This document shows, in pieces, positions 1 through 64,000 of a stretch of DNA of 64,000 bases. The stretch is from Bordetella genomosp. 7 (GTDB lineage Bacteria > Pseudomonadota > Gammaproteobacteria > Burkholderiales > Burkholderiaceae_B): assembly GCF_002261265.1 (NCBI RefSeq), contig NZ_NEVK01000006.1, positions 372,001-436,000 of the forward strand. The letters run 5' to 3'. Position numbers and translations under genes: made by a program. Position 1 is the first letter of the stretch; every line of letters begins with the position of its first letter. The notes under the pieces were generated by a model. It saw only the letters and a list, made by a program, of their open reading frames with translations. It did no database searches and was not told the origin of the DNA.

Positions 1-1618
1 ACTCGTAAACCTCAAGTCTGTATTCGACCGAGTGGCCAGGCGCAGTTTCCTCTGCGCTCAGTATCTGGTACCGAGTCTCCAAAGGCGCGCCGGTTTCGTC
101 TACAACGCCGCGATGCAACATATCCACCACGTCGCCGGTCCACATTTCCCGGTCCTTGGCGTCCACACTGATCGTGGCGTACCGAGGATTGTTCCGGTAG
201 CGGCTCAGAAGTCGAGCCGTCACGTTTACCGCCTGGGCATCGCTTTGCAGCCATCGCGAGTAAATCTTCCGGATGCGCTGCTCACCGTATTGCTGGCTGC
301 CCTCGGCCTCTAGATCTGCCCGGATGCGCACCTTCCGGTAATTCGCTTCCTTATCCAGATTCTCGGTCGGGTCGCGCTGCCCCCAGAACACCCATACCTG
401 CGATACTCGGGCCTTCGGGTCCTGGGACAACTCCGCGCTGTCAGCAATAATGTTCGCGTAGTCGTTGATCTTGGGCACCGCCTGAAAGATCGGCGGCTTG
501 ATCGCCTGCAGTTTGACCTTCTGCTCCCGCTCATCCCACCAGATGAAAAACAAACACTGCTCGGTGATCTCCGAAAGCAGATCGGTGACCCCGGTCGGTT
601 CGGTAATCAAACCGGTGAGTTCGAACTGCTGGAGCCACAGGGACGTTTCCTCCTGCCATTCTGGAAAGTCGATCCACGCCGCGGGAACCTCGCCGTACTC
701 GGTGAGCCATTCATAAGCCAGGTCATCGACCCGCTTGTTGGTGTAACGCAGGCAAATCTGCACCCGGTCGCCGGCCTCATGACTATCCCGCTTGCTGCCA
801 TCGGTAGCCCGCGTGATGCCCGTCAGCCGGATCTCGGTGTCGCTGATGGTCGACACGCCCGTGTAGCGCATGAGCTCGTCGTTGACCCGGACCGTCCCGG
901 GCGCAGGGTACTCGGACGCCAATGCCCGCGTCACCCTCAGGAACGAGATCGAATCGTCCTCCCCGTAGTCGATCAAAAGCTCACCAGCGCTGGGCCGCGG
1001 CGCCTGCGCCTTGTCGTTGTCCGCCAGCTTCAGTACGTCCTTGGCGGTGATCTGTACCTTGCCTCGCGAATCCGGGCCGTCGATCTTGTCGATCAGGTAG
1101 GTCCGCGTCACCATGTCCTCGAGCGCCTGGCCAACATAGCCCTCACGCACTCGCAATACCCGGTTGTTGTAGTACGGATTGCGAGCCAGCCATTTGGACC
1201 AGAACGTGCCCCGCTCCGTCGGGTCGTAGTCGCGCTCTGAAACATAGGGGTCGACAACGTTGTCCGAGTGGGGGTGATCCTTGAACGACACGCGAATCGA
1301 GGCGCGCTTGCCCAGCGGGCCGCTGTTCTTGTTGCCGCCACCCGGGTTAATTTCGGTCGGCGCCGTCGACACCGACTGGACGCTCGGGATGCAGTACACA
1401 TCCGGCAGGCGCTCCCCAGGTTTACAGAAGTGCAACACCAGTGGCTGCGGCGAGTAGTTCTCCGGATCCTGGCAGGTCGCCAGCGTGTTGAAGCACTTGC
1501 GCTGCCCCGTCACCCCGATGGCCGCTGCGCAAGGCGCCACGCCATACCGGTGCTGGCAGAAATCCTGCTCGACCTCGACGACCGTCTGAAGCTCACGCCC
1601 TACGGTTTCCTCGTTCAT
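1..1618 (-). CDS. Phage tail-tip/baseplate hub-like protein, partial (C-terminus beyond window)
   Basis: The frame is open from ATG at 1618 down to base 2 with no stop, giving at least 539 residues beginning MNEETVGREL. Its start overlaps the upstream tail gene stop by ATGA, so it is translationally coupled. It is the last tail gene seen, following tape measure and a distal-tail-like protein, which is where siphoviruses encode hub or tip proteins. The N-terminal part contains several Cys residues around 23-60. I recognise no catalytic motif; the hub assignment rests on order and size. Confidence 0.75.
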   Translation of the reverse strand, partial: MNEETVGRELQTVVEVEQDFCQHRYGVAPCAAAIGVTGQRKCFNTLATCQDPENYSPQPLVLHFCKPGERLPDVYCIPSVQSVSTAPTEINPGGGNKNSGPLGKRASIRVSFKDHPHSDNVVDPYVSERDYDPTERGTFWSKWLARNPYYNNRVLRVREGYVGQALEDMVTRTYLIDKIDGPDSRGKVQITAKDVLKLADNDKAQAPRPSAGELLIDYGEDDSISFLRVTRALASEYPAPGTVRVNDELMRYTGVSTISDTEIRLTGITRATDGSKRDSHEAGDRVQICLRYTNKRVDDLAYEWLTEYGEVPAAWIDFPEWQEETSLWLQQFELTGLITEPTGVTDLLSEITEQCLFFIWWDEREQKVKLQAIKPPIFQAVPKINDYANIIADSAELSQDPKARVSQVWVFWGQRDPTENLDKEANYRKVRIRADLEAEGSQQYGEQRIRKIYSRWLQSDAQAVNVTARLLSRYRNNPRYATISVDAKDREMWTGDVVDMLHRGVVDETGAPLETRYQILSAEETAPGHSVEYRLEVYE

Positions 1619-2427
1619 GCTATGGCCTCGACCGAGAAACCGACTGACATCAGGTCGCGCACGCCCTGATTCCGCGGGCGGATGTCGTCATTGCACCAGG
1701 CGTACAACACCTCCGATGGGTACTTCAGCGGGTACCATGCGATGAAGAACGGGTACTTACGGGCCGACTCCACAAACGGATCGAACCACTGGCGATACCA
1801 GCCAGCGGTCAGGTTGTCCCACTCGTAAGAAGTGGCATACCCTTCGCGGATGATCGATCGTCCCAGGAACTGCCCGCCGTCGCTCTTGTTCGGCATGATC
1901 TCAGTTTGGCGCGCCAGGTTCCCGGGAGTGTGCCCCCCGTACAACCCTCGCTGCATTTCCAGCACCCGACCGATATAGACAACGCCAACGGAGGCCACCG
2001 CCTCAGTCACAGACAAGCGCCAGTAGCGCGCCGTGATAGGTTCGAACAGCAGCATGATCGCCAGGTCATCAGCGGCCTCTGCCGTCTCCACGGTCGTCCA
2101 GTCTGTGCCGTTGACGCTGTACTCCAGAGCGAAAGTCGCGCCAGCCGTCCCGAGGTTGTGACTGGCAATGCCCAAGTAGTCAACCTCGACCGCCTCCCCA
2201 GCGTCATATGCCACCCACGCCGGGACAGCCGCGGGCCTCCACCGTTCATACGTCATCGGGTTGGCCGTGGCGGACGCCGGGAAGGCCGGCGCTTCGCTGC
2301 TGGCAGTCACGACGGCATTTCGGGTCAAGGTTTGATACCCAATCCGCGCATGGTTCAGCGGATAGCCGCGCCCGTCGGCATGATCGCCCTGCTCCACCAG
2401 GCTCGGGCTAACTACGATTACGCTCAT
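1615..2427 (-). CDS. Phage distal-tail-type protein with discoidin-like carbohydrate-binding segment
   Basis: 270 residues, between tape measure and hub-like gene and overlapping both by 4 bases. Residues about 35-140 look like an F5/8-type-C (galactose-binding) beta-sandwich: YERWRPAAVPAW, an aliphatic core (DYLGIASHNLG), then FALEYSVNGTDW and ARYWRLSV, the usual end of that fold. The C-terminal half is rich in Trp and Tyr. By position it corresponds to a distal tail or minor tail protein; the carbohydrate-binding segment suggests contact with host surface glycan. Function is inferred from fold and position. Confidence 0.7.
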   Translation of the reverse strand: MSVIVVSPSLVEQGDHADGRGYPLNHARIGYQTLTRNAVVTASSEAPAFPASATANPMTYERWRPAAVPAWVAYDAGEAVEVDYLGIASHNLGTAGATFALEYSVNGTDWTTVETAEAADDLAIMLLFEPITARYWRLSVTEAVASVGVVYIGRVLEMQRGLYGGHTPGNLARQTEIMPNKSDGGQFLGRSIIREGYATSYEWDNLTAGWYRQWFDPFVESARKYPFFIAWYPLKYPSEVLYAWCNDDIRPRNQGVRDLMSVGFSVEAIA

Positions 2428-4439
2428 GCGACCCTCAAACGGGCGCCATCGCCCACCGCTTCGTTAATCTGATCTATGAGGTCACGAACCGATTTCTGGT
2501 CGAACCTGTCGCCCTGCAAGTTGATGGTCACTGCCGCCGGGGATGGCGATCCAGCCCCCGCCGAGGACGAGGGGGCCGACGAATTGCCACCAATCGACCC
2601 GCTCGCTCCGCCCTTCATATTTCCGCCACCGCCGCCGCCCAGAGCACCCGCCGCTTGCGCGAGCCCGGTGGCTGCGATTAGCCCGACTTTCGCAGCGCCC
2701 AATGCCTCGATTGAGGCTGCCACCGGAGGCCCAGCGATAGGCCCAAGCTCGGCCAATGCGCGCATTGCGGCCGCCTGAGTCCAGATGATCGTCTCAGCAA
2801 TCGCCAGACCCTTGCTAAGAGCAATCGCCGCGATCGCAGCTGCCTTGGACTTTCCCGCGAACTGATCCAGCAGCGCAATCCCCTGCCTAACGACATCGCC
2901 GCGCATCTGTAGCTCGGTTTGAGCCCACTTTTGGATGTTGCGGTTCCGCTCCTCTTCGCCCTTCGCTGCGATGGCGGTCAAATCCTCCTGGTGCTTCTGC
3001 TCGAGTTCCAGTGCAAGCGCCTTGCGTTCCTCTTCTGTAACTAGACCTTCCTCGTAGATCTCGCGCAGCTGCTCTTGGCGATCGAGGTAGCCTTTGATTT
3101 CCAATTCAGTTTCAGATGCAACGTGCTCGCGCAATAGCTCAAGTCGGTCTTGAAGCTGCTGCAGGTATCGCTCCCGCTCCTTCTCCGCCTCATCATCGCC
3201 ACGCTCACCTAGACCGCCGCCCGAGCTTCGGCCAAATACGGTCGTTGGCGGCAGATCTACAGGGCTGTTGAACGCGTTCTGCCAAGCTTCCTCAAAGCGA
3301 TTGCCTTTGTAGTTCCACAGGTCAGCCCACTTTGCATTGGCTTCCTCGAGGGTCTTGTTGCGCTCATTCAGGACAGATTCGAGTTCCTTCCGGCGCTTCT
3401 CCGCCTCTTCTGGGTTGATCCAGTCGGATATTCCGGATTTGTCTTCGGCAAAACTTCCCAACAGCGACTGGATGTCGGCGGCAACGACCTTGAAGCTGCT
3501 GTGGACCGCCCCGATTGTCTTGCCTATCCCAACAAGCGCATCAGCGAGGCGGGCAATTCCAACTCCAACCGTGTACACCCAATCCTGAAGCTCAGTGCTC
3601 GTGCCCAGATCGATAGCCGCACCTGACACATCATCGATCGCGCTTTCGCCCTTACGCACCTCGATGACGAAGTTCAGGAAGCGGCCGGCGACTTGGGTAA
3701 GCGCTGGTGCCAGCGACCCCGCCAACTGGTTCTTTAGCCCGTCTATGGTTCCGCCAATGGCTGACATGGCCTGGTCAAACTGCAACAAATTCTGGCGCTG
3801 GACGTCGTCCATCACGACACCCAGCGCTTCAGCCTGCTCCGCCAGTCGCCGAAAGCCTTCCCCTCCATTCTCAAGCAAAGGAATCAGAGCGGTCGCATCC
3901 GACGCCATCGCCTCCATGTAGAAGGTGAGATCGTCCTGCGCTGCCCCTGCCTTCACAAGCGAATCGTAGTAAAGCTGCAAAGCCTGCGGGCCGGACAGAT
4001 TCCTGAATGCTTCTGCAGTAATCCCGACCTTTGGCGCGATCTGCTCGAAAAAATCGAGCATCGGCCCGCCGCCAGTCGAGCGGAAATCGCCAATGCGATC
4101 ATTGACATCTTTCAGAATGTCGGCGAACTTTTCTTGCTCGATGCCTACAGACTTGGCGGCGAACGCCAGACCCTGAAAGTCTTTTGCCGAAGTATTGGCG
4201 ACCTGCGCTAGGGAGGTTATCTCCCTGGCGCTTTTTGCCGCCGACGACACCATGGCCGTCATGGCCACCCCCGCCGCCGCAGCGCCCGCCGCAAAACCAG
4301 CCATCGCGGTGACGGCTGCGCGTGCCGCGGGCGCTATTCCGGACAACGAGCCTTTGGCGCGAGCGATTCCCTGCTCGAGCCCGGTGGTATCCGCACCTAT
4401 GCGGACGTACAACGAGCTAAGCTGGCTTCCTGTTGCCAT
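2424..4439 (-). CDS. Phage tail tape measure protein
   Basis: 671 residues, the longest tail gene seen. It starts ATGGCAACAGG and overlaps the end of the frameshifted GT frame by 23 bases. It opens with a short domain (LYVRIGADTTGLEQG) typical of tape measure proteins, followed by Ala/Gly-rich hydrophobic helices around 35-70, an alpha-helical charged stretch around 355-500 (KERERYLQQLQDRLELLREH) and hydrophobic segments around 530-610 followed by a Gly-rich linker. Tape measure length sets tail length, so a short tail is expected. Position directly after the G/GT chaperones is diagnostic. Confidence 0.93.
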   Translation of the reverse strand: MATGSQLSSLYVRIGADTTGLEQGIARAKGSLSGIAPAARAAVTAMAGFAAGAAAAGVAMTAMVSSAAKSAREITSLAQVANTSAKDFQGLAFAAKSVGIEQEKFADILKDVNDRIGDFRSTGGGPMLDFFEQIAPKVGITAEAFRNLSGPQALQLYYDSLVKAGAAQDDLTFYMEAMASDATALIPLLENGGEGFRRLAEQAEALGVVMDDVQRQNLLQFDQAMSAIGGTIDGLKNQLAGSLAPALTQVAGRFLNFVIEVRKGESAIDDVSGAAIDLGTSTELQDWVYTVGVGIARLADALVGIGKTIGAVHSSFKVVAADIQSLLGSFAEDKSGISDWINPEEAEKRRKELESVLNERNKTLEEANAKWADLWNYKGNRFEEAWQNAFNSPVDLPPTTVFGRSSGGGLGERGDDEAEKERERYLQQLQDRLELLREHVASETELEIKGYLDRQEQLREIYEEGLVTEEERKALALELEQKHQEDLTAIAAKGEEERNRNIQKWAQTELQMRGDVVRQGIALLDQFAGKSKAAAIAAIALSKGLAIAETIIWTQAAAMRALAELGPIAGPPVAASIEALGAAKVGLIAATGLAQAAGALGGGGGGNMKGGASGSIGGNSSAPSSSAGAGSPSPAAVTINLQGDRFDQKSVRDLIDQINEAVGDGARLRVA

Positions 4440-4976
4440 TGTTCATCATCCGTTCTAGTCGCTCAACGTCGGCCTGTTTAAGGCTTCCCGCGTAATCCAT
4501 ATTCGGGTCCTTTGGCCGCTTCAGGTGATATATCCGCCACCACTCCTGCGGGGTCATCTGCCAGAAGTCCCCCAGCGATATGCCCCAGGACACCGCGAAG
4601 TCGAAGAAGAGGCCCCAGTCTAAGTTCGGCGCTTCCGTGCCGATTTCGGGGCCGGGTCGTTTCCCCCGGCCTGCACCTTCTGGGCGGGGAAGGCAGCCAG
4701 AACAATCGCAGAAGCGATTGCTTGGGTCTGTTCTTGACCCCCGTGCATGATCTCTTGATAGACCTCTTCTTCGGTCACCGCCACCCCTGCGTGCTGCAGG
4801 AACAGCGCCACAGCCGTAGCTAGGTGCGTAAGGCGCGGGTGGCCAGTGGCGAGGCTATGAGCGAGCGCCGACAGGGACACCCGCTGTTCCACCGTGTTCA
4901 GCAGGCGCATCGTCGGGGTGATCCGGTACTCACGGCCACCCCACCCCAGCACGACATCCTGAAAGATCGCGCTCAT
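4417..4976 (-). CDS. Tail assembly chaperone GT fusion made by -1 ribosomal frameshift
   Basis: A canonical -1 slippery heptamer, G GGA AAC, sits in the zero frame of the tail chaperone gene at bases 4665-4659. Slipping back one base after its AAC codon leaves the G frame at residue 106 and enters an open -1 frame of 80 codons, ending at a TAG at 4419-4417. The extension reads as real protein (for example DFWQMTPQEWWRIYHLKR) and ends 23 bases inside the tape measure gene. This matches the lambda G/GT arrangement: the T part recruits tail tube protein while the G part coats the tape measure. The fusion is about 186 residues. Frameshift efficiency is unknown. Confidence 0.9.
4620..4976 (-). CDS. 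Tail assembly chaperone G (zero-frame product)
   Basis: 118 residues (MSAIFQDVVLGWGGREYRI...). Small helical protein between tail tube and tape measure genes, the position of lambda gpG. Its start codon overlaps the stop of the tail tube gene. The last 12 residues after the slippery site (DPAPKSARKRRT) are basic and low-complexity, as expected of a tail read only when the ribosome does not shift. It should act in the cytoplasm during tail assembly and be absent from the virion. Confidence 0.85.
   Translation of the reverse strand: MSAIFQDVVLGWGGREYRITPTMRLLNTVEQRVSLSALAHSLATGHPRLTHLATAVALFLQHAGVAVTEEEVYQEIMHGGQEQTQAIASAIVLAAFPAQKVQAGGNDPAPKSARKRRT
4659..4665 (-). other. Programmed -1 frameshift slippery site GGGAAAC
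   Basis: Read on the minus strand the heptamer is G|GGA|AAC in the phase of gene G, fitting the X XXY YYZ rule. Lambda uses GGGAAAG at the same point of the same gene pair. The downstream -1 frame is open into the tape measure start. Confidence 0.9.
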
Positions 4977-5395
4977 TAGATCGAAGCCTCCGGCGTGAAC
5001 GTCCAGGCGCCGCTCGACTGCACGGTCGCGGTAAACGTGACCGACTCGTTGTAGGGCGCACCCAGTTCGAAGCTGCCGATAAAGAAGTCGCCAGTGATCG
5101 CACCAACGCCCGGGATGACCAGGGTGTACTGCTCCAGGAAGTTGGTCGTGCTGGGGTCCAGAGCCAGCAGCAGCCAGTCGTCCTGGCGAATGATGCCCTC
5201 GACGGACATGTCCATGGAGCGGCTGGCGGGGACGCTCAGCAGCGTGCGGAAGGCCCCGTCGCAGTCCTGCGTGACATCGATAGACTCGCCGCCGATAGTG
5301 ATGGTTTTGGTCCGGGCGCAGATCCGGGGGCCGGAGTCATCCGCGCCCACGTAAAAGGCAACGTCGCGCCCGGCGATAGCTTGCAAATCAGCCAT
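4976..5395 (-). CDS. Major tail tube protein
   Basis: 139 residues starting MADLQAIAGRD. The sequence is beta-rich with conserved features of siphovirus tail tube proteins: KTITIGGESIDVT near the start, an acidic DGAFRTLL stretch, and SVTFTATVQSSGAWTFTPEASI at the C-terminus. It lies between the tail terminator gene and the tail chaperones. A good ribosome binding site (GGAG in the stretch 5401-5410) precedes the ATG. Hexameric rings of this protein would form the tail tube around the tape measure. Confidence 0.85.
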   Translation of the reverse strand: MADLQAIAGRDVAFYVGADDSGPRICARTKTITIGGESIDVTQDCDGAFRTLLSVPASRSMDMSVEGIIRQDDWLLLALDPSTTNFLEQYTLVIPGVGAITGDFFIGSFELGAPYNESVTFTATVQSSGAWTFTPEASI

Positions 5396-5409
5396 GGTGA
5401 AAAACTCCG

Positions 5410-5808
5410 TTAAGAGTGAGTAGTAAGAAGACGGAACCTGATCACGCCGTGGCGAGTTAGCCCGTCAGGGTCAAGTAAAGTGTTCTGGTATTCAGCGTCC
5501 AGCAGGACCGTGTGCGCTCCCGTCACCGCCAGGGGGTAACGGCTCAAAGCGTCATAGATCAGCTGCAAGATCTCCTTGGCTTCCTTCCGACCTTCGTGGC
5601 GGGACCACACATGCAGCGTCAGATCGGTGTCCGCTCCCAGGTTCACGTCGTCGTCGTAGGCGGTGCTGTCATCCTCGCCAATCACGACATAAGGGAACTC
5701 AGTGTTCTGCGGCACGGCGTCATAGATACGGCCGCCAACGCGCCCAGCCAGAGGCGTGTAACCGCTCAGCCGGGCGAAAATCGCCTCTTGGATGCTCCAT
5801 TGGTTCAT
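5410..5808 (-). CDS. Tail terminator/completion protein (DUF3168 family)
   Basis: 132 residues with the DUF3168 pattern: N-terminal IQEAIFARLSG, then GRIYDAVPQNTEFPYVVIGED and LTLHVWSRHEGRKEAKEIL. Family members cap the tail and join it to the head. The start overlaps the stop of the HK97-gp10-like gene by 4 bases (ATGA), so the head-tail joining genes form one coupled run. Confidence 0.87.
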   Translation of the reverse strand: MNQWSIQEAIFARLSGYTPLAGRVGGRIYDAVPQNTEFPYVVIGEDDSTAYDDDVNLGADTDLTLHVWSRHEGRKEAKEILQLIYDALSRYPLAVTGAHTVLLDAEYQNTLLDPDGLTRHGVIRFRLLTTHS

Positions 5809-6266
5809 TTCCGCGCCCTCTTGCCCTTACGGCCTATCTTCACGCCAGCTTCTTTGGCAATTTCTTTCAGTCGCTTGAACCAAACGAACCGGCGCCGCTT
5901 TAGGGCAGGAGCGAGAAACGGACGGGCTGGCATGTTTTGCGTACCGAATTCCAGCCAGGGCGCGTAGAACAGATCAGTCCCCACATCCGCATAGAACCCG
6001 TTGTTGACGACCATCAAGCTTTTCAGCAGATCGCCGCTGTCTGTGTTCGGGGCGTCCCCAGGTTTGGACACATAGCGCTTGCCCACTTTCTCACCGCGAG
6101 ACTTGCGGTTGATCGAGCGCTGCGCCAGCTCCAGGACCTCCCCTGCCGTTTTGTCCACCGCCCATTTGAGCTGGTCGTCCATGTCCTTGCCGTACTGGTT
6201 TAAGGCGTCGAGGGTGGCTTGCATGCCCACGAGACCCGCCTGTCGAGCGCCGCGTCGCGTTGCCAT
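5805..6266 (-). CDS. HK97 gp10-like head-tail joining protein
   Basis: 153 residues. Contains the family pattern: N-terminal amphipathic helices, a conserved block with GDAPNTDSGDLLKSL, then YAPWLEFGTQNMPARPFLAPAL, which is the signature of HK97-gp10 proteins. The C-terminus is very basic. It sits between head closure and tail terminator genes, where this neck/joining protein is normally found. Confidence 0.9.
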   Translation of the reverse strand: MATRRGARQAGLVGMQATLDALNQYGKDMDDQLKWAVDKTAGEVLELAQRSINRKSRGEKVGKRYVSKPGDAPNTDSGDLLKSLMVVNNGFYADVGTDLFYAPWLEFGTQNMPARPFLAPALKRRRFVWFKRLKEIAKEAGVKIGRKGKRARK

Positions 6267-6592
6267 CAGGTGGCCACCCCTTCCTCGACCTGGAGCTCCA
6301 TCTTGTCGTTGAGCTCGTTGACGTTAACAACCGCTCGGATCTGATAGGCCTTGCCCTTGTACAGAATCCGATGCTTGGGCGTGATGTCGTCCCGGCACCG
6401 GACTTCCAACCTGTGGACCACCCCGGATTGCAGCTGCATGGCCTGCAGGCGTTCGTACATGCTCTGGTGCTTCCAGTGCGCCCAAATAGAGAAAACTGTC
6501 TGCCAGGTCTTGACGAATCCGCCTCCGCCGTCAGGCGTCGTGATTTCCTCCTGAATCGCAATTCGGGAGTTCATGGGGCCCGCTCGCATCAC
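6266..6592 (-). CDS. Phage head closure protein (SPP1 gp16/HK97 gp9 family)
   Basis: 108 residues. MNSRIAIQEEITTPDGGGGFVKTW and the following VFSIWAHWKH are typical head-tail adaptor sequence; the second half (DDITPKHRILYKGKAYQI, then VVNVNELN) gives the beta-barrel core. The start at 6592 overlaps the upstream stop by 4 bases; an in-frame ATG 18 bases later (6574) is an alternative. The protein would close the head after packaging and dock the tail. Confidence 0.9.
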   Translation of the reverse strand: MMRAGPMNSRIAIQEEITTPDGGGGFVKTWQTVFSIWAHWKHQSMYERLQAMQLQSGVVHRLEVRCRDDITPKHRILYKGKAYQIRAVVNVNELNDKMELQVEEGVAT

Positions 6593-6933
6593 ACACCCAT
6601 CTTCACGCGGTGGGGCATCAGCAGGTACTCGGCGCCAACCGGAATCTTGGCAAACGACACGCCGGCTGCCACGTCCTCACGGTTGGCGTACAGGTGCCCA
6701 ACAGTCAGTAGGATTGCGGCGCGGATCAGGTCATTGACCACCATCGGATCGTCGCCAGCCGTACCTGCATTCACTGCGGCATCGAGTTCGGCCTGATCGG
6801 TGTACACATTCCGACCGAGGAAAGACTGCGCCGACAGCTCCGCGGCGTTGATCCAGAGCGCAATGAGGCTGTCTTCCTCAGTCTCATCCACGCGCAGATG
6901 CAACCGCGCCTGCTCCAATGTCACCAGCGCCAT
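6589..6933 (-). CDS. gp6-like head-tail connector protein
   Basis: 114 residues starting MALVTLEQARLHLRVD, the hallmark N-terminus of the gp6-like connector family, with helices ESLIALWINAAEL-type and LIRAAILLTVGHLYANRE. It should form the ring beneath the portal. Adjacent to head closure, as expected, but here separated from the capsid gene by two cargo genes and one small protein. Confidence 0.92.
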   Translation of the reverse strand: MALVTLEQARLHLRVDETEEDSLIALWINAAELSAQSFLGRNVYTDQAELDAAVNAGTAGDDPMVVNDLIRAAILLTVGHLYANREDVAAGVSFAKIPVGAEYLLMPHRVKMGV

Positions 6934-7586
6934 TACCGCCTCCGGAAGGCGTAAGAGCCTATGCCCTCACGCCCAATCTCTGTTTCAACCGTATTGCTTT
7001 CGATGCAGTCGAACCCCTGGGCTGCCATCCATCGGATGATGCCGTCATGGGTCCAGTACCAAATGTGTTCGTTCTTACGAAAGTGCTTGCTCCGCAGGCA
7101 GTGATCCGCACCATCAAATATCGGGAGGGATACAAACACCCATTCCCGCGCCTGCCGTACTGCCGCGCCCGGGTCCTGGATGTGTTCCAGGCTGTCCCAA
7201 AAGGACAGTGCGGCACATGTCCCGGCATACAGATCCTGGTACCAGCCTCGATCACGCAGCCACGCCACCCCGGCGGGGTTCACGTCGTACCCGAAGGTTT
7301 GGGGCCGCGCCTCCACAAACTGCCCACAACCGATTCCGACATCGAGCAAGAAGCCCGTGTAGTGCCTGGCCACCAGATCCATCCGAGCCTGAGTCAGCGC
7401 GCGCCCTATCCCGGTGTCAGCGTTCTCCCGGTACTTAGCGAAGTACTCCGCGTCGTAGGGCATGTCCTCCGGCCTCACCGGGTAGTAGCCCATCCCGTAC
7501 TCGGGGAGCCACACCAGCCCGATGCTTGCCTGTTCCGAAAAGGCCTTGTCCATCCAGCCAGGCGCGGAAACCTTCGTCAAATCCAT
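6933..7586 (-). CDS. SAM-dependent methyltransferase-like protein in head module
   Basis: 217 residues with a Rossmann methyltransferase core: LLDVGIGCGQFVEA (motif I, about residues 79-92), GYDVNPAGVAWL (acidic end of beta2), and ALSFWDSLEHIQDP (motif IV/post-motif region). It resembles methyltransferases of surface polysaccharide loci more than DNA methyltransferases: no DPPY/NPPY or target-recognition domain. Its start lies 152 bases inside the upstream glycosyltransferase-like gene in another frame. Likely a cargo gene; substrate unknown. Confidence 0.75.
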   Translation of the reverse strand: MDLTKVSAPGWMDKAFSEQASIGLVWLPEYGMGYYPVRPEDMPYDAEYFAKYRENADTGIGRALTQARMDLVARHYTGFLLDVGIGCGQFVEARPQTFGYDVNPAGVAWLRDRGWYQDLYAGTCAALSFWDSLEHIQDPGAAVRQAREWVFVSLPIFDGADHCLRSKHFRKNEHIWYWTHDGIIRWMAAQGFDCIESNTVETEIGREGIGSYAFRRR

Positions 7587-8838
7587 GAATTTCCTTGTTG
7601 CAGCGGTGGAGCATGTTGGTGCACATGCACATCTTCATTGGCTCCGCCCAGCCCACCTTCGATAGATCCATCCACGGAGCCGTCAGCTTGGATCGATGGT
7701 TGTGCCCACCTTGCCCACCGTGGATAACATAGAGAGGCGTTCCCGCCGCGATACATGCAGGTACGATCCAGCCAACCCCTCCAACAACCACGTCTGCCGC
7801 TTGAATCGCGCCCAGCAGTTGAGTCACATCCCACTGCCCTCTGTGCAGCACCAGGTCCGCCTTCGGCTCCGGCCCTACCAGCCATTCCTTCCCCGGCTCT
7901 AGGTCAGCCACAGACACGATGTAGTACCCGCGCCGCCTCAACTCAGCTATGGCCGCGTGCACATACTTCGGATCTGGACTCCGCGCCTTGTTATGCCATT
8001 CGGCCCGCTCGGTCACCGGCCTAACGATTGCCGTCGGCTTTCCCGGCCGCAACGGTGACCCGAATCGCGGCAAATCCATCACCCCCGGCTTCACCCCAGA
8101 CTGCCGTCGCATCGCGTCTAAGATCGATCCAATCGCCAGTTCGCGCGGCCCATATGCGACCCGAACTCTCCTGGCCCCTGCGGGAGGGTTCACCCAGCGG
8201 GCCCGCGAGCGCTCAGCGTTCTTGGCTTGCGTCCTTAGCTTCGTATTCGGCTTGACCATCTGAAGGTCGAGATCCGAGTACAGTTCCGGCCAGGGAGTGA
8301 CCACATAGGCACCGGGCATATTCTTCAGAAAAGCCCGTTGGTAGATCGAATCCCCCAATCCCTGCATTCCGTCGACGACGACATCGCCTTTCGACGAGCG
8401 AGGGCGAACCCCGCCCCGCCGTGCGCCAAGCGCTTCCTTCAATGGGATCCGCTCAAAGCAAGTCAGAGCGGTGTCCCGCGTGCAATTCACAATCGCCACA
8501 TCTCTAAGACGCGAGGCGAGCTGCGTGAACTGCGCGGGCCAGTCTTTCACCCCCCCGGCATTTCCGAGCCCTTTGGGGTGGTCTTCATGCCAGTGCGCCC
8601 GACCACCTGTCAGTTGGCAGTCGTACCCGAGAAGAATGATCTTCCTGGCGCCCCAATGCGCGGCCAGCGATATCGCCCCAACCCCGGAGTTCTTCCCCCG
8701 GTTAAATATCTCTCGCCGAACGCCTGGATAGCGCAGCGGCGACCACCTCTCTCCAGTAAACGTCTTTTCGGCCTCTTCGCCGTACTGATCCCACCATACC
8801 TTGTCCATGGCGTACAAGACGTCCGCCCATGGCACCAT
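7435..8838 (-). CDS. Two-domain glycosyltransferase-like protein (MptE-like plus GT9-like); start unresolved
   Basis: The frame carries two domains. An N-terminal MptE/DUF115-like part has CIASGPSLT and later VLYAMDKVWW and RKIILLGYDC. A C-terminal part resembles glycosyltransferase family 9: GLGDSIYQRAFLK at its beginning and ADVVVGGVGWIVPACIAAGTPLYVIHGG near the end. The ATG at 8838 is the first normal start after the upstream gene, but the GPSL motif lies before it (about 8955-8930), so true translation must begin further upstream. The only in-frame GTG (9150) precedes a terminator and is unlikely. The C-terminus overlaps the methyltransferase gene. Probably modifies a glycan; substrate unknown. 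Confidence 0.65.
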   Translation of the reverse strand: MVPWADVLYAMDKVWWDQYGEEAEKTFTGERWSPLRYPGVRREIFNRGKNSGVGAISLAAHWGARKIILLGYDCQLTGGRAHWHEDHPKGLGNAGGVKDWPAQFTQLASRLRDVAIVNCTRDTALTCFERIPLKEALGARRGGVRPRSSKGDVVVDGMQGLGDSIYQRAFLKNMPGAYVVTPWPELYSDLDLQMVKPNTKLRTQAKNAERSRARWVNPPAGARRVRVAYGPRELAIGSILDAMRRQSGVKPGVMDLPRFGSPLRPGKPTAIVRPVTERAEWHNKARSPDPKYVHAAIAELRRRGYYIVSVADLEPGKEWLVGPEPKADLVLHRGQWDVTQLLGAIQAADVVVGGVGWIVPACIAAGTPLYVIHGGQGGHNHRSKLTAPWMDLSKVGWAEPMKMCMCTNMLHRCNKEIHGFDEGFRAWLDGQGLFGTGKHRAGVAPRVRDGLLPGEAGGHALRRGVLR

Positions 8839-8861
8839 CCGGAACGTGGTGTTCGTTACGA

Positions 8862-9110
8862 TTACTCCGCGGCCTTTTTCCGCCTTCCGCCACGCTTTGA
8901 CGGCTGCGCAATCGTCTGCGGTAAGACTTGGGCCGCTGGCGATGCAGACAACGGTGTGCCAGCGGCCTGCAGAGGGACATCGCCTTCCGTAAGCATGGCG
9001 AGCCCGCGCCGCACAAGCTCTTTTGCCTGAATCTCGCTGACTTCGAACTCGTCTCCTGAACGCCTTACTCCGCCATGCATGAACGACGATCGAGCAGTGA
9101 CCATCACCAT
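8862..9110 (-). CDS. Small conserved-type phage protein downstream of capsid
   Basis: 82 residues beginning MVMVTARSSFMHGGVRRSGDEFEVSE, with a basic C-terminal tail (KRGGRRKKAAE). The start was chosen because GGAG lies 8 bases upstream of ATG 9110. The N-terminal pattern (V-A-x-x-x-F-x-H-G-G-x-x-x-x-G-x-x-F-x-V) with following helix resembles small phage proteins often found after the major capsid gene. Exact function not recognised. Confidence 0.7.
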   Translation of the reverse strand: MVMVTARSSFMHGGVRRSGDEFEVSEIQAKELVRRGLAMLTEGDVPLQAAGTPLSASPAAQVLPQTIAQPSKRGGRRKKAAE

Positions 9111-9123
9111 TGAGGTTCTCCGA

Positions 9124-9147
9124 TAAAGGCGGGGCCGAAGCCCCGCC
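9124..9147 (-). terminator. Rho-independent terminator after major capsid gene
   Basis: On the minus strand an 8-bp perfect stem, GGCGGGGC/GCCCCGCC, is closed by a TTCG tetraloop and followed by TTTAT. It lies 7 bases after the capsid stop and would lower expression of the downstream joining genes relative to capsid. Confidence 0.85.
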
Positions 9148-9153
9148 CACGCC

Positions 9154-10359
9154 TTAGGCCGAAACCGGCAAACCGTCGAAGTCGCCCTTGACGAACGACT
9201 CAGGACGGTACACCGACAAGCCCACGCGCTCTTCGCACAGGATGGTGACCATGTTCTTGACGAAGTTGTCACGGTCTTCGGTCGAAACCGTCACCGAAAC
9301 GTCTTCGCGGTCCCAGCCCTGCGCGCCCTGCTGGAACGCACCGACCAGGAAGTCGCCGGCATCCATCGCCTTGGTCGGAACGACCGGGCGGCCCCACAAG
9401 CCAGGGGTAGCCAGGCCGGTAGGAGTGGCGAACAGGTAGGCGTTGTCCGTGGTCTTGGTCAGCTCGATAGCCGCCCAATCGATCGGGCTGAGCACGATGC
9501 CGTCGGCGTCGAATTCGGCCAGAGTCACCTGCAGCAGAGCCAGGCGGAGACGGTCAATCGCGGTTTCGGCTTGAACCGTCACGCCCGGGTTGACGTAAGT
9601 CGTCGCCTGCGTATAGATGCCGTTCAGGTTCAGGCCAACGCCCGAGCCCTTCAGAAGCTGCGCTTCCTCCTTCAGCTTCAGGCCATAGCGCAGGCGCCCG
9701 TCGATGTAGCTGGCAAGCATGGCAGCATCCGACAGGACTTGACGCGAGGCGCGCACCCAGTGGGCGATCGTGGCAACCGGATCGGTGTCCAGTTCAAACG
9801 TCAGGTCCGATTCCGGCTTCGGGTTGGCCGGGTTTTCCGAAACGACGTCGGCGTTGTTGGTGAAGCCGGACTCTCGAACGTACTCAATGCTGTTGGAAGT
9901 CGTGCGACCCCACGACAGCAAGTCACGGATGAACAGACGCTGCTGAACCGGCTGGATAAGGCCAACTCGGGTAGGCTGAATCAGTTCACCTGCCGAGGTG
10001 TCCAGGCTGGTGACCGCCGCCTTCACCGGGACAGAGAAGCTGCCCTTAGCGCCACCGGCAGCCTTGGCCGCGAACGCATCGAAGCCGTCAGCTGCGATGA
10101 ACTCTTCGCCCATCGACTTGGGCCGACCGGCTCCGCCGCCGCCCTCCATCTTGACGATCAGCTGCTCCGCAGCTTGCAGGCGAGCTTGCAGTTCGCCTTG
10201 CTGCACCAGCAGTTTGTCGACAGAGGCCTTGGTTTCTTCGGAGAGCTTGGCGTGGGCCTTGATCTCCTGCTGCGACTGCTCGGCGTAACGCTTCAGGTCG
10301 TCGCCAACCTGCTTGAGATCTGCTTGGACCTGCTTGTATTCCTGTTCAATTGCGCTCAT
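9154..10359 (-). CDS. HK97-fold major capsid protein
   Basis: 401 residues. The first ~100 residues are a coiled-coil delta/scaffolding domain (EYKQVQADLKQVGDDLKRY..., many Lys/Glu/Gln) expected to be removed by the protease encoded just upstream. The remainder has HK97-fold signatures: IQPTRVGLIQPVQQRLFIRDLLS, EYVRESGFTNNADVV, ASRQVLSDAAMLASYIDGRL, GIVLSPIDWAAIEL and the GRPVV...AGDFLVGAF block. A strong GGAG-type site precedes the start. Processing site is not determined from sequence. Confidence 0.96.
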   Translation of the reverse strand: MSAIEQEYKQVQADLKQVGDDLKRYAEQSQQEIKAHAKLSEETKASVDKLLVQQGELQARLQAAEQLIVKMEGGGGAGRPKSMGEEFIAADGFDAFAAKAAGGAKGSFSVPVKAAVTSLDTSAGELIQPTRVGLIQPVQQRLFIRDLLSWGRTTSNSIEYVRESGFTNNADVVSENPANPKPESDLTFELDTDPVATIAHWVRASRQVLSDAAMLASYIDGRLRYGLKLKEEAQLLKGSGVGLNLNGIYTQATTYVNPGVTVQAETAIDRLRLALLQVTLAEFDADGIVLSPIDWAAIELTKTTDNAYLFATPTGLATPGLWGRPVVPTKAMDAGDFLVGAFQQGAQGWDREDVSVTVSTEDRDNFVKNMVTILCEERVGLSVYRPESFVKGDFDGLPVSA

Positions 10360-10370
10360 CGCAATTACTC

Positions 10371-11240
10371 CTATATCCGTGGAACTTCGAACTTTGTTCG
10401 GGGCATGGGCCCCACCGATGCAACTACGGCTGAATCGCTCAGGCCGTGTTCGGTGGAATCGCGCCCACCGCTGCCAGCCGAATCCCTCAGGCTGGACTTA
10501 AATTCGTAGATCAGGCGCTGCGCCTCGCTACGGGGCATGCCCGAGCTGCGTAGGGCCGCCTCCAGCCTGCGCACGGCTGCAGCGCTCGCTTTGGCTTCGC
10601 CTTGGGATACTTGATCGGACGGCAGAAGCTCGTCAGCGAACCCGCCGTCAATTGCTGCGCTGCCGCCTATCCAGGACTCGGCGTCCATCAGCTTCTGCAT
10701 CTCAACCACCGGTCGCCCGGTCCGCGCGGCATAGATGTCCGCCATCGCCGCGTCAAACGGCGCCAACGTGTCAGCGGTGGCCTGCAGGTCGTGGCGATTC
10801 CCAACAGCCATAACCCAGCAGTTGTGGATCATCAGGAACCCGGCGCGTGCAATCTGCACTGTGTCCCCCGCCATAGCGATGACAGACGCAGCCGAGGCCG
10901 CAAGGCCAAGTACCTTCACCGTCACCTCGCCGTCGTGTTCGCGAAGCAGGTTGTAGATGGCCATGCCCTCGAACATGTCGCCGCCCGGCGAATTGATGTT
11001 CACCGTCACCGGGCCCGCGCCAATGCTGCGCAATGCCCCGGCAACCCGCTTGGCCGTCACTCCTTCGCCGGTCCACCAGTCTGTGCCGATGACGTCAAAA
11101 ACGCTGATGCTGCGATCGTCGCCGTCCGCTGCCGCTTGGATGCCGGTGTTCCAGCGGTCCAACGCCCGGGGCAGCAGCTGGCCCGCCACGCCCGCGCAGG
11201 GGCTTCCCGACGGAGCAGTCGGCAAAGTTTTCAAAGACAT
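10371..11240 (-). CDS. ClpP-like (S14) prohead protease
   Basis: 289 residues. ClpP fold signatures are in order: VTVNINSPGGDMFEGMAIYN, then GLAASAASVIAMAGD containing the nucleophile Ser, and FLMIHNCW with the catalytic His. The family is one of the two protease types found in HK97-like head modules, maturing the capsid delta domain. It lies between portal and capsid with only 4 and 11 base gaps. The C-terminal ~80 residues are low-complexity and Ser-rich and may be a scaffold-like tail. Confidence 0.93.
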   Translation of the reverse strand: MSLKTLPTAPSGSPCAGVAGQLLPRALDRWNTGIQAAADGDDRSISVFDVIGTDWWTGEGVTAKRVAGALRSIGAGPVTVNINSPGGDMFEGMAIYNLLREHDGEVTVKVLGLAASAASVIAMAGDTVQIARAGFLMIHNCWVMAVGNRHDLQATADTLAPFDAAMADIYAARTGRPVVEMQKLMDAESWIGGSAAIDGGFADELLPSDQVSQGEAKASAAAVRRLEAALRSSGMPRSEAQRLIYEFKSSLRDSAGSGGRDSTEHGLSDSAVVASVGPMPRTKFEVPRI

Positions 11241-11244
11241 ATGC

Positions 11245-12477
11245 TTACCCTTCCTGGGATTGGTTCACGCCCAGTTGATTGATGGGCACGAGTGCCGTCT
11301 GAACGGTCAGGACATCAGCGTTGCCACCCATCGGCGGCAGGTTTTCGAGACGACGCACTTCATCGCGCGTCATGATCCCGTTGTTGACCATCGTGGATTC
11401 GTACTGAGCCCGAGCCGCACTATCCGCGCGCAGAAGACCCTCAACACTGAATTCAGCGTAGTAACGGGTCTGGTCGTATGGGGCGAGCAGATCCTTGTTG
11501 ATGGCCTGCTCTATGCGAGTCAGCCAGGGGCGCAGCGTGAACGTCAGAAAGCCGATCATCTGCTGCTCAATGCCAGTTCCCCAGCTGGTCGAGTTGCTCG
11601 TGTGCCCGACCATGTGAGGCGGAACCCTGAACCAACGGCAGAGTTCCTCCACGCCAAACTGCCGGGACTCGATCAGCTGGGCATCCTTCGGATTGATGCC
11701 AATCGTCTTGGCGTCAATTCCGCCCTCAAGAACCGGCGACTTGCCTGCATTGATCGCCCCGCTGATGAGCTCGATCGATTTCCGGAAGTCGTCCCGTTGC
11801 TCCGGCTTGAGCACCCGGTCGACGGTGAACGCCACGGTCGGCGCCAGGCCCTTTTCGAAGGTGCTATTCGCAGCCGACGAAGCAGCCAGGGCCGAGCCGA
11901 AAACGCTCGATCCGTACTCGATGACGCTCACCCCCCAGTCCCCGTCTAGGGTGAAGCCTGGGATCCGAAAGATCCTGCTTTCTGGAATCTCCCTTTGCTC
12001 GCCGTCGCGCTCCGTATAACGGAACCGCCTGTTTCCCTTGATGTCGCGAGAAATGGCCAGCCGACCGGGCACTAGGAACTCCAGCGCCACCAGCCGAGTG
12101 CCGATGTACTTCTTCTCTGCGAAGCCATTGCCGCGCAGCAGCATCGAGGCGATCACCGCCTCCCAGAACACAGCCGCGGTCGAATCCGTGTTTGGACGGG
12201 AATGGATAATCGTGTAGATCGGGTGCCCTTCCGCGCTCACGCGCCCGCCCCCCGACCGCAAGTACAACCCCAACGGCAACGTTGAAATCGTTTCAGATAT
12301 CAAGCGCGTGCAGGCCCAGACGGTAGACAGCTGCAGGGCGGTCTTCTCGTTGACCTGCTGCCCGGCAGCGGAGACCCCGAATTGCGACCAGAAGTCAGCG
12401 TCAGTCAGGCCTATGGGCACCCCAAGCCAGTCCAACAGCGCGGCCCTGATGCGACCGGGCTTTGTCTTGGTTTTCAT
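11245..12477 (-). CDS. HK97-family phage portal protein
   Basis: 410 residues. Family signatures include VNEKTALQLSTVWACTRLISETISTLPLGLY near the N-terminus, GNGFAEKKYIG, LEFLVPGRLAISRD, GGIDAKTIGINPKDAQLIESRQFGVEELCRWFRVPPHMVGH and MTRDEVRRLENLPPMGG near the end. The start overlaps the terminase large-subunit stop by 4 bases. Twelve copies would form the DNA entry ring. Confidence 0.96.
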   Translation of the reverse strand: MKTKTKPGRIRAALLDWLGVPIGLTDADFWSQFGVSAAGQQVNEKTALQLSTVWACTRLISETISTLPLGLYLRSGGGRVSAEGHPIYTIIHSRPNTDSTAAVFWEAVIASMLLRGNGFAEKKYIGTRLVALEFLVPGRLAISRDIKGNRRFRYTERDGEQREIPESRIFRIPGFTLDGDWGVSVIEYGSSVFGSALAASSAANSTFEKGLAPTVAFTVDRVLKPEQRDDFRKSIELISGAINAGKSPVLEGGIDAKTIGINPKDAQLIESRQFGVEELCRWFRVPPHMVGHTSNSTSWGTGIEQQMIGFLTFTLRPWLTRIEQAINKDLLAPYDQTRYYAEFSVEGLLRADSAARAQYESTMVNNGIMTRDEVRRLENLPPMGGNADVLTVQTALVPINQLGVNQSQEG

Positions 12478-14003
12478 ACGATGATGGGATCCCTGAGAAA
12501 GTCGGTGAAGTCGTCCTCGGCCTCAACGTCGACTGGCATGGCGCCCACCGCCATGGCGAGCGCCACCATGCCGTCAATGCGGCCTGACACCTTCGATTTC
12601 GTGAATTTCCTGTTGCCGGCTGGGTCCGACACCGCCACCGCATTGGCCGCGCACATCGTCAGTACCGGGTGATTGCCGTGGCGCAGCTTCTTCGCCAGCA
12701 GCTTGCTTTCCAGCTCGCGCAGCGCTGGGCTCATGGACACAAAGCCCTGGCCGAACTCCACGAACCGCTCCAGCTCTTCTTCGTCAAACCCGACGCGCTC
12801 GAGCCAGGGCCTGAGAAACCGCATGTTGTAGCGGTCAAACGCAAGCGCCCGAACTTCGTAGGTATCGAACACCTCGCGTAGGTGATGGGCAATGAACTCG
12901 TACTCGATTGCCCGACCGGGCGTCGTAAGCAGCAGACCGTCACCAGCCCACACGTCATACGGCACCCGGTCATTCCGGGACTTCTCTTCCAGTCCTTCCT
13001 CCGGCAACCAGAAGGTCGGGTAGACGTCACCCGCTTCCGATACCAAAACCAGCGCCGTCAGGTCAGACACGCTCGACAAGTCCAGCCCGCCGTAAACCGT
13101 CTGTCCCCGGCAAGGCTCGGGCTGCGCCCCGTTCTCCAGCCAGATCGCCCTGGCGATGAACGGATTGCTTGCCTCTACCCGCTGATTCAGGATCAGGTTC
13201 CGGTACGACGCCTCCCGGCTCGGAAGGCGCTTGGCATCGGCTGCCTGGCGCCTGACCTCCTCCTTATTCATGAAGTCGTCGTAGTGCGGGTTAGCCGCCC
13301 GGATCGCTCCTTCCGAGAAGGGATCCAGATCGAGCGGCGCCGAGTGCAGCACCACCTTCTGCCTCGGGTCAGCGCCGGTCAATGCATCGTCGATCAGCAG
13401 GCTCAGCAGGTCCGCATCGGTCGGCGCCTGCGTGCTGATCACGATCGACAACGGCGACTCCTGAGCCGCACTTGCTGTTTCCAGCGCCTCGTACAGTTCG
13501 AACCTGGGCCCGCGTACCTGGCCCAGCTCATCGTGGATCGTCAGTACCGGGCTCAGGCCGTAGGCGGTACTTGCCTCCGCCGACAGCGCCCTGTACAGGG
13601 TTCCCATTTCAGGACAGAACAGCTGCTTGGCCGTGTCTCTGATCACCACGTACTGCGACAGATCCGGCGACATCCGCACGATCTTCGCCGCCAGAGCGAA
13701 CAGAATTGCTGCTTGCTCGCGCGACTGCGCTGCGCTGTAAAGCTGGCTGTTCGGCTTCGCCTCCGGCCCGCACAGGTGCAGCAATAGCAGGAAGGCCGAC
13801 AGCGCCGTCTTGGCGTTCTTCCGAGCCATGCTCAAGATGAACAGCCGCGTCGGCGTGTCGTATATCTGCTTGATCCACTTCCGCTGATGCTTCGTCAGCT
13901 TGACCGGCTTGCCTACCAGCTTTCCTTCCGGGATCCGGCAGTACTGCTCGATCCACTGGATGTTGCGGTCGCCACGCGTCAAACGTCGATCGGCGCTTCC
14001 CAC
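12474..14003 (-). CDS. Terminase large subunit
   Basis: 509 residues. N-terminal ATPase: a Walker A-like FILSMARKNAKTALSAFL and Walker B with LTIHDELGQV. C-terminal RNase H-like nuclease: YGGLDLSSVSDLTALVLVS with the catalytic Asp, RALAFDRYNMRF, and a late acidic/His block. It packages concatemeric DNA through the portal. Overlaps the small subunit by 25 bases. Confidence 0.96.
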   Translation of the reverse strand: MGSADRRLTRGDRNIQWIEQYCRIPEGKLVGKPVKLTKHQRKWIKQIYDTPTRLFILSMARKNAKTALSAFLLLLHLCGPEAKPNSQLYSAAQSREQAAILFALAAKIVRMSPDLSQYVVIRDTAKQLFCPEMGTLYRALSAEASTAYGLSPVLTIHDELGQVRGPRFELYEALETASAAQESPLSIVISTQAPTDADLLSLLIDDALTGADPRQKVVLHSAPLDLDPFSEGAIRAANPHYDDFMNKEEVRRQAADAKRLPSREASYRNLILNQRVEASNPFIARAIWLENGAQPEPCRGQTVYGGLDLSSVSDLTALVLVSEAGDVYPTFWLPEEGLEEKSRNDRVPYDVWAGDGLLLTTPGRAIEYEFIAHHLREVFDTYEVRALAFDRYNMRFLRPWLERVGFDEEELERFVEFGQGFVSMSPALRELESKLLAKKLRHGNHPVLTMCAANAVAVSDPAGNRKFTKSKVSGRIDGMVALAMAVGAMPVDVEAEDDFTDFLRDPIIV

Positions 14004-14428
14004 GGCTTCCTTGCCCGCGCCTGACGAGCGTTTGCCCGTCCCGCGGTAATCGGGTGATCCACCGCCTGCCGGGTGATGCGCAGCCTGGTAGCTAGCGACG
14101 ACGCCGCTCGCCCTTCCCGCTCTTGCATTGCCAGCAGTCGGTCATACCGCTTCAGGCCGTCGTCATCCGCCAGCCAGGCGCGGTCAAAGTTCATGATCTC
14201 TTCGGCCAGGATCCGGGACTGCACGATATGACGGCAGTACTGCTCCAGAAGTGGGCCATGTGTCGGAGTGAAGGCTGAGGCCGGCTGATCGTTGACGACC
14301 TCCAGCCATACCGCGCGCTCCGCATCCGTCAGGTGCACCGGCGCCGGCAGACGGTCGGAGCTGGCAACAGGCGCAACTTGGGCAACGACAGTCATTTCCG
14401 CTGTCGATTTACGGCCCCGAGTGCCCAT
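13979..14428 (-). CDS. Terminase small subunit (P27 family)
   Basis: 149 residues. Starts MGTRGRKSTAEM and contains LTDAERAVWLEVVNDQPASAFTPTHGPLLEQYCRHIVQSRILAEEI, the typical P27-family helical pattern, ending in a basic tail. It recognises the packaging site and hands DNA to the large subunit. P27-type terminases are commonly found next to HNH endonucleases, as here. Confidence 0.93.
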   Translation of the reverse strand: MGTRGRKSTAEMTVVAQVAPVASSDRLPAPVHLTDAERAVWLEVVNDQPASAFTPTHGPLLEQYCRHIVQSRILAEEIMNFDRAWLADDDGLKRYDRLLAMQEREGRAASSLATRLRITRQAVDHPITAGRANARQARARKPWEAPIDV

Positions 14429-14474
14429 TCCCTGTGTCCTTCGCTAACTTTTCGCTGAATCGTTTTCAGCTTTT

Positions 14475-14494
14475 TTCTTCACGTTTATGAAGAA
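14475..14494. repeat. Perfect inverted repeat between HNH and terminase genes
   Basis: TTCTTCA and TGAAGAA arms flank a 6-base spacer in the 100-bp non-coding gap between the HNH and small-terminase genes. HNH-terminase phages often have their cos site close by, so this gap is a candidate packaging site. No flanking T run on the correct side, so it does not look like a terminator. Confidence 0.4.
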
Positions 14495-14528
14495 AGTGTC
14501 CCCCGCGCGGTTTCCGGCCCCCCAACGC

Positions 14529-14843
14529 TCAACTTTTGACCCACCCCTCCCCCGATTTCTTTCTCGGGTCGGCCGGCCATCCATCGAGCCCGATGCGGGA
14601 TCGATACCGCCTACCCAGGTCATCTGCCGTCTTGGCCTCATGGCATTCGTGGCACAGCACCTGAAGGTTCTCGTCCTCATTGCTCCCGCCCTTGTGGACT
14701 GGGGCAATGTGATCCAGTTCGAACCCGCTTGGGTAATCAGTCAGCGTCCTGCACCTGGCGCAGCGTGGGTCGTGTGCCCATATCCTCAGCCTGGTCTGCT
14801 GGAGCTTCCTGCCCCTTAGCCGATCCTCGCTTGGTTCGCTCAC
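14529..14843 (-). CDS. HNH endonuclease associated with packaging
   Basis: 104 residues with a complete HNH/beta-beta-alpha-metal motif: CARCRTLT zinc knuckle, then GFELDHIAPVHKGGSNEDENLQVLCHECHEAK. The Asp-His pair, Asn and final His are all present. In HK97-type phages small HNH proteins next to the terminase help cut at cos during packaging. Confidence 0.93.
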   Translation of the reverse strand: MSEPSEDRLRGRKLQQTRLRIWAHDPRCARCRTLTDYPSGFELDHIAPVHKGGSNEDENLQVLCHECHEAKTADDLGRRYRSRIGLDGWPADPRKKSGEGWVKS

Positions 14844-14961
14844 GCCTTTCTCTTTCCTTGCGCTGGAGCTTGCGCCATTGGGCTACTAGCCACTCCCTGC
14901 GCTTCTGGCATCCAGTGCATTGCATGTCTCTGTGCCCTGCCGCAATTAGGATGCGGGCCAC
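14737..14961 (-). CDS. Small phage protein with CxxC motif
   Basis: 74 residues, MARILIAAGHRDMQCTGCQKRREWLV..., with one CxxC followed by a highly charged helix rich in Arg, Glu and Lys. It overlaps the HNH gene by 107 bases. The N-terminal 40 residues occupy otherwise non-coding space and look coding; the overlapping C-terminus may be drift. Function not recognised. Confidence 0.5.
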   Translation of the reverse strand: MARILIAAGHRDMQCTGCQKRREWLVAQWRKLQRKERERRERTKRGSAKGQEAPADQAEDMGTRPTLRQVQDAD

Positions 14962-15006
14962 ATACCTGGAGATAAGGGACTAAGCCCACCGATTGCGGCT
15001 GCGGCC

Positions 15007-16101
15007 TTAACCCTCGACCATCTTGCTCGATACCCGAACGCGGCCTACTTCGCCGTGCTGCTTCGAGTACGTGATTACCTGGGCGTCCCTTCCGCTCATC
15101 CAGCCCAACCGGCTGGAATAGGCGTCCTGGGCTGCCAATGTCCTGTGCTGCTCCACGACCATCAGGTTGGTTTCCTTGATGTCAATGTGGTGCAGGTGGC
15201 CCATGTGGGCGTATGCGTGTTTGGTGCGCCCGAAGACCTCGCGAAACTTGGCAGCAAACACCGTATCCACATCAGCCGGCTTGCGCTTGTGGCCGTGGTG
15301 GAAGAACAGTGCGGTCTTGCCATGCTCAACGCAGTAGTACGGGTCCGGCGACACCTCTACCGTTACCCGTGGCTCGTCCTCGTACAGCGCCGCCAGGAAC
15401 TCACGCAGCCAGACCGAGCTAGCCAGGTCGTGATTCCCTTCAGCCATCAGCACATGCACCCGGTCATGCTTAGCAAGCAGCATGGCGATGATGCGCCGGA
15501 TCGCCCGGATCACCACCCTGACCAGCTTCTGAAACCGCGAGTCAGCGTCCAACAGGTGCCCGGACGTGGGCGTTACCGCCTCCATTCCGTCCCGGTGCAG
15601 GAAGTCGCCCAACTGGGCGAATATCCCCAACTCGGCATCAGGCGCCTGGGCAATCGCCGCAGCGAACCAGTTGACCAGCGTGTCCTCGGCAATCTGCAGA
15701 TCCCACGCTGCCCCCGTTTCCTCCGGCCAGCTCAGCTGCCCGAAGTGGTAGTCAGTGACTACGTAGCAATTAGCCAGGTCGGCAATCGTGGCCTTGGGCG
15801 GCTTGGCGGGCTTCTCACGGGGGATGGCCTCGCACATTGCCGCCAGTGCAGCCCGTTGCTTCTCCAACTCAGCCTCAGCGTCTGCCGAAGCCTTCACCCA
15901 TTGCATTACCGCCTCGCCCGTCCGCAAATCGGTCAGGGTCGACGTGGCTCGAACAACCATGCCCTCGTCCGCCTTGGCCAGGGCAAAATGCTCTCTCGCT
16001 TGCGCCAGCCGACGGCGAAACGTCGTGTCGGGAATGCCTAATGCGGCGGAAGCCTTGCGGATGGACCCGTACTGCCTGACTGCCTTTTCGTAGTCAATCA
16101 T
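15007..16101 (-). CDS. Calcineurin-like metallophosphoesterase with N-terminal helix-turn-helix
   Basis: 364 residues. Residues 1-45 look like a helix-turn-helix (VRQYGSIRKASAALGIPDTTFRRRL). The C-terminal domain carries the metallophosphoesterase motifs in order: VVTDYHFGQL (DxH), LGDFLHRD (GDxxx), MAEGNHDLA (GNHD), FFHHGHKR (HGH) and AHMGHLHHI. Phage proteins of this kind are usually called DNA-repair exonuclease-like or phosphoesterase. The fused DNA-binding part implies action on DNA or regulation. Coupled to the upstream gene by an 8-base overlap. Confidence 0.87.
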   Translation of the reverse strand: MIDYEKAVRQYGSIRKASAALGIPDTTFRRRLAQAREHFALAKADEGMVVRATSTLTDLRTGEAVMQWVKASADAEAELEKQRAALAAMCEAIPREKPAKPPKATIADLANCYVVTDYHFGQLSWPEETGAAWDLQIAEDTLVNWFAAAIAQAPDAELGIFAQLGDFLHRDGMEAVTPTSGHLLDADSRFQKLVRVVIRAIRRIIAMLLAKHDRVHVLMAEGNHDLASSVWLREFLAALYEDEPRVTVEVSPDPYYCVEHGKTALFFHHGHKRKPADVDTVFAAKFREVFGRTKHAYAHMGHLHHIDIKETNLMVVEQHRTLAAQDAYSSRLGWMSGRDAQVITYSKQHGEVGRVRVSSKMVEG

Positions 16102-16285
16102 TCAGGTTGGGGCTCCATTCGCCGCACCACTCGTCCGGCTTGATCGCTGGGAACACAAATACAACATCACCCTCGTCCATGATGGCGACGGGAGGGTATC
16201 TGCGGCACTCGTCCCATGTAGCCGTCTCATTGAAATGCCGGCAGTCCTTGCACGACCTTTCGATGGGTGGCTTGGACTGTTTCAT
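16094..16285 (-). CDS. Small zinc-ribbon-like phage protein
   Basis: 63 residues from ATG 16285: MKQSKPPIERSCKDCRHFNET...DECRRYPP...DEWCGEWSPN. Four Cys (CxxC, C, C) suggest one bound zinc, as in many small phage proteins with CKDCxxF. A longer frame to 16387 exists but would cross the terminator hairpin, so the internal start is preferred. Confidence 0.7.
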   Translation of the reverse strand: MKQSKPPIERSCKDCRHFNETATWDECRRYPPVAIMDEGDVVFVFPAIKPDEWCGEWSPNLND

Positions 16286-16297
16286 GGGACGGGAATG

Positions 16298-16330
16298 CAA
16301 AAAGCCCGCGAACCTTTCGGCTAGCGGGCT
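16298..16330 (-). terminator. Rho-independent terminator
   Basis: On the minus strand AGCCCGC and GCGGGCT pair (7 bp) around a 14-base loop and are followed by TTTTGC. It lies between the 187-residue gene and the small zinc-ribbon gene, so it separates early/middle from late transcription. A late antiterminator would be expected to act across it. Confidence 0.8.
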
Positions 16331-16383
16331 GATTTTGGACGCAACTTGGCGCACTTCAATTTTGCGCCCCCTCGCCGTCGCGG

Positions 16384-16947
16384 TCAATACGACGCCGTAA
16401 TGACGTCGCGCTTTCGCAACATTGGAAGCAAAGTAGCTTTTGCTGCCTGGTAGGCAACGTGATGCTGCTCGGCAGTCATGCGCGGGTTGCGGAACACGGC
16501 ATTGCCGACGTACTTGTTCCGAGCGTGGACGTCTACCGCAATGCGCTGCTCGGATGGCAACGTACTGAGGCAGACGTCTACTTGTTCAGCGATGTAGTGG
16601 TTGATGCGCTCATCCGCAGCCTCTGCTGCGTCCTGCTCGTCAAAATACACATCCGTCGATGTGCAGTGCTTAAACCCGGGAGATACTGGGCTATGCCCCA
16701 AGTTCTCCTTCTCCGCCTTGGAGATCCTGTACCAGATCAGCAGAACATCCTCAAACTGCGCGCTTTCGTCCTTCGTCACTGTGGCCTCACTGAAAAGGTC
16801 ATTGATTGTCATGGCCGGGGCCTGCTGCCTCCGGGCTTGGTTGTTCCGCCACGCCTCTTGCTGCTCGCAGACGATGGCGGGGTCTTGGTACATGAACCAG
16901 GGCAACGCGCGGGTCACGGCGAAGGCCTCATGTCGCCGAGCCCACAC
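16384..16947 (-). CDS. Phage protein in late-regulator position, function unknown
   Basis: 187 residues from ATG 16947; an internal ATG at 16812 (MTINDLFSEATV) gives 142 residues and may be the true start. The C-terminal part (IAVDVHARNKYVGNAVFRNPR...LLPMLRKRDVI) resembles proteins found just before the packaging genes of lambdoid phages, where late antiterminators such as Q lie. No zinc finger or clear helix-turn-helix is seen. Role as late regulator is only inferred from position. Confidence 0.65.
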   Translation of the reverse strand: MWARRHEAFAVTRALPWFMYQDPAIVCEQQEAWRNNQARRQQAPAMTINDLFSEATVTKDESAQFEDVLLIWYRISKAEKENLGHSPVSPGFKHCTSTDVYFDEQDAAEAADERINHYIAEQVDVCLSTLPSEQRIAVDVHARNKYVGNAVFRNPRMTAEQHHVAYQAAKATLLPMLRKRDVITASY

Positions 16948-17264
16948 ATGGACATCATCGGCGGCTGGCAGGCTCTGGCGCGCTCGGCGATTTGTTGGAA
17001 CGCTCTGGTAAAGCGCAGCGGCTTGACCGGGGCGGAAACACCGGGCGTAGTCGGCTGCAGTCCCAAATAAGCACGTAGGATCGACATCGGGTTTGTCGTC
17101 CGCCCAAACTTCGGCTCAATCGAACGAATAGCATCCGCTATGCCCTGGGGGTTCTGGCGGAACTTGTGGACCACCACCCCTGCTTCGCGCAGCCTTTCTA
17201 CACACGCACGGCGGATCAGCTTTTCGGAATCTTCAATGTTTCGTGGATGTACCATGTCGTTCAC
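16914..17264 (-). CDS. Hypothetical phage protein
   Basis: 116 residues: MNDMVHPRNIEDSEKLIRRACVERLREAGVVVHKF... Mixed alpha-helical composition with a basic middle. It overlaps the next gene by 34 bases and is preceded by the DUF6378-like gene with a 1-base gap. Nothing recognised. Confidence 0.6.
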   Translation of the reverse strand: MNDMVHPRNIEDSEKLIRRACVERLREAGVVVHKFRQNPQGIADAIRSIEPKFGRTTNPMSILRAYLGLQPTTPGVSAPVKPLRFTRAFQQIAERARACQPPMMSMCGLGDMRPSP

Positions 17265-17265
17265 C

Positions 17266-17532
17266 TTAAATTGCCTCGCCGCCCAATCGCTTTTCCACCA
17301 GGGCTGAATAGCCGGCGATATCTCGCCAAGAGTCGTCGTAGTTCGGGTCCCCGTTAAGAATCCGGCCGATCTTGTGTGCGACCATTTCCAACGCCTCCAT
17401 CTGGTCTACCTCCAGTCGATCCCAGCCCGGGTGATCACGCATAACTTTCTTCAAGTCCTGGGTGATTTGCGCGTGGTCAAGGAACTTTCCGTACCGGGCG
17501 CCACGTTCCTGCAATGTCGAATCAATGCTCAT
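17266..17532 (-). CDS. DUF6378-type phage protein
   Basis: 88 residues from ATG 17532 (MSIDSTLQERGARYGKFLDHAQITQDLKK...). The sequence ERGxRYGxFxxxAxI...QMEALEMVAHKIGRILNGDPNYDDSWRDIAGYS is the recognisable phage family now called DUF6378; members look like small all-alpha MazG-type folds. Internal start chosen because upstream sequence in frame is Arg/Cys-rich and lies within the RuvC-like gene. Biochemical role unknown. Confidence 0.75.
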   Translation of the reverse strand: MSIDSTLQERGARYGKFLDHAQITQDLKKVMRDHPGWDRLEVDQMEALEMVAHKIGRILNGDPNYDDSWRDIAGYSALVEKRLGGEAI

Positions 17533-18022
17533 GAACAACCTCCGATGAGTAAATTGCCACGGCCAACGCGGACATCGCGTGGCTTGAAACCCCGTACAAC
17601 GGCCCGGGTTGCTTCTTCGTCCCAACTTGTGGGGTCTTGCCGCCGCCCGTCGAGCTGAACCTATCCAGCACGGCTTGGCGCACGTGTGAGTCCCTCGCCT
17701 TTAGACTTCGGCAAAGGTGCAGCTTTACGTCCTGGCGGTAGACCAGCCGGACGGCATCCGGGTCATACCAAGCCTGCTGGAACCGCCCAATCCAGCGCAC
17801 GGTCTCGAAGACTTCCCGACCCACAGGCATTCCGTAGCTGGCCACCATCTCGATGGACAGTGCATATCCGTTCACCTGCCAGTGATCGCGCTGCAGGTAG
17901 CTCAATACGTCCGTATTTCTTCGGATGCCGGCTATGTCCACCGCACCGCCCATCAACACGCAGTACCCGGACTCGGTAGTGCCTGGGTCAATCGCAAGGA
18001 TCGGAAATCGGCCGCGGCTCAT
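17522..18022 (-). CDS. RuvC-like Holliday junction resolvase/nuclease
   Basis: 166 residues with an RNase H-type fold: FPILAIDPGTTESGYCVL (catalytic Asp12), YALSIEMVASYG (Glu58), and a C-terminal helix DSHVRQAVLDRF...SHAMSALAVAIYS. The late acidic residues of bacterial RuvC are less clear because His stands in the usual Asp position of the last helix. Replaces a RusA-type enzyme in this module. Overlaps the helicase loader by 4 bases. Confidence 0.82.
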   Translation of the reverse strand: MSRGRFPILAIDPGTTESGYCVLMGGAVDIAGIRRNTDVLSYLQRDHWQVNGYALSIEMVASYGMPVGREVFETVRWIGRFQQAWYDPDAVRLVYRQDVKLHLCRSLKARDSHVRQAVLDRFSSTGGGKTPQVGTKKQPGPLYGVSSHAMSALAVAIYSSEVVHEH

Positions 18023-18822
18023 GCCGTTACCGCCCGTCGATAGCTAGGCCAGTCGAAGATGACCATCCGGCCGCCGCCCTCTCGCATACGGTCGACTACG
18101 CGCTCCCCCAGGTATTCGGTCAACGGCTGTTTGGCCAGGTTGCTAATCAGGATCGTCGGGCGCAGATTCTCGTAGCGCCCGTTGATGATCTCGAACAGGA
18201 TCATCTTTTCAGTCTCGCTACCAAACTGGATGCCAACCTCATCCAACACCAGAAGATGTGGCTCGATCAGGGCGTCTATGGCCTGCTGCTCGGTCCGCTC
18301 CGCGCCCTTGCTGTAGGTTTCCTTCACCGACCGAATGGCGCCCAATACCGTCGTGAAGACCGCCACCCGATTTTGAGCAATCACTTCGTGGCAAATCCCC
18401 ACGGCCAAGTGCGTTTTCCCCGCCCCTACGCCGCCGCAGAAAATGAGGCTCCGGCCCGACTTCAGGGCATCATCGAACTCGCGAGCGAAATCTTTGGCGA
18501 TCTGCAAGGCTCCCGCGGGGCCGCCAGAATGAGCAACATAATTGGACAAGCGTCGGTCGGCAAACCTGGGGGGAATGGCGGCACGGCCAAGAAGGTACTC
18601 GGCACGACGAGCGCGATACTCAGCCTCGGCAGCAGCTGCCTCCTGTGCGCGACGTGCGGCGATGTTTTCCTCGGCGCATGTTGGGCAGAACGGCGCGCGG
18701 CCGCCAAACACGATGCTTTCGAACTCGCCGTGCTTGTCGCAGTGGCCGGCCGCCTTGTTCAGGCTAGAAGCTGCCATCCGCCTCAACCCCGGCTCGGTAG
18801 TCCTGTTCTGCAAAGTTTCCAT
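18019..18822 (-). CDS. DnaC-like helicase loader ATPase
   Basis: 267 residues. N-terminal zinc-binding-like segment (CDKHGEFES...FCPTCAEEN, about 28-58). AAA+ core: Walker A GGVGAGKTHLA, Walker B HLLVLDEVG, sensor I TILISNLAK, and an arginine-rich C-terminal block DRMREGGGRMVIFDWPSYR typical of DnaC/IstB-type loaders. AGGAG lies 9 bases before ATG 18822. It should load host DnaB at the phage origin together with the upstream O-like protein. Confidence 0.93.
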   Translation of the reverse strand: METLQNRTTEPGLRRMAASSLNKAAGHCDKHGEFESIVFGGRAPFCPTCAEENIAARRAQEAAAAEAEYRARRAEYLLGRAAIPPRFADRRLSNYVAHSGGPAGALQIAKDFAREFDDALKSGRSLIFCGGVGAGKTHLAVGICHEVIAQNRVAVFTTVLGAIRSVKETYSKGAERTEQQAIDALIEPHLLVLDEVGIQFGSETEKMILFEIINGRYENLRPTILISNLAKQPLTEYLGERVVDRMREGGGRMVIFDWPSYRRAVTA

Positions 18823-19543
18823 GTCGTGTCGCTCCTGTCGTTGCCCCGTTAGCCTTTACCCAATCCGCCTCAAACCCTTGCCACCCTCGCTCGATGCACT
18901 TTCGCAACGTCTGGTCGAGCGTCCAGCCCGCTTTCTCGGCCTCCCGTCGGACGCCTGCAAGGGCCACCTCCGTGAGTGGGGCGCGCTTTCTGGCTCGCAG
19001 GGCCAAGAACTCAGTCGCCACGTCGGCAGGAACTCCCAGGGATTCCAGGTCGGCAGCCGTGACGGCAGGCGCAGAATTCGACCTCCCCCGCTTGCGGGGG
19101 GTAGGGGGGTGTTCTTTATTTGTTTCTTGGTTATTGGTTATTGGTTCTTGGTTAGCATTGCCTTCGCTATGCGTTCGCATTGCGTTCGCACTACCATCGC
19201 ACTCCGTTGGCTTTGCCTTGGCATTTCCAGCCCAGCGCTTCGCTGCAGAATCTGCCGCCTTGGCGCTTTTCGCCTGGTATGCGGCAATCTCTTCGTCGGC
19301 CCGTTTGTTGTGCCAGAACCCGTCCTTCAGCACGAAGAACTCCGCCAGCACCACGGGCACCGCCTCCCTTTCCTCCTGAGTCCTGGCGCCGACCCAACGA
19401 CACACTTGCTGGATGTCGTCAACGATGGGTTGCTCTTCCGAGTAGTACCGGCGCAGCAGTCGGCTGTAGATTGCGTCCTCGATCAGGCTCAAGTGCATCG
19501 TGGCCTGGGCGTAGTCGCCTATGTTGTGGCTGTAGTAGTTCAT
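18764..19543 (-). CDS. O-like replication initiator with DUF1376 domain
   Basis: 259 residues. N-terminal DUF1376 (YdaU) domain: MNYYSHNIGDYAQATMHLSLIEDAIYSRLLRRYYSEEQPI...VGARTQEER. A low-complexity linker (about 110-150, rich in Asn, Gln, Ala, Thr) is encoded by repeat DNA and may contain the origin. The C-terminal part is a helical domain (LTLDQTLRKCIERGW-type). Gene order O-like then DnaC-like mirrors lambda O-P. Phage initiator role is inferred from domain and position. Confidence 0.85.
   Translation of the reverse strand: MNYYSHNIGDYAQATMHLSLIEDAIYSRLLRRYYSEEQPIVDDIQQVCRWVGARTQEEREAVPVVLAEFFVLKDGFWHNKRADEEIAAYQAKSAKAADSAAKRWAGNAKAKPTECDGSANAMRTHSEGNANQEPITNNQETNKEHPPTPRKRGRSNSAPAVTAADLESLGVPADVATEFLALRARKRAPLTEVALAGVRREAEKAGWTLDQTLRKCIERGWQGFEADWVKANGATTGATRHGNFAEQDYRAGVEADGSF
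19127..19195. other. Candidate phage replication origin repeats inside the O-like gene
   Basis: Within the initiator coding sequence lie TTGGTTATTGGTTATTGGTTCTTGGTTA-type repeats (four TTGGTT units, 19128-19152) next to GCGTTCGCAT/TGCGTTCGCA repeats (19171-19190), the first being AT-rich in a GC-rich region. Lambda-like phages place iterons and an AT-rich unwinding region inside gene O, so this is a natural origin candidate. A CCCCCGC/GCGGGGG inverted repeat lies at 19084-19099. Confidence 0.5.
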
Positions 19544-19902
19544 GCCGGCACCTTCAGCCCTGCGGCTTGCATAGCGCCTTCAGGTACCTCGAAATCGTGG
19601 GCGAGCAACCATTCGATGCAGGCAACCAGCAATGTGCGCTGGCGGCCGTATTCGGCTTCGAATCGGGCTTTGTAGGGATGAACGGCGATCATCCACTTGC
19701 CGCCCGTGCCATCTTGGTGGTGACCGGCGCAGAGCGGCAGGACGAGCCAATGTGCTTCCGGCTTGGTGCGGCCGTCGATGTGGTGGATCGAAGTCCAGGT
19801 GTTGTAGAGCCCCTCTTTGCGGCAAGCGATGCAGCCCACGTGCTGACAGAGCATGTCGTGGAAACGCTTCTGTTCGCGGGAGACGGTGCGGCCCTTAATC
19901 AT
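19540..19902 (-). CDS. Ref-family RecA-dependent HNH nuclease
   Basis: 120 residues from ATG 19902, which overlaps the ninB stop by ATGA; a GTG 12 bases upstream is an alternative. The sequence SREQKRFHDMLCQHVGCIACRKEG...IHHIDGRTKPEAHWLVLPLCAGHHQDGTG carries the Cys and His residues of the P1 Ref fold, an unusual HNH nuclease that cuts RecA-coated displaced strands. It follows ninB, so the two form a recombination pair. Confidence 0.87.
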   Translation of the reverse strand: MIKGRTVSREQKRFHDMLCQHVGCIACRKEGLYNTWTSIHHIDGRTKPEAHWLVLPLCAGHHQDGTGGKWMIAVHPYKARFEAEYGRQRTLLVACIEWLLAHDFEVPEGAMQAAGLKVPA

Positions 19903-20318
19903 TGCTTCACCCACCCCGGCACATCGACCGGATCAGAGAAGACGACGCCGTTTTCGGCGCCCCAGGCATAGATTGATTCGATCAGGCTGGCCATGCCGCG
20001 CACGCCCATGGAGCGAGTCTGTGCGCCCAGGGTGACGACGCCCTGCCCATCCAGGGAGGGAACGACTCGGGCAGCGTGGCCGCCTTCCTGGCGCGCCCAG
20101 GCATCCACTAGCAAGCGTTTCCAGTCATCGATGCTCAGTTGCTGGCCCATCCACTTCTGCTGACGGGATATGTCGCCCAGCATCGCGTGGAGCTTGGCGT
20201 TCTGTTCCACGTTGCGCGTCGGTTCCTTTGGGGGCTGGAAGACGTAGCCATCCGGGGCGTCGATCACGGCCTGAATCGCCATGCGCCGGGTATGGGGGGT
20301 CAGGCGGAGCTGCTTCAT
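19899..20318 (-). CDS. ninB: NinB/Orf-type recombination protein
   Basis: 139 residues, close to the lambda NinB length. Recognised from PKEPTRNVEQNAKLHAMLGDISRQ, then WKRLLVDAWARQ and the final GVRGMASLIESIYAWGAENGVVFSDP. The lambda protein substitutes for RecF/RecO/RecR functions and binds ssDNA and SSB. It overlaps the cII-type gene by 4 bases. Confidence 0.9.
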   Translation of the reverse strand: MKQLRLTPHTRRMAIQAVIDAPDGYVFQPPKEPTRNVEQNAKLHAMLGDISRQQKWMGQQLSIDDWKRLLVDAWARQEGGHAARVVPSLDGQGVVTLGAQTRSMGVRGMASLIESIYAWGAENGVVFSDPVDVPGWVKQ

Positions 20319-20758
20319 TCCGACATCCCCTGCATGCGCTGCGACACCCCCTCAGCTGCCGTCTGCAGGACACGCTTGGCCTGGTTGATCGCTTCAATTT
20401 CCTGGGGGTCAACTTTCCCGTCAGCGAGAGCCGCGTGGATAGTCTGCATGAACTGGCCTTGGGCGACGCTGGTTTCGACCACGGCCTCCAGCACCGACAT
20501 ATCGCTATCGGAGCGATCGCCCTCGGGCGCCTTGATAAGTAGAAGCCCGCGCGAGTGCGCCCAGGCACGCAGCATCCGCTCGTCGTCGGTCATGGCTACC
20601 AAGCGCTGAGCCTCGGCAAACGATAGATGGTGCGTGTCATTATTCGGGTTCACCTTGTTGCGCAGCACCGCCGGGGATATCCCGACGCGGGGCCCCAGAG
20701 ATTCGCTGCCGCCCGGGTAGTCATGGACCGTGTGGTATGCCGCGTCTGTGGTGTTCAT
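20315..20758 (-). CDS. CII-family phage regulator
   Basis: 147 residues from ATG 20758 (MNTTDAAYHTVHDYPGG), with GGAG upstream. Helix-turn-helix area: SLGPRVGISPAVLRNKVNPNNDTHHLSFAEAQRLVAMTDDERML, the pattern of the phage regulatory CII family. It lies second in the leftward early operon after the cro-like gene, the place of cII in lambda. A longer frame to 20908 lacks a plausible binding site. Confidence 0.88.
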   Translation of the reverse strand: MNTTDAAYHTVHDYPGGSESLGPRVGISPAVLRNKVNPNNDTHHLSFAEAQRLVAMTDDERMLRAWAHSRGLLLIKAPEGDRSDSDMSVLEAVVETSVAQGQFMQTIHAALADGKVDPQEIEAINQAKRVLQTAAEGVSQRMQGMSE

Positions 20759-20948
20759 GTCTCGTATCTCCGAACGTATTAATTGCTGTGGTGGTGGTGC
20801 AAACTGCTGGTCATGGAAAACAACGAAGAGCCAAAACCTACAAAGGGAATCCGCCTTACTGCTCGTATTGGCACCACCCCCTATTCGCCTGCTCCAAAGC
20901 CTGATCAAGATGTTGTTGGTGAACTACAGGTGGATGTGCGGGAGGATC

Positions 20949-21203
20949 CTAGACAGGACCGGGATGCGCATTAGCCTGTTTTTCTCCAGCCAGTTCCGGC
21001 CAAATCCGCTCCCAGTCGTCCGGGCACAGATCACGGCGCGTGACCGCACCGTTGGTGGCACGCTCGATGTCGGCGCAGCGTTCAAGGGGCACTGGTCTAC
21101 GGCCGGACGCCCAATCGCTCATATTCGAAATCGGCGCGCCGATAGCGCGTGCCAGTGCCGACAAGCGGCCCCGCTCTTGAGTCAGGTAATCGGACAGTTT
21201 CAT
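20949..21203 (-). CDS. Cro-like YdaS-family repressor
   Basis: 84 residues. Helix-turn-helix: LSDYLTQERGRLSALARAIGAPISNMSDWASGRRPVPLERCADIERATNG, characteristic of the YdaS/Cro family. Divergent from the CI-type gene and read from the promoter at 21238-21210. Only 6 bases separate the -10 box from the ATG, so the transcript is probably leaderless. Confidence 0.88.
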   Translation of the reverse strand: MKLSDYLTQERGRLSALARAIGAPISNMSDWASGRRPVPLERCADIERATNGAVTRRDLCPDDWERIWPELAGEKQANAHPGPV

Positions 21204-21209
21204 GCGCCT

Positions 21210-21249
21210 AATTTAGCGAAACGCGAAACGTTAGTCAATAGCGTTACGC
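21210..21249 (-). promoter_or_regulatory. pR-like promoter and operators for the leftward early operon
   Basis: Minus strand: -35 TTGACT (21238-21233), 17-bp spacer, -10 TAAATT (21215-21210). An operator-like TTTCGCGTTTCGCTAA fills the spacer and runs into the -10. A second related half, GCGTAACGCTATTGAC, overlaps the -35. The same arrangement occurs at the pL-like promoter near 24.36 kb. Confidence 0.82.
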
Positions 21250-21260
21250 GCATATCGGTC

Positions 21261-21279
21261 TTTCGCGTTTTGCTATCAA
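21261..21279 (+). promoter_or_regulatory. Repressor gene promoter with shared operator
   Basis: Plus strand: TTTCGCGTTTTGCTATC contains the operator motif and an extended -10 (TGCTATCAA, hexamer at 21274-21279), 9 bases before the repressor ATG. The -35 region is poor, as expected of a maintenance promoter that needs activation. Autoregulation by CI is inferred. Confidence 0.6.
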
Positions 21280-21288
21280 ATTCGGCGC

Positions 21289-22005
21289 ATGAGAGACATT
21301 GACGAGATAAGGCGAGCCAACCTGCGCCGCCTCGAAGCCGAATTCATGGGGCCTGCCGCCACCGCGAAAGCGCTTGGCATGTCGCCTGCCCAATTCACAA
21401 ATCTTCGTGATGGAGCAAAAGACTCCAAGACCGGCAAGCCCAGAGGCATGCGCAAGGAAACCGCATGGCGAATCGAGGACGCTGCCGGAAAGCCGCGGGG
21501 CTGGTTAGACACTGTTCACTCTGACGAGGAGGCCGCTAACCCCACCGGGATAACCCTACTTCCCACGTCTGCGACACGATCCGTTACCATCAGTCAATAT
21601 GACACGGGGGGCAGGATGGGAGCGGCTGGGGTGGAACTGAAGGATCAGCCGGGCGTAATCGAGAGCTGGAGAGTCAGCCGCGAATGGCTGGAGAAGAACG
21701 TGCGCGGCTACTCCCAGGTAAACAGCCTTTGCATAGTGACCGGGTTCGGCGATTCCATGCGCCCAATGTTTAACCCCGGCGATCCGCTGATCATCGATTC
21801 CAGCGTACGGTCGGTCGAGTTCGACGCCGTGTACTTTTTCAGGGTCGGCAACGAGGGTTTCATCAAGCGCCTTCAACGGGTGCCTGGCAAGGGTTTACTG
21901 GCGATCTCAGAAAACCCGGCGTATCGGGATTGGGTGATAGACCCAACCATGGACCTGGAAGTGTTCGGCCGTGTGCTCAAGGTTTGGCGCAGCGAGGACT
22001 TTTAA
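21289..22005 (+). CDS. CI-type prophage repressor (LexA/S24 peptidase family)
   Basis: 238 residues. N-terminal HTH region (about 10-60: GPAATAKALGMSPAQFTNLRDG). C-terminal S24 peptidase: likely cleavage at Ala113-Gly114 (MGAAGVE), nucleophile Ser156 (GFGDSMRPMF) and general base Lys193 (GFIKRLQRV). RecA-stimulated self-cleavage should permit SOS induction. Divergent from the cro-like gene with an 85-bp operator region between them. Confidence 0.94.
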   Translation: MRDIDEIRRANLRRLEAEFMGPAATAKALGMSPAQFTNLRDGAKDSKTGKPRGMRKETAWRIEDAAGKPRGWLDTVHSDEEAANPTGITLLPTSATRSVTISQYDTGGRMGAAGVELKDQPGVIESWRVSREWLEKNVRGYSQVNSLCIVTGFGDSMRPMFNPGDPLIIDSSVRSVEFDAVYFFRVGNEGFIKRLQRVPGKGLLAISENPAYRDWVIDPTMDLEVFGRVLKVWRSEDF

Positions 22006-22007
22006 TT

Positions 22008-22430
22008 GTGTCTACTCCCCTCTCCCAGGCTTCTATCGTAGCCCCGCTTCTCGTGATGGCGCTTTCAGGGTGCATGGCACCCTACGAGTCCATGAAGAAT
22101 AACCAGTACAGCCAGGTCGAACCGCAGGCTACTCCAGACGAATTGGCGGGGACCTGGACGGGCACTAGCGGCCCATACCTTATGACGATCAAGCTTGGCG
22201 CAGAAGGGCGGGGCATGTCCTGCGCCAGCTGGCAGGCTAACGAGTCCGTCAACAATGTGAAGTATTCCGGTGGCCGCCTCTATTTCCCCGATGGGATGCA
22301 GATGACGGTGGGCGCAGAAGGTGGGCAGTTAGTGGCCGTCTACGACCAGAAAGGCATGGAGCCGATCAGGCTCAACCCCGACACCGAGCTAGTCGAAGCG
22401 TCACCGTACTGTAGGGACAAGTTGCGCTAG
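22008..22430 (+). CDS. Prophage lipoprotein (lysogenic conversion candidate)
   Basis: 140 residues from GTG 22008, 2 bases after the repressor stop. Signal sequence with lipobox LSGC (Cys near residue 22): VAPLLVMALSGCMAPYE. The mature part is small and beta-rich with GTWTGTSGPYLMTIKLG, a pattern seen in lipocalin-like or J517-type phage lipoproteins. Being cotranscribed with the repressor, it should be made in the lysogen and may alter the envelope or exclude other phages. Function is inferred. Confidence 0.75.
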   Translation: MSTPLSQASIVAPLLVMALSGCMAPYESMKNNQYSQVEPQATPDELAGTWTGTSGPYLMTIKLGAEGRGMSCASWQANESVNNVKYSGGRLYFPDGMQMTVGAEGGQLVAVYDQKGMEPIRLNPDTELVEASPYCRDKLR

Positions 22431-22442
22431 CCCCAACGAAGA

Positions 22443-22460
22443 AGCCGCCCGAGGGCGGCT
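22443..22460 (+). terminator. GC-rich hairpin after repressor-lipoprotein unit
   Basis: AGCCGCCC and GGGCGGCT form a perfect 8-bp stem with a 2-base loop (probably opened to 4), 13 bases after the lipoprotein stop. No T run follows, so it may need Rho or act as a 3' stabiliser. Confidence 0.45.
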
Positions 22461-22508
22461 AGGGGAGACGGCACTCCATCGCGGGGACGGCCCGCGCTCC
22501 TTAACTCG

Positions 22509-22609
22509 GCCTGCGTAGAACCAATCGACCTGCACATCTATCGTCGACCTGCTCAAAACCAGTCAACCTGCATTTTTTTTGACGACCTGCAGTTTTTCGA
22601 GTAACCTGC
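22509..22609. repeat. Six iterons of (A/G)CCTGC at exact 19-bp spacing upstream of parA-like gene
   Basis: ACCTGC occurs at 22528, 22547, 22566, 22585 and 22604, with GCCTGC at 22509: six sites, each exactly 19 bp apart. The consensus around the core is (T/A)C(G/A)ACCTGCA, and spacers are often T-rich. A promoter-like TTGACG (22579) - 17 bp - TAACCT (22602) lies within the last repeats, so occupancy would cover the promoter of the ParA-like gene. Such arrays are typical of plasmid centromeres and their operators. Confidence 0.85.
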
Positions 22610-22636
22610 ACCTTCCTAAACTCACCGGGTGAACAG

Positions 22637-23677
22637 ATGACTACGGGCCTTGCACGAATTATTGCCAATCATGACCGCTCGCTTGAAGAATCGCCTGAAG
22701 GTCCGATCCAGCTGCGCAGGCGGTCCTACGCGGTTACGAATTTGCGAGGCGGCATAGGAAAATCCACGTTGTCTTTCAATCTGGCGTGGATGTTCACGCG
22801 CCACCACTCGACGTTAATCGCGGATTTATGCCCACAACGGAATCTGACCGAATCGATCATGCGCGGGCAGAAGCCAGAGGTAACTATCAGCCACGCACTC
22901 AACCCAAAAGTCTTGGGACCAGCTTTTGGCGAAGTGCCGCAAGATATTTCCTATCGCGCCAGCTCTTTGAACGATCACTTCAAAGGTGGCAAATCGGGGT
23001 TTCTGGTGCCTGGCGACGGATCGCTATTTGCTTTTCCCTCGGCGCTGTATCAACAACTGCAGCAAGCTATGGCGGCCGGAAACAAAAAAGCCGTTTCCAA
23101 CATCCTATTCAGCCTGCGAGATGTCCTGTCGGAAGAGGCCTTGGAAAAGAAATGTTCGCGAATCTTGATGGACTGCAGCCCGTTTTATGGCGGGGGAACT
23201 CATCTATCTTGGTGCGCATCGGACGCCCTCATCATTCCAGTCCGTGTAGACGAACATTCAATTGAATCGCTTGACATCACGCTTGGAATGCTCGCCAACC
23301 CTGACAGCGACTTCAACGTATGGGGCGCTCGCGCGGGTGGTCTCAAGCCTCCAAAGGTTGCAGCTATTGTCATGACGATGGTGGGCGCGCGCAGCCCCAA
23401 AAAGGGCGTTAAGGACCGAGCTTCGCAAATGTACGTTGAGCGTGCATACGCGACCGCCGCCAAATACCCGGAATTGTTCGACGTAGATGACCCGGCGGAT
23501 GCATTCGCAATAACGGATGACTTCATGTCGGCCGGCAGAATTAGCGGCGCGGAAGGCATCCCTATACCCAAGCTGAAGGTAGGGCAATTCCACACGGTGA
23601 ATGGCAGCAGGCTGCAGGTCAATCAATCTCAAACCAAGTACCGAAAGGAACTGGAATACCTGCTAAGCATTCTCTGA
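22637..23677 (+). CDS. ParA/MinD-type ATPase
   Basis: 346 residues. Deviant Walker A at 36-44, NLRGGIGKST, but the signature Lys of KGGxGK is Arg here. Walker B-like RILMDCSPFYGGG, and DALIIPVRVDEHSIESL corresponds to the later ParA motif. C-terminal half is longer than in MinD and unlike Soj. No HTH domain precedes the ATPase, as in small type Ib ParA proteins. It follows the iteron array and ends at a good terminator, so it forms a single-gene unit. Whether it partitions DNA, excludes phages or regulates is unknown. Confidence 0.87.
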   Translation: MTTGLARIIANHDRSLEESPEGPIQLRRRSYAVTNLRGGIGKSTLSFNLAWMFTRHHSTLIADLCPQRNLTESIMRGQKPEVTISHALNPKVLGPAFGEVPQDISYRASSLNDHFKGGKSGFLVPGDGSLFAFPSALYQQLQQAMAAGNKKAVSNILFSLRDVLSEEALEKKCSRILMDCSPFYGGGTHLSWCASDALIIPVRVDEHSIESLDITLGMLANPDSDFNVWGARAGGLKPPKVAAIVMTMVGARSPKKGVKDRASQMYVERAYATAAKYPELFDVDDPADAFAITDDFMSAGRISGAEGIPIPKLKVGQFHTVNGSRLQVNQSQTKYRKELEYLLSIL

Positions 23678-23733
23678 TATTGGTGCTCCCCCCGGCCTCC
23701 CCCGGGAAGCTCACAAGGCTGGTAATTTGTAAC

Positions 23734-23760
23734 AACCGCCCTCCCCGGGCGGTTTTCTTT
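23734..23760 (+). terminator. Rho-independent terminator after parA-like gene
   Basis: AACCGCCC and GGGCGGTT (8 bp) flank a TCCCC loop and are followed by TTCTTTT. Because the stem ends in AA/TT it may also stop the convergent lipoprotein transcript. Confidence 0.9.
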
Positions 23761-23764
23761 TGGG

Positions 23765-24283
23765 CTAACGGGACAGGCAGGTGTTGATGGACTCAGCCAG
23801 GCGCTCAAGCTCCTGGACCACCTCCAGGCCGTCAGATCCAGACCAGGCGCCAATGGGGATGAATCCCATCTGAGCCGACCCTTCCAGTCGCTGATCAAGC
23901 TTGTCGAAGACATAGGCGCGCTCGCCATCCGCTATCGACGCGTCTAGCGTATATCTCACGGTTGTCGTCTGCGGCGTCATCAACGTCACTTGTGTGAACC
24001 GTGTGGCCCCTTCGGCCACTGCGCGCCGCCTGTCTTCAGCCATGAATCGAACCACGTCGACCCCTACCGGCAGGGCGTCCACGTTCTTGGCAATACACAG
24101 CGGGAGCGCGTCACGGCTCTTCGGCGGCTTGCCTGGAAACTGAAACCTGGCGCTAGTGATGTACTCCTGGCCATACGAGTTCTTCGCGAAACTCAACCCG
24201 TCGTACCGCGACAACGCGGGATCCTTACCTACGGCGCACCCGCTCAATACCAGAACCCCCATCGCGGCAACGGCTTTCTTCAT
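23765..24283 (-). CDS. Prophage lipoprotein, second
   Basis: 172 residues with a classic lipobox: MKKAVAAMGVLVLSGCAVGKD, Cys16. The mature part has alternating beta pattern and two Cys near 63 and 168. Transcribed toward the parA-like gene. No family recognised. As it lies between repressor and pL promoter on the opposite strand it is a typical cargo gene, perhaps surface-altering. Confidence 0.75.
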   Translation of the reverse strand: MKKAVAAMGVLVLSGCAVGKDPALSRYDGLSFAKNSYGQEYITSARFQFPGKPPKSRDALPLCIAKNVDALPVGVDVVRFMAEDRRRAVAEGATRFTQVTLMTPQTTTVRYTLDASIADGERAYVFDKLDQRLEGSAQMGFIPIGAWSGSDGLEVVQELERLAESINTCLSR

Positions 24284-24343
24284 TTCCTTCCCCTGGTAAC
24301 GGCCTGAGTCTGAATCGTACAGCAGCCTGCCGACCCCAACATA

Positions 24344-24388
24344 TTTTGCGTTTCGCTATTGACAAGTCATTTCGCGTTTCGCTAATAT
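24344..24388 (+). promoter_or_regulatory. pL-like early promoter with two operators
   Basis: TTGACA (24359-24364), 18-bp spacer, TAATAT (24383-24388): a strong sigma-70 promoter. Operator TTTCGCGTTTCGCTAA (24370-24385) covers spacer and -10; a second copy, TTTTGCGTTTCGCTATT (24344-24360), covers the -35, 26 bp upstream. Drives the rightward early operon of recombination and accessory genes. Confidence 0.9.
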
Positions 24389-24390
24389 TC

Positions 24391-24927
24391 ACCCAACGCA
24401 GCAAAGAACGGTTCACCGCCAAGCGGGGCCAAGTAGGGCTGCAAGCAGTACCCGCTCTTTAACACGACGAAGCACAAACGTTCCGCGCCCGCAGTGATGC
24501 GACGCGACAGGGGAGATATCGGACGCCCTGGACAGAAAGATGCCGAAAAACGCCCGCGCAAGGTGGCTGGACTGACTAAGGCTGGCCAGGTGCAGAGCCT
24601 GGCGGCGTGGGCGCGATCCAGTAGGACGCCAAGAATCGATCGATGGCGAGTAATCGATCGATGACCACCGGGAGCAGTCCGGGAACCACTGACCATTGCG
24701 AGCCGGGATAACCGGGAGTTGCGCAACTGGCAGTGACGGGCGGGGCGGCGCTGAGGCTATGTCTCGCGCTGCCCTGCCCCGGAATCATCCGCCTGCCCTG
24801 TGACAGAGGGCATACGGATGGGAAACGCGAGCCTGACCGCGCACAGGCCCATGGGGGACATGGTTAAAGCCCCAATCCGAAGCGCCATTCGATGAGTGCT
24901 GCGCTCTGTATGGACAAGGAGACAGAC
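24391..24927 (+). ncRNA. Structured ~0.5-kb untranslated leader of the pL-like transcript
   Basis: No plausible gene lies between the promoter and the first start codon at 24928. The leader contains a boxA (24453-24464), a direct repeat of ATCGATCGATG (24636-24646 and 24653-24663), a self-complementary AGTTGCGCAACT (24718-24729), a long GC-rich stem between about 24740 and 24781, and an ATCCG...CGGAT hairpin with an inner GCCCT/AGGGC stem (24787-24819). It may hold antitermination or processing signals. Confidence 0.55.
24453..24464 (+). promoter_or_regulatory. boxA antitermination element
   Basis: CGCTCTTTAACA matches the ribosomal-RNA type boxA bound by NusB/NusE. It lies about 60 bases downstream of the pL-like start, the place of nutL in lambda. 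A boxB-like hairpin is not obvious. Confidence 0.7.
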
Positions 24928-25218
24928 ATGGAATTGCCGATCAAGCGTAAGCCTGGGCGTCCGCGAAAACCGGGCGGACCATTTAAGCGGCTCTCGATCA
25001 GCATGCCTACTGATGTGAAAGGGGGGCTTGATTATGCCGCGGCCCTAACTGGGATGGGCACAAGTGACCTCGTGACCGCCTGCGTGCGCATAGGACTTCG
25101 CCAAGCCATTCTCGACGCAATGCAAACGAAGATCGAAAGCCTTGGCGCGAGAGGCTCCCCTCTGACCGCAGCCGACATCCTTCGGGTTTATGGCTTGCCG
25201 GAAGATCTATTTGGATGA
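24928..25218 (+). CDS. Small DNA-binding protein: AT-hook plus ribbon-helix-helix
   Basis: 96 residues from ATG 24928, with AAGGAGA before it. N-terminus KRKPGRPRKPGGP is an AT-hook (GRP core). Residues about 20-55, FKRLSISMPTDVKGGLDYAAALTGMGTSDLVTACVRIGL, fit a ribbon-helix-helix fold: a beta strand then two helices. It is the first gene of the early operon and has a paralogue 30 bases downstream. Regulator or partition partner; both possible. Confidence 0.72.
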   Translation: MELPIKRKPGRPRKPGGPFKRLSISMPTDVKGGLDYAAALTGMGTSDLVTACVRIGLRQAILDAMQTKIESLGARGSPLTAADILRVYGLPEDLFG

Positions 25219-25248
25219 TTCGCGCCCTACAGCGTAATGGAGAGAGAT

Positions 25249-25530
25249 ATGGAAACGCCTCCCAAACGAAAGTTAGGGCGCCCGAGAAAACCGGGCGGTC
25301 CCGATCAGCAGTTCTCAATTCGAATGCCTGAGCATGAGCGGCTGAAATTGTTATGCGCCTCTAAGGCAACCGGAAAAAGCAAGAGTCAACTGATCGCCCG
25401 GTGCGTCAACCTATCGCTTAATCAGGTTTGCATCGAGGTTCTTGACGAGCAAGCGCGACGGCTGAGGGAGTTGATCAACCCCACTCCCCTCCCTGACGAA
25501 GCAATGGCAGGTGAGCAGGAAATCGACTAG
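25249..25530 (+). CDS. Small DNA-binding protein, paralogue: AT-hook plus ribbon-helix-helix
   Basis: 93 residues from ATG 25249 (GGAGAGA upstream). Same architecture as the preceding protein: KRKLGRPRKPGGP, then QQFSIRMPEHERLKLLCASKATGKSKSQLIARCVNLSL, and a C-terminal helix EVLDEQARRLRELIN. The AT-hook is nearly identical while the helices have diverged, suggesting duplication with change of DNA target or heterodimer formation. Confidence 0.72.
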   Translation: METPPKRKLGRPRKPGGPDQQFSIRMPEHERLKLLCASKATGKSKSQLIARCVNLSLNQVCIEVLDEQARRLRELINPTPLPDEAMAGEQEID

Positions 25531-25539
25531 GAGAAAGAA

Positions 25540-25749
25540 ATGTTTGAAATCGAGAAAAACGTCCCGATGTCGCATGGAAACGCCATATACCCGTTTGAAA
25601 AGATGGATGTAGGCGATTCGTTTGTGGTGCCCGCCAGTTTTGTCGCCAAGGTACGAGCCGCAGCCAGTTTTCATGGCAAGCGTCACGGTCGGAAGTTCTC
25701 GGTTCGCCACGTCGGTGACGACCAATGCCGCTGTTGGCGGGTTGAATAA
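25540..25749 (+). CDS. Small phage protein, function unknown
   Basis: 69 residues, MFEIEKNVPMSHGNAIYPFEKMDVGDSFVVP..., ending RKFSVRHVGDDQCRCWRVE. The YPFxxMxVGDSF...K.SVR.....CWRV pattern is common in small early phage proteins and looks like a compact beta fold. AGGAG lies just upstream. No function recognised. Confidence 0.75.
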   Translation: MFEIEKNVPMSHGNAIYPFEKMDVGDSFVVPASFVAKVRAAASFHGKRHGRKFSVRHVGDDQCRCWRVE

Positions 25750-25759
25750 TGGGGAAGCC

Positions 25760-25867
25760 ATGCCGATAGCGGTATGCCTTGTAACCCTTGTTGTGCTGGT
25801 AGTGGTTGCCGCTTTCGTTGCTACAGCAGACGCCATCCGCCGCCAGGATGAGGACGAACATTACTAG
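25760..25867 (+). CDS. Tiny single-pass membrane protein
   Basis: 35 residues: MPIAVCLVTLVVLVVVAAFVATADAIRRQDEDEHY, one membrane helix then a charged tail, starting 10 bases after the previous stop behind GGGGAA. Could be a cell-envelope-acting early phage peptide. Confidence 0.55.
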   Translation: MPIAVCLVTLVVLVVVAAFVATADAIRRQDEDEHY

Positions 25868-25876
25868 GAGGTCGCC

Positions 25877-26062
25877 ATGACCAGATATGCCGCAACCCTA
25901 TACACCGCGCTCGGGCTGGCAGTAGGAACGCTAGGCGGCGGTACGGTGATGCACTACCAGAAGCCCGACAAAGTAACGCTGTACATGCCTGACTGGACTT
26001 GTACGGTGAACGTCGCTACCGACCGGCTGCAGTGTGAGCGTAAGACGGCTGGGACGTTGTAA
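25877..26062 (+). CDS. Small membrane-anchored or exported phage protein
   Basis: 61 residues with a strong AGGAGGT site. N-terminal hydrophobic segment LYTALGLAVGTLGGGTVMHY, then a short outward part with two Cys (WTCTVNV, LQCERK) that could form a disulfide. Function unknown. Last gene before the ~0.6-kb gene-free segment. Confidence 0.65.
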   Translation: MTRYAATLYTALGLAVGTLGGGTVMHYQKPDKVTLYMPDWTCTVNVATDRLQCERKTAGTL

Positions 26063-26069
26063 GCGTTTT

Positions 26070-26632
26070 GCTGGCCGTGCCGCGAGTATGCCGGGATTGC
26101 CTCACCCGGAAGTGACTGGGACCACCACACCCAGCCGCTAGACACCCCGGAAAGACGGGGGCCTTCCGTGCTGAGCCCTGTTCTAACCCCGCATGGCAAG
26201 TCCGTTACCCTGGCCTCAACCCAGGGGCAGGGTTCAGCACGGAGGGCAATCCTCCCAGAGTCTCCTCAGGTGCTGGATAGTCCCCCAGCCGGCTGGCCCA
26301 CGAAACGGGCCGTCCTCAAGAGTGGCGGCTGAGCGTCGATCAAGCAAGCCGAGTGCCCCGTCGATACTAGGGGCTACCTGCAGGGCTCGGGACTGCTCGG
26401 GCAGCCGCCACCCTTGAGGACTCCATCACTTTCAACTTTCCAACCGTGCAGGGTTGGCGGAGTTCCTCACCCTTCAATGGGGGAAAGCAGATGCCGATGC
26501 CCGCCGTTACTAGGGCCGATCAATCGGTGCAGCGAGTACCCCTCCCCCTTAAGGCGCCACCCCACGACCCGCCAATACTGCCGAGTGCGCACGACGCATG
26601 AGGGCGGTTAGTGCAGGAGCGCCGCCCTTTTC
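26070..26632 (+). ncRNA. Candidate large structured non-coding RNA
   Basis: 563 bp without a plausible gene. Long stems are visible: 15 bp between 26166-26180 and 26228-26242 (one G-U pair) enclosing a CCCTGG/CCAGGG hairpin; 18 positions between 26314-26331 and 26402-26419 (one mismatch) enclosing CCGAG/CTCGG and GCCCC/GGGGC hairpins; CCCCG-GAAAGA-CGGGG; GGCCC-ACGAAAC-GGGCC; CCAACC-GTGCA-GGTTGG; CCGAT/ATCGG. Purine-rich loops and the plus-strand terminator favour the plus strand, though one long stem would pair better on the minus strand. Family not recognised. Confidence 0.5.
26602..26631 (+). terminator. Rho-independent terminator closing the structured segment
   Basis: GGGCGG and CCGCCC pair around a 14-base loop and are followed by TTTT, 14 bases before the next gene start. 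Either ends the structured RNA or is overridden by antitermination from the leader. Confidence 0.65.
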
Positions 26633-26645
26633 ACTGGAGCCAATC

Positions 26646-26936
26646 ATGAACCTCATGGCATGGCCTGAACCCGACCTGAACCCGCCCGAGCCGCCGCCGC
26701 TGACCGCATCGCCCCATTCCGTGCTGGAAGTGCTGCAGAACCCGACGGCATGGGATGTGGACGGTCACGATGCGATCTGGTGGACGGAGCGCCTGGAAGA
26801 ACGGGGACTTTTCGAGAACCTGACCCGCGGCGACAGGGCTGTGATGCTTATGGCCGTGTTGTCGACCACCAACACTTGGGCGAACCGCCTGAAGGTGGAG
26901 ATCCTGAGCGCAGTCAAAGTCGAACTATCGGAGTGA
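26646..26936 (+). CDS. Hypothetical phage protein
   Basis: 96 residues from ATG 26646 with GGAG upstream. Proline-rich N-terminus (EPDLNPPEPPPLTASPHS), then helices including WDVDGHDAIWWTERLEERGLFE and RGDRAVMLMAVLSTTNTWANRLK. Nothing recognised. Confidence 0.65.
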   Translation: MNLMAWPEPDLNPPEPPPLTASPHSVLEVLQNPTAWDVDGHDAIWWTERLEERGLFENLTRGDRAVMLMAVLSTTNTWANRLKVEILSAVKVELSE

Positions 26937-26939
26937 GCC

Positions 26940-27140
26940 ATGAGCGAGGAACTTCAGGACATTCTGGAGCAGTACCGGGCGATGAGGGTGGCGCTCGAAA
27001 AGCTGCTTGAGCTCCCTTATGCCAAGGAACAACTGCGATTTCTCGACGGGGGAATCGGCACGAAGACACGCAACGCAGTATGGCTGGAAGCCCGCCACGC
27101 TCTCGCCACGCCCAAGGGAGAACCGCCATGCACCGCCTGA
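26940..27140 (+). CDS. Hypothetical phage protein
   Basis: 66 residues, MSEELQDILEQYRAMRVALEKLLELPYAKEQL..., mostly helical with a coiled-coil-like start. It begins 3 bases after the previous stop and overlaps the next gene by 13 bases. Confidence 0.6.
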   Translation: MSEELQDILEQYRAMRVALEKLLELPYAKEQLRFLDGGIGTKTRNAVWLEARHALATPKGEPPCTA

Positions 27141-27277
27141 TCAACTTCCTTCGCCGCATCGACATGCACCAATGGGTAGCCATCTACGCCGTGATCTGCG
27201 CCATCGTAGGCGTCTACGGGTCGGTGCAGCAGATGGATGAGGAAGCGCGGCTTGTTGAGATTGCGAACCGGCAATGA
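27128..27277 (+). CDS. Small membrane protein
   Basis: 49 residues: charged N-terminus (MHRLINFLRRIDMHQ), one membrane helix WVAIYAVICAIVGVYG, then an acidic tail. Located among early genes, so not an obvious holin. Overlaps both neighbours. Confidence 0.6.
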   Translation: MHRLINFLRRIDMHQWVAIYAVICAIVGVYGSVQQMDEEARLVEIANRQ

Positions 27278-27468
27278 AACCCGAAGACCATTACCTACCC
27301 GGCGTCGCAGATGAGTTCCTGCGCGCCCAACGCGGCCGCATCGTAGCCGCCATCAATCAGCCCGAGTCGCACGAATTACAGGAGTTAAGCCATGTCCATC
27401 GCCGTAATGATTCTGGGCCCGTCTGGGTCCGGGAAGTCGTTCAGCCTTGCCAACCTGAATCCCGATGA
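27274..27468 (+). CDS. Possible small phage protein overlapping the ATPase gene
   Basis: 64 residues starting with an ATGA overlap to the previous stop. The first 39 residues (MKPEDHYLPGVADEFLRAQRGRIVAAINQPES) fill an otherwise empty stretch and look coding; the last part runs into the next gene in another frame. Uncertain. Confidence 0.45.
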   Translation: MKPEDHYLPGVADEFLRAQRGRIVAAINQPESHELQELSHVHRRNDSGPVWVREVVQPCQPESR

Positions 27469-28042
27469 AGTCACCCTGATTCAGCCGATCAAGAAGCCTC
27501 TCCCATTCAAGTCGGGCGAGTGGAAGCTCCGCACACCAGAGGACAAGTCCGGGGCCATCTATCGCACAGACGACGCTGCCAAGATCGAAACTGCGATACG
27601 GCGAACTGACCGAGACATCATCATCGTTGATGACTACCAAGCAGTACTGACCAACGAACTGATGCGGCGCAGCACCGAGAATGGCTTCCAGAAATTCGCG
27701 GACATTGGCCGGGGTGCTTGGAACATCTTTACGGCGGCCGGCGACCTGGAAGAACACAAGCGCGTCTACATCCTAGCCCATACCCAAACCGATGACTTCG
27801 GGAACATCCGAATGAAGACGGTTGGCAAGATGGTGGACGAGAAGGTTGTCCCTGAAGGTTACTTCACTATCGTCCTGCGGGCCGAAATGATCAACGGCCA
27901 ACACGTTTTCGCCACGCAAAGCAACGGCCAGGACTGCTGCAAATCCCCCCCCGGCATGTTTGACGGCATGCACATCCCTAACGACCTCGCGGCCGTCGAT
28001 GCTGCCATCTGCGAGTTCTATGGACTTACTCAACCCGCCTGA
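27392..28042 (+). CDS. Sak4-like recombination ATPase
   Basis: 216 residues. Walker A ILGPSGSGKSFSL (9-16), Walker B RDIIIVDDYQAVL, later KRVYILAHTQTDD. The size and the RecA-core pattern fit the phage Sak4/ATP-binding family of single-strand annealing helpers, which act with a phage SSB. The next gene is an SSB-like protein, supporting this. Exact family assignment is from pattern only. Confidence 0.8.
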   Translation: MSIAVMILGPSGSGKSFSLANLNPDEVTLIQPIKKPLPFKSGEWKLRTPEDKSGAIYRTDDAAKIETAIRRTDRDIIIVDDYQAVLTNELMRRSTENGFQKFADIGRGAWNIFTAAGDLEEHKRVYILAHTQTDDFGNIRMKTVGKMVDEKVVPEGYFTIVLRAEMINGQHVFATQSNGQDCCKSPPGMFDGMHIPNDLAAVDAAICEFYGLTQPA

Positions 28043-28045
28043 GAA

Positions 28046-28645
28046 ATGACAATGCGAAACTACGAGTTCAATGAAGAATCCGCCCGCCAAGCCGGCGCGA
28101 GCAATTACATCGACGCCTCCGGGAAGTACAAGGGCGCCTTCACCCTCGCCAAGCAAGTAATCAGCCGCAAGGGAACCGAGGGCATCGAATTCAGCTTCGA
28201 GGCAGACGACGGTCGGACCGCGAACTTTCTCCAGCTGTGGACGTTCGACGCTGACGGGAAGCCCCTGTACGGCAAAAAGGTTCTGGATGCCCTGCTCTGC
28301 TGCGCCCGCCTCAAAACGCTGACGGCCAAAGAAGAAACGATTCAGGGAAAGAACGGGCCCGAAAAGGCCATCGTTTTCCCAGGTCTGGTCGGACGCAAGA
28401 TTGGCCTGCTCCTTCAGAAGGAGGGCTATATCAAGAGCAACGGCGACCCTGGCTACAAGTTCAACATCTATGCCTCCTTTCATGCCGACACGGAGTTGAT
28501 GGCCGTTGAGCTGCTGGACGGCAAGACGGCTCCCGAAATGCTCCCCAAAGTCCTGGAAGGCATGGCCGACAAGCCGGCGCCCACTGCTCGGCAAACCACA
28601 TCCCAAACTACGGCCATGAGCGAGAATCCGGCCGACGACTGGTAA
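28046..28645 (+). CDS. Phage single-strand DNA-binding protein (DUF669-like)
   Basis: 199 residues, following the Sak4-like ATPase by 3 bases. The body (YIDASGKYKGAFTLAKQVISRKGTEGIEFSFEADDGRTANFLQLWTF...) resembles DUF669-type phage SSBs. A Pro/Thr/Gln-rich linker leads to an acidic-aromatic tip NPADDW, comparable to the DDDIPF tail through which SSBs recruit partners. An internal ATG 6 bases on is possible. Confidence 0.82.
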   Translation: MTMRNYEFNEESARQAGASNYIDASGKYKGAFTLAKQVISRKGTEGIEFSFEADDGRTANFLQLWTFDADGKPLYGKKVLDALLCCARLKTLTAKEETIQGKNGPEKAIVFPGLVGRKIGLLLQKEGYIKSNGDPGYKFNIYASFHADTELMAVELLDGKTAPEMLPKVLEGMADKPAPTARQTTSQTTAMSENPADDW

Positions 28646-28654
28646 GGAACCGCC

Positions 28655-29158
28655 ATGAGCAACGTCACCCTCTACAGCCTCGCGGCTGAATACCGTGCGG
28701 ACCTCGAGAAGCTGGCCGATTTGGATCTTCCGGATGACGCCATGCAGGACACTCTCGAAAGCCTGGGCGGCGAACTGGAAGTCAAGGCGCAAAACGTCGT
28801 GGCCTTTTCCCGCCACCTTGAGAAGCTGGCAGAGAACATGAAGGATGCCGAGGCTGAAATGGCGAAGCGGCGCAAGGCCGTCGAAGCGAAGTCCGCTCGA
28901 CTGAAGGCCTACGTTCTGGACTGCATGCAGCAGAACGGCATCCAGAAGATCGACTGCCCCTGGTTCTCACTGAGCATTGCCAAGAACCCGCCAGCGGTGG
29001 AAATCGAGGACGAACGGCAGATTCCGCAGGACTACTTCACCAGCCCCCCGCCGCCACCGCCTCAGATCGACAAGACCCTGATCAAGAAGGCGCTGCAAGA
29101 CGGCTTCGATGTTCCCGGTGCCCGCCTGCGTCAAGGTTTCCGGCTCGCCATCCGGTAA
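28655..29158 (+). CDS. Siphovirus Gp157-family protein
   Basis: 167 residues: long N-terminal helix with coiled-coil features (LEKLAENMKDAEAEMAKRRKAVEAKSARLKAYVL), then WFSLSIAKNPPAVEIEDERQIPQDYF and DKTLIKKALQDGFDVPGARL, the diagnostic end of Gp157 proteins. Family members travel with phage recombination genes. The exact role is unknown. Confidence 0.88.
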   Translation: MSNVTLYSLAAEYRADLEKLADLDLPDDAMQDTLESLGGELEVKAQNVVAFSRHLEKLAENMKDAEAEMAKRRKAVEAKSARLKAYVLDCMQQNGIQKIDCPWFSLSIAKNPPAVEIEDERQIPQDYFTSPPPPPPQIDKTLIKKALQDGFDVPGARLRQGFRLAIR

Positions 29159-29189
29159 CTCCCCGGCAGCTCACCTTAACCAAATGGAG

Positions 29190-29214
29190 GCCCACTTCGG
29201 TGGGCTGCTTTCTT
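29190..29214 (+). terminator. Rho-independent terminator after recombination genes
   Basis: GCCCAC-TTCG-GTGGGC stem-loop followed by TGCTTTCTT, 31 bases after the Gp157-like stop. Separates recombination genes from the accessory gene string. Confidence 0.85.
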
Positions 29215-29232
29215 ATTGCCTGGAGAAATGGC

Positions 29233-29514
29233 ATGACCCCCGCACCGAACCCGCAGGACGATGGCGGCCCGGCTTTCCCAATCCCCATCGCCGGGTGCAC
29301 CGACGGAGGCGTATACAACGCCCTTGAGCAGAGCGCTGGCCAACTTGGCGGCATGTCCCTGCGCGACTACTTCGCTGCCAAGGCGATGCAGGGGATGATC
29401 AACAGCCAATCCTACGAGGATGGCGACTGGGAGCAGAGCGAAATCGCCAAGCAAGCGTATGACATGGCCAGCGCCATGCTCCGCGCCCGCCAGGAGTCCA
29501 GCCATGGCAGTTAA
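29233..29514 (+). CDS. Hypothetical phage protein
   Basis: 93 residues from ATG 29233, preceded by GGAG. DDGGPAFPIPI followed by GGMSLRDYFAAKAMQGMI is a pattern repeated in many phage small proteins. The rest is acidic and helical (YEDGDWEQSEIAKQAYDMASAML). Function unknown. Confidence 0.75.
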   Translation: MTPAPNPQDDGGPAFPIPIAGCTDGGVYNALEQSAGQLGGMSLRDYFAAKAMQGMINSQSYEDGDWEQSEIAKQAYDMASAMLRARQESSHGS

Positions 29515-30022
29515 CGCGCAAGAGCTGTGGGATTTGCTCAATGACTTCGGCAATGCAGCTCAGGGGCGAGACTGGGAGACAGACGCGCAAGCCGCGGCCC
29601 AAAATTACTCCAACAAAGCGGCGAACCTGTGGCGAGGAATTATCGCCCTTCTCGACGAGAACGAGGCGCTGAGCAAGCAGGTGGAAGAGTTGCGCGAGGA
29701 GGGGGCCGCAGCCGTCCGTTGGGCGCCTAGTTCAGCGCATTGGTCTTGCGAGCTGAAGCGGCTGTTTGGCGACGACGCACGGCAAGGGATTGATGCCCTG
29801 GAGAAGCGACTGCGGTATGCCCAAGCCGAGAACCACGCCCTGCGCGGAGAACGCGATGTGCTGGCCGACATCCTGCGCGATGCACTTGGCCCTCTGCAAG
29901 TCGACCTGTTGAATGCCGAGGCTGACGGCGATTGCGAGGACAGCCGAGATTTGCGAGCCATCATCGACCGAGCCGAAGCCGCATTGAATCCGCCCGCCCC
30001 GCCCCAAGGAGATGGAGCATGA
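29504..30022 (+). CDS. Hypothetical coiled-coil phage protein
   Basis: 172 residues from ATG 29504, overlapping the previous gene by 11 bases. Two heptad-like regions (LLDENEALSKQVEELREEG and RLRYAQAENHALRGERDVLADIL) suggest coiled coils. C-terminus is acidic then Pro-rich. No family recognised; it is followed by an ATGA-coupled PAPS-reductase-like gene. Confidence 0.65.
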   Translation: MAVNAQELWDLLNDFGNAAQGRDWETDAQAAAQNYSNKAANLWRGIIALLDENEALSKQVEELREEGAAAVRWAPSSAHWSCELKRLFGDDARQGIDALEKRLRYAQAENHALRGERDVLADILRDALGPLQVDLLNAEADGDCEDSRDLRAIIDRAEAALNPPAPPQGDGA

Positions 30023-30876
30023 CCAGCAGGTCGCCGTATTTCATCGAGGGGCCCGCGGTTATCCAGTTCAGTGGCGGCCGAACCAGCGGGTTCATGCTAC
30101 GCCAGATTCTGGATGCGCACGGCGGAACGCTACCGGCCGACGTTCAAGTTTCGTTCCAGAACACAGGCAAGGAACGCGAGGAAACGCTGGCGTTTATCGA
30201 GGAGTGCAGCCAGCGCTGGGCGGTGCCGATCACGTGGCTGGAATGGGACGGGTTCGAAAACGGAAGCCGTTCGCGGTGCCTATACCGTGTTGTGGACTTC
30301 CATTCAGCCAGCCGGAAGGGCGAGCCTTTCGCGGCCATGATCGACGCGCTGGGGCTGCTGCCGAACCCTGTGGCCCGAACCTGCACGGCGAATCTGAAGA
30401 TTAAGACCAGTCGCGCATGGATGTTGGCCCATGGCTACAGCGAGTGGGATTCCGTCATGGGTATCCGCGCCGATGAGCCGCGACGGGTTGCCCGATTGAA
30501 CGCTCCTGGCCGGGATAACAGCGCGGGAACGCCCTATCTGCCCCTCGCCAGAGCCGGCGTGCGCAAAGCCGACGTTCTGGCCTTCTGGCGCGCACAGCCT
30601 TTTGACCTTCGTCTCGATCCGCGCGGCGATCTTGGGAACTGCGATCTATGTTTTCTTAAATCCCGGCTCAAGCTCGTGAGTGCCATTCGCCGCGAACCGG
30701 CGAGACACATCTGGTGGGCTCGGCAAGAAGATCGCCCCATTGGTGCGACATTTCGGTCGGACCGGCCTCGGTACACCGAGCTTGCTCGGGAGGCCGAATT
30801 CCACGCCCGACAGGGCACCCTGCCCAACGTGGAGACCGAGGATGACGCCTTGGTCGATTGCATGTGCGGAGATTGA
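30019..30876 (+). CDS. PAPS reductase/PP-loop family protein
   Basis: 285 residues from ATG 30019. PP-loop AVIQFSGGRTSGFML (17-24), in which the usual SGGxDS Asp is Thr. FQNTGKEREETLAFI and VMGIRADEPRRVARLN are the other family blocks. A Cys pair GNCDLCFLKSRLKL near 215-225 and a Cys-rich end (DCMCGD) may bind metal or an iron-sulfur centre. Phage versions are not known to serve sulfate assimilation; nucleic acid sulfur modification or anti-defence roles have been suggested. A related gene lies 0.9 kb downstream. Confidence 0.85.
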   Translation: MTSRSPYFIEGPAVIQFSGGRTSGFMLRQILDAHGGTLPADVQVSFQNTGKEREETLAFIEECSQRWAVPITWLEWDGFENGSRSRCLYRVVDFHSASRKGEPFAAMIDALGLLPNPVARTCTANLKIKTSRAWMLAHGYSEWDSVMGIRADEPRRVARLNAPGRDNSAGTPYLPLARAGVRKADVLAFWRAQPFDLRLDPRGDLGNCDLCFLKSRLKLVSAIRREPARHIWWARQEDRPIGATFRSDRPRYTELAREAEFHARQGTLPNVETEDDALVDCMCGD

Positions 30877-30877
30877 C

Positions 30878-30997
30878 ATGAACCAGCCTGTCACAGCACC
30901 CGAAGCCCCGCAAGAAGACCCGGACGTGATGACCCCGACCGAGGAAGACGAATGGAAGATTCTGGATCAACAGCGAGCCTCACGCCAGTCGCAGTGA
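30878..30997 (+). CDS. Small acidic phage protein
   Basis: 39 residues, MNQPVTAPEAPQEDPDVMTPTEEDEW..., Pro/Glu/Asp-rich. It begins one base after the previous stop and overlaps the next small gene. Function unknown. Confidence 0.5.
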   Translation: MNQPVTAPEAPQEDPDVMTPTEEDEWKILDQQRASRQSQ

Positions 30998-31113
30998 TTG
31001 AGTACTGGGCGGACATGCTCGAGCGCACCGCAAAGCACACAATGGCCGTCTACATCCTGCGCGAGTACGCCAGGGTTAGGAAGGCTTGGGACGAAAGGAA
31101 AGGGAATGACTAA
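30952..31113 (+). CDS. Small phage protein in a second frame
   Basis: 53 residues read from ATG 30952 to TAA 31113: MEDSGSTASLTPVAVIEYW, then DMLERTAKHTMAVYILREYARVRKAWDER. The helical, charged composition looks coding, and it ends 8 bases inside the next gene, giving tight coupling. It accounts for an otherwise empty 100-bp gap. Confidence 0.6.
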   Translation: MEDSGSTASLTPVAVIEYWADMLERTAKHTMAVYILREYARVRKAWDERKGND

Positions 31114-31741
31114 TACAGCGCATGAAGATCAGTTCTTGCCGCATCCGGATGATGTGGCCCAGGCCAGCGCCGAGGCGATGAATGGCGCGGCGCGGCAGAT
31201 CGCCGCCCTGGCCGCGCAGCCTGCCGCGAGCGCGCACCCTATACCGCAGCCGCTGCGCGACACATTCAGCGCCATCGAGGATTCTGCGCCGTCCGCCAAC
31301 GGCATGCAGGTTTTTACCCAGATGCGGACTGCCGTGCAGTCATTTTTCCAAGCCCAACCTGCCGCGAGCGCGGAGCCGGGCGACGAGGAAGCCGTGAAGG
31401 CGCACATGGCCCTGGTAAGTGACTACGGCAGCGCAAAGAATCTGCAAGGCGAATATTTGGAATCCGGCGACCACGATTCTTTCGTGAGGATTACAGAGGA
31501 TGCTGTCGCCCGGTATTGCGCTATCCAATCCAGCGCCCGCGCCCTTCTATCCCGCTACGGCAGGCCCGCAGGGGATGCGCAGCACTATGAAGCTGCCCTG
31601 CGCCAGATCGGCGATTACGCCCACGACCACAGCACAGGGCCGGCTGTTCCCGATGCGCTGTGGGCCGTCCGAAGCCTGGCGTATGACGCACTTAGCGACG
31701 CACCAGTGGCCGCGCAGAAGGCGGACGATGGGGAGGCGTGA
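31106..31741 (+). CDS. Hypothetical phage protein, Ala-rich
   Basis: 211 residues from ATG 31106 with AAAGG upstream. N-terminal half is Ala/Pro-rich with two similar FxAxxAxSA segments (AAQPAASAHPIPQ and QAQPAASAEPGD), suggesting an internal repeat; the C-terminal half is helical. Function not recognised. Confidence 0.65.
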   Translation: MTNTAHEDQFLPHPDDVAQASAEAMNGAARQIAALAAQPAASAHPIPQPLRDTFSAIEDSAPSANGMQVFTQMRTAVQSFFQAQPAASAEPGDEEAVKAHMALVSDYGSAKNLQGEYLESGDHDSFVRITEDAVARYCAIQSSARALLSRYGRPAGDAQHYEAALRQIGDYAHDHSTGPAVPDALWAVRSLAYDALSDAPVAAQKADDGEA

Positions 31742-32595
31742 TGGCTGAGCTACCGAAGTTACAGGTGTCATTCTCGGGTGGCCGATCCTCTGCGCTGATG
31801 GCATACCTTGTGAAGAAGCACTGGTCGAACTTGTATGAACTGCGCTTTGTCTTCTGCAACACATCATTCGAGGATCCGCGCACGCTTGATTTCGTTGACG
31901 CCGTTGACCGCGAATTCGGGCTGAACTTGGTATGGCTGGAAGCAGTGGCCAACCACGACGAGCGAAAGTCGAGTGGTCACCGCGTGGTGACCTACCAAAC
32001 GGCGGCTCGCAACGGCGAGGTATTCCGCGATATCGTAGCCAAGTACGGCCTGCCCAATCGCACCTTCAAGCTATGCAACCGTGAGCTGAAGCTGAACGCG
32101 ATGAAGTCGTACATGCGCTCGATAGGCTGGACCGGCTACTACAGCGCTGTGGGCATACGAGCCGACGAGCCGCGCCGCGTGTCGCCCTCAGCCGATTCCG
32201 CACGAATCCTTTATCCGCTGGTTCATACGTGGCCTGTCGATAAACAGGACGTTCTGGAATTCTTCGAGCAGTTCGATTGGGATCTGGCGATTCCGGAACA
32301 TCTCGGCAACTGTCGGGCATGCTTCCAAAAGTCCGATAGGAAGCTGGCAGCCGTCTACCGTGACGATCCGGCCGCCTTCGATTTCGTCGGCCAGCTTGAG
32401 CGCGACTTTGAGCATGTCGGGCCCAACAATCGACCAGGGCCAAGGCGCTGGTTTCGGCTGGAAAGGACGAGTGCCGACATGCGCAGTTCGTTCGACCTGG
32501 CAGACGGGAACATCCTGCCATACGACGACACTTCCGGCTCATGCAGCGAATCCTGCGAAGCCTTCCAGACCGAATTGGCGCTGGAGTTCATATGA
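31741..32595 (+). CDS. PAPS reductase/PP-loop family protein, second copy
   Basis: 284 residues from ATG 31741 (GGGAGG 4 bases upstream; a GTG one codon earlier is possible). PP-loop VSFSGGRSSALM, FCNTSFEDPRTLDFV, RELKLNAMKSYM, AVGIRADEPRRVSP and the Cys pair GNCRACFQKSDRKL correspond block by block to the preceding family member, but overall identity is low, so this is not a recent duplication. Ends with an extra CSESC motif. Likely metal or cluster bound. Confidence 0.85.
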   Translation: MAELPKLQVSFSGGRSSALMAYLVKKHWSNLYELRFVFCNTSFEDPRTLDFVDAVDREFGLNLVWLEAVANHDERKSSGHRVVTYQTAARNGEVFRDIVAKYGLPNRTFKLCNRELKLNAMKSYMRSIGWTGYYSAVGIRADEPRRVSPSADSARILYPLVHTWPVDKQDVLEFFEQFDWDLAIPEHLGNCRACFQKSDRKLAAVYRDDPAAFDFVGQLERDFEHVGPNNRPGPRRWFRLERTSADMRSSFDLADGNILPYDDTSGSCSESCEAFQTELALEFI

Positions 32596-32792
32596 AGCGC
32601 CGCTATAGCATCACCGTCCACCCGCGCTTCGACGTGTCCTTCACCGATACGCCGGAGCGCGTCGAGCTTATGCGAAAGGCGGGTTTGGAAATCGACGAGC
32701 TCTGCAACACCGTGCCCTCCTGGCTCCCGCACTGGCTGGTACGCATCTGGTGCCGGGTGCAGGATGGGTGGCAGTGGCTGAAACTGTTTTGA
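32592..32792 (+). CDS. Small hypothetical phage protein
   Basis: 66 residues starting in an ATGA overlap with the PP-loop gene: MKRRYSITVHPRFDVSF..., Trp-rich end (WLPHWLVRIWCRVQDGWQWLKLF). Coupling suggests a joint role with the upstream protein. Confidence 0.6.
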   Translation: MKRRYSITVHPRFDVSFTDTPERVELMRKAGLEIDELCNTVPSWLPHWLVRIWCRVQDGWQWLKLF

Positions 32793-32801
32793 GGAAATCA
32801 C

Positions 32802-32975
32802 ATGGACAAATCTAACTTGGGCGTCATCGCCCTCATCGCCTGGGTGGCGCTCTCCTGGCTGACCCATGTGGTCGTCTGCCTGAAAACCGCGTCCTGGGGC
32901 TTTCTGGTCGCAGGTTCGATCTTCTTCCCGGTGGCCGTGATCCACGGTACCGGGCTTTGGTTTGGGATGTTCTAG
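32802..32975 (+). CDS. Small two-helix membrane protein
   Basis: 57 residues, MDKSNLGVIALIAWVALSWL and later WGFLVAGSIFFPVAVIHGTG: two membrane segments joined by a short Cys/Lys loop. GAGG precedes the ATG. It lies between early genes and the excisionase-like gene. Possibly a superinfection or envelope factor; not a lysis gene by position. Confidence 0.6.
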   Translation: MDKSNLGVIALIAWVALSWLTHVVVCLKTASWGFLVAGSIFFPVAVIHGTGLWFGMF

Positions 32976-33061
32976 GCGTGACAGACGCTATCGAGCGGGT
33001 CATTGCGACCACGCGCACGAACTGGATGCCCGACTAGTGCGGGCTTTGTTTTGGAGGCGAT

Positions 33062-33280
33062 ATGGAAACGTTTCTATCCCCCGAGGAACTTACCCGCCTG
33101 ACGGGTTATAAGTCCTCCGCTTGGCAGCGCCGCTGGCTGAAATCCAACCGGTGGCGATTTGACCAGGATCGGCTCGGAAGACCTATCGTCGCCCGGGCCT
33201 ATTACCTCAAGCACCTCGGCATCACGGCCCCCGATGCGAGCAGTGCAGAACCAAATTGGGAGGCAGTAGGGGTTGCCTGA
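33062..33280 (+). CDS. DUF4224 excisionase-like protein
   Basis: 72 residues: FLSPEELTRLTGYKSSAWQRRWLKSNRWRFDQDRLGRPIVARAYYLKHLG, the pattern of DUF4224, a small winged-helix-like group placed beside phage integrases. TGGAGGC precedes the ATG; its TGA shares a base with the integrase ATG. It probably directs excision. Confidence 0.85.
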   Translation: METFLSPEELTRLTGYKSSAWQRRWLKSNRWRFDQDRLGRPIVARAYYLKHLGITAPDASSAEPNWEAVGVA

Positions 33281-34320
33281 TGGGCAGGAAGCGACTTACG
33301 AATACCCACCTAAGCCTGCGGGTGTATGTCAAGCATGGCCGTTACCGGGACACTTACTACACGATCATCGCCGGGAAGTACCATGGCCTTGGCAATGACC
33401 GGGCCCACGCAGAGCGCAAGGCCCGCGAGCTTCACGGCGGCGCATACGTCCGGGGAACCATCGCCGACATGTGCCTGAGCTTCATAGCATTCCAGCGGGA
33501 CTTGATCGCCTCTGGGGACCCATCCGCCCTGGCTCCCCGGACGGTCGACGACTACGAGTCGGCCTTCATGGTGCACATCATCCCGAAGTTCGGCCACATG
33601 AAGCCGTCAGAATTCCGGCCATCGCACAAGGGCAAGTACCTGGATCTGATGCGGGCAAAGGGCCGGGGCGTTAGGGCCAACCGGGAAATGGCCGCACTCG
33701 GGTCGGCGTTCAACTACGGGATTCGGCGTGGCATGGCCGAGGTCAACCCCTGCCACGGCGTCAGCCGAAACCCCGAGCGGCCCAGGTCGCGGCGCCCGGA
33801 GAAGGTCGAGGTCAACGCATTCCTGCAGATCGCACAGAAGCGCGGTGAGGGCAGCTACATGACGGCCCTGATCGGCCTGATGGTCGGCATAACCGGGCGG
33901 CGGCGGGCGGAAGTCCTGGAGTTGCAGAAGTCAGCCATCACCGAGGGCCATGTGCGCGTGGTAGCCGCCAAGCGCAAGGCCGGGGAAGCTGAGCGGGTCT
34001 ATGAGATTCAGTGGACGCCGCTGCTGCGCCAACTGCTGGGCGAGGCCCTGCGGATGTCGCAAAAGCACGACAACGACTATGTGTTTACGTCGAGATCGGG
34101 AGCGCCCTACACCGACTCAGGTTTCAAGGCCAACTGGTCAAAGATCATGCATGCCTACGTGCTGGCTGGCGGCGAGCGCTTCACGGCGCACGACCTGCGG
34201 GCCATGTACGTCACGGAAATGATCGAGCAGGGGAGGAACCCAGAGACGCACAAAAACCCTGCCACGACGCGCCGTGTTTACGACCGTCGCCGCAAGGTCA
34301 AAGTGCAGCCCTTGGCGTGA
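33280..34320 (+). CDS. int: Tyrosine recombinase, phage integrase
   Basis: 346 residues from ATG 33280. N-terminal arm-binding (about 1-60) and SAM-like core-binding (62-160) regions. Catalytic domain: the RRR of GITGRRRAEVLEL (first Arg, near 207-209), AAKRKAGE (Lys), AHDLR (His304/Arg307) and TTRRVYDRR (Tyr334). Ends 66 bases from a tRNA-His 3' end, so it most likely uses that tRNA. Confidence 0.95.
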   Translation: MGRKRLTNTHLSLRVYVKHGRYRDTYYTIIAGKYHGLGNDRAHAERKARELHGGAYVRGTIADMCLSFIAFQRDLIASGDPSALAPRTVDDYESAFMVHIIPKFGHMKPSEFRPSHKGKYLDLMRAKGRGVRANREMAALGSAFNYGIRRGMAEVNPCHGVSRNPERPRSRRPEKVEVNAFLQIAQKRGEGSYMTALIGLMVGITGRRRAEVLELQKSAITEGHVRVVAAKRKAGEAERVYEIQWTPLLRQLLGEALRMSQKHDNDYVFTSRSGAPYTDSGFKANWSKIMHAYVLAGGERFTAHDLRAMYVTEMIEQGRNPETHKNPATTRRVYDRRRKVKVQPLA

Positions 34321-34430
34321 AATATTAGAAAGCGCCCGAACAATTAGAAAATGTTAGTGGGCGCTATCGCCAGGAGGCTTTAATTTGGGGTGGCTGATGG
34401 GACTCGAACCCACGACAACCGGAATCACAA
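34321..34430. other. Probable prophage right junction (attR) at tRNA-His
   Basis: Integrase gene ends at 34320 and the encoded CCA end of tRNA-His begins at 34386. Integrases of this type cross over inside the 3' half of tRNA genes, and the tRNA is left intact here. An AGCGCCC/GGGCGCT inverted repeat lies at 34331-34366. The core cannot be defined because the left junction is outside the window. Confidence 0.6.
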
Positions 34431-34462
34431 TCCGGGACTCTACCAACTGAGCTACAGCCACC
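34386..34462 (-). tRNA. tRNA-His (GTG)
   Basis: Cloverleaf folds on the minus strand with the extra 5' G (34462) of tRNA-His opposite discriminator C, anticodon GTG in loop ATTGTGA, T-loop TTCGAGT, and encoded CCA (34388-34386). Its 3' half faces the integrase, as expected of an attachment site. Confidence 0.97.
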
Positions 34463-34612
34463 ATTGCTACTGCAAAGAGGCCGCATTCTAGCATATATTT
34501 CCGGCGTGCACCGTGGCGGCCAATCCCGCGGGGGGATTGTTCTTGCTATTCTGTGGCGCTTGGCCGGAACGGACATCCGGCGCACTGGCGCGACTTCCTT
34601 TTCAGGCTACTT

Positions 34613-36070
34613 ATGGATCGCTTCGACGAGCTGTTACGCGAATATTGGCCGCATCTGGTGTTTGCAGTCAGCGTGCTGGCTGGCACCGGGGCCGCGGTGC
34701 ATGCTGCGATGACCAAGCAGGACGTGCGCGCCGCCATCGGCTGGGTGGGCGTTACGCTGTTCTCGCCGTTGTTCGGGGCGCTGTTTTATTTTGTGGCGGG
34801 CGTCAATCGCATTCACCATACGCGGGTTTCGCAGCAGCGCGACGAAGCCATGCTGGCCTACGCCGGGCATGCGCAATCGCCCGTGAGCGACGTCGTGCCA
34901 TTTTCCGCGCCGCAGTTTGCATCGCTGAAGATCCTGGGCGACAAGGTCAGCCACTTTTCGCTGCTGGGCGGCAATTCCGTGCGCCCGCTGGGCGGCGGCG
35001 ACGAAGCCTATCCGGCCATGATGCAGGCCATACGCAAGGCCGAGCATTGCATCGCCTTGCAAAGCTATATCTTCGACAGCGACGCCATAGGCATAGAAAT
35101 GGCCCAGGCGCTGATCGAGGCTCACGAACGCGGCGTGCAGGTGCGCGTGCTGATCGATGCGATCGGCAGCCGGTATTCGCACCCGCCCATCGTGCGCCGC
35201 CTGCAGCGCGGCGGCGTGCGCACGGCGCGTTTCATGACCAACCCGCTGGGCGTGCTGCGCATGCCTTATGCCAACCTGCGCAGCCACCGCAAGATCCTGG
35301 TGGTGGATGGCCGCATCGGCTTTACCGGCGGTATGAACGTGCGGGCGGCATTCGTGCGGGCGATCGCGGGCGACGCCACCAATGAAGACGTGCATTTCGA
35401 ACTCAACGGCCCCATTGTTGCGCAGCTGATGTCGGTGTTCGCGCACGACTGGAACTTCACCACGCACGAAACCCTGGACAGCGCACCGTGGTTCCCGCCG
35501 CCCAGCGGCCCGCTGCCCGGCACGGTGCCCATGCGCTGCGTACCTTCGGGGCCCGACCGAGCGGTGGTCAGCACCCGCAACATGTTGCTGGGGGCCCTGG
35601 CGGTGGCGCAGAAGCACATCCGCATACAGTCGCCCTATTTCCTGCCGGACCAGCCGCTCATCGGCGCGCTGGCGACCGCGGCGCGGCGCGGCATCACGGT
35701 CGATATCGTGATTCCCGGCCGCAACAACCTGCGCCTGGTCAATTACGCCATGACCGCGCAACTGGACCAGATCGTTCGCACCGGCTGCCGGGTCTGGCGC
35801 TCGTCCGGCCCGTTCGATCATTCCAAACTGATGACGGTGGATGGCGCGTGGTCGTATATCGGGTCGTCCAACCTGGACCCGCGCAGCCTGCGCCTGAATT
35901 TCGAGCTGGACACCGAGATCTACGACCGCGACCTGGCGTCGTGGATCGCCGCGCGTATCGACAGCCGCATCGCCAATGCGCGCCAGGTGACGCTGGAAAG
36001 CCTGTATGGCGAGCCGTTCTTGAAGCGGTTGCGCAACAAGGTGATCTGGCTGGCGTCGCCGTATCTGTAG
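34613..36070 (+). CDS. cls: Cardiolipin synthase (phospholipase D family)
   Basis: 485 residues from ATG 34613. Two N-terminal membrane segments (about 12-30 and 40-65) and two HKD motifs: SHRKILVVDGRIGFTGGMN and DHSKLMTVDGAWSYIGSSN, each with the His, Lys and Asp. It condenses two phosphatidylglycerols in the inner membrane. First chromosomal gene past the prophage. The earlier in-frame ATG at 34553 adds a non-conserved stretch. Confidence 0.94.
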   Translation: MDRFDELLREYWPHLVFAVSVLAGTGAAVHAAMTKQDVRAAIGWVGVTLFSPLFGALFYFVAGVNRIHHTRVSQQRDEAMLAYAGHAQSPVSDVVPFSAPQFASLKILGDKVSHFSLLGGNSVRPLGGGDEAYPAMMQAIRKAEHCIALQSYIFDSDAIGIEMAQALIEAHERGVQVRVLIDAIGSRYSHPPIVRRLQRGGVRTARFMTNPLGVLRMPYANLRSHRKILVVDGRIGFTGGMNVRAAFVRAIAGDATNEDVHFELNGPIVAQLMSVFAHDWNFTTHETLDSAPWFPPPSGPLPGTVPMRCVPSGPDRAVVSTRNMLLGALAVAQKHIRIQSPYFLPDQPLIGALATAARRGITVDIVIPGRNNLRLVNYAMTAQLDQIVRTGCRVWRSSGPFDHSKLMTVDGAWSYIGSSNLDPRSLRLNFELDTEIYDRDLASWIAARIDSRIANARQVTLESLYGEPFLKRLRNKVIWLASPYL

Positions 36071-36136
36071 GCTAGCCACCAGTCGCGGCCAGGGGGCGGC
36101 GGCCGCGTTTGCAATCGCCCGGCACGGGCACGGATG

Positions 36137-36210
36137 CGTCGCGGACAGGAATCGAACCCGTAACCTGCGGCTTAGAAGGCCGCTGCTCTATCCAATTGAG
36201 CTACCGCGAC
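36137..36210 (-). tRNA. tRNA-Arg (TCT)
   Basis: Cloverleaf on the minus strand: acceptor GTCGCGG/CCGCGAC, anticodon loop CTTCTAA with anticodon TCT, T-loop TTCGATT, discriminator G at 36137. CCA is not encoded. Confidence 0.97.
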
Positions 36211-36271
36211 ATGGAGATGAACAGCTTGGGCTGTTCGGCAGCGCGGCAATTGTACCGTGTTGCACGCGGCG

Positions 36272-36862
36272 TCAGCCATCGCCGCCGTCGGGCTCGCCGC
36301 CGGTGGATATCCACAGCACCATGGCGTCTTCGGGGCTCAGGCTGATCACGCGGTGGCCCATCCGGCTGTCGATGTAAAAGCTGTCGCCGGCGGCCAGCCG
36401 GGCCGGCTGGTAGAACTCGGTGTGCAGCTCGATTTCGCCGCTGAGCACGTATACGAACTCTTCGCCGCTGTGCCGGCTCCAGTCGCTGAATTCGCCGAAC
36501 GAGCGCGCTTTCACCCGGGTATGGAACGGCATCATGCGCTTGTGCGACAGGGCGGTGCACAACAGCCGGTGATCGTAGTATGGCGTTTCGTATGAACGGC
36601 CCTCGCCCCGCTGGCTGATTGTGCTGCGGCCCGTGCCCATGTGCTCTTGAGGCGGCGTGAACAGTTCGGCCACGTCCAGCTGCAGGCCCGCCGCAATCTT
36701 CAGCAAGTTGTCATACGTGGGCGAAAGCAGCCCGTTTTCTATTTTGGACAGCGTGGACGCCGATACCCCGGTGGCCTGGGCGGCCTGTTTCAGGGTCCAG
36801 TCGCGCGCGCGGCGCAAATCGCGCAGCCGTTGGGCCAGGGCATTCTGCTTGGAGCCGGGCAT
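36272..36862 (-). CDS. XRE-family regulator with C-terminal cupin domain
   Basis: 196 residues. HTH at about 10-65: LAQRLRDLRRARDWTLKQAAQATGVSASTLSKIENGLLSPTYDNLLKIA. Cupin at about 120-190: SGEEFVYVLSGEIELHTEFYQPARLAAGDSFYIDSRMGHRVISL. Proteins of this layout (PuuR type) sense small amines or acids and repress adjacent catabolic genes. Encoded 12 bases after the oxidase gene in the same direction, so it likely controls this operon and the divergent dehydrogenase. Confidence 0.9.
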   Translation of the reverse strand: MPGSKQNALAQRLRDLRRARDWTLKQAAQATGVSASTLSKIENGLLSPTYDNLLKIAAGLQLDVAELFTPPQEHMGTGRSTISQRGEGRSYETPYYDHRLLCTALSHKRMMPFHTRVKARSFGEFSDWSRHSGEEFVYVLSGEIELHTEFYQPARLAAGDSFYIDSRMGHRVISLSPEDAMVLWISTGGEPDGGDG

Positions 36863-36873
36863 GATGCATACCT

Positions 36874-38163
36874 TCAGGATCGCGAACGGCGCTCGCGCAG
36901 ACGGTCACGCAATTGATACGACCAGTATGTCAATTGCACGGCTGCCTTGCCGAACGGGCCGCCGTTCCATTCCAGGCCGAAAGGCTCGAACTCGCGATAG
37001 CGTTCGCTGTCGCCGCATATGCCCTCCGCCACCACCCTGCCCCCGATGGACGTGGTGTTCATGCCGTGCCCCCCGAACGATGTGCAGTACCAGACGCCCG
37101 GCTGAAGGCGCCCGATCTGCGGCATCAGGTGGCGCGCATAAGCCATGCTGCCCGACCACGCCACTTCGACCCGCACGTCGGCCAATTGCGGATAGACCGA
37201 CAGCAGCTCGGCGCGCAGCGATGCGGCCAGGTCGGGCGGGTCGCTGACGCGAGTGGTGATATGGCTGCCCCAGCTGATGCGCCCCCCTTCGACCACGCGG
37301 TAGTAATTGCCCGCGCGGCGCGTATCGCCAATGGCCGCGTCAGTGCGTATGGCCTCGCGCACCCGTTCGCCCAGAGGTTCGGTCAACATGATGTACGTGG
37401 CAATGGGCAGCATCGCGCGGCGCAGCGCCGGCACCAGGCCGTCGGTATAGCCGCCGGTGGCAAACACCACGGTCTGGGCGTCAAGCTTGCCGCCGGGCGT
37501 CGCCAGGCGCTTGACAGGCCCCGCAAGGTCGGCCGAATGCACCGGCGAGTCTTCGTGGATCTGAACGCCAAGCCGCGCGCATTCTTGGGCGAGCGCGCGC
37601 GCATAGTTCAGCGGATGAAAATGGAACGAATCGGGGTCGTAGATGCCCTGAAAGTAAACATCGCTGCGCAGCAGTTCGCGCACTTCGTCGGTCTGCAGCA
37701 GACGCACCTGCCGGCCATGGCGGCTCTGCTCTTCGCAATAGGCCCGCATCGCCGCCACGTCGTCGTGGCGCAGCACGCGCAGGCGGCCATCCACCTTGCG
37801 GGCATCGGCGATGGCCAGGTCACGTATGTTGTTGCGGATAATGTCCACGCCCTCGATGGACAGGCGATACAACCTGTCGTAGGCCGGCTGGCCCACGCGA
37901 TGCCGGATCAGGTCTGCGCCGGCCGAATATGCCGGCGACACGGACCCGCCGTTGCGGCCCGATGCGCCCCACGCTACCCGGCGTGCTTCCAGCAGCGTGA
38001 CCTGCCGTCCGCGGCGCGCCAGTTCAAGCGCCGTGGTCAAGCCGGCCAGCCCGCCTCCGATGATGCAGATATCGGTGCTGGCCGCTCCGGCCAGCGCGCT
38101 GTACCGAGTGTGCGCATCGCCCAGGGTGCGCCGGTAGAAAGTGTCGATGTACTCAGAGGCCAT
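36874..38163 (-). CDS. FAD-dependent amine/imino-acid oxidase (L-pipecolate oxidase-like)
   Basis: 429 residues of the DAO fold: dinucleotide motif DICIIGGGLAGLTTALELARRG (about 32-53) and EARRVAWGASGRNGGSVSP, as in PuuB, and near the C-terminus GVWYCTSFGGHGMNTTSIGG. In Pseudomonas putida the AmaA L-pipecolate oxidase has this length and fold and pairs with an ALDH7-type dehydrogenase; here such a dehydrogenase is divergent across the transporter genes. Alternative: gamma-glutamylputrescine oxidase. Pathway assignment is inference. Confidence 0.82.
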   Translation of the reverse strand: MASEYIDTFYRRTLGDAHTRYSALAGAASTDICIIGGGLAGLTTALELARRGRQVTLLEARRVAWGASGRNGGSVSPAYSAGADLIRHRVGQPAYDRLYRLSIEGVDIIRNNIRDLAIADARKVDGRLRVLRHDDVAAMRAYCEEQSRHGRQVRLLQTDEVRELLRSDVYFQGIYDPDSFHFHPLNYARALAQECARLGVQIHEDSPVHSADLAGPVKRLATPGGKLDAQTVVFATGGYTDGLVPALRRAMLPIATYIMLTEPLGERVREAIRTDAAIGDTRRAGNYYRVVEGGRISWGSHITTRVSDPPDLAASLRAELLSVYPQLADVRVEVAWSGSMAYARHLMPQIGRLQPGVWYCTSFGGHGMNTTSIGGRVVAEGICGDSERYREFEPFGLEWNGGPFGKAAVQLTYWSYQLRDRLRERRSRS

Positions 38164-38188
38164 GATGGCTATATGGTCGAGGGATACG

Positions 38189-38878
38189 CTACGCCAGCGA
38201 TGTGGGCCCCAGGGCGCCTACCGCGCGTTTTTCGATCCAGTTGGCCATCCGCAGCAAGGGGTAGCAATACAGGAAATAGATCAGTGCGATCAGCGCGTAG
38301 ATGAAGAGCGACTTGCTGGGATAGGTGATCATGAACACTTCTCCCTGACGCGTCAGTTCGGTGATGCCCACGACCGACAGGATGGCCGTGCTCTTGATCA
38401 GCATGACATATACGCCGCTCATCGGCTGCACGATCAGCCGCATTGCCTGCGGCAGCACCACCAGCCGCAGTATCTGCAGGGGCCGCAACCCCAGGGTCAT
38501 GGCGCCTTCGGTCTGGCCGCGCGGCACCGCCTGGATGGCGCCCATGACGATCTCGGCCACGTAGCTCGACGTATACAGCGACAGCGACATGAAGGCGGCC
38601 ATGCCGGAATCCCACTCCAGCCACCAGATGCCGGTGCTGGGCAGCACGAAGTAGCAGATATACAACTGCACCAGGAAAGGCGTGCCGCGCAAAAGGTGGA
38701 TATACAGCCCGAGCAGCTGATGCAGGCCGCGCAGCCGGTAGCTGCGCACCACGCCGATGACAAAACCCAGTGTGGACCCCGCGATAATCGCCAGGAAAGA
38801 GATCTTGAGCGTTTCCAGGAAGCCCTTCAGCAGAAAGGGCATCACCGTCACCATGGTGGACCAATATTCTTGCAGCAT
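38189..38878 (-). CDS. Polar amino acid ABC transporter permease
   Basis: 229 residues, five membrane segments, with the inner membrane HAAA-type motif EGAMTLGLRPLQILRLVVLPQAMR, which contacts the ATPase. Opens MLQEYWSTMVTVMPFLLKGFLETL, typical of the GltK/HisM permease family. 2-base gap from the paired permease. Confidence 0.92.
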   Translation of the reverse strand: MLQEYWSTMVTVMPFLLKGFLETLKISFLAIIAGSTLGFVIGVVRSYRLRGLHQLLGLYIHLLRGTPFLVQLYICYFVLPSTGIWWLEWDSGMAAFMSLSLYTSSYVAEIVMGAIQAVPRGQTEGAMTLGLRPLQILRLVVLPQAMRLIVQPMSGVYVMLIKSTAILSVVGITELTRQGEVFMITYPSKSLFIYALIALIYFLYCYPLLRMANWIEKRAVGALGPTSLA

Positions 38879-38880
38879 GG

Positions 38881-39573
38881 CTACCTCGCATTCCAGGCGG
38901 GCCCGGCCAGCCACAGGCTGACCAGCCGCGACAGACCCAGCATGCAGGCGTAAATAAGCAGATAGCCCGCGGCGATGGTCAGGAAGCTTTCGTTGGGCAC
39001 GATGCGCTCGCTGTTCATGAGCACGCCGGCGGCCACCAGTTCGAACACTGCTATCAACGACAACAGCGATGTGTCTTTGATGAGCACCGCGGTCTGGCCC
39101 AGTATGGGCGGCAGGATATTGGCGAATGCCTGGGGCAGCACCACGTATCGCAGCCGCTGGCGGAAGTCCATGCCCACGGCCAGGGCGCCTTCGACCTGGC
39201 CGCGCGGCACCGACTGTATGCCCACTCGCACGATCTCGCTCATGTAGGCGGCATGGTGCAAGGTGAGCGCCACGATGCCCAGGATCAGTTCGCTCCAGGC
39301 CTTGGCCGCGGGTACGAAGAACGGCAATGCGTAGTACACCAGGTAGATCTGGACCAGCAGCGGCGTGGCCCGGATGAACTGGATGTACGCAGCGGCCGGG
39401 CGCCATATCGTGCCGCGGCCGGCCATGCGCGCCAGCGCCAGCAGTACGCCCAGTATGACGGAGCACACCAGGCTTACCCCGGCGGCGATCAGCGTATTGG
39501 CCAGGCCGTCGCCGAACTGGTCCAGGTACTGGCCGACGATACGCCAGTTGTAGTAGTCGATCAGCCAGTTCAT
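38881..39573 (-). CDS. Polar amino acid ABC transporter permease
   Basis: 230 residues, paired with the preceding gene: same architecture, coupling motif EGALAVGMDFRQRLRYVVLPQAFANILPP. The start MNWLIDYYNWRIVGQYLDQFGDGLANTL matches the family N-terminus. Probably forms a heterodimeric channel with the second permease. Confidence 0.92.
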   Translation of the reverse strand: MNWLIDYYNWRIVGQYLDQFGDGLANTLIAAGVSLVCSVILGVLLALARMAGRGTIWRPAAAYIQFIRATPLLVQIYLVYYALPFFVPAAKAWSELILGIVALTLHHAAYMSEIVRVGIQSVPRGQVEGALAVGMDFRQRLRYVVLPQAFANILPPILGQTAVLIKDTSLLSLIAVFELVAAGVLMNSERIVPNESFLTIAAGYLLIYACMLGLSRLVSLWLAGPAWNAR

Positions 39574-39588
39574 GGAATCAGGCCATTA

Positions 39589-40380
39589 TCAATGGTCTTT
39601 TTTCCAGTCGGTGGAATACCAATACTTCACGGCTTCCGGCAGCGAACCGTCGGCCGTACGCAGCTCGCGCCAGTTGTCCAGCCAGAACTTCAGGCGGACC
39701 GAATCGGGCGCCACGGCAAACGACAGGGGTTCGCGCACCATGACGCCATCGAGCACTCGCAAGGTGCCGAAGTCGGCCACGAACTGGTTGGCCGTACTCA
39801 GCGCCATGATGCCGGCATCCAGGCGGCCGCTGGACAGGGCCTGCCCCACCGGCGCGCTGCCGCCGGAGAACTCTTTCAGGTTGGCCTCAGGCAGCAGTTT
39901 GCGCGCGACCTCGGCGTACGTGCTGGCGCCCAGCGCCCCCACGGTCACGTCGGCCTTGTTGAGATCGGTATAGCTTTTATAGGGCGAATCCTTGGGCACT
40001 ACCGCAACGGTCTCGGCGTAGAACATCGGCATCGAGAACAGTATTTGCGCAGCGCGCTGCGGCGTGGGCGTCATGTCCGCGGCGATCATGTCGGCCTTGC
40101 CCGAAAGCAGCGCGGGAATCAGGCCCTTCCATTCGTAATCCTGCAACACCAGCTTCACGCCCAGGTCGTCGGCCATGCGGCGCGCCAATTCAACCGCCAG
40201 CCCGGTGCGCTTGCCCGACTTGTCCATGAAGCTCATGAGCGGGCCCGAGGTTTGTACGGCAACGCGGAATTCGCCGCGCTTGAGTATGTCGGCCAGGGCG
40301 TCCGCGCGGGCGGCCGATGTGACGCAGGCAGCCGTCACGGCCAGTGTGGCAATGCCCAGCCATTGTTTGATTTTCTGCAT
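39589..40380 (-). CDS. Amino acid ABC transporter substrate-binding protein
   Basis: 263 residues from ATG 40380. Signal peptide LGIATLAVTAACVTSAARADA, cut after ARA. SBP family 3 pattern: ADILKRGEFRVAVQTSGPLMSFMDKSGKRTGLAVELARRMADDLG, then DMIAADMTPTPQRA. Ligand residues not assignable; context suggests a cyclic or polar amino acid. Confidence 0.92.
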   Translation of the reverse strand: MQKIKQWLGIATLAVTAACVTSAARADALADILKRGEFRVAVQTSGPLMSFMDKSGKRTGLAVELARRMADDLGVKLVLQDYEWKGLIPALLSGKADMIAADMTPTPQRAAQILFSMPMFYAETVAVVPKDSPYKSYTDLNKADVTVGALGASTYAEVARKLLPEANLKEFSGGSAPVGQALSSGRLDAGIMALSTANQFVADFGTLRVLDGVMVREPLSFAVAPDSVRLKFWLDNWRELRTADGSLPEAVKYWYSTDWKKDH

Positions 40381-40489
40381 GTCGAGTACCCTCTTAACGA
40401 TGTGAAGCCATCCAGGCCGAGCGGCGCCGGACGGTACTACCCGTACCACTACAACAACTGCAGGCCGCGCAACACAGCGGTGCGCGGCA

Positions 40490-41239
<750 letters not shown>

Positions 41240-41369
41240 GGCTCAGACTCGAAAGATTTCGCATTTGGCGTTAGAGTTTCGTATAGTAAATTTTTCCGCA
41301 GGAATTCCATCTAGGCTTTTCCCTAACGCCTGCGTGACGTGCCCGCTGTCCGCCCCAAGGAGAGTATCG

Positions 41370-42872
41370 ATGACGACCCCCCAAGACATTCTGCGCGCAC
41401 TCGGCCTGGATGAGGCCGCTTTGCAAGGCGGCACATTGGCCGCACACAGCCCCATCGATGGGGCTAGGCTTGCGATGGTGGCCGAGCACAGTGCGGCGCA
41501 GGCACATGCGGCCATTACGCGGGCGCGCCAGGCCAGCCTGGCGTGGCGCCTGGTTCCGGCGCCGCGGCGCGGAGAACTCGTGCGGCTGTTTGGCGAAACG
41601 CTGCGCAGGCACAAGCAGGCGCTGGGCCGCCTGGTGTCGCTCGAAGCGGGCAAGATCCTTGCCGAGGGCGAAGGCGAAGTCCAGGAAATGATCGACATCT
41701 GCGACTTCGCCGTAGGCCTGTCGCGCCAGTTGTACGGGCTTACCATCGCATCGGAACGGCCGGGCCACCGCATGATGGAAACCTGGCATCCGCTGGGCGT
41801 GGTGGGCGTCATCAGCGCCTTTAACTTTCCCGTGGCGGTGTGGTCATGGAACGCCGCGCTGGCGCTGGTATGCGGCAATGCCGTGGTCTGGAAGCCTTCC
41901 GAAAAATCGCCCCTGACTGCGCTGGCCTGCCAGGCGCTGTTTGCGCAGGCGGCACAGCAATTCGGCGACACCCCGGCAGGCCTGCTGGAAGTCCTGATAG
42001 GCGGGCGCGCCATAGGCGAGGCGCTGGTGGACTCGCATGAGGTCGCGCTGGTGTCGGCGACGGGCTCGACGCGCATGGGCCGCCAAGTGGGGCCGCGCGT
42101 GGCGCAGCGCTTCGGGCGCGTGCTGCTGGAACTGGGCGGCAACAATGCGATCATCGTGGCGCCCAGCGCCGACCTGGACATGGCCGCGCGCGCCATCGTC
42201 TTCGGCGCCATCGGCACGGCGGGGCAACGCTGCACCACCACGCGCCGGCTGATCGTGCACGAACGCATCGCCGACGATCTGATAGCGCGCCTGCGCAACG
42301 CGTACGCCAGCGCCCGCATCGGCAATCCGCTGGATGCCGGCACGTTGGTCGGGCCGCTGATCGACCAGGCCGCCTACGATGCCATGCAACAGGCCCTGCA
42401 GGCCGCGCGCGAGCAAGGCGGCACGGTAACGGGCGGCGAGCGCGTGTTGCAGGATATCTATCCCGACGCCTGGTATGTGCGTCCGGCCATTGTCGAAATG
42501 CCCGACCAGACGGACGTGGTGCGGCACGAAACCTTCGCGCCGGTGCTGTATGTAATGCGCTATACCGATTTCGCCCAGGCCATCGCCATGCAGAACGCCG
42601 TGCCGCAAGGGTTGTCGTCGGCGGTCTTTACCAACGACCTGCGCGAGGCAGAAACCTTTCTGTCGGCCGCAGGGTCGGATTGCGGCATTGCCAATGTGAA
42701 CATCGGCACATCCGGCGCGGAAATCGGCGGCGCTTTTGGCGGTGAAAAAGAAACCGGCGGCGGCCGCGAGTCGGGGTCGGATGCGTGGAAGAACTACATG
42801 CGCCGGGCCACCAACACAATCAACTACTCGCGCGAACTGCCGTTGGCGCAGGGAATCAAGTTCGGGGAATAA
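41370..42872 (+). CDS. ALDH7-type semialdehyde dehydrogenase (L-2-aminoadipate-6-semialdehyde)
   Basis: 500 residues from ATG 41370 (AAGGAG upstream). ALDH7 hallmarks: FNFPVAVWSWNAALAL, LLELGGNNAIIV and IGTAGQRCTTTRRLIVHE with catalytic Cys. This subfamily (AmaB, antiquitin, Pcd) oxidises piperideine-6-carboxylate/aminoadipate semialdehyde in lysine and pipecolate breakdown. With the FAD oxidase and transporter it makes a plausible pipecolate-to-aminoadipate route. Confidence 0.88.
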   Translation: MTTPQDILRALGLDEAALQGGTLAAHSPIDGARLAMVAEHSAAQAHAAITRARQASLAWRLVPAPRRGELVRLFGETLRRHKQALGRLVSLEAGKILAEGEGEVQEMIDICDFAVGLSRQLYGLTIASERPGHRMMETWHPLGVVGVISAFNFPVAVWSWNAALALVCGNAVVWKPSEKSPLTALACQALFAQAAQQFGDTPAGLLEVLIGGRAIGEALVDSHEVALVSATGSTRMGRQVGPRVAQRFGRVLLELGGNNAIIVAPSADLDMAARAIVFGAIGTAGQRCTTTRRLIVHERIADDLIARLRNAYASARIGNPLDAGTLVGPLIDQAAYDAMQQALQAAREQGGTVTGGERVLQDIYPDAWYVRPAIVEMPDQTDVVRHETFAPVLYVMRYTDFAQAIAMQNAVPQGLSSAVFTNDLREAETFLSAAGSDCGIANVNIGTSGAEIGGAFGGEKETGGGRESGSDAWKNYMRRATNTINYSRELPLAQGIKFGE

Positions 42873-42889
42873 AGGCGCACCATGCGATG

Positions 42890-43157
42890 GTGTCTGACAC
42901 CCTTCGGGAGTCAGACACATCCTTGCCAATTGGTGTCTGACTCCCGAAGGGTGTTAGACACATCCTTGCCTATTGGTGTCTGACTCCCGAAGGGTGTCAG
43001 ACACCAACCGCCCTGCACACACCCAGCCCCCCGCCACCCCACATCCCGCCAGGTGTCTGACTCCCGAAGGGTGTCAGACACCAACCGCCCTCCACACACC
43101 CAGCCCCCCGCCACCCACGTCCCGCCAGGTGTCTGACTCCCGAAGGGTGTCAGACAC
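42890..43157. repeat. Five GTGTCTGACTCCCGAAGGG(A/T)GTCAGACAC-type palindromes
   Basis: Copies at 42890-42918 (opposite orientation), 42933-42961, 42976-43004, 43053-43081 and 43129-43157, each about 29 bp with GTGTCTGAC/GTCAGACAC ends and a central CTCCCGAAGGG. The last three lie in ~77-bp near-duplicate units with a C-rich linker. Fills most of the 413-bp gap before the phospholipase gene; the remaining ~130 bp should hold its promoter. Related to the array near 59.6 kb. Confidence 0.93.
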
Positions 43158-43285
43158 CAACAAGCCCGGTCCGCCCTTGATTCCCCTGTCGCTTGCAGCG
43201 CGGTCCGACACCTTCTTACATGCGGTTGCAGTCCGGGCCCGTGTCGGTGCTACATTGCCTCGGTCGTATTTCTAGCAATCGCGAT

Positions 43286-44578
43286 ATGTTCTTGTACCGA
43301 ACCTACCTGAGCGCGTTTGCGCGGCCCGCGCTGGCGGCCGCGCTGCTGGCCGCCGGGGCGCCGGCGGTGGCCGGGGTCACCTACCAGCTCGGGCGCCCGA
43401 GCGCCGCACCGGGCGAAACCGTCCAGATCCAGGCCGTGTTCTTCAACGACGGCGACGCGGTCGCACGCTGGGAACCCGCCGATCAACTGGTTGTACAGTG
43501 GCGCGGCGCCGATGGCGCCATCATCCGCAGCCTGGCTACGCTGGCCGACGGCGGGGCGCCGTTGAGCATACCGGTGAACAACTTCGCACGCGTCGCGTGG
43601 AGCACGGTGGTGCCCTACCAGGCCAGCGGCCTGCAGGCGCTGGCCATCGAAGGCGAGCCCACCATGATGGCGCTGGACGTCACCGGCCGGGAAACCGGCA
43701 CGCTGGCCAGTGTGCCCGCCGAAGGCCCGGTCATCGACCCGCAGACCGGCGAGCCCGTGCCGGTGGCGGCGGTTACCGCGGCGGGCGCGCAGCCCGACGT
43801 GGGCCCCGCCCCCACCGACGCAGCCCAGGCCGAGCACCGGGCCCAGCCTACGGCATTCGACCATTTCCGCAGTGCGCTTTCCGAATACCAGCCCATGTAC
43901 TTTGCCGTCGGCACACGCGGGCGGACCACGGCGCGCTTTCAGATCAGCGCCAAATACCGCCTGTTCACGCCTACTGGCGGGCGGCCGGCCACCTTCGGCG
44001 AAAACTTCTACCTAGGCTACACGCAGACGTCGCTGTGGGATCTGCAGGGCGACTCGATGCCGTTTGTCGACACCACCTTCAACCCCAGCGTATTCTGGCT
44101 GTCCGACAAACTGTGGACATCGTCCGGACAGAACTGGCGACTGGGGCTCAATACCGGCGTCGAGCATATGTCCAACGGCAAAAGCGGTGATGAATCCCGG
44201 TCGCTCAACGACGCCTATGTCGCGCCCGCGCTGCATTACCGTTTCGATAGCGGCAGCACGCTGACCTTCTCGCCCAAGATAAAAGCGTACTTCGATGTCG
44301 AAGACGAAAACCCCGACTATTCCGACTACGCCGGCCATGTAGACTGGCAATTGCGCTGGGCCCAGGACAACGGCGCGGTGGTGTCAGCCCTGTACCGGCA
44401 GGGCGCCAGCAGCCGCCGCACGACCCAGCTGGATTTCGCCTGGCCCTTGCGGCGCACCTGGCTCAACATGAACGGCTACCTGCATCTGCAATACTTCAAC
44501 GGCTACGGCGAAACCCTGTTGGGCTATAACCGGCGCAACGAATCCCAGTTCCGCGTGGGCCTTTCGATAGTGCCCTGA
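43286..44578 (+). CDS. pldA: Outer-membrane phospholipase A
   Basis: 430 residues from ATG 43286. Signal peptide ending near APAVAG. A long N-terminal extension precedes the barrel, which begins about 205. Active-site block GVEHMSNGKSGDESRSLNDAYV holds His, Ser and Asn of the PldA catalytic centre. C-terminal QFRVGLSIVP ends in a barrel-type strand, though without final Phe. The ~100-residue Ala/Pro extension is larger than in E. coli PldA. Confidence 0.93.
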   Translation: MFLYRTYLSAFARPALAAALLAAGAPAVAGVTYQLGRPSAAPGETVQIQAVFFNDGDAVARWEPADQLVVQWRGADGAIIRSLATLADGGAPLSIPVNNFARVAWSTVVPYQASGLQALAIEGEPTMMALDVTGRETGTLASVPAEGPVIDPQTGEPVPVAAVTAAGAQPDVGPAPTDAAQAEHRAQPTAFDHFRSALSEYQPMYFAVGTRGRTTARFQISAKYRLFTPTGGRPATFGENFYLGYTQTSLWDLQGDSMPFVDTTFNPSVFWLSDKLWTSSGQNWRLGLNTGVEHMSNGKSGDESRSLNDAYVAPALHYRFDSGSTLTFSPKIKAYFDVEDENPDYSDYAGHVDWQLRWAQDNGAVVSALYRQGASSRRTTQLDFAWPLRRTWLNMNGYLHLQYFNGYGETLLGYNRRNESQFRVGLSIVP

Positions 44579-44598
44579 CCTTACACGACCAACCAGCC

Positions 44599-45240
44599 AT
44601 GTACTTCGACTTCGCGGCGCTCGACGGGCGCAACACCTATAAATTGATGACTGCCACCATCGTGCCGCGCCCGATAGCGTGGGTGGTCAGCCAGGACGAA
44701 CAGGGGCGCAACAATGCCGCGCCGTTTTCTTTTTTTGGCGCGATGTCCGGCGAGCCGCCGGTCGTGTGCCTGGGCGTGGGCTCGCGTACCGAGGGCCCTA
44801 AAGATACCGGCGCGAACCTGCGCACAGGCGCCGGCTTTGTCATCAACATGGTGTCGGCCGAACTGCTGCAGCGCATGAACGTGACGGCGATCGATTTCGC
44901 CCCCGGCGTCGACGAAATGCAGGCCGCCGGCCTGACCGTGGCGCCATCCCGCAAAGTGGCGCCGCCCCGCATTGCCGAAAGCCCGGTGGCCATGGAATGC
45001 CAGGTGCGCCAGGTCATCGACGTGGCAGAGCATCGCCACATCATCGTGGCCGACGTGCTGGCCATTCATGTGCATGACGAGGCGGTGCTGGATGTCGAGC
45101 GCTGCTACATCGATACACCTCGCCTGAATCTGGTGGGGCGCATGCACGGCCGCGGCTGGTACGCCATCCAGGACAACCTGCTGGAATTGCCCCGGCTGAC
45201 CGAAGCCCAATGGCGGGCCGACGCGCCGCAGGGCAGCTGA
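44599..45240 (+). CDS. Flavin reductase-like (FMN-binding) protein
   Basis: 213 residues: YKLMTATIVPRPIAWVVSQDEQGRNNAAPFSFFGAMSGEPPVVCLGVG is the flavin reductase-like FMN-binding fold, and NLRTGAGFVINMVS and HVHDEAVLDVERCYIDTPRLNLVGRMHGRGWY complete it. It may supply reduced flavin to an oxygenase or act as an oxygenase-associated reductase. Followed closely by a LysR gene. Confidence 0.9.
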   Translation: MYFDFAALDGRNTYKLMTATIVPRPIAWVVSQDEQGRNNAAPFSFFGAMSGEPPVVCLGVGSRTEGPKDTGANLRTGAGFVINMVSAELLQRMNVTAIDFAPGVDEMQAAGLTVAPSRKVAPPRIAESPVAMECQVRQVIDVAEHRHIIVADVLAIHVHDEAVLDVERCYIDTPRLNLVGRMHGRGWYAIQDNLLELPRLTEAQWRADAPQGS

Positions 45241-45267
45241 TCGCCTGCACCCGCCACCCGCACGCCC

Positions 45268-46179
45268 ATGGCCGTCCGCCTCGACCTGTACAGCCTGCAA
45301 TTGTTCCTGGCCGTACTTGAAGAAGGCAGCATTGCTGCGGCCGCCGAGCGCGAGCACATTGCCGCCTCGGCGCTGAGCAAACGCCTGGCCGAACTGGAAC
45401 GCATGCTGGACGTCGCGCTGTTCCAGCGCCATGCCCGCGGGGTGCAACCCACTCTGGCGGCGCAAGCCCTGGCCCGACGCGCGCGGGCCCTGTTGCACCA
45501 GACCGAAGAACTGGCCGAAGAAATCCGGGATTTTTCCACCGGCGTGCGCGGCCATGTGCGCATCGCGGCCAACCTGTCGGCCATCACCCAGTTCATCCCT
45601 GCCGAACTGCGCCAGTTCTTGCTGCGGCATCCCAATGTGCGCATCGACCTCGAAGAGCGGGTCAGCCAGGCCGTGACACGCGCCGTGCTCGACAATGCCG
45701 CGGACATTGGCGTCTATACGCAGTCGGACAACGAACAGGGGCTGGATATCCTGCCCTACCACCGCGACGTGATGGTGGTCGTGACCAGCGCATCGCACCC
45801 GCTCGCCGGGCGCGACAAGGTGCGCTTTGCCGACACCCTGGACTACGACCATGTGGGCATGCATCGGGGCAGCGCGGCCAACTACCTGCACATGCGCGAG
45901 GCCGCGGCCCTGAACCGCAGCTTGCGGCTGCGCTTCCAGGTCACGTCGTACGATGCGCTGATCTCGATGGTGCGCGCCGATCTCGGGCTGGGCATCGTGC
46001 CCGCGCGCGCGCTGGAAAGCTACACCATGCAGGGCCTGCGCACCATCGCGCTGGCCGATGCCTGGGCGCACCGGCAGCTCAAGCTGTGTGTGCGCAGCAA
46101 CACGGAATTGTCCGGCGCCACGCGCCTGCTGCTGGAACACCTGGCTGCCTGCGCCGCCGGGGTCGCCTGGCGGGCCTGA
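45268..46179 (+). CDS. LysR-family transcriptional regulator
   Basis: 303 residues. HTH: LYSLQLFLAVLEEGSIAAAAEREHIAASALSKRLAELERMLDVALFQRHARGVQPT. Periplasmic-binding-type effector domain follows. Upstream of, and codirectional with, the first lyase/CoA-transferase/Bug module, which it may control. Ligand unknown. Confidence 0.93.
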   Translation: MAVRLDLYSLQLFLAVLEEGSIAAAAEREHIAASALSKRLAELERMLDVALFQRHARGVQPTLAAQALARRARALLHQTEELAEEIRDFSTGVRGHVRIAANLSAITQFIPAELRQFLLRHPNVRIDLEERVSQAVTRAVLDNAADIGVYTQSDNEQGLDILPYHRDVMVVVTSASHPLAGRDKVRFADTLDYDHVGMHRGSAANYLHMREAAALNRSLRLRFQVTSYDALISMVRADLGLGIVPARALESYTMQGLRTIALADAWAHRQLKLCVRSNTELSGATRLLLEHLAACAAGVAWRA

Positions 46180-46306
46180 GCAGCGTCCCGCCAGCCATCG
46201 CCGATCGCGATGGCTGCTCGAATATTCGCGAATTGTCGCCGGCCGCGCAATTGCGCAAGATTAGGCCACCCGCCGGGCCGCCGGCCCGCCCAGCCAGGAG
46301 ACAAGC

Positions 46307-47245
46307 GTGAGTTTTCCGGACCATGTAGACGTGGTCGAAGTAGGCCTGCGCGATGGGTTGCAGGCCGAACCCGAGTTCGTGCCCACTTCGGTGAAAGTGC
46401 AGTTGCTGAATCACCTGATCGATGCAGGGGTGCGGCATTTTGAAGCAACGTCGTTCGTGTCGCCGCGCGCCGTGCCGCAACTGCGTGATGCGGCCGAGCT
46501 GCTCGATCAGGTCGGCGGCCGGCCGGGTGTAAGGCTGGGCGCACTGGCGCCGAACCGGCGCGGGGTCGAACGGGCCCTGGACTCCAAAGCCGACGAAGTG
46601 ATTGTTTTTCTGTCGGCCAGCGAGACTCACAACCTCAAGAACCTGAACCGCCCCGTCGAACAATCGCTGCGCGACGTCGAAGACATCGCCGACCTGCTGC
46701 AGGGGCAGCCCATCGGCCGCAAGGGCGCCATCGCCGTGGCTTTTGGCTGTCCGTTCGAGGGAGACATAGACACGGGTGCATTGAAGGCCATCGTCGCGCA
46801 ATTCCATCGCCTGAAATTCGACAGCGTCACCCTGGGCGACACGACCGGCATGGCAACCCCGCGGCTGGTGCGCAAGACAGTGGACGCGCTGCGCTCGGAG
46901 TTTCCCGACATGCCGCTTGCCCTGCACTTTCACAATACCCGCGGCATCGGATTGGTCAACGTGATGGAAGGCCTGCACGCGGGCATCACCACGTATGAAT
47001 CGTCGCTCGGCGGGCTGGGCGGCTGCCCCTTTGCCCCCGGCGCCACCGGCAACATCTGCACCGAGGACCTGGTGTACCTGCTGCACGACCTCGGCATCCA
47101 CACCGGCATCGAGCTTCCCGCCCTGATCGGCGTGGCCCGGGAAATGCAGGAAGTCATGGGCCGGCCCCTGCCGGGGCAAGTCATGAAGGCGGGCCCGCGC
47201 CTTGCCCTGCACGACGTCGGCGGCACTGCCGTCGCCGTAGGCTAG
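46307..47245 (+). CDS. HMG-CoA lyase-like enzyme
   Basis: 312 residues. VEVGLRDGLQAEP (active-site Arg-Asp), FEATSFVSPRAVPQLRD, LALHFHNTRGIG (metal-binding His) and LGGLGGCPFAPGATGN with the catalytic Cys. DRE-TIM lyase family, cleaving a 3-hydroxy-acyl-CoA to acetyl-CoA (or similar) and a keto acid. Its neighbours suggest the acyl-CoA is made by the adjacent CoA-transferase. True substrate may not be HMG-CoA. Confidence 0.92.
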   Translation: MSFPDHVDVVEVGLRDGLQAEPEFVPTSVKVQLLNHLIDAGVRHFEATSFVSPRAVPQLRDAAELLDQVGGRPGVRLGALAPNRRGVERALDSKADEVIVFLSASETHNLKNLNRPVEQSLRDVEDIADLLQGQPIGRKGAIAVAFGCPFEGDIDTGALKAIVAQFHRLKFDSVTLGDTTGMATPRLVRKTVDALRSEFPDMPLALHFHNTRGIGLVNVMEGLHAGITTYESSLGGLGGCPFAPGATGNICTEDLVYLLHDLGIHTGIELPALIGVAREMQEVMGRPLPGQVMKAGPRLALHDVGGTAVAVG

Positions 47246-47258
47246 GAGAGCCCGCAAC

Positions 47259-48437
47259 ATGCCATTGACCGGTATCCGCGTGCTGGACCTGACGCGCATT
47301 ATCTCGGGCCCGTACTGCACCATGATTCTGGCGGACCTGGGCGCCGAGGTCATCAAGATCGAAGCTCCGGGCGAAGGCGATCCCGTGCGTCACCAGGGCG
47401 TCGTGCGCGACGGGCTCAGCTGGTATTTTGCGAATTACAACCGCAACAAGAAATCCGTCACGCTCGACCTGTATACCGCCCAGGGCAAAGAGGTGCTGGC
47501 CGACCTGATCGCCAGCAGCCACGTCCTGGTCGATAACTACCGACCGGGCGTGCTGCAGAAAATGGGGTTCGGCGATGAACGCCTGAAAGCGCTGCGCCCC
47601 GACCTGGTTCGTTGCAGCATCACCGGCTTCGGACCCAGCGGCCCGTACCGCGACCGGCCCGCCTTTGACTTCATCGCGCAGGCCATGAGCGGCTTCATGA
47701 GCCTGAACGGCGGCGAAGACGACCCTCCCATGCGCGTGGGCCCGCCCATCAGCGACCTGGTGGCCGGGGTGAACGCCGCGTTGGGCGTGGTGGCGTCCTT
47801 GCTGAGACGCGAACGCACCGGGCAAGGAGACACGCTGGACGTCAGCCTGCTGGGCAGCATGGTGGGGTTGTTGAGTTTTCACGCCTCTAATTTCTTTGCC
47901 AGCGGATCGGTGCCATCGCGCACGGGCAACGACCATGGGCTTGTTGCGCCTTATGGGTTGTTTGCAACCGCAGACGGGCAGGTGGCGATTGCACCCAGCA
48001 ACGACGCGATGTACCAGAAGTTCATCGACGCGCTGGGCTTGCCCATGCTGCGCGAACACCCGGACTTCGAAACCAACGCAAAGCGCATGCGGAACCGACC
48101 CGCCTTGAAGGCCCTGATCGAAGAGCGCACCCGCCAGCACGACAGCGCATACTGGATCACCCGGCTCAATCAATATGGCGTTCCGTGCGGCCCGGTGCTG
48201 AGCCTGAAAGAAGTATTTGAAGATCCGCATGTGCAGTCGCAGCAGTTGGCCATGGATGTGCCCCACGGGGCGCACGGTCCGGTACGCATGCTGGATCTTC
48301 CCATCCGTTTCGAGCAGGCGTGCCGCGGTTCGCCGCGCGCCGCACCCGCGCTGGGCGCCGACACAGAAGAAGTACTGAAGCAATTGGGCAAGACCGTGCC
48401 CGACATAGAAGCGCTGCGGTCGCAGGGCGTGATCTGA
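47259..48437 (+). CDS. CaiB/BaiF (family III) CoA-transferase
   Basis: 392 residues: MPLTGIRVLDLTRIISGPYCTMILADLGAEVIKIE, VDNYRPGVLQKMGFG, CSITGFGPSGPYRDRPAFDFIAQAMSG (catalytic Asp within RPAFDF). Forms interlocked dimers. Starts 13 bases after the lyase, so the two act in sequence on one acid. A second such gene is at 55.6 kb. Confidence 0.94.
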   Translation: MPLTGIRVLDLTRIISGPYCTMILADLGAEVIKIEAPGEGDPVRHQGVVRDGLSWYFANYNRNKKSVTLDLYTAQGKEVLADLIASSHVLVDNYRPGVLQKMGFGDERLKALRPDLVRCSITGFGPSGPYRDRPAFDFIAQAMSGFMSLNGGEDDPPMRVGPPISDLVAGVNAALGVVASLLRRERTGQGDTLDVSLLGSMVGLLSFHASNFFASGSVPSRTGNDHGLVAPYGLFATADGQVAIAPSNDAMYQKFIDALGLPMLREHPDFETNAKRMRNRPALKALIEERTRQHDSAYWITRLNQYGVPCGPVLSLKEVFEDPHVQSQQLAMDVPHGAHGPVRMLDLPIRFEQACRGSPRAAPALGADTEEVLKQLGKTVPDIEALRSQGVI

Positions 48438-48478
48438 TTCACCCCTGCCCGCAGCGCCACAACAATGGAGACAACACC

Positions 48479-49444
48479 ATGCGATTTCGCTTTCTCGTAG
48501 CGACGTGCGCGCTGGCCGCGACCCTTCCCGGGCCCGCCCGGGCCGACTATCCCGACCAGCCCATCCGCCTGATCGTGCCATTTACGCCGGGCGGCGGCAC
48601 CGACTTCCTGTCCCGCACGGTGGCGACCAAGCTGGGCGAGTCGGAACAATGGACGGTGGTGGCCGAGAACCGTCCGGGCGCGGGCGGCACGATCGGCATC
48701 TCGGCCGCCGCCCGGGCCAACCCCGACGGCTATGAGATCGTGATGGGCCAGGTGGACAATCTGGCGGTCGCGCCCTCGATGTACCGCAAACTGTCGTATG
48801 ACCCGCTGAAAGACTTCGCCCCCATAGGCATCGTCGGCGAAGCGCCGCTGGTGATCGTGGCGCGCAAAGATGGCCCCTACCAGTCGCTGAAGGCCTTGCT
48901 CGATGCCGCGCAGGGCAAGCCCGAAGCCATCAACTACGGGTCGCCGGGCGCGGGCACCATCACGCATCTGGCGGCAGAGCTGCTGCAGCAGCAGGCGGGC
49001 ATCAAGCTCGTGCACGTTCCCTACAAAGGGTCGGGCCCGGCCATGGCGGACCTGCTGGGTGGGCAGGTTCCCGTGATTTTCACGTCGATTCCGTCGGCAG
49101 CCCCCCAGATCAAGGCGGGCAACGCCATCCCCCTGGCGGTGACCTCGGCCAAGCGCAGTCCGGCCATGCCCGATGTGCCTACCGTGGCCGAACTCGGCTA
49201 TCCCGACTTTGATGTGCGTGTCTGGTACGGCCTGTTGGCTCCCGCCAAGACACCCGCGTCTGTCATCACCACGCTTAACGGCGCGCTGAACAAGGTGCTG
49301 GCGACCTCCAGCATGCAGGAAGCGCTGGCGGCCCAGGGCGCGCAGGCGATGCCCACGACCCCGGACGCGTTCAAGGCAACCATTGAGAAAGACTACAAGA
49401 AATGGAAGCCCGTGATCGAGAACGCAAATCTGCAGCTGAACTGA
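48479..49444 (+). CDS. Bug-type tripartite-tricarboxylate receptor
   Basis: 321 residues from ATG 48479. Signal peptide ending LPGPARA. Bug fold signatures: YPDQPIRLIVPFTPGGGTDFLSRTVATKL, VVENRPGAGGTIG-like, LVHVPYKGSGPAMADLLGGQVP. Periplasmic solute receptor, very numerous in Bordetella-type genomes. Encoded with lyase and CoA-transferase, it likely binds their carboxylate substrate. Confidence 0.95.
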   Translation: MRFRFLVATCALAATLPGPARADYPDQPIRLIVPFTPGGGTDFLSRTVATKLGESEQWTVVAENRPGAGGTIGISAAARANPDGYEIVMGQVDNLAVAPSMYRKLSYDPLKDFAPIGIVGEAPLVIVARKDGPYQSLKALLDAAQGKPEAINYGSPGAGTITHLAAELLQQQAGIKLVHVPYKGSGPAMADLLGGQVPVIFTSIPSAAPQIKAGNAIPLAVTSAKRSPAMPDVPTVAELGYPDFDVRVWYGLLAPAKTPASVITTLNGALNKVLATSSMQEALAAQGAQAMPTTPDAFKATIEKDYKKWKPVIENANLQLN

Positions 49445-49523
49445 AAACGGCACCCAAAGCCGCCGCGGCCACGCCGCTGCGGCGGCTTGCCGGAACGGCC
49501 GCCCCGCCGGCCCAGGGGATCGC

Positions 49524-50531
49524 CTAGTTGCCCGCGGCGATATCCCCGTAGTCGAAGAACAGGTCGCGGATATCGGCCGGCCGGTGCTTCAACGAGCCGA
49601 TCTCGTTCATGAAGTTCGCGTACTTCATTACGTTTTCGGGGGTAGTCGTGTACTTGGTGGCCGGATCGTCCAGAATGGCCACCATGTCATCCACGCTGAA
49701 AGTCTTGCCGCCGCCCATCGATTCGATCAGCACTTCGGCAGCGGCCCGCTTGTCGGCCTTGATCATTTCTTGCGCCTGTTTCAGCGCTGCCACGAACGCG
49801 GCGTACACCTTCGGGTTCTCGCTGGCGAAGCGTGTCGTGGTGGACACCATGGTAAACGTCGTGGACCCGCCCATCACATCGTCCGAATTCATGATGGTGC
49901 GTATGCCTTCGTTGCGCAGTTCCACCTGGGCCAGCGGCGCCGAGGCGTAGTGTGCGTTGATGCTGCCGCTACCCGAGATGAGCGCGGCCGCCGCATCGGC
50001 ATGCCCCATCGTCACCGTGTAGGGATCAAAGCGGAACGCCTGGTCTTTGCCGTACTTCTGCACGGCGTACATCTGCATGATGATCGACGGAATCGACGAC
50101 TTCACCGACGTGACGGCGATCTTGTCGCCCAGCTTCAGGTCATCGATGGACTTGAGATGGGCGGCGCGGGTGTTCAGGTACATGGGCATGGAACTCATCG
50201 CCGCCACGCCCTTGACGTCGGTGCTGCCTTTGGTGCGATCCCACAGAATCAGGAACGATGGCGGACCGGCCGATACAAAATGCGCCGAGCCCGACAACAA
50301 CGCATCTATCATGGCGGCCGGGCCGCCCAGCCTTGCCCAGTCGACCGTGACCTTGATGCCCGCCTTCTCCGCCTGCTGCTCTATCAGTTTGTGCTTTTGC
50401 ATCATATGCAGCGGCAAAAACCCGAAGCCGCCCGCGCCCAACGGAATGCGCAACTCGCTGACTTCTGCGCGCGCGGCAAGCGGACAGGCCGCCGCCACGG
50501 CCAATAACAGTATGGCTGTGATAGCTCTCAT
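49524..50531 (-). CDS. ABC transporter substrate-binding protein (SsuA/NMT1-like)
   Basis: 335 residues. Signal peptide AITAILLLAVAAACPLAARAE. Binding-protein pattern: LIEQQAEKAGIKVTVDWARLGGPAAMIDALLSGSAHFVSAGPPS and DAAAALISGSGSINAHYASAPLA. Belongs to the NMT1/sulfonate/nitrate type group. No permease or ATPase is adjacent, so it is an orphan; cotranscribed with the MmgE/PrpD-like gene upstream. Confidence 0.88.
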   Translation of the reverse strand: MRAITAILLLAVAAACPLAARAEVSELRIPLGAGGFGFLPLHMMQKHKLIEQQAEKAGIKVTVDWARLGGPAAMIDALLSGSAHFVSAGPPSFLILWDRTKGSTDVKGVAAMSSMPMYLNTRAAHLKSIDDLKLGDKIAVTSVKSSIPSIIMQMYAVQKYGKDQAFRFDPYTVTMGHADAAAALISGSGSINAHYASAPLAQVELRNEGIRTIMNSDDVMGGSTTFTMVSTTTRFASENPKVYAAFVAALKQAQEMIKADKRAAAEVLIESMGGGKTFSVDDMVAILDDPATKYTTTPENVMKYANFMNEIGSLKHRPADIRDLFFDYGDIAAGN

Positions 50532-50564
50532 GGTTTTCTCCTTGGAGGTGGCGCTGCACGGGCG

Positions 50565-51923
50565 CTAGGCCGGACCGGGAACTGCCAGGTCCACCAGCCG
50601 GCGTACGTCGGCCTGGCGATCCAGCTGCCAGCAAGCCGCGATCAGGGCGTCGACCTGCGCCGCCGGCAACATGGTGGCCTGATCCCGGAATTTCTCTTCG
50701 AGCTGCGCGTCGCTCAAGGGGCGACGAAGATTTCCCAGCGCATGCTCCAGCGCCAGGCTGTGCGATTTGCCATCGCGCATCCGGACTTCAACATGCACGC
50801 TGTCTTCGGCTATGGACGCATCCGCTTCGGCGACGACGCACTCGCGCACCTGCCGGACCAGCGGATCGTTTACGGCTTCGTCGGTGAACTCTGCCAGGCC
50901 TGCCTTGCCGCGCGCCAGGCCGATGGCCGCAGCATGATAGACAGAGAACTTCCCTTGCAGACCTTTGCTGATGTCGCGCTGGTCGCACAGATCGCGAACC
51001 AGCGGCGCCACGCGCAAACGCACTGCGGCGACATGGCGCGCGTCGATCTGGTGCGAGCGGCGCAACTGGATGCAGGCGTCTATGGTGGGATGGATGACAA
51101 TGCCGCACGGAAACGGCTTGTAGGTGTTCTGGTGAAAGTGATACTGGCGCCCCAGACCATCGCTGATGACGCGCAGGTCATAGGCGGCGGACTCGACTGC
51201 GGCGAACCCCCGGGGCCCTTCCAGCGCGTGCTCGCCCGCGGTAAAGCCGCGCTGCGCCAGCAACGCCGCAGTATAGCCGCCCTGGGCGGCGCGCCCCGGA
51301 TGGAACGATTTCGCCATCGAACCGAACATCTCGCGCAGGCCCGCCGACTGGGTGGCGGCCAGCCCTATCGCCCATACCATCTGGCGTTCATCAAGGCGCA
51401 ACAGTTTACCGATGGCCACCGCTGCCCCGAACACCCCCACCGATCCGGTGCTGTGCCACCCCGCCTGGTAATGCGCGGGGTACGTGGCGTCGCCAATGCG
51501 GGTAACGACTTCATACCCGAGCGCATAGGCAAGCAGCAGATCCGCCCCCGTGACCGGGTTCATGCTCGCATACGAGAACAGCGCCGACGCCACCGGCGAA
51601 GTGGGATGGATATAGTTGCTGGGCGTCGTGTCGTCGTAGTCGTGGACGTGCGAACTGATTCCGTTGAGCAGCGCGGCCAGCAGGGGATCGGTTTGCCCGG
51701 CGCGGCCCAGCACCCGGGCAGTGGGCGGGCCGGCGTACGGCGCGAGCGCTTCCCATGTGATGGCCATGGCGCGATGGCCGCTGCCGCCCAGCGCACAGCC
51801 CATATAGTTCAACAGCGCGCGCCGCGCTTCGTGCAGGGCGTCGGCCGGAATGTCATCGAGCCTTGCGGCGACCACATAGTCGGCCACTTGCCGCGTCAGG
51901 TCGCGGGTGTCGGTATCGCCCAT
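50565..51923 (-). CDS. MmgE/PrpD family protein
   Basis: 452 residues. DALHEARRALLNYMGCALGGSGH, HVHDYDDTTPSNYIHPTSPVASAL (His/Asp-rich active-site block), GMTKSFHPG-type FGSMAKSFHPGRAAQGG and KPFPCGIVIHPTIDACI. Family includes 2-methylcitrate and immune-responsive cis-aconitate enzymes. Probably a dehydratase, decarboxylase or epimerase of a tricarboxylate-like acid. Divergent from the MFS gene. Confidence 0.9.
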   Translation of the reverse strand: MGDTDTRDLTRQVADYVVAARLDDIPADALHEARRALLNYMGCALGGSGHRAMAITWEALAPYAGPPTARVLGRAGQTDPLLAALLNGISSHVHDYDDTTPSNYIHPTSPVASALFSYASMNPVTGADLLLAYALGYEVVTRIGDATYPAHYQAGWHSTGSVGVFGAAVAIGKLLRLDERQMVWAIGLAATQSAGLREMFGSMAKSFHPGRAAQGGYTAALLAQRGFTAGEHALEGPRGFAAVESAAYDLRVISDGLGRQYHFHQNTYKPFPCGIVIHPTIDACIQLRRSHQIDARHVAAVRLRVAPLVRDLCDQRDISKGLQGKFSVYHAAAIGLARGKAGLAEFTDEAVNDPLVRQVRECVVAEADASIAEDSVHVEVRMRDGKSHSLALEHALGNLRRPLSDAQLEEKFRDQATMLPAAQVDALIAACWQLDRQADVRRLVDLAVPGPA

Positions 51924-52209
51924 GGCGGTTTGTCTCCGGGTCCGGCCGGTCTGGCGCCGGCCGTATCTAGCAAGGGCGGCAGCTCGCCCATGCTGCCGAT
52001 CATAAGGATCTGGCCGTCAATGTGTCAATATGATTGTATGATGATTAGATGAATTTCTGCCCGGCCGGCTTGCCTGCGGCGGCCTTCGCGGCATCGGCGG
52101 CGCGGCGAGTGTTCGCCTAACGGACAAGCGCGAGCACGGCCCACCGAAATCATCGACAATCTGGCCTGCACACAGGCCACATGGTGGCCAATACCATCCG
52201 GAGACAACG

Positions 52210-53472
52210 TTGGGCGCGGTAAGAACAAGCTGGTATTTTGGTTGGAACATTGTGGCCGCGGCCACGCTGCTGACGCTGCTGACTGTAGGCATGCGCATGG
52301 GGGTGGGGCCCTTGTTCCTGCCCATGGCCGAAGACCTGGGGTTCACCCGCAGCCTGCTGTCGGCGATCGTGGCCATCGGCATGCTTTGCTATGGCCTTGC
52401 CATGCCCGTGGCCGGCATGCTGGTGGCGCGCCACGGCACCCGGTTCGTGTTGCTGCTGGGCACGGCCATCGTCGTGGCATCTACGTTCTGGACAGTCAAT
52501 GCAAGCGGGCCGGTCAGCTTCTTCCTGGCTTTTGGCGTGCTGCTGTCGGTAGGCCTGGGCTTTACCAGTCCGGTTGCCCTGACGCCGGTGCTTACCCGCT
52601 GGTTCACGCGGCGGCGGGGCATGGCGCTGTTCTTCCTGTCCACCGGGTCCATGGCGGGCATCGCAGTCATGACGCCGGCCCTGGCCTATGCAGTTCAGGC
52701 CACCGACTGGCGCACGACCCTCGTGGGCTTTGCCGGGGTCTTTACGGTATTGGTCGTGCCGGTGGCACTGTTTGTAATGCGCGACCAGGCGCCGGCCAAC
52801 ACCGACCTGACGCCCGAGCAGATCGCCGCCCGCCCCACCCCTCGCCGCGGCGATCCCGTGCCCGAAAGCCTGAGTTTTCGCGCCGCGACGCGTACGGCGC
52901 CCTTCTGGAAAATCACCCTGGGGCTGTTTGCCTGCGGCTACAGCATGAACCTGCTGGGCACTCATGGCATGCCCATGCTCATGGACCACGGCTTTGACGC
53001 CACCACCAGTTCGCTGGGCATCGGCATGATCGGGCTGGTGGCGATCTTCAGCACGCTGGTGCTCGGGCGCCTGTCGGACGTGCTGCCGCGCCGCAAGATC
53101 CTCGCCGCCATCTACCTGATCCGAGGCCTGGGTTTTTTTGCCCTGCTGGTCGTGGGCACGCACTGGGAACTGTACATGGCCGCCGCCATCGGGGGCATCG
53201 TATGGGCGGGCAGCATCGCCGTTTCGTCGGCCATCCTGGCCGATATCTACGGCGTTCGCCTGGTGGGCGTGCTGTATGGCTGCGCGTATCTGGGCCACCA
53301 GGTCGGCGGCATGATCAGCTCGTGGCTGGGAGGCTGGGGGTACGAAACATTCGGAACCCACTGGGTGGCCTTCAGCAGCGCGGGCCTGCTGCTGATGCTG
53401 GCCGCATGGATTTCGATGCGCCTGCCGTCCCAGGGTTTCACCCTGATGGCGCCTGCCCGCATGGCGCATTGA
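52210..53472 (+). CDS. MFS transporter
   Basis: 420 residues from TTG 52210, twelve predicted membrane segments. MFS loop motif LGRLSDVLPRRKILAAIYL between helices 8 and 9, and first-half segment PVAGMLVARHGTRFVLLLGTA. OFA/oxalate-formate-like group by general pattern. Likely imports a carboxylate used by neighbouring enzymes. The 286-bp gap before it shows nothing beyond AT-rich stretches. Confidence 0.87.
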   Translation: MGAVRTSWYFGWNIVAAATLLTLLTVGMRMGVGPLFLPMAEDLGFTRSLLSAIVAIGMLCYGLAMPVAGMLVARHGTRFVLLLGTAIVVASTFWTVNASGPVSFFLAFGVLLSVGLGFTSPVALTPVLTRWFTRRRGMALFFLSTGSMAGIAVMTPALAYAVQATDWRTTLVGFAGVFTVLVVPVALFVMRDQAPANTDLTPEQIAARPTPRRGDPVPESLSFRAATRTAPFWKITLGLFACGYSMNLLGTHGMPMLMDHGFDATTSSLGIGMIGLVAIFSTLVLGRLSDVLPRRKILAAIYLIRGLGFFALLVVGTHWELYMAAAIGGIVWAGSIAVSSAILADIYGVRLVGVLYGCAYLGHQVGGMISSWLGGWGYETFGTHWVAFSSAGLLLMLAAWISMRLPSQGFTLMAPARMAH

Positions 53473-53484
53473 TGCGCGCGGGCT

Positions 53485-55404
53485 TCAGCCTTGCGGTGAA
53501 TTCACCCATCGCCACAAGGTGGCGCGGCTGATCCCCAGCTCGCTTGCCGCCGCCTGGCGGCTGCCGCCGCACCGCCGCAGCGCCTGCAAGGCCAGATCCC
53601 GCCGCGACATCGGGTGGCCATCGCGGCCATCGGCGGCCGCGTACAGTTCGGGGCAATCGTGGCGCAGGGCGTCATGGTCCAGGTCGGCGGCGTCGGGGTA
53701 TTGCATCAGAAACACCGCGATGCGCTCGCACATGTTTTCGAGTTCGCGCACATTGCCGGGCCAGGCATAGCGCCGCAGCCGCGGCACCCAGGGCGCGATA
53801 AGCCCGGCCGCGTCGCGCGGCTCGCCCAGGCGGCCAAGGCAGCGCTCTACCAGTACCTCCGCCAGGCGCGCAATGTCGTCGCGGCGATCGCGCAGGGCAG
53901 GCACCTCGAGCCGCAGCGTATTGATGCGGTAATACAGGTCCTGGCGGAACTGGCGCCGCGCCACCATGTCGTGCAGGGGCTGGTGGGTCGCCGCGATGAT
54001 GCGTACGTCCACCGGTATGGCTGCCGTCGCCCCCAGGCGGGTCACCTCGCGTTCCTGCAGCACCCTCAGCAGGCGGCTTTGCAGCGGCAGGGGCATGTCG
54101 CCGACCTCGTCCAGGAAAAGGGTTCCGGTGTGAGCGGCCTCGAACAGGCCCGGCTTGCCGCCGCGGCGCGAGCCGGTAAAAGCGCCCTCTTCGTAGCCGA
54201 ACAACTCGCTTTCCAGCAGCGATTCGGGAAACGCCGCACAGTTGACCGCCACGAACGGCCGGTCGGCGCGCCGGCTTTCGTTATGGATAGCCTGCGCGAA
54301 CAGTTCCTTGCCCACGCCGCTTTCGCCGCTGACCAGCACGGTCAGGTCGGTTTGCGCGTAGCGGCGCGCGGTCTCGATGGCGCGCAGAAAGCGGGGGCTC
54401 TGGCCGATGAGTTCGTGGAACCGGTACTTGGCGATGTTCTGCCTGCGGCGCTGCTGCACCCGCAGGCTGGTGTCCGCTTCGTGGATGCGTCCCGCGTCGT
54501 ACAGCGTCAATGCCGCGCCCACCACCGCGCCGCGTTCGCGTATGGGGCTGCGGTTGGCCACCCAGTCGCGGCCGCCCAGCCTGAGCAGGCGCGCGCTTTC
54601 ACCCTGGCCGGTTTCAAGCGTGGCGCGCAGGGTCAGGCCCCGGCCCAGCTGCTCCAGCGGCTGGCCCAGCATTGCGCCGTTGTCCAGGTCGAGCAGCCGC
54701 TGCATCGAAGGGTTGACCGCAATGATGCGATGGTCGCGGTCTACCGCAAGCACGGCGTCCTGCAAGCTGTGCAGCACGCCGTTGAGTTGTTCGTATCGCC
54801 CGGCTTCCAGCCGCGCCACGCGCGCCAGTTCCAGCGCGTCTTCGAACCCTTTTCGCACGCTGGCCAGCGAATATGCCAGCAGGCCATGCAGGCCGGCCTG
54901 TTCAGCCAGCTCGACCACCAGGCTGGACCCGACGATCACCTGGAAGTCGTCGCGCCGCAGTTGCTCGAAGCGCTGTCGCGCGTCGTCGGGCGTCTGGTAA
55001 GCATGCTGGGCAATCTCGATGTTGAGCAGGTCTTTCACGGCGTCAAGCTCGGGAATGGTGCGCCCATACATCACGACGCCCACGCGGTCCGCAATGCGCC
55101 GCGCCTTGATCAGCGCCTGCAGAATATCGAAACCGCCCAGCTGTATGGTGGCCACGGGCGCCTGCAGGCCGGCGCGCAGGATGCTGGCGTTCGAGCCCGC
55201 GCTGACAAAAGCATCGGCCAGCCCGCGGCGTATCCGGTCCTGTGCTATGGCCAGCGCGCCGCCGAACGTGCCGTCCACCACTTCGATATGGGCACGGCCC
55301 GTGTATTCGGCCACAACAGGCATGGCGAGCTCGCGTATCTGCTTGTAGCTCAGGAAGCACAGGCGCGGCAGGTCGGTACGGGCCGCGGACTCGGTATAGG
55401 GCAT
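53485..55404 (-). CDS. PrpR-type sigma-54-dependent activator
   Basis: 639 residues. N-terminal PrpR_N effector domain (about 10-190), PAS-like region (about 205-320: LQDAVLAVDRDHRIIAVNPSMQRLLD), AAA+ domain with Walker A SGESGVGKE, sigma-54 contact GYEEGAFTGSRRGG, and Walker B TGTLFLDEVGDMP, then a Fis-type HTH (ALQALRRCGGSRQAAASELGISRATLWRWV). Divergent from the second CoA-transferase operon, whose promoter is sigma-54 type, so it is the likely activator. Confidence 0.95.
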   Translation of the reverse strand: MPYTESAARTDLPRLCFLSYKQIRELAMPVVAEYTGRAHIEVVDGTFGGALAIAQDRIRRGLADAFVSAGSNASILRAGLQAPVATIQLGGFDILQALIKARRIADRVGVVMYGRTIPELDAVKDLLNIEIAQHAYQTPDDARQRFEQLRRDDFQVIVGSSLVVELAEQAGLHGLLAYSLASVRKGFEDALELARVARLEAGRYEQLNGVLHSLQDAVLAVDRDHRIIAVNPSMQRLLDLDNGAMLGQPLEQLGRGLTLRATLETGQGESARLLRLGGRDWVANRSPIRERGAVVGAALTLYDAGRIHEADTSLRVQQRRRQNIAKYRFHELIGQSPRFLRAIETARRYAQTDLTVLVSGESGVGKELFAQAIHNESRRADRPFVAVNCAAFPESLLESELFGYEEGAFTGSRRGGKPGLFEAAHTGTLFLDEVGDMPLPLQSRLLRVLQEREVTRLGATAAIPVDVRIIAATHQPLHDMVARRQFRQDLYYRINTLRLEVPALRDRRDDIARLAEVLVERCLGRLGEPRDAAGLIAPWVPRLRRYAWPGNVRELENMCERIAVFLMQYPDAADLDHDALRHDCPELYAAADGRDGHPMSRRDLALQALRRCGGSRQAAASELGISRATLWRWVNSPQG

Positions 55405-55417
55405 GGGCGCTGTATCA

Positions 55418-55464
55418 ATGAAACATACATGTGTTTCATCAATGTCTCATGAAACACGTGTTAT
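55418..55464. promoter_or_regulatory. Palindromic operator pair for the PrpR-type activator
   Basis: A perfect inverted repeat ATGAAACA-6 bp-TGTTTCAT at 55418-55439 and a second, weaker ATGAAACAcgTGTTAT at 55449-55464, 31 bp apart, about three helical turns. They lie 14 bases from the regulator start and ~80 bp upstream of the sigma-54 promoter, correct for an upstream activating sequence. Confidence 0.8.
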
Positions 55465-55518
55465 GGCCAGAACCAGAAAAAATTCCGCCAAATCAAGATC
55501 TTAAAGAGCGCTGTGAAT

Positions 55519-55534
55519 TGGCACGAACCTTGCT
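55519..55534 (+). promoter_or_regulatory. Sigma-54 (-24/-12) promoter
   Basis: TGGCACGAACCTTGCT matches the consensus TGGCACG-N4-TTGCW exactly, GG at 55520-55521 and GC at 55532-55533. It precedes the CoA-transferase start (55578) and faces the divergent sigma-54 activator gene. Confidence 0.92.
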
Positions 55535-55577
55535 TTGCCCAGGCATCCACCCGCCACGCAACACGCAGGAGATCGAT

Positions 55578-56774
55578 TTGGCGCTTGAACACATCACCGT
55601 ACTGGACCTGACCCACATGCTGTCCGGCCCCTACGGCACCATGCTGCTTGCCGACCTGGGCGCGCGTACCATCAAGGTCGAGCCGCCCGGCCACGGAGAA
55701 GGGACGCGCCGGCTGCTGGAAAGCGATCCCGACTATTCCCGCGACGGCATGGGCGCGTACTACCTGACGCTGAACCGGAACAAGCACAGCGTGTGCATCG
55801 ACCTGAAAAGCGAAGCGGGCCTGGCCGTGTTCAAAGACCTGGTACGCAGCGCCGACGTGGTTTTCGACAATTTCAGTGTGGGCGTCACCCAGCGTCTAGG
55901 CATCGATTACGCATCGCTGAGCGCGATCAACCCGCGCATCATCACCTGCTCGGTGACCGGGTTCGGCAGCACCGGGCCCGATACGCAGCGTCCCGCGTTC
56001 GACCAGGTGGTACAGGCGATGGGAGGCGGCATGTCCATCACGGGCACACCCGAGCAAGGCCCCACCCGCAGCGGCATACCGATAGGCGACCTGGGTGGCG
56101 GCTTGTTCGGCGCCATCGGCGTGCTGGCCGCCATCGCCGAGCGCGAGCGCACCGGGCGCGGCCAGCATGTGGATGTGTCGATGCTGGACGCGCAGATCTC
56201 GTTGCTGAACTACATGGCCACCATGCACCTGATGTCCGGCATCGTGCCCGCCGGCATAGGCAACGGCCACTTCGTGCACGTGCCATACAACAGCTACCCG
56301 ACCGCGGATGGCCACATCATCGTGGCATGCATCGGCGATGCCTTCTGGCAGCGGTTCCTGGACTGCATCGACCTTCCCGCCCTGCGCAAGCCCGAATACG
56401 ACAGGCAACCCGGACGCTATGCGGCCAAGGCCGAGATCGACGCCATTGTCAGCGCGGAACTGCGCACGCGGCCCACCGCCTACTGGCTGGAAAAACTGTC
56501 TGCGGCGCGCATCCCGTGCGGCCCGGTCAATAATTTTCAGCAAGCGTTGGCCGACACGCAGGTGCGCGCGCGCGGCATGGTAGTGGATGTGACATTGAAA
56601 TCGGGCACGACGATCCAGATGCCCGGCAACCCGGTGAAGTTGTCTGCCGCCGCACAGGAATCGTTTGCCGCGCCCCCGCAACTGGGCGAACACACCGATA
56701 CCGTGTTGGGCGCGCTGCCCGGCTATGGCCGCGAACGGCTTGCGGCGTTGCGCGCGGCCGGCGCCATCGAATAA
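55578..56774 (+). CDS. CaiB/BaiF CoA-transferase, second copy
   Basis: 398 residues from TTG 55578, chosen because AGGAG lies ~6 bases upstream and it falls after the sigma-54 promoter; the earlier frame start at 55431 would precede the promoter. MALEHITVLDLTHMLSGPYGTMLLADLGARTIKVE, CSVTGFGSTGPDTQRPAFDQVVQAMGG (catalytic Asp). Only moderate resemblance to the copy at 47.3 kb. Confidence 0.92.
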   Translation: MALEHITVLDLTHMLSGPYGTMLLADLGARTIKVEPPGHGEGTRRLLESDPDYSRDGMGAYYLTLNRNKHSVCIDLKSEAGLAVFKDLVRSADVVFDNFSVGVTQRLGIDYASLSAINPRIITCSVTGFGSTGPDTQRPAFDQVVQAMGGGMSITGTPEQGPTRSGIPIGDLGGGLFGAIGVLAAIAERERTGRGQHVDVSMLDAQISLLNYMATMHLMSGIVPAGIGNGHFVHVPYNSYPTADGHIIVACIGDAFWQRFLDCIDLPALRKPEYDRQPGRYAAKAEIDAIVSAELRTRPTAYWLEKLSAARIPCGPVNNFQQALADTQVRARGMVVDVTLKSGTTIQMPGNPVKLSAAAQESFAAPPQLGEHTDTVLGALPGYGRERLAALRAAGAIE

Positions 56775-56782
56775 GGCCAGGT

Positions 56783-57721
56783 ATGAGCATGAATCCGGAT
56801 ACGCTGATCATTACCGATGTCGCGCCGCGCGACGGTTTGCAGAACCAGCAGGTGGCCGTGCCCACCGAGGCCAAGCTCGAACTGATCCGGCTGCTGCATG
56901 CCGCCGGCGTGGCCAGCGTGGAAGCCACCAGTTTCGTCTCGCCCAAGGCGGTTCCCCAGATGGCCGATGCGGCCGAACTCATGGAGCATGTGCATCGCGA
57001 GTTGCCCGGCCTGCGCGCATCCGCCCTGGTGCCGAACCTGAAGGGGCTGCAGCGCGCCCAAGCCGCAGGCGTGCGCGAGGTGGCGGTGGTGCTTTCCGCC
57101 ACCGAAACCATGAACCTGAAGAACATCAACATGGGGCTCGCGCAGGCTACCGAAGTGTGTGAAGAAACCCTGCTGGCGGCACGCAAGATGGGATTGCGCA
57201 CGCGTGCCTACGTCGCCGTCGCTTTCGACTGCCCGTTCGAAGGCCCCACCGCGCCGGACACCGTATTGCGCCTTGCGGCCGCCATGCACCGGGCCGGCGC
57301 CGACGAAATCGTGATCGCCGACACCATCGGCTCGGCTGCGCCCGGCAGGGTCAAGACGCACTTCGAGGCCTTGCGGCAGGCGGTGCCGGTGGATCAGCTT
57401 GCCGCGCATTTCCACGACACACGCGGCCTGGCGGCCGCCAATGCATGGGCCGCGATCGAGGCCGGCGTGCGGCGCCTGGACGCCAGCGTCGGCGGCATAG
57501 GCGGCTGCCCGTTCGCCCCGGGCGCTGCCGGCAACGCCGCCACCGAAGATCTGGTCCTGATGGCCGAAGGCAGCGGCCTGGCCACACAAATTTCATTGCC
57601 CGGCCTGCTGCAGGCGGTAGCCTATGCCGAAGCAAGACTGGGCATGAACCTTGGCGGACGCAGCATCAAATGGCTGCGCCGCCGGTACGCCGGCCCCGAA
57701 GCCGCGCCGGCGCGGACATAA
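56783..57721 (+). CDS. HMG-CoA lyase-like enzyme, second copy
   Basis: 312 residues. ITDVAPRDGLQNQQ, VEATSFVSPKAVPQMADAAELM, LAAHFHDTRGLA and GGIGGCPFAPGAAGN with catalytic Cys. Same length as the 46.3-kb copy. 8 bases after the CoA-transferase. Here it follows the CoA-transferase, whereas in the first module it precedes it. Confidence 0.93.
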   Translation: MSMNPDTLIITDVAPRDGLQNQQVAVPTEAKLELIRLLHAAGVASVEATSFVSPKAVPQMADAAELMEHVHRELPGLRASALVPNLKGLQRAQAAGVREVAVVLSATETMNLKNINMGLAQATEVCEETLLAARKMGLRTRAYVAVAFDCPFEGPTAPDTVLRLAAAMHRAGADEIVIADTIGSAAPGRVKTHFEALRQAVPVDQLAAHFHDTRGLAAANAWAAIEAGVRRLDASVGGIGGCPFAPGAAGNAATEDLVLMAEGSGLATQISLPGLLQAVAYAEARLGMNLGGRSIKWLRRRYAGPEAAPART

Positions 57722-57773
57722 GCCGCACACGATTCGCGACTTGCTCAAACGACAACAACCAGGAGACTCCCTT

Positions 57774-58787
57774 ATGCAAGCAACCCGCCTTTTTCACCGC
57801 CGCGCCATTCTGCGGGGCGCACTGGCGCCCCTGTGCGCCCTGCTGACCGTGGGCGCACCGGCAGCGCATGCGACGGAAACTGCGCAACAGTATCCGTCGC
57901 GCGCCATACGCCTGATCGTGCCGTTCGCGCCCGGCGGCGTGACCGATACCGGCGCGCGCCTGGTGGCCGACAAGCTGGGCCAGCGCCTGGGGCAGCAAGT
58001 CATCGTGGACAACAAGCCGGGCGCCTCGGGCAATATCGGCACCCAGATGGCGGCGCAGGCCACACCCGACGGATATACCCTGGTGGTGGGTTTTGACGGC
58101 ACGCTGGTCATCAACCCGCACGTACACCGCAATATCCCCTTCGATACGCTCAAAGACCTGGCCCCGGTCAGCAAAATCGGCGATGCCGCCCTGATCATCG
58201 TGGCCAACCCGTCGCTTCCGGCCAACAACCTGCAAGAGTTGATCGCGTACTCTAAATCGCATTCCAACGGCGTGTCGTATGGCAGCGCGGGCGTCGGCAG
58301 TACGCCGCACCTTGCCGGCGAGCTCCTGCGCCAGCGCACGGGAGCCAAGCTGGTGCACATCCCGTACAAGGGCGGCGGCCAGGCCATGGCCGACGTGGTA
58401 GGAGGCTCGCTTCCGCTGTTGTATACGGCCGTGGCCGGCGCGTATCCTTATGTCGAGCGCAAGCAGATCAAGGCCATCGCCGTCAGCACCGATAAACGCC
58501 TTGCGTCTTTGCCGGATGTTCCTACTGTGCAGGAATCCGGCGTGCCGGACTTTATCGCCAACTCGTGGATCGGCATCCTTGCGCCGGCCGGAACTCCTGA
58601 TGACATCGTGGCCAAGCTGCAAGGCGAAATCCGTGCGGTCGTGAATGCGCCCGATATCCGGGAGCGGCTGGCCGGACTGGGCATCACCGCATCGGGCAAT
58701 ACGCCTGCCGAGTTCCGCAAGCAGATCGCCAGCGACCTGGCCATGTACGAGGACATCGTCAAGAAAGCGCAGATCCGCGCCGATTGA
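57774..58787 (+). CDS. Bug-type tripartite-tricarboxylate receptor, second copy
   Basis: 337 residues from ATG 57774. Signal sequence with an RR pair (FHRRAILRGALAPLCALLTVGAPAAHA) that could use Tat. YPSRAIRLIVPFAPGGVTDTGARLVADKLG, VHIPYKGGGQAMADVVGGSLP. Ends the sigma-54-controlled operon. Confidence 0.94.
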   Translation: MQATRLFHRRAILRGALAPLCALLTVGAPAAHATETAQQYPSRAIRLIVPFAPGGVTDTGARLVADKLGQRLGQQVIVDNKPGASGNIGTQMAAQATPDGYTLVVGFDGTLVINPHVHRNIPFDTLKDLAPVSKIGDAALIIVANPSLPANNLQELIAYSKSHSNGVSYGSAGVGSTPHLAGELLRQRTGAKLVHIPYKGGGQAMADVVGGSLPLLYTAVAGAYPYVERKQIKAIAVSTDKRLASLPDVPTVQESGVPDFIANSWIGILAPAGTPDDIVAKLQGEIRAVVNAPDIRERLAGLGITASGNTPAEFRKQIASDLAMYEDIVKKAQIRAD

Positions 58788-58812
58788 CGCCAGCGCCGCC
58801 GCAGGCCGGGCG

Positions 58813-59463
58813 TCACGCCACGCCGGCCAGCGGCAGCGAGCGCGGGCCATGGGGGGTCTGGATGTCTGCGGACAGCCGCAGCGCCTGGCCTGCCGGCAGG
58901 CCATGCACGCAGACCGGGCCGTCAAAGGCCAGCGCATCCAGCAGCCGACGCACCCGTGAGGGTTCGGGATGATAGACATCGAGCCGCCGCAATGTACACC
59001 CCAGGTCATCGAGCATGCTGGCCGGATGCGGCGCGCTATCCCATTGGATCAGCGCCGGGGCAGCGCCGCCTTCAGGCAGCGCGCCGTCAACCGGAATAGT
59101 GATGCGCCAGGCCAGCGCGCCGCGCGTCATCGGTTCGATCTCGCCGGGCACCGCGCCGCAGGCGGCTCGGGCGGCAACAATATCGTCGGTGCGGGCCACC
59201 CAGGCAGCCAGCCGCGGCGCAGTATCCGGGCCGATGGTATCCAGGGCAAACCACCGCGCGCGCCCCGGAGGCTGGGCGTCGGGGTCGGGCGCGATGACTT
59301 CCAGGTAGACGTTCTCGCCCAGCCGCATCAAGAGATTGTGCGTGCCCATGCGAGGATGCGCGCCGCCCGGCTGCGGACGCACGCCCAATGCGCGCTCGAC
59401 ATAATCCGCCCCGCTTGCCAGGTCGGGCGCAACAACAGCAATGTGATCCAGGAACGTTTTCAT
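58813..59463 (-). CDS. VOC/glyoxalase-like domain protein
   Basis: 216 residues: MKTFLDHIAVVAPDLASGADYVERALGVRPQPGGAHPRMGTHNLLMRLGENVYLEVIAPDP is the Glyoxalase_3-like N-terminus with metal-type His and Glu. C-terminal half degenerate. Convergent to the Bug gene. Activity unknown. Confidence 0.88.
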   Translation of the reverse strand: MKTFLDHIAVVAPDLASGADYVERALGVRPQPGGAHPRMGTHNLLMRLGENVYLEVIAPDPDAQPPGRARWFALDTIGPDTAPRLAAWVARTDDIVAARAACGAVPGEIEPMTRGALAWRITIPVDGALPEGGAAPALIQWDSAPHPASMLDDLGCTLRRLDVYHPEPSRVRRLLDALAFDGPVCVHGLPAGQALRLSADIQTPHGPRSLPLAGVA

Positions 59464-59562
59464 GGCAATACCCGATGATCCCGCCCGCGACGCGTCAGTC
59501 CGCGAACGATACTTGAGATGATGGCCGTGCGACTAGCGACTATCTGCAAATCTTTGCGGTCG

Positions 59563-60121
59563 ATGTCTGACACCACGGTGTCAGACACCCCAAGGCGCCG
59601 CGCAAGATACCCCAGCACAGCTCGCGATCGTTGTCTGACACCTCGGTGTCAGACACCCCCAGGCTCAACATCCCCGGCTCCTCCGCAGGAAGTCCCCGAG
59701 GACACCGATTGGTGTCTGACACCTCGGTGTCAGACACCCCTGGCGCCGCGCACGATACCCCAGCACAGCTCGCGATCGGTGTCTGACACCTTGGTGTCAG
59801 ACACCCCATGGCGCCGCACACGATACCCCAGCACAGCTCGCGATCGGTGTCTGACACCTTGGTGTCAGACACCCCTGGCGCCGCACACGATACCCCAGCA
59901 CAGCTCGCGATCGGTGTCTGACACCGCGGTGTCAGACACCCCAAGGCGCCGCACACGATACCCCAGCACGGCTCGCGATCGGTGTCTGACACCTCGGTGT
60001 CAGACACCCCTGGCGCCGCGCAAGATACCCCAGCACAGCTCGCGGTCGGTGTCTGACACCCCCAGGCTCAACATCCCCGGCTCCTCCGCAGGAAGTCCCT
60101 GAGGACACGGCCGGTGTCAGT
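59563..60121. repeat. Tandem array of ~67-bp units carrying GGTGTCTGACACC(T/G/A)(C/T)GGTGTCAGACACC palindromes
   Basis: Seven palindromic copies and a final half-palindrome, most in a unit of ~67-68 bp with a GCGCCGC(A/G)CA...GATACCCCAGCACAGCTCGCGATC linker. Copies differ mainly in the two central bases of the palindrome. Two units have an alternative CCCAGGCTCAACATCCCCGG linker, one at each end. Occupies nearly all of the 672-bp gap; no gene is supported in it. Palindrome ends match the array near 43 kb. Confidence 0.93.
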
Positions 60122-60135
60122 CCGCCGGCTACTGG

Positions 60136-61533
60136 TCAGATGTGCAGCGCCTGCCCCAGCGCCCGCAGTGCGGCTTCCTGCACGGCTTCGCCCAGTGTGG
60201 GGTGGGCGTGGATCGTGCCGGCTACGTCTTCCAGGCGTGCGCTCATTTCCAATGACTGGCCGAACGCGGCGGCCAGTTCGGATACGCCGCGCCCTACCGC
60301 CTGCCAGCCGACAATCAGGTGATTGTCGCGCCGGGCCACCACGCGCACGAAGCCATCGGTGCTTTCCAATGTCATGGCGCGGCCGTTGGCAGCGAACGGA
60401 AAGATTGCGCTGGTGCAGTCCAGGCCTGCCTGCTGCGCCTGCGACGGCGCGAGGCCCGCGGTCACGATCTCGGGGTCGGTAAAACACACCGCCGGAATCG
60501 CGGCGGGGGCGAATCGCCGGCGTTGGCCCGCCACCAATTCGGCCACCATTTCGCCCTGCGCCATTGCGCGATGCGCAAGCATGGGCTCGCCAGCAATGTC
60601 GCCTATCGCCCAGACGTTGCGCATCGATGTGCGGCACTGGTCGTCGATGCGCAACGCATTGCCGGCGCGATCCAATTGCAGGTTTTCGAGCCCCCAGCCC
60701 TGGGTGCGGGGACGACGCCCGATAGCCAGCAGAACCTGGTCGGCGGGCAAGGCGGTTTCGGCGCCCGTTGCGTCCTGCACGCGCACCGCGTCGCCCGCCG
60801 CGTTCAGGCCCATTACCTTGCGGCCCAGGCACAGTTCGATGCCCATGCGTTCAAGCGCGCCGGCCACCGGTTTGGTGAGCTCGGCATCGTAGGTGGGCAG
60901 GATGCGGTCCTGCGCTTCGACCACCGTGACCTGCGCACCGAGCTTGCGATACACCGTGCCCAGTTCAAGCCCGATGTAGCCGGCGCCCACCACGACAAGG
61001 CGGCGCGGGATGGAAGCAGGCGACAGCGCCTCGGTGGACGAGATCACCTTGTCGCCGAATGGCATGGACGGCAGCGGCATGGGTTCCGATCCGGCCGCCA
61101 GCAACAAGTGCTCGCACTGGATGCGCACCGGCCCTTCGCCGGTGTCGACCTCGACCGTCTTGCCATCGAGCACGCGCGCCCAGCCGCGCACCAGTTGCAC
61201 ACCGCTCTTCTTGAGCAGGGCCTGCACGCCGCCCGTCAATCGCCGCACGATACCGTCCTTCCAGGCCACCGTACGGGCAATATCAATGGCGGGCGCCTGC
61301 ACGGTAATGCCCAGCGGCGAATCTTGCGCGTATTCGCGGGCGCGCTCGAATTCCTGTGCGGCGTGAATCAACGCCTTGGACGGTATGCAGCCGATGTTCA
61401 GGCAAGTGCCGCCCGGATGCAGGCCTTCGACCAGGGTAACCGGCACGCCGAGCTGCCCCGCGCGGATGGCCGCCACATAGCCGCCCGGCCCGCCGCCGAT
61501 AATCAACAATGTCGTACTGCGGGTGTCGCTCAT
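60136..61533 (-). CDS. lpdA: Dihydrolipoyl dehydrogenase (E3)
   Basis: 465 residues. FAD motif [21 protein letters not shown], redox disulfide [21 protein letters not shown] motif [20 protein letters not shown] and the C-terminal [15 protein letters not shown] with catalytic His-Glu. Reoxidises the lipoyl groups of the adjacent E2. Overlaps the E2 gene by 4 bases. Confidence 0.95.
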
Positions 61534-62900
61534 GGCGCCTCCACGAAGAGCAATGCCGGACGCTCCAGCAGTTCGCGCATAGCCTGAATGAACTGCGCAG
61601 CGTCCATGCCGTCTACCACGCGGTGATCGAACGACGACGACAGGTTCATCAATTTGCGAGCCACGACGGCCCCCTGGCGCAATGCGGGCCGCTCGACAAT
61701 GCGATTCACGCCCACAATGCCCACTTCGGGGTGGTTGATGACCGGCGTGCTGACGATGCCGCCCAGCGGCCCCAGGCTGCTGATGGTGATGGTGGACCCG
61801 CTCAACTCGTCGCGTTCGGCCTTGCCGCTGCGCACCGCCTGCGCCAGGCGGGTGATTTCCGCGCCGATGGACCAGATGTCGCGTGCTTCCGCATGCCGCA
61901 GCACGGGCACGATCAACCCCGCATCGGTCTGAGTGGCTACACCCAGGTGCACCGCGCCATAGCGCGTGACGACGCCGGCTTCATCGTCGTAGCGCGCATT
62001 GATCTGCGGAAAATCCCGCAAGGCGATCACCATCGCGCGCGCGAGCAGCGGCAGCAGTGTCAGCTTGCCACGCGTATCCGCATACTTGCGGTTGAGCTGC
62101 ACGCGCAGATCTTCCAGGTCGGTAACGTCGCATTCCTCGACATAACTGAAATGAGGAATGCGGCGCTTGGATTCCTGCATTTTCTGGGCGATCTTGCGCC
62201 GCAGCCCCACCACCGGCACCTGTTGCTCGTCGCGGCGTTCACGGTAGCCGGGCCCGGCCTGCCGGATGACGGCGCCCTGCCCTTGCAGATATGCGTCCAG
62301 GTCTTCGTGCAGGATGCGGCCTGCCGGCCCGGTGCCGTGCACAAAGCGCAATTCCACACCCAGGTCCCAGGCGCGCTTGCGCACGGCCGGCGAGGCCAGG
62401 GGCCGCTCGCCTTGCTGCCGTGCGGGCGCAGGGGCCGCCGCGCGAGTGCCTGTGCCGGGCATTGCCGCCCCCTGCGCCGAAGGTGCGCCGGCTTCGATGT
62501 CTTGGGCAAGCTGGCCCGCAATGCCCCCTGGCTTGGATGCGGTGTCGACGGCCGGCGGGGTTACGGGTTGCGCGGCAGGCGCCCGGGTCGGCGCAGGCAC
62601 GTCGTCGCGCGCCGGCGCTGGCGCCGGCGGCGCGTCGTCGGGCCGGGCGTTGCCGGCGCCTTCGATTTCCAGCCGGATCAGCTCGCTGCCCACGGCCATG
62701 ACATCGCCGACGCTGCCGCCCAGCGCCACCACTTTGCCCACGACGGGCGATGGAATCTCGACGGTTGCCTTATCGGTCATGACGTCGGCCAGCGGCTGGT
62801 CTTCGGCTACCGTATCGCCCACCTGCACGTGCCAGCCCACCAGTTCGACTTCGGCGATCCCTTCGCCGATGTCGGGCATCTTGATGATATGGATTCCCAT
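61530..62900 (-). CDS. Branched-chain 2-oxoacid dehydrogenase E2 (dihydrolipoyl acyltransferase)
   Basis: 456 residues: one lipoyl domain (about 1-78, lipoyl-Lys in [12 protein letters not shown]), long Ala/Pro linker (about 85-155), peripheral subunit-binding domain ([32 protein letters not shown]), and the acyltransferase domain ending [18 protein letters not shown] with catalytic His and Asp. Confidence 0.94.
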
Positions 62901-62901
62901 G

Positions 62902-63945
62902 TCATGCCTCCATCACGCGTTGGAACGCCGCGCCCACACGGGCCGGCCCCGGGAAGTAAGCCCATTCTTGCGCGTGCGGATAGGGGGTATCCCATCCCGT
63001 CACACGCTCGATGGGCGCCTCCAGGTGATGGAAGCAGTGTTCTTGCACCAGCGCGATCAGTTCGGCCCCGAAGCCGCATGTGCGGGTGGCCTCGTGCACC
63101 ACCACGCAACGTCCGGTCTTGCGCACCGAATTCACGATGGTGTCCAGGTCCAGCGGCCACAGGCTGCGCAGGTCGATGATCTCGGCATCCAGCCCGGTTT
63201 CCTCGGCCGCCGCCATGGACACATATACCGTCGTGCCGTAGGTCAGCACGGTCAAGGCCTGCCCCGGGCGCACAATGCTGGCCGATTCCAGCGGTACGGT
63301 GTAATACCCGGTGGGAACCTGGCTGGCGGGATGCTTGCTCCAGGGCGTCACCGGCCTGTCGTGGTGCCCGTCGAAGGGGCCGTTGTAAAGACGCTTGGGC
63401 TCAAGGAAGATGACCGGGTCGTCGTTTTCGATCGCGGCAATCAGCAACCCCTTGGCATCGTACGGATTAGACGGCAGCACCGTGCGCAGCCCGCACACTT
63501 GCGTGAACATGGCTTCGGGGCTCTGACTGTGCGTCTGCCCGCCATAGATGCCGCCGCCGCAAGGCATGCGGATGGTAAGCGGCGCAATGAACTCGCCGGC
63601 CGACCGATAGCGCAGCCGCGCCGCCTCGGACACGATCTGGTCCGAGGCCGGATAGAAGTAATCTGCGAACTGGATCTCGCACACGGGCCGCAGCCCGTAG
63701 GCGCCCATGCCCACCGCCACACCCACGATGCCGCCTTCCGAAATGGGCGTGTCGAATACCCGCGACTGGCCGTACTTGGCCTGCAGACCCTCGGTGCAGC
63801 GGAAAACGCCGCCGAAGTAGCCCACGTCCTGGCCGAACACGACGACGTTGCTGTCGCGCTCCAGCATGACGTCCATGGCCGAGCGCAACGCCTGGATCAT
63901 GGTCATCGACACCGAGTCCTGACCATTGTGTTGATTGTCAGCCAT
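62902..63945 (-). CDS. Branched-chain 2-oxoacid dehydrogenase E1 beta
   Basis: 347 residues. MTMIQALRSAMDVMLERDSNVVVFGQDVGYFGGVFRCTEGLQAKYG, VFDTPISEGGIVGVAVGMGAYGLRPVCEIQFADYFYPA and RMPCGGGIYGGQTHSQSPEAMF are strongly BCKDH-beta-like. Thiamine diphosphate-dependent decarboxylase heterotetramer subunit. 2 bases after E1 alpha. Confidence 0.95.
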   Translation of the reverse strand: MADNQHNGQDSVSMTMIQALRSAMDVMLERDSNVVVFGQDVGYFGGVFRCTEGLQAKYGQSRVFDTPISEGGIVGVAVGMGAYGLRPVCEIQFADYFYPASDQIVSEAARLRYRSAGEFIAPLTIRMPCGGGIYGGQTHSQSPEAMFTQVCGLRTVLPSNPYDAKGLLIAAIENDDPVIFLEPKRLYNGPFDGHHDRPVTPWSKHPASQVPTGYYTVPLESASIVRPGQALTVLTYGTTVYVSMAAAEETGLDAEIIDLRSLWPLDLDTIVNSVRKTGRCVVVHEATRTCGFGAELIALVQEHCFHHLEAPIERVTGWDTPYPHAQEWAYFPGPARVGAAFQRVMEA

Positions 63946-63947
63946 GA

Positions 63948-64000
63948 TCAGACCCCCAGCTCTTGGCGTTGCCGGCGCAAATGCGCAGGCATGTCTTTAT
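63948..64000 (-). CDS. Branched-chain 2-oxoacid dehydrogenase E1 alpha, C-terminus only
   Basis: The last 16 codons (KDMPAHLRRQRQELGV then TGA) run in from beyond the right edge. Composition and position immediately before E1 beta fit E1 alpha, whose C-terminus is typically MPWHLRRQR-like. Only the tail is visible. Confidence 0.8.
   Translation of the reverse strand, partial: KDMPAHLRRQRQELGV

Follow-up and report, generated by a model that had tools for sequence, protein, structure and literature searches.

Directly in front of an orphan ParA-like ATPase gene, in the 64-kb stretch of DNA analysed here as a whole (the window), six RCCTGC cores follow one another at exact steps of 19 bp, and the same array stands in front of related parA genes in other phages and recurs in many phage contigs that have no ParA. 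We suggest, at about an even chance, that a DNA-binding protein from outside the ParA module recognises the clustered repeats, and that the array serves as the operator of parA and probably as a centromere-like or incompatibility site. The features of the window on which the argument draws are the following.

21289 to 22005, + strand: gene of a CI-like S24 repressor, with the module downstream of it (Pfam, PHROGs)
22443 to 22460, no strand assigned (scored on the - strand): terminator-like hairpin 5' of the module (three hairpins in the region vs 1.8 expected from shuffles)
22490 to 22495, + strand: degenerate seventh core GCCCGC, in register (one mismatch in the pattern scan)
22509 to 22609, + strand: direct-repeat array of six units, one RCCTGC core per 19 bp (sequence; conserved 5' of ParA homologues)
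22579 to 22607, + strand: putative parA promoter, TTGACG (22579-22584), 17 bp, TAACCT (22602-22607) (read by eye)
22637 to 23677, + strand: orphan ParA-like ATPase of 346 aa with Walker A RGGIGKST (Pfam, PHROGs, alignment, model)
23734 to 23754, + strand: terminator-like hairpin 3' of parA (same count of three in the region vs 1.8 expected from shuffles)
33256 to 34320, + strand: tyrosine integrase (PF00589) adjoining tRNA-His (profile match)

The cores, either GCCTGC or ACCTGC, start at 22509, 22528, 22547, 22566, 22585 and 22604, and the six exactly spaced cores of the preliminary description held on re-reading of the sequence. In the last units the downstream half is T-rich. The final core ends at 22609 and the ATG of parA is at 22637, leaving a gap of 27 bp; the array is thus as close to the ATPase gene as had been claimed, with a distance one base shorter than the 28 bp given. 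A pattern of four RCCTGC at 19 bp, allowing up to two mismatches, gave four overlapping matches in the 64-kb window, all at the array, where dinucleotide shuffles gave 0.00 expected (n=100), and a chance origin is excluded by these shuffles. Nor is the array a perfect tandem repeat of the minisatellite kind, as the spacers diverge while cores and spacing are constant. In its own 4.1-Mb genome it is the only exact run of four units, and none was found in eight other genomes of the genus.

The putative parA promoter overlaps the last two array units. The claim that the array contains the likely promoter of the ATPase gene is supported by this reading by eye of TTGACG and TAACCT at 17 bp and not by a consensus promoter scanner, which made no call at 22579-22607. 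The arrangement TTGAY...TANCCTGC within the array was found in nine viral contigs, and all nine (9/9) were ParA contigs from the protein scan described below; the remaining ParA loci did not match this exact pattern. As to the prophage surroundings, 'tRNA integrase' is a plausible label, because the integrase adjoins the tRNA-His at 34386-34461; no second copy of the tRNA ends was found within the window, and the other prophage end may fall outside it. The G+C content of parA is 53.7% vs 60.3% in the prophage part, a level that only 3 of 668 sliding prophage windows reach or undercut, and such a low value fits a moron. In the host part of the window, at 42888-43161 and 59628-60060, there are tandem arrays with GGTGTCTGACACC-type inverted repeats.

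The ATPase has a P-loop domain of the ParA/MinD type (AAA_31 PF13614, E 2.8e-13; CbiA PF01656, E 4e-07) and matches phrog_164, 'ParA-like partition protein', over profile positions 226-456 of 500 (E 9.8e-40). Its Walker A motif departs from the signature KGGxxK[S/T] of deviant Walker A ATPases, and the Arg noted earlier in place of the signature Lys is indeed present in RGGIGKST. It is not unique to this protein: in an alignment of 20 relatives RGG[IV]GKS was found in 14/14 aligned array ParAs and in one Aeromonas plasmid ParA, and five remoter plasmid or phage ParAs had Lys instead of Arg. The Arg thus characterises this ParA branch. The same Arg occurs in BcsQ, for which RGGVGTT is given in the available part of one review (PMC9178275).

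The reading frame of ParA is open and well conserved over 14 homologues. An AlphaFold model of modest but usable quality (14 sequences, mean pLDDT 67.9) showed ParA-like alternating strands and helices with a single N-terminal helix (4-17) and no extra N-terminal helices able to form a helix-turn-helix (HTH). This agrees with the lack of an HTH domain in the preliminary description, as did Pfam, PHROGs and NCBIfam, in which the protein had neither an HTH nor a ParB match. The adjacent ParB reported as missing was missing here as well, and among 23 ParA loci no ParB-like gene was conserved beside ParA. Type Ia ParABS loci are marked by a ParA with an N-terminal HTH and by a ParB encoded next to it, and the window module has neither. 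Of the marks of type Ib it has an upstream repeat array at the putative parA promoter and lacks a small centromere-binding protein gene beside parA, none being conserved in the 23 loci.

These 23 loci came from viral contigs scanned with the ParA protein sequence alone, that is, with no use of the array; in one of them (L009) the ParA is 100% identical to that of the window. In 22 of the 23, four to seven cores stand immediately 5' of parA. In the remaining locus (L028) the ParA match starts at residue 68, and no array was seen in the 190 bases inspected. ParA-plus-19-bp arrays, which had been proposed as something to look for in other elements, accordingly exist, and the claim that had been staked on an array upstream of close homologues of the ATPase came through. 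After dereplication at 97% there were 26 ParA loci, 16 found by protein (the window included) and 10 by array. Their chains, in which steps of 9, 19 and 28 bp were permitted, comprised four to eight exact cores; 112 of the steps measured 19 bp and 6 measured 9 bp. A chain of at least three CCTGC at 19 bp was present in 25 of these loci; for five-mers overlapping CCTGC the figures were 16 (CTGCA) and 8 (ACCTG), and for the other nine of the 12 five-mers listed at most 4. The core carries 1.9 bits per base vs 0.03-0.75 elsewhere in the 26 loci, a core value that arises by construction because exact cores were demanded. One end of an array (for example in L123, L055, L064 and L029-L031) often bears one additional core at a distance of 9 bp, so the sites lie on a lattice of about 9.5 bp.

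Eight loci of remote ParAs (six plasmids and two phages, the two Aeromonas loci being nearly identical) had no CCTGC array. Of 200 genomes of the order, only the window's own had a ParA of this branch (E up to 1e-40). In the 100 bp upstream of position 6001 in L039, a remote Salmonella phage ParA (OR850760) has a TTACCA repeat with 26-27 bp spacing. It may be that every orphan phage ParA is paired with an operator array of its own.

When viral contigs were scanned for four CCTGC at 19 bp regardless of ParA, at least 120 stretches were obtained. Sorting by hand set aside 17 near-perfect tandem repeats and left 23 stretches with ParA and 80 without, where ParA-linked means a ParA within the following 1.6 kb and some of the 80 end early at a contig or locus edge; an automatic tandem-repeat rule flagged 21 of the stretches, two of them ParA loci. 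A stricter scan for CCTGCA gave 51 stretches in all at 19 bp, vs 4 when the spacing was set to 20 bp and 3 when the core was reversed, the 7 control stretches being counted without one-by-one inspection. Sixteen of the 51 loci were new, and two of these precede ParA. When phrog_164 was searched across the whole records of 50 array contigs, the 6 that matched were precisely those with a ParA-linked array; the remaining 44, some of them fragments, gave no match. With 44 of the 50 array contigs searched being without ParA, the array is not specific to ParA. The unit consensus is alike with and without ParA, CCTGCA[CG] followed by a T-rich stretch. All 20 fetched contigs (20/20) had one array of at least three exact cores each, and the reversed control gave 0 in these 939 kb. 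Two array rows (L066, L090) came from IMGVR_UViG_2579779074_000005, so 'one per phage' may have exceptions.

The positions of the arrays vary, as they lie inside reading frames, between genes, near terminator-like sequences and in the parA promoter. The reading frames that hold arrays include presumably Rz1-like and Ead-like ones and others; HNH/DUF968-like is likewise a presumptive name for a protein. Arrays were found in named Pseudomonas phages: in JBD44 (L163), phi297 (L167) and Marin (L166) a segment of about 66 bp with a four-unit array lies at the beginning of an Rz1-like gene (at about 3229), just past its start codon, and exactly this segment is missing in the alignment from Fyn8 (L164) and U9 (L165), which have no array elsewhere. 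In mechanically derived frames over 20 array clusters without ParA the longer open frame was on the GCAGG strand in 17, and 12 of the 17 clusters whose GCAGG-strand frame reaches 300 nt share one codon phase. Read by eye, all GCAGG-strand frames of the consensus unit are free of stops. In our own reading the strand bias may reflect better tolerance of a hydrophilic peptide, and for the arrays without ParA a peptide-level role or shared ancestry may apply. The diversity of cores vs spacers in the Pseudomonas gene arrays gave a permutation p of 0.039, which is not counted as evidence because the search demanded exact cores. Perfect 19-bp repeats of GTGACCTGCATATCTATGC were seen between two HTH-like ORFs in another phage (L357:5753-5815 and L350:12732-12794), and are possibly an unrelated operator array.

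The hosts extend over several groups. Among the matches listed, Rugamonas had an array with ParA (RGGVGKST) and a prophage-like stretch of Curvibacter had an array. A second pattern scan gave at least 118 rows, of which five passed a divergence filter and two (L246, L312) were accepted. In the family of a Chimaeribacter genome two of 198 genomes had arrays, one with ParA and one without, and in a genome of this family the ParA cassette adjoins an ORF that by eye resembles a tail-fibre chaperone. Array contig L110 has flanks similar to those of Klebsiella and Enterobacter phages. For ten of the 12 listed phage records similar to the L110 region the match is confined to one flank of the array, and one fetched Klebsiella phage record similar to it had no array in a 6.7-kb stretch. 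In 368 other genomes of the class no exact four-unit array was found (0/368), which speaks against a binder of host origin, for which chromosomal sites would be expected. The reversed-core control matched in 3 of 369 genomes of the class, which means that plain tandem repeats can produce patterns of this kind too.

The search for a binder gave no conserved partner gene in the module. Frames overlapping parA aside, the only universal gene of the 23 ParA loci was ParA, and CI-type repressors came next. Across 20 array contigs and the window, the best family from blastp clusters occurred in 12, and profile iteration (330 of 649 seeds) gave as near-universal families only CI-type repressors (20/21) and integrases (17/21). 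The window encodes at 24892-25218 and 25237-25530 two tandem small proteins with an AT-hook-like N-terminus (KRK.GRPRKPGGP) before a ribbon-helix-helix (RHH)-like segment; neither had a Pfam match, and the second has one weak repressor profile in PHROGs. These had been put forward as candidate binders, which is not borne out: of 21 phage genomes the window alone showed the GRPRKPGG stretch, though in G055 an ORF has GGRPR followed by an RHH-like segment, and around the 23 ParA loci a gene of this kind is not conserved. A Cro-like gene beside the perfect-repeat array in L357 was likewise rejected as binder, that array probably being another operator. The binder would then be supplied in trans, or be ParA itself, or be a diverged small protein that the searches missed.

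That ParA binds the array itself, as an autorepressor and an exclusion factor like the orphan ParA ParI, with the arrays without ParA as decoys titrating such a ParA, is in our view doubtful. ParA alone is conserved in the module, the remote ParAs are without a CCTGC array and one of them, the phage ParA OR850760, has its own upstream TTACCA repeat, and ParI offers a precedent in the available part of its description (PMC9178275); against this, the window ParA has no HTH match and one N-terminal helix in its model (mean pLDDT 67.9), 44 of 50 array contigs are without ParA, and its own genome holds no second four-unit array. Iteron-like anatomy and varied array positions are also what would be seen if the arrays mimicked the iterons or centromere of a plasmid family and acted as incompatibility determinants against competitors, and in P1 the incA iterons stand directly 5' of the par operator and parA. 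We regard this as quite unlikely, since the P1 iterons differ in sequence and have steps of about 21-41 bp, and an exact three-unit array was found in none of nine plasmid or phage-plasmid records (P1, pCAR1, which we take to be an IncP-7 plasmid, and seven others). A plasmid BLAST with two arrays, a weak test, gave weak short matches only, and two that were inspected had no array; an Enterobacter plasmid match upstream of repA had two cores 30 bp apart, taken as chance. An iteron replication origin would have a Rep gene beside its iterons, and no Rep family is conserved at the ParA arrays. The suggestion that a phage-plasmid partition locus decayed and left the module as its relic does not hold up well and seems to us very improbable: its ParA belongs to the partition family, and phages with parABS such as RedRock have an array-like parS according to the available part of the source (PMC7157519), and yet the ParA frame is open and well conserved over 14 homologues, the array is kept in 22 of 23 loci, neither Rep nor ParB is seen beside the module, and the nine records just named have no exact three-unit array.

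Mosaic spread of the in-gene arrays as selfish or neutral in-frame linkers or recombination junctions, with the ParA array as the only functional one, would fit the stop-free GCAGG-strand frames of the consensus unit and their mostly single codon phase, the array segment that Pseudomonas phages have cleanly gained or lost in one gene, and the 10 of 12 listed records similar to L110 that match on one array side only. It is nonetheless improbable, as arrays are also found in intergenic positions and close to terminator-like sequences, occur once per fetched contig, and have the same core as ParA promoters found without using the array. The readings tested (ALTERNATIVES) were plasmid iterons, a phage origin, an RNA family and a defence gene. 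The origin of a phage initiator was set aside because JBD44, which has the array, and U9, which does not, have initiators whose N-termini are similar to the eye. Rfam covariance models had no match up to E 1 in 22300-22800 of the window, and PADLOC defence models had none to four proteins. Less likely candidates, also set aside, are Rho sites, CsrA sponges, anti-SD pairing and integrase arm sites, as GGA is not kept, a 19-bp lattice is unneeded and the positions vary.

Repeats upstream of a ParA gene are in themselves a known kind of arrangement. In type Ib loci such as TP228 parFGH and pTAR, ParA has no HTH, the parA promoter carries direct repeats, and a gene for a small centromere-binding protein comes after parA; the window module is alike in the HTH-less ParA and the promoter repeats, whereas the small partner gene is not conserved here. 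In P1 incA-parA a 19-bp iteron array also stands 5' of parA, but these are RepA iterons of other sequence and spacing, and P1 has repA, parB and parS. The proteins of phrog_164 match the window ParA by profile, and the remote relatives are without the array. ParI, from a genomic island of Pseudomonas putida KT2440, destabilises IncP-7 plasmids and resembles the window ParA as an orphan ParA ATPase on an integrated element, but it has KGGVGKS, and no 19-bp array is mentioned in the available part of its description; the comparison is by description only (PMC9178275). STM14_3218 of Gifsy-1 is, like the window ParA, a ParA-like ATPase, encoded in the immunity region of a prophage without ParB; it differs in being tied to expression of an RNA repair operon, which its disruption lowers, again compared by description only (PMC9879122). 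The srpMRC system of SXT/R391 provides partition with a repeat centromere on an integrating element (PMC4489591), which weakens the argument that an integrated phage should not need partition, and parABS of mycobacteriophage RedRock has repeat centromeres (PMC7157519); both encode their own centromere-binding protein, unlike the window module. ParI, the Gifsy-1 gene, SXT/R391 partition and the RedRock repeat centromeres are, in the parts of these sources available, precedents for parts of the mechanism proposed below. A full-text search, with most subscription papers and preprints outside its reach and therefore weak evidence, found no description of this array. As far as the searches reach, the Arg branch, the lack of a partner gene and, most of all, the presence of the array where ParA is absent appear to be new.

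Taken together, we favour sites for a protein from outside the module. A sequence-specific protein would occupy the 19-bp lattice, reading an asymmetric 5-bp core and a T-rich half, and the array family would be cis-elements, once per genome as examined, of many temperate beta- and gammaproteobacterial phages. In this lineage the array would have turned into the operator of an orphan parA, so that the bound array covers the parA promoter and limits ParA, and ParA would probably be a partition or incompatibility ATPase working on DNA with a bound array, such as excised copies or competing elements. The module may be a self-contained moron of array and parA. It has no ParB gene, so the binder would come in trans, most likely from the host. 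Of the plasmid-like centromere/operator first proposed for this DNA, the operator or centromere look and the linkage to the ParA clade stand; a ParA-specific centromere does not, given the 44 of 50 array contigs without ParA. A wider reading, which we put forward tentatively, is a widespread cis-element with about one 19-bp CCTGC array per temperate beta- or gammaproteobacterial phage, read by one conserved trans-acting protein of the host or a mobile element, as a centromere- or tether-like address tag that one lineage has coupled to an orphan ParA. Several findings count against the favoured explanation: the searches gave no binder, the related Pseudomonas phages Fyn8 and U9 have no array, the Klebsiella stretch similar to L110 has none either, and the promoter scanner made no call.

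If one protein reads the array in many temperate phages, the array would be an unrecognised common handle between host and prophage, and this would bear on prophage location, silencing, segregation or exclusion. Through the array-binding protein, the role of the orphan phage ParA would also become a directly testable question.
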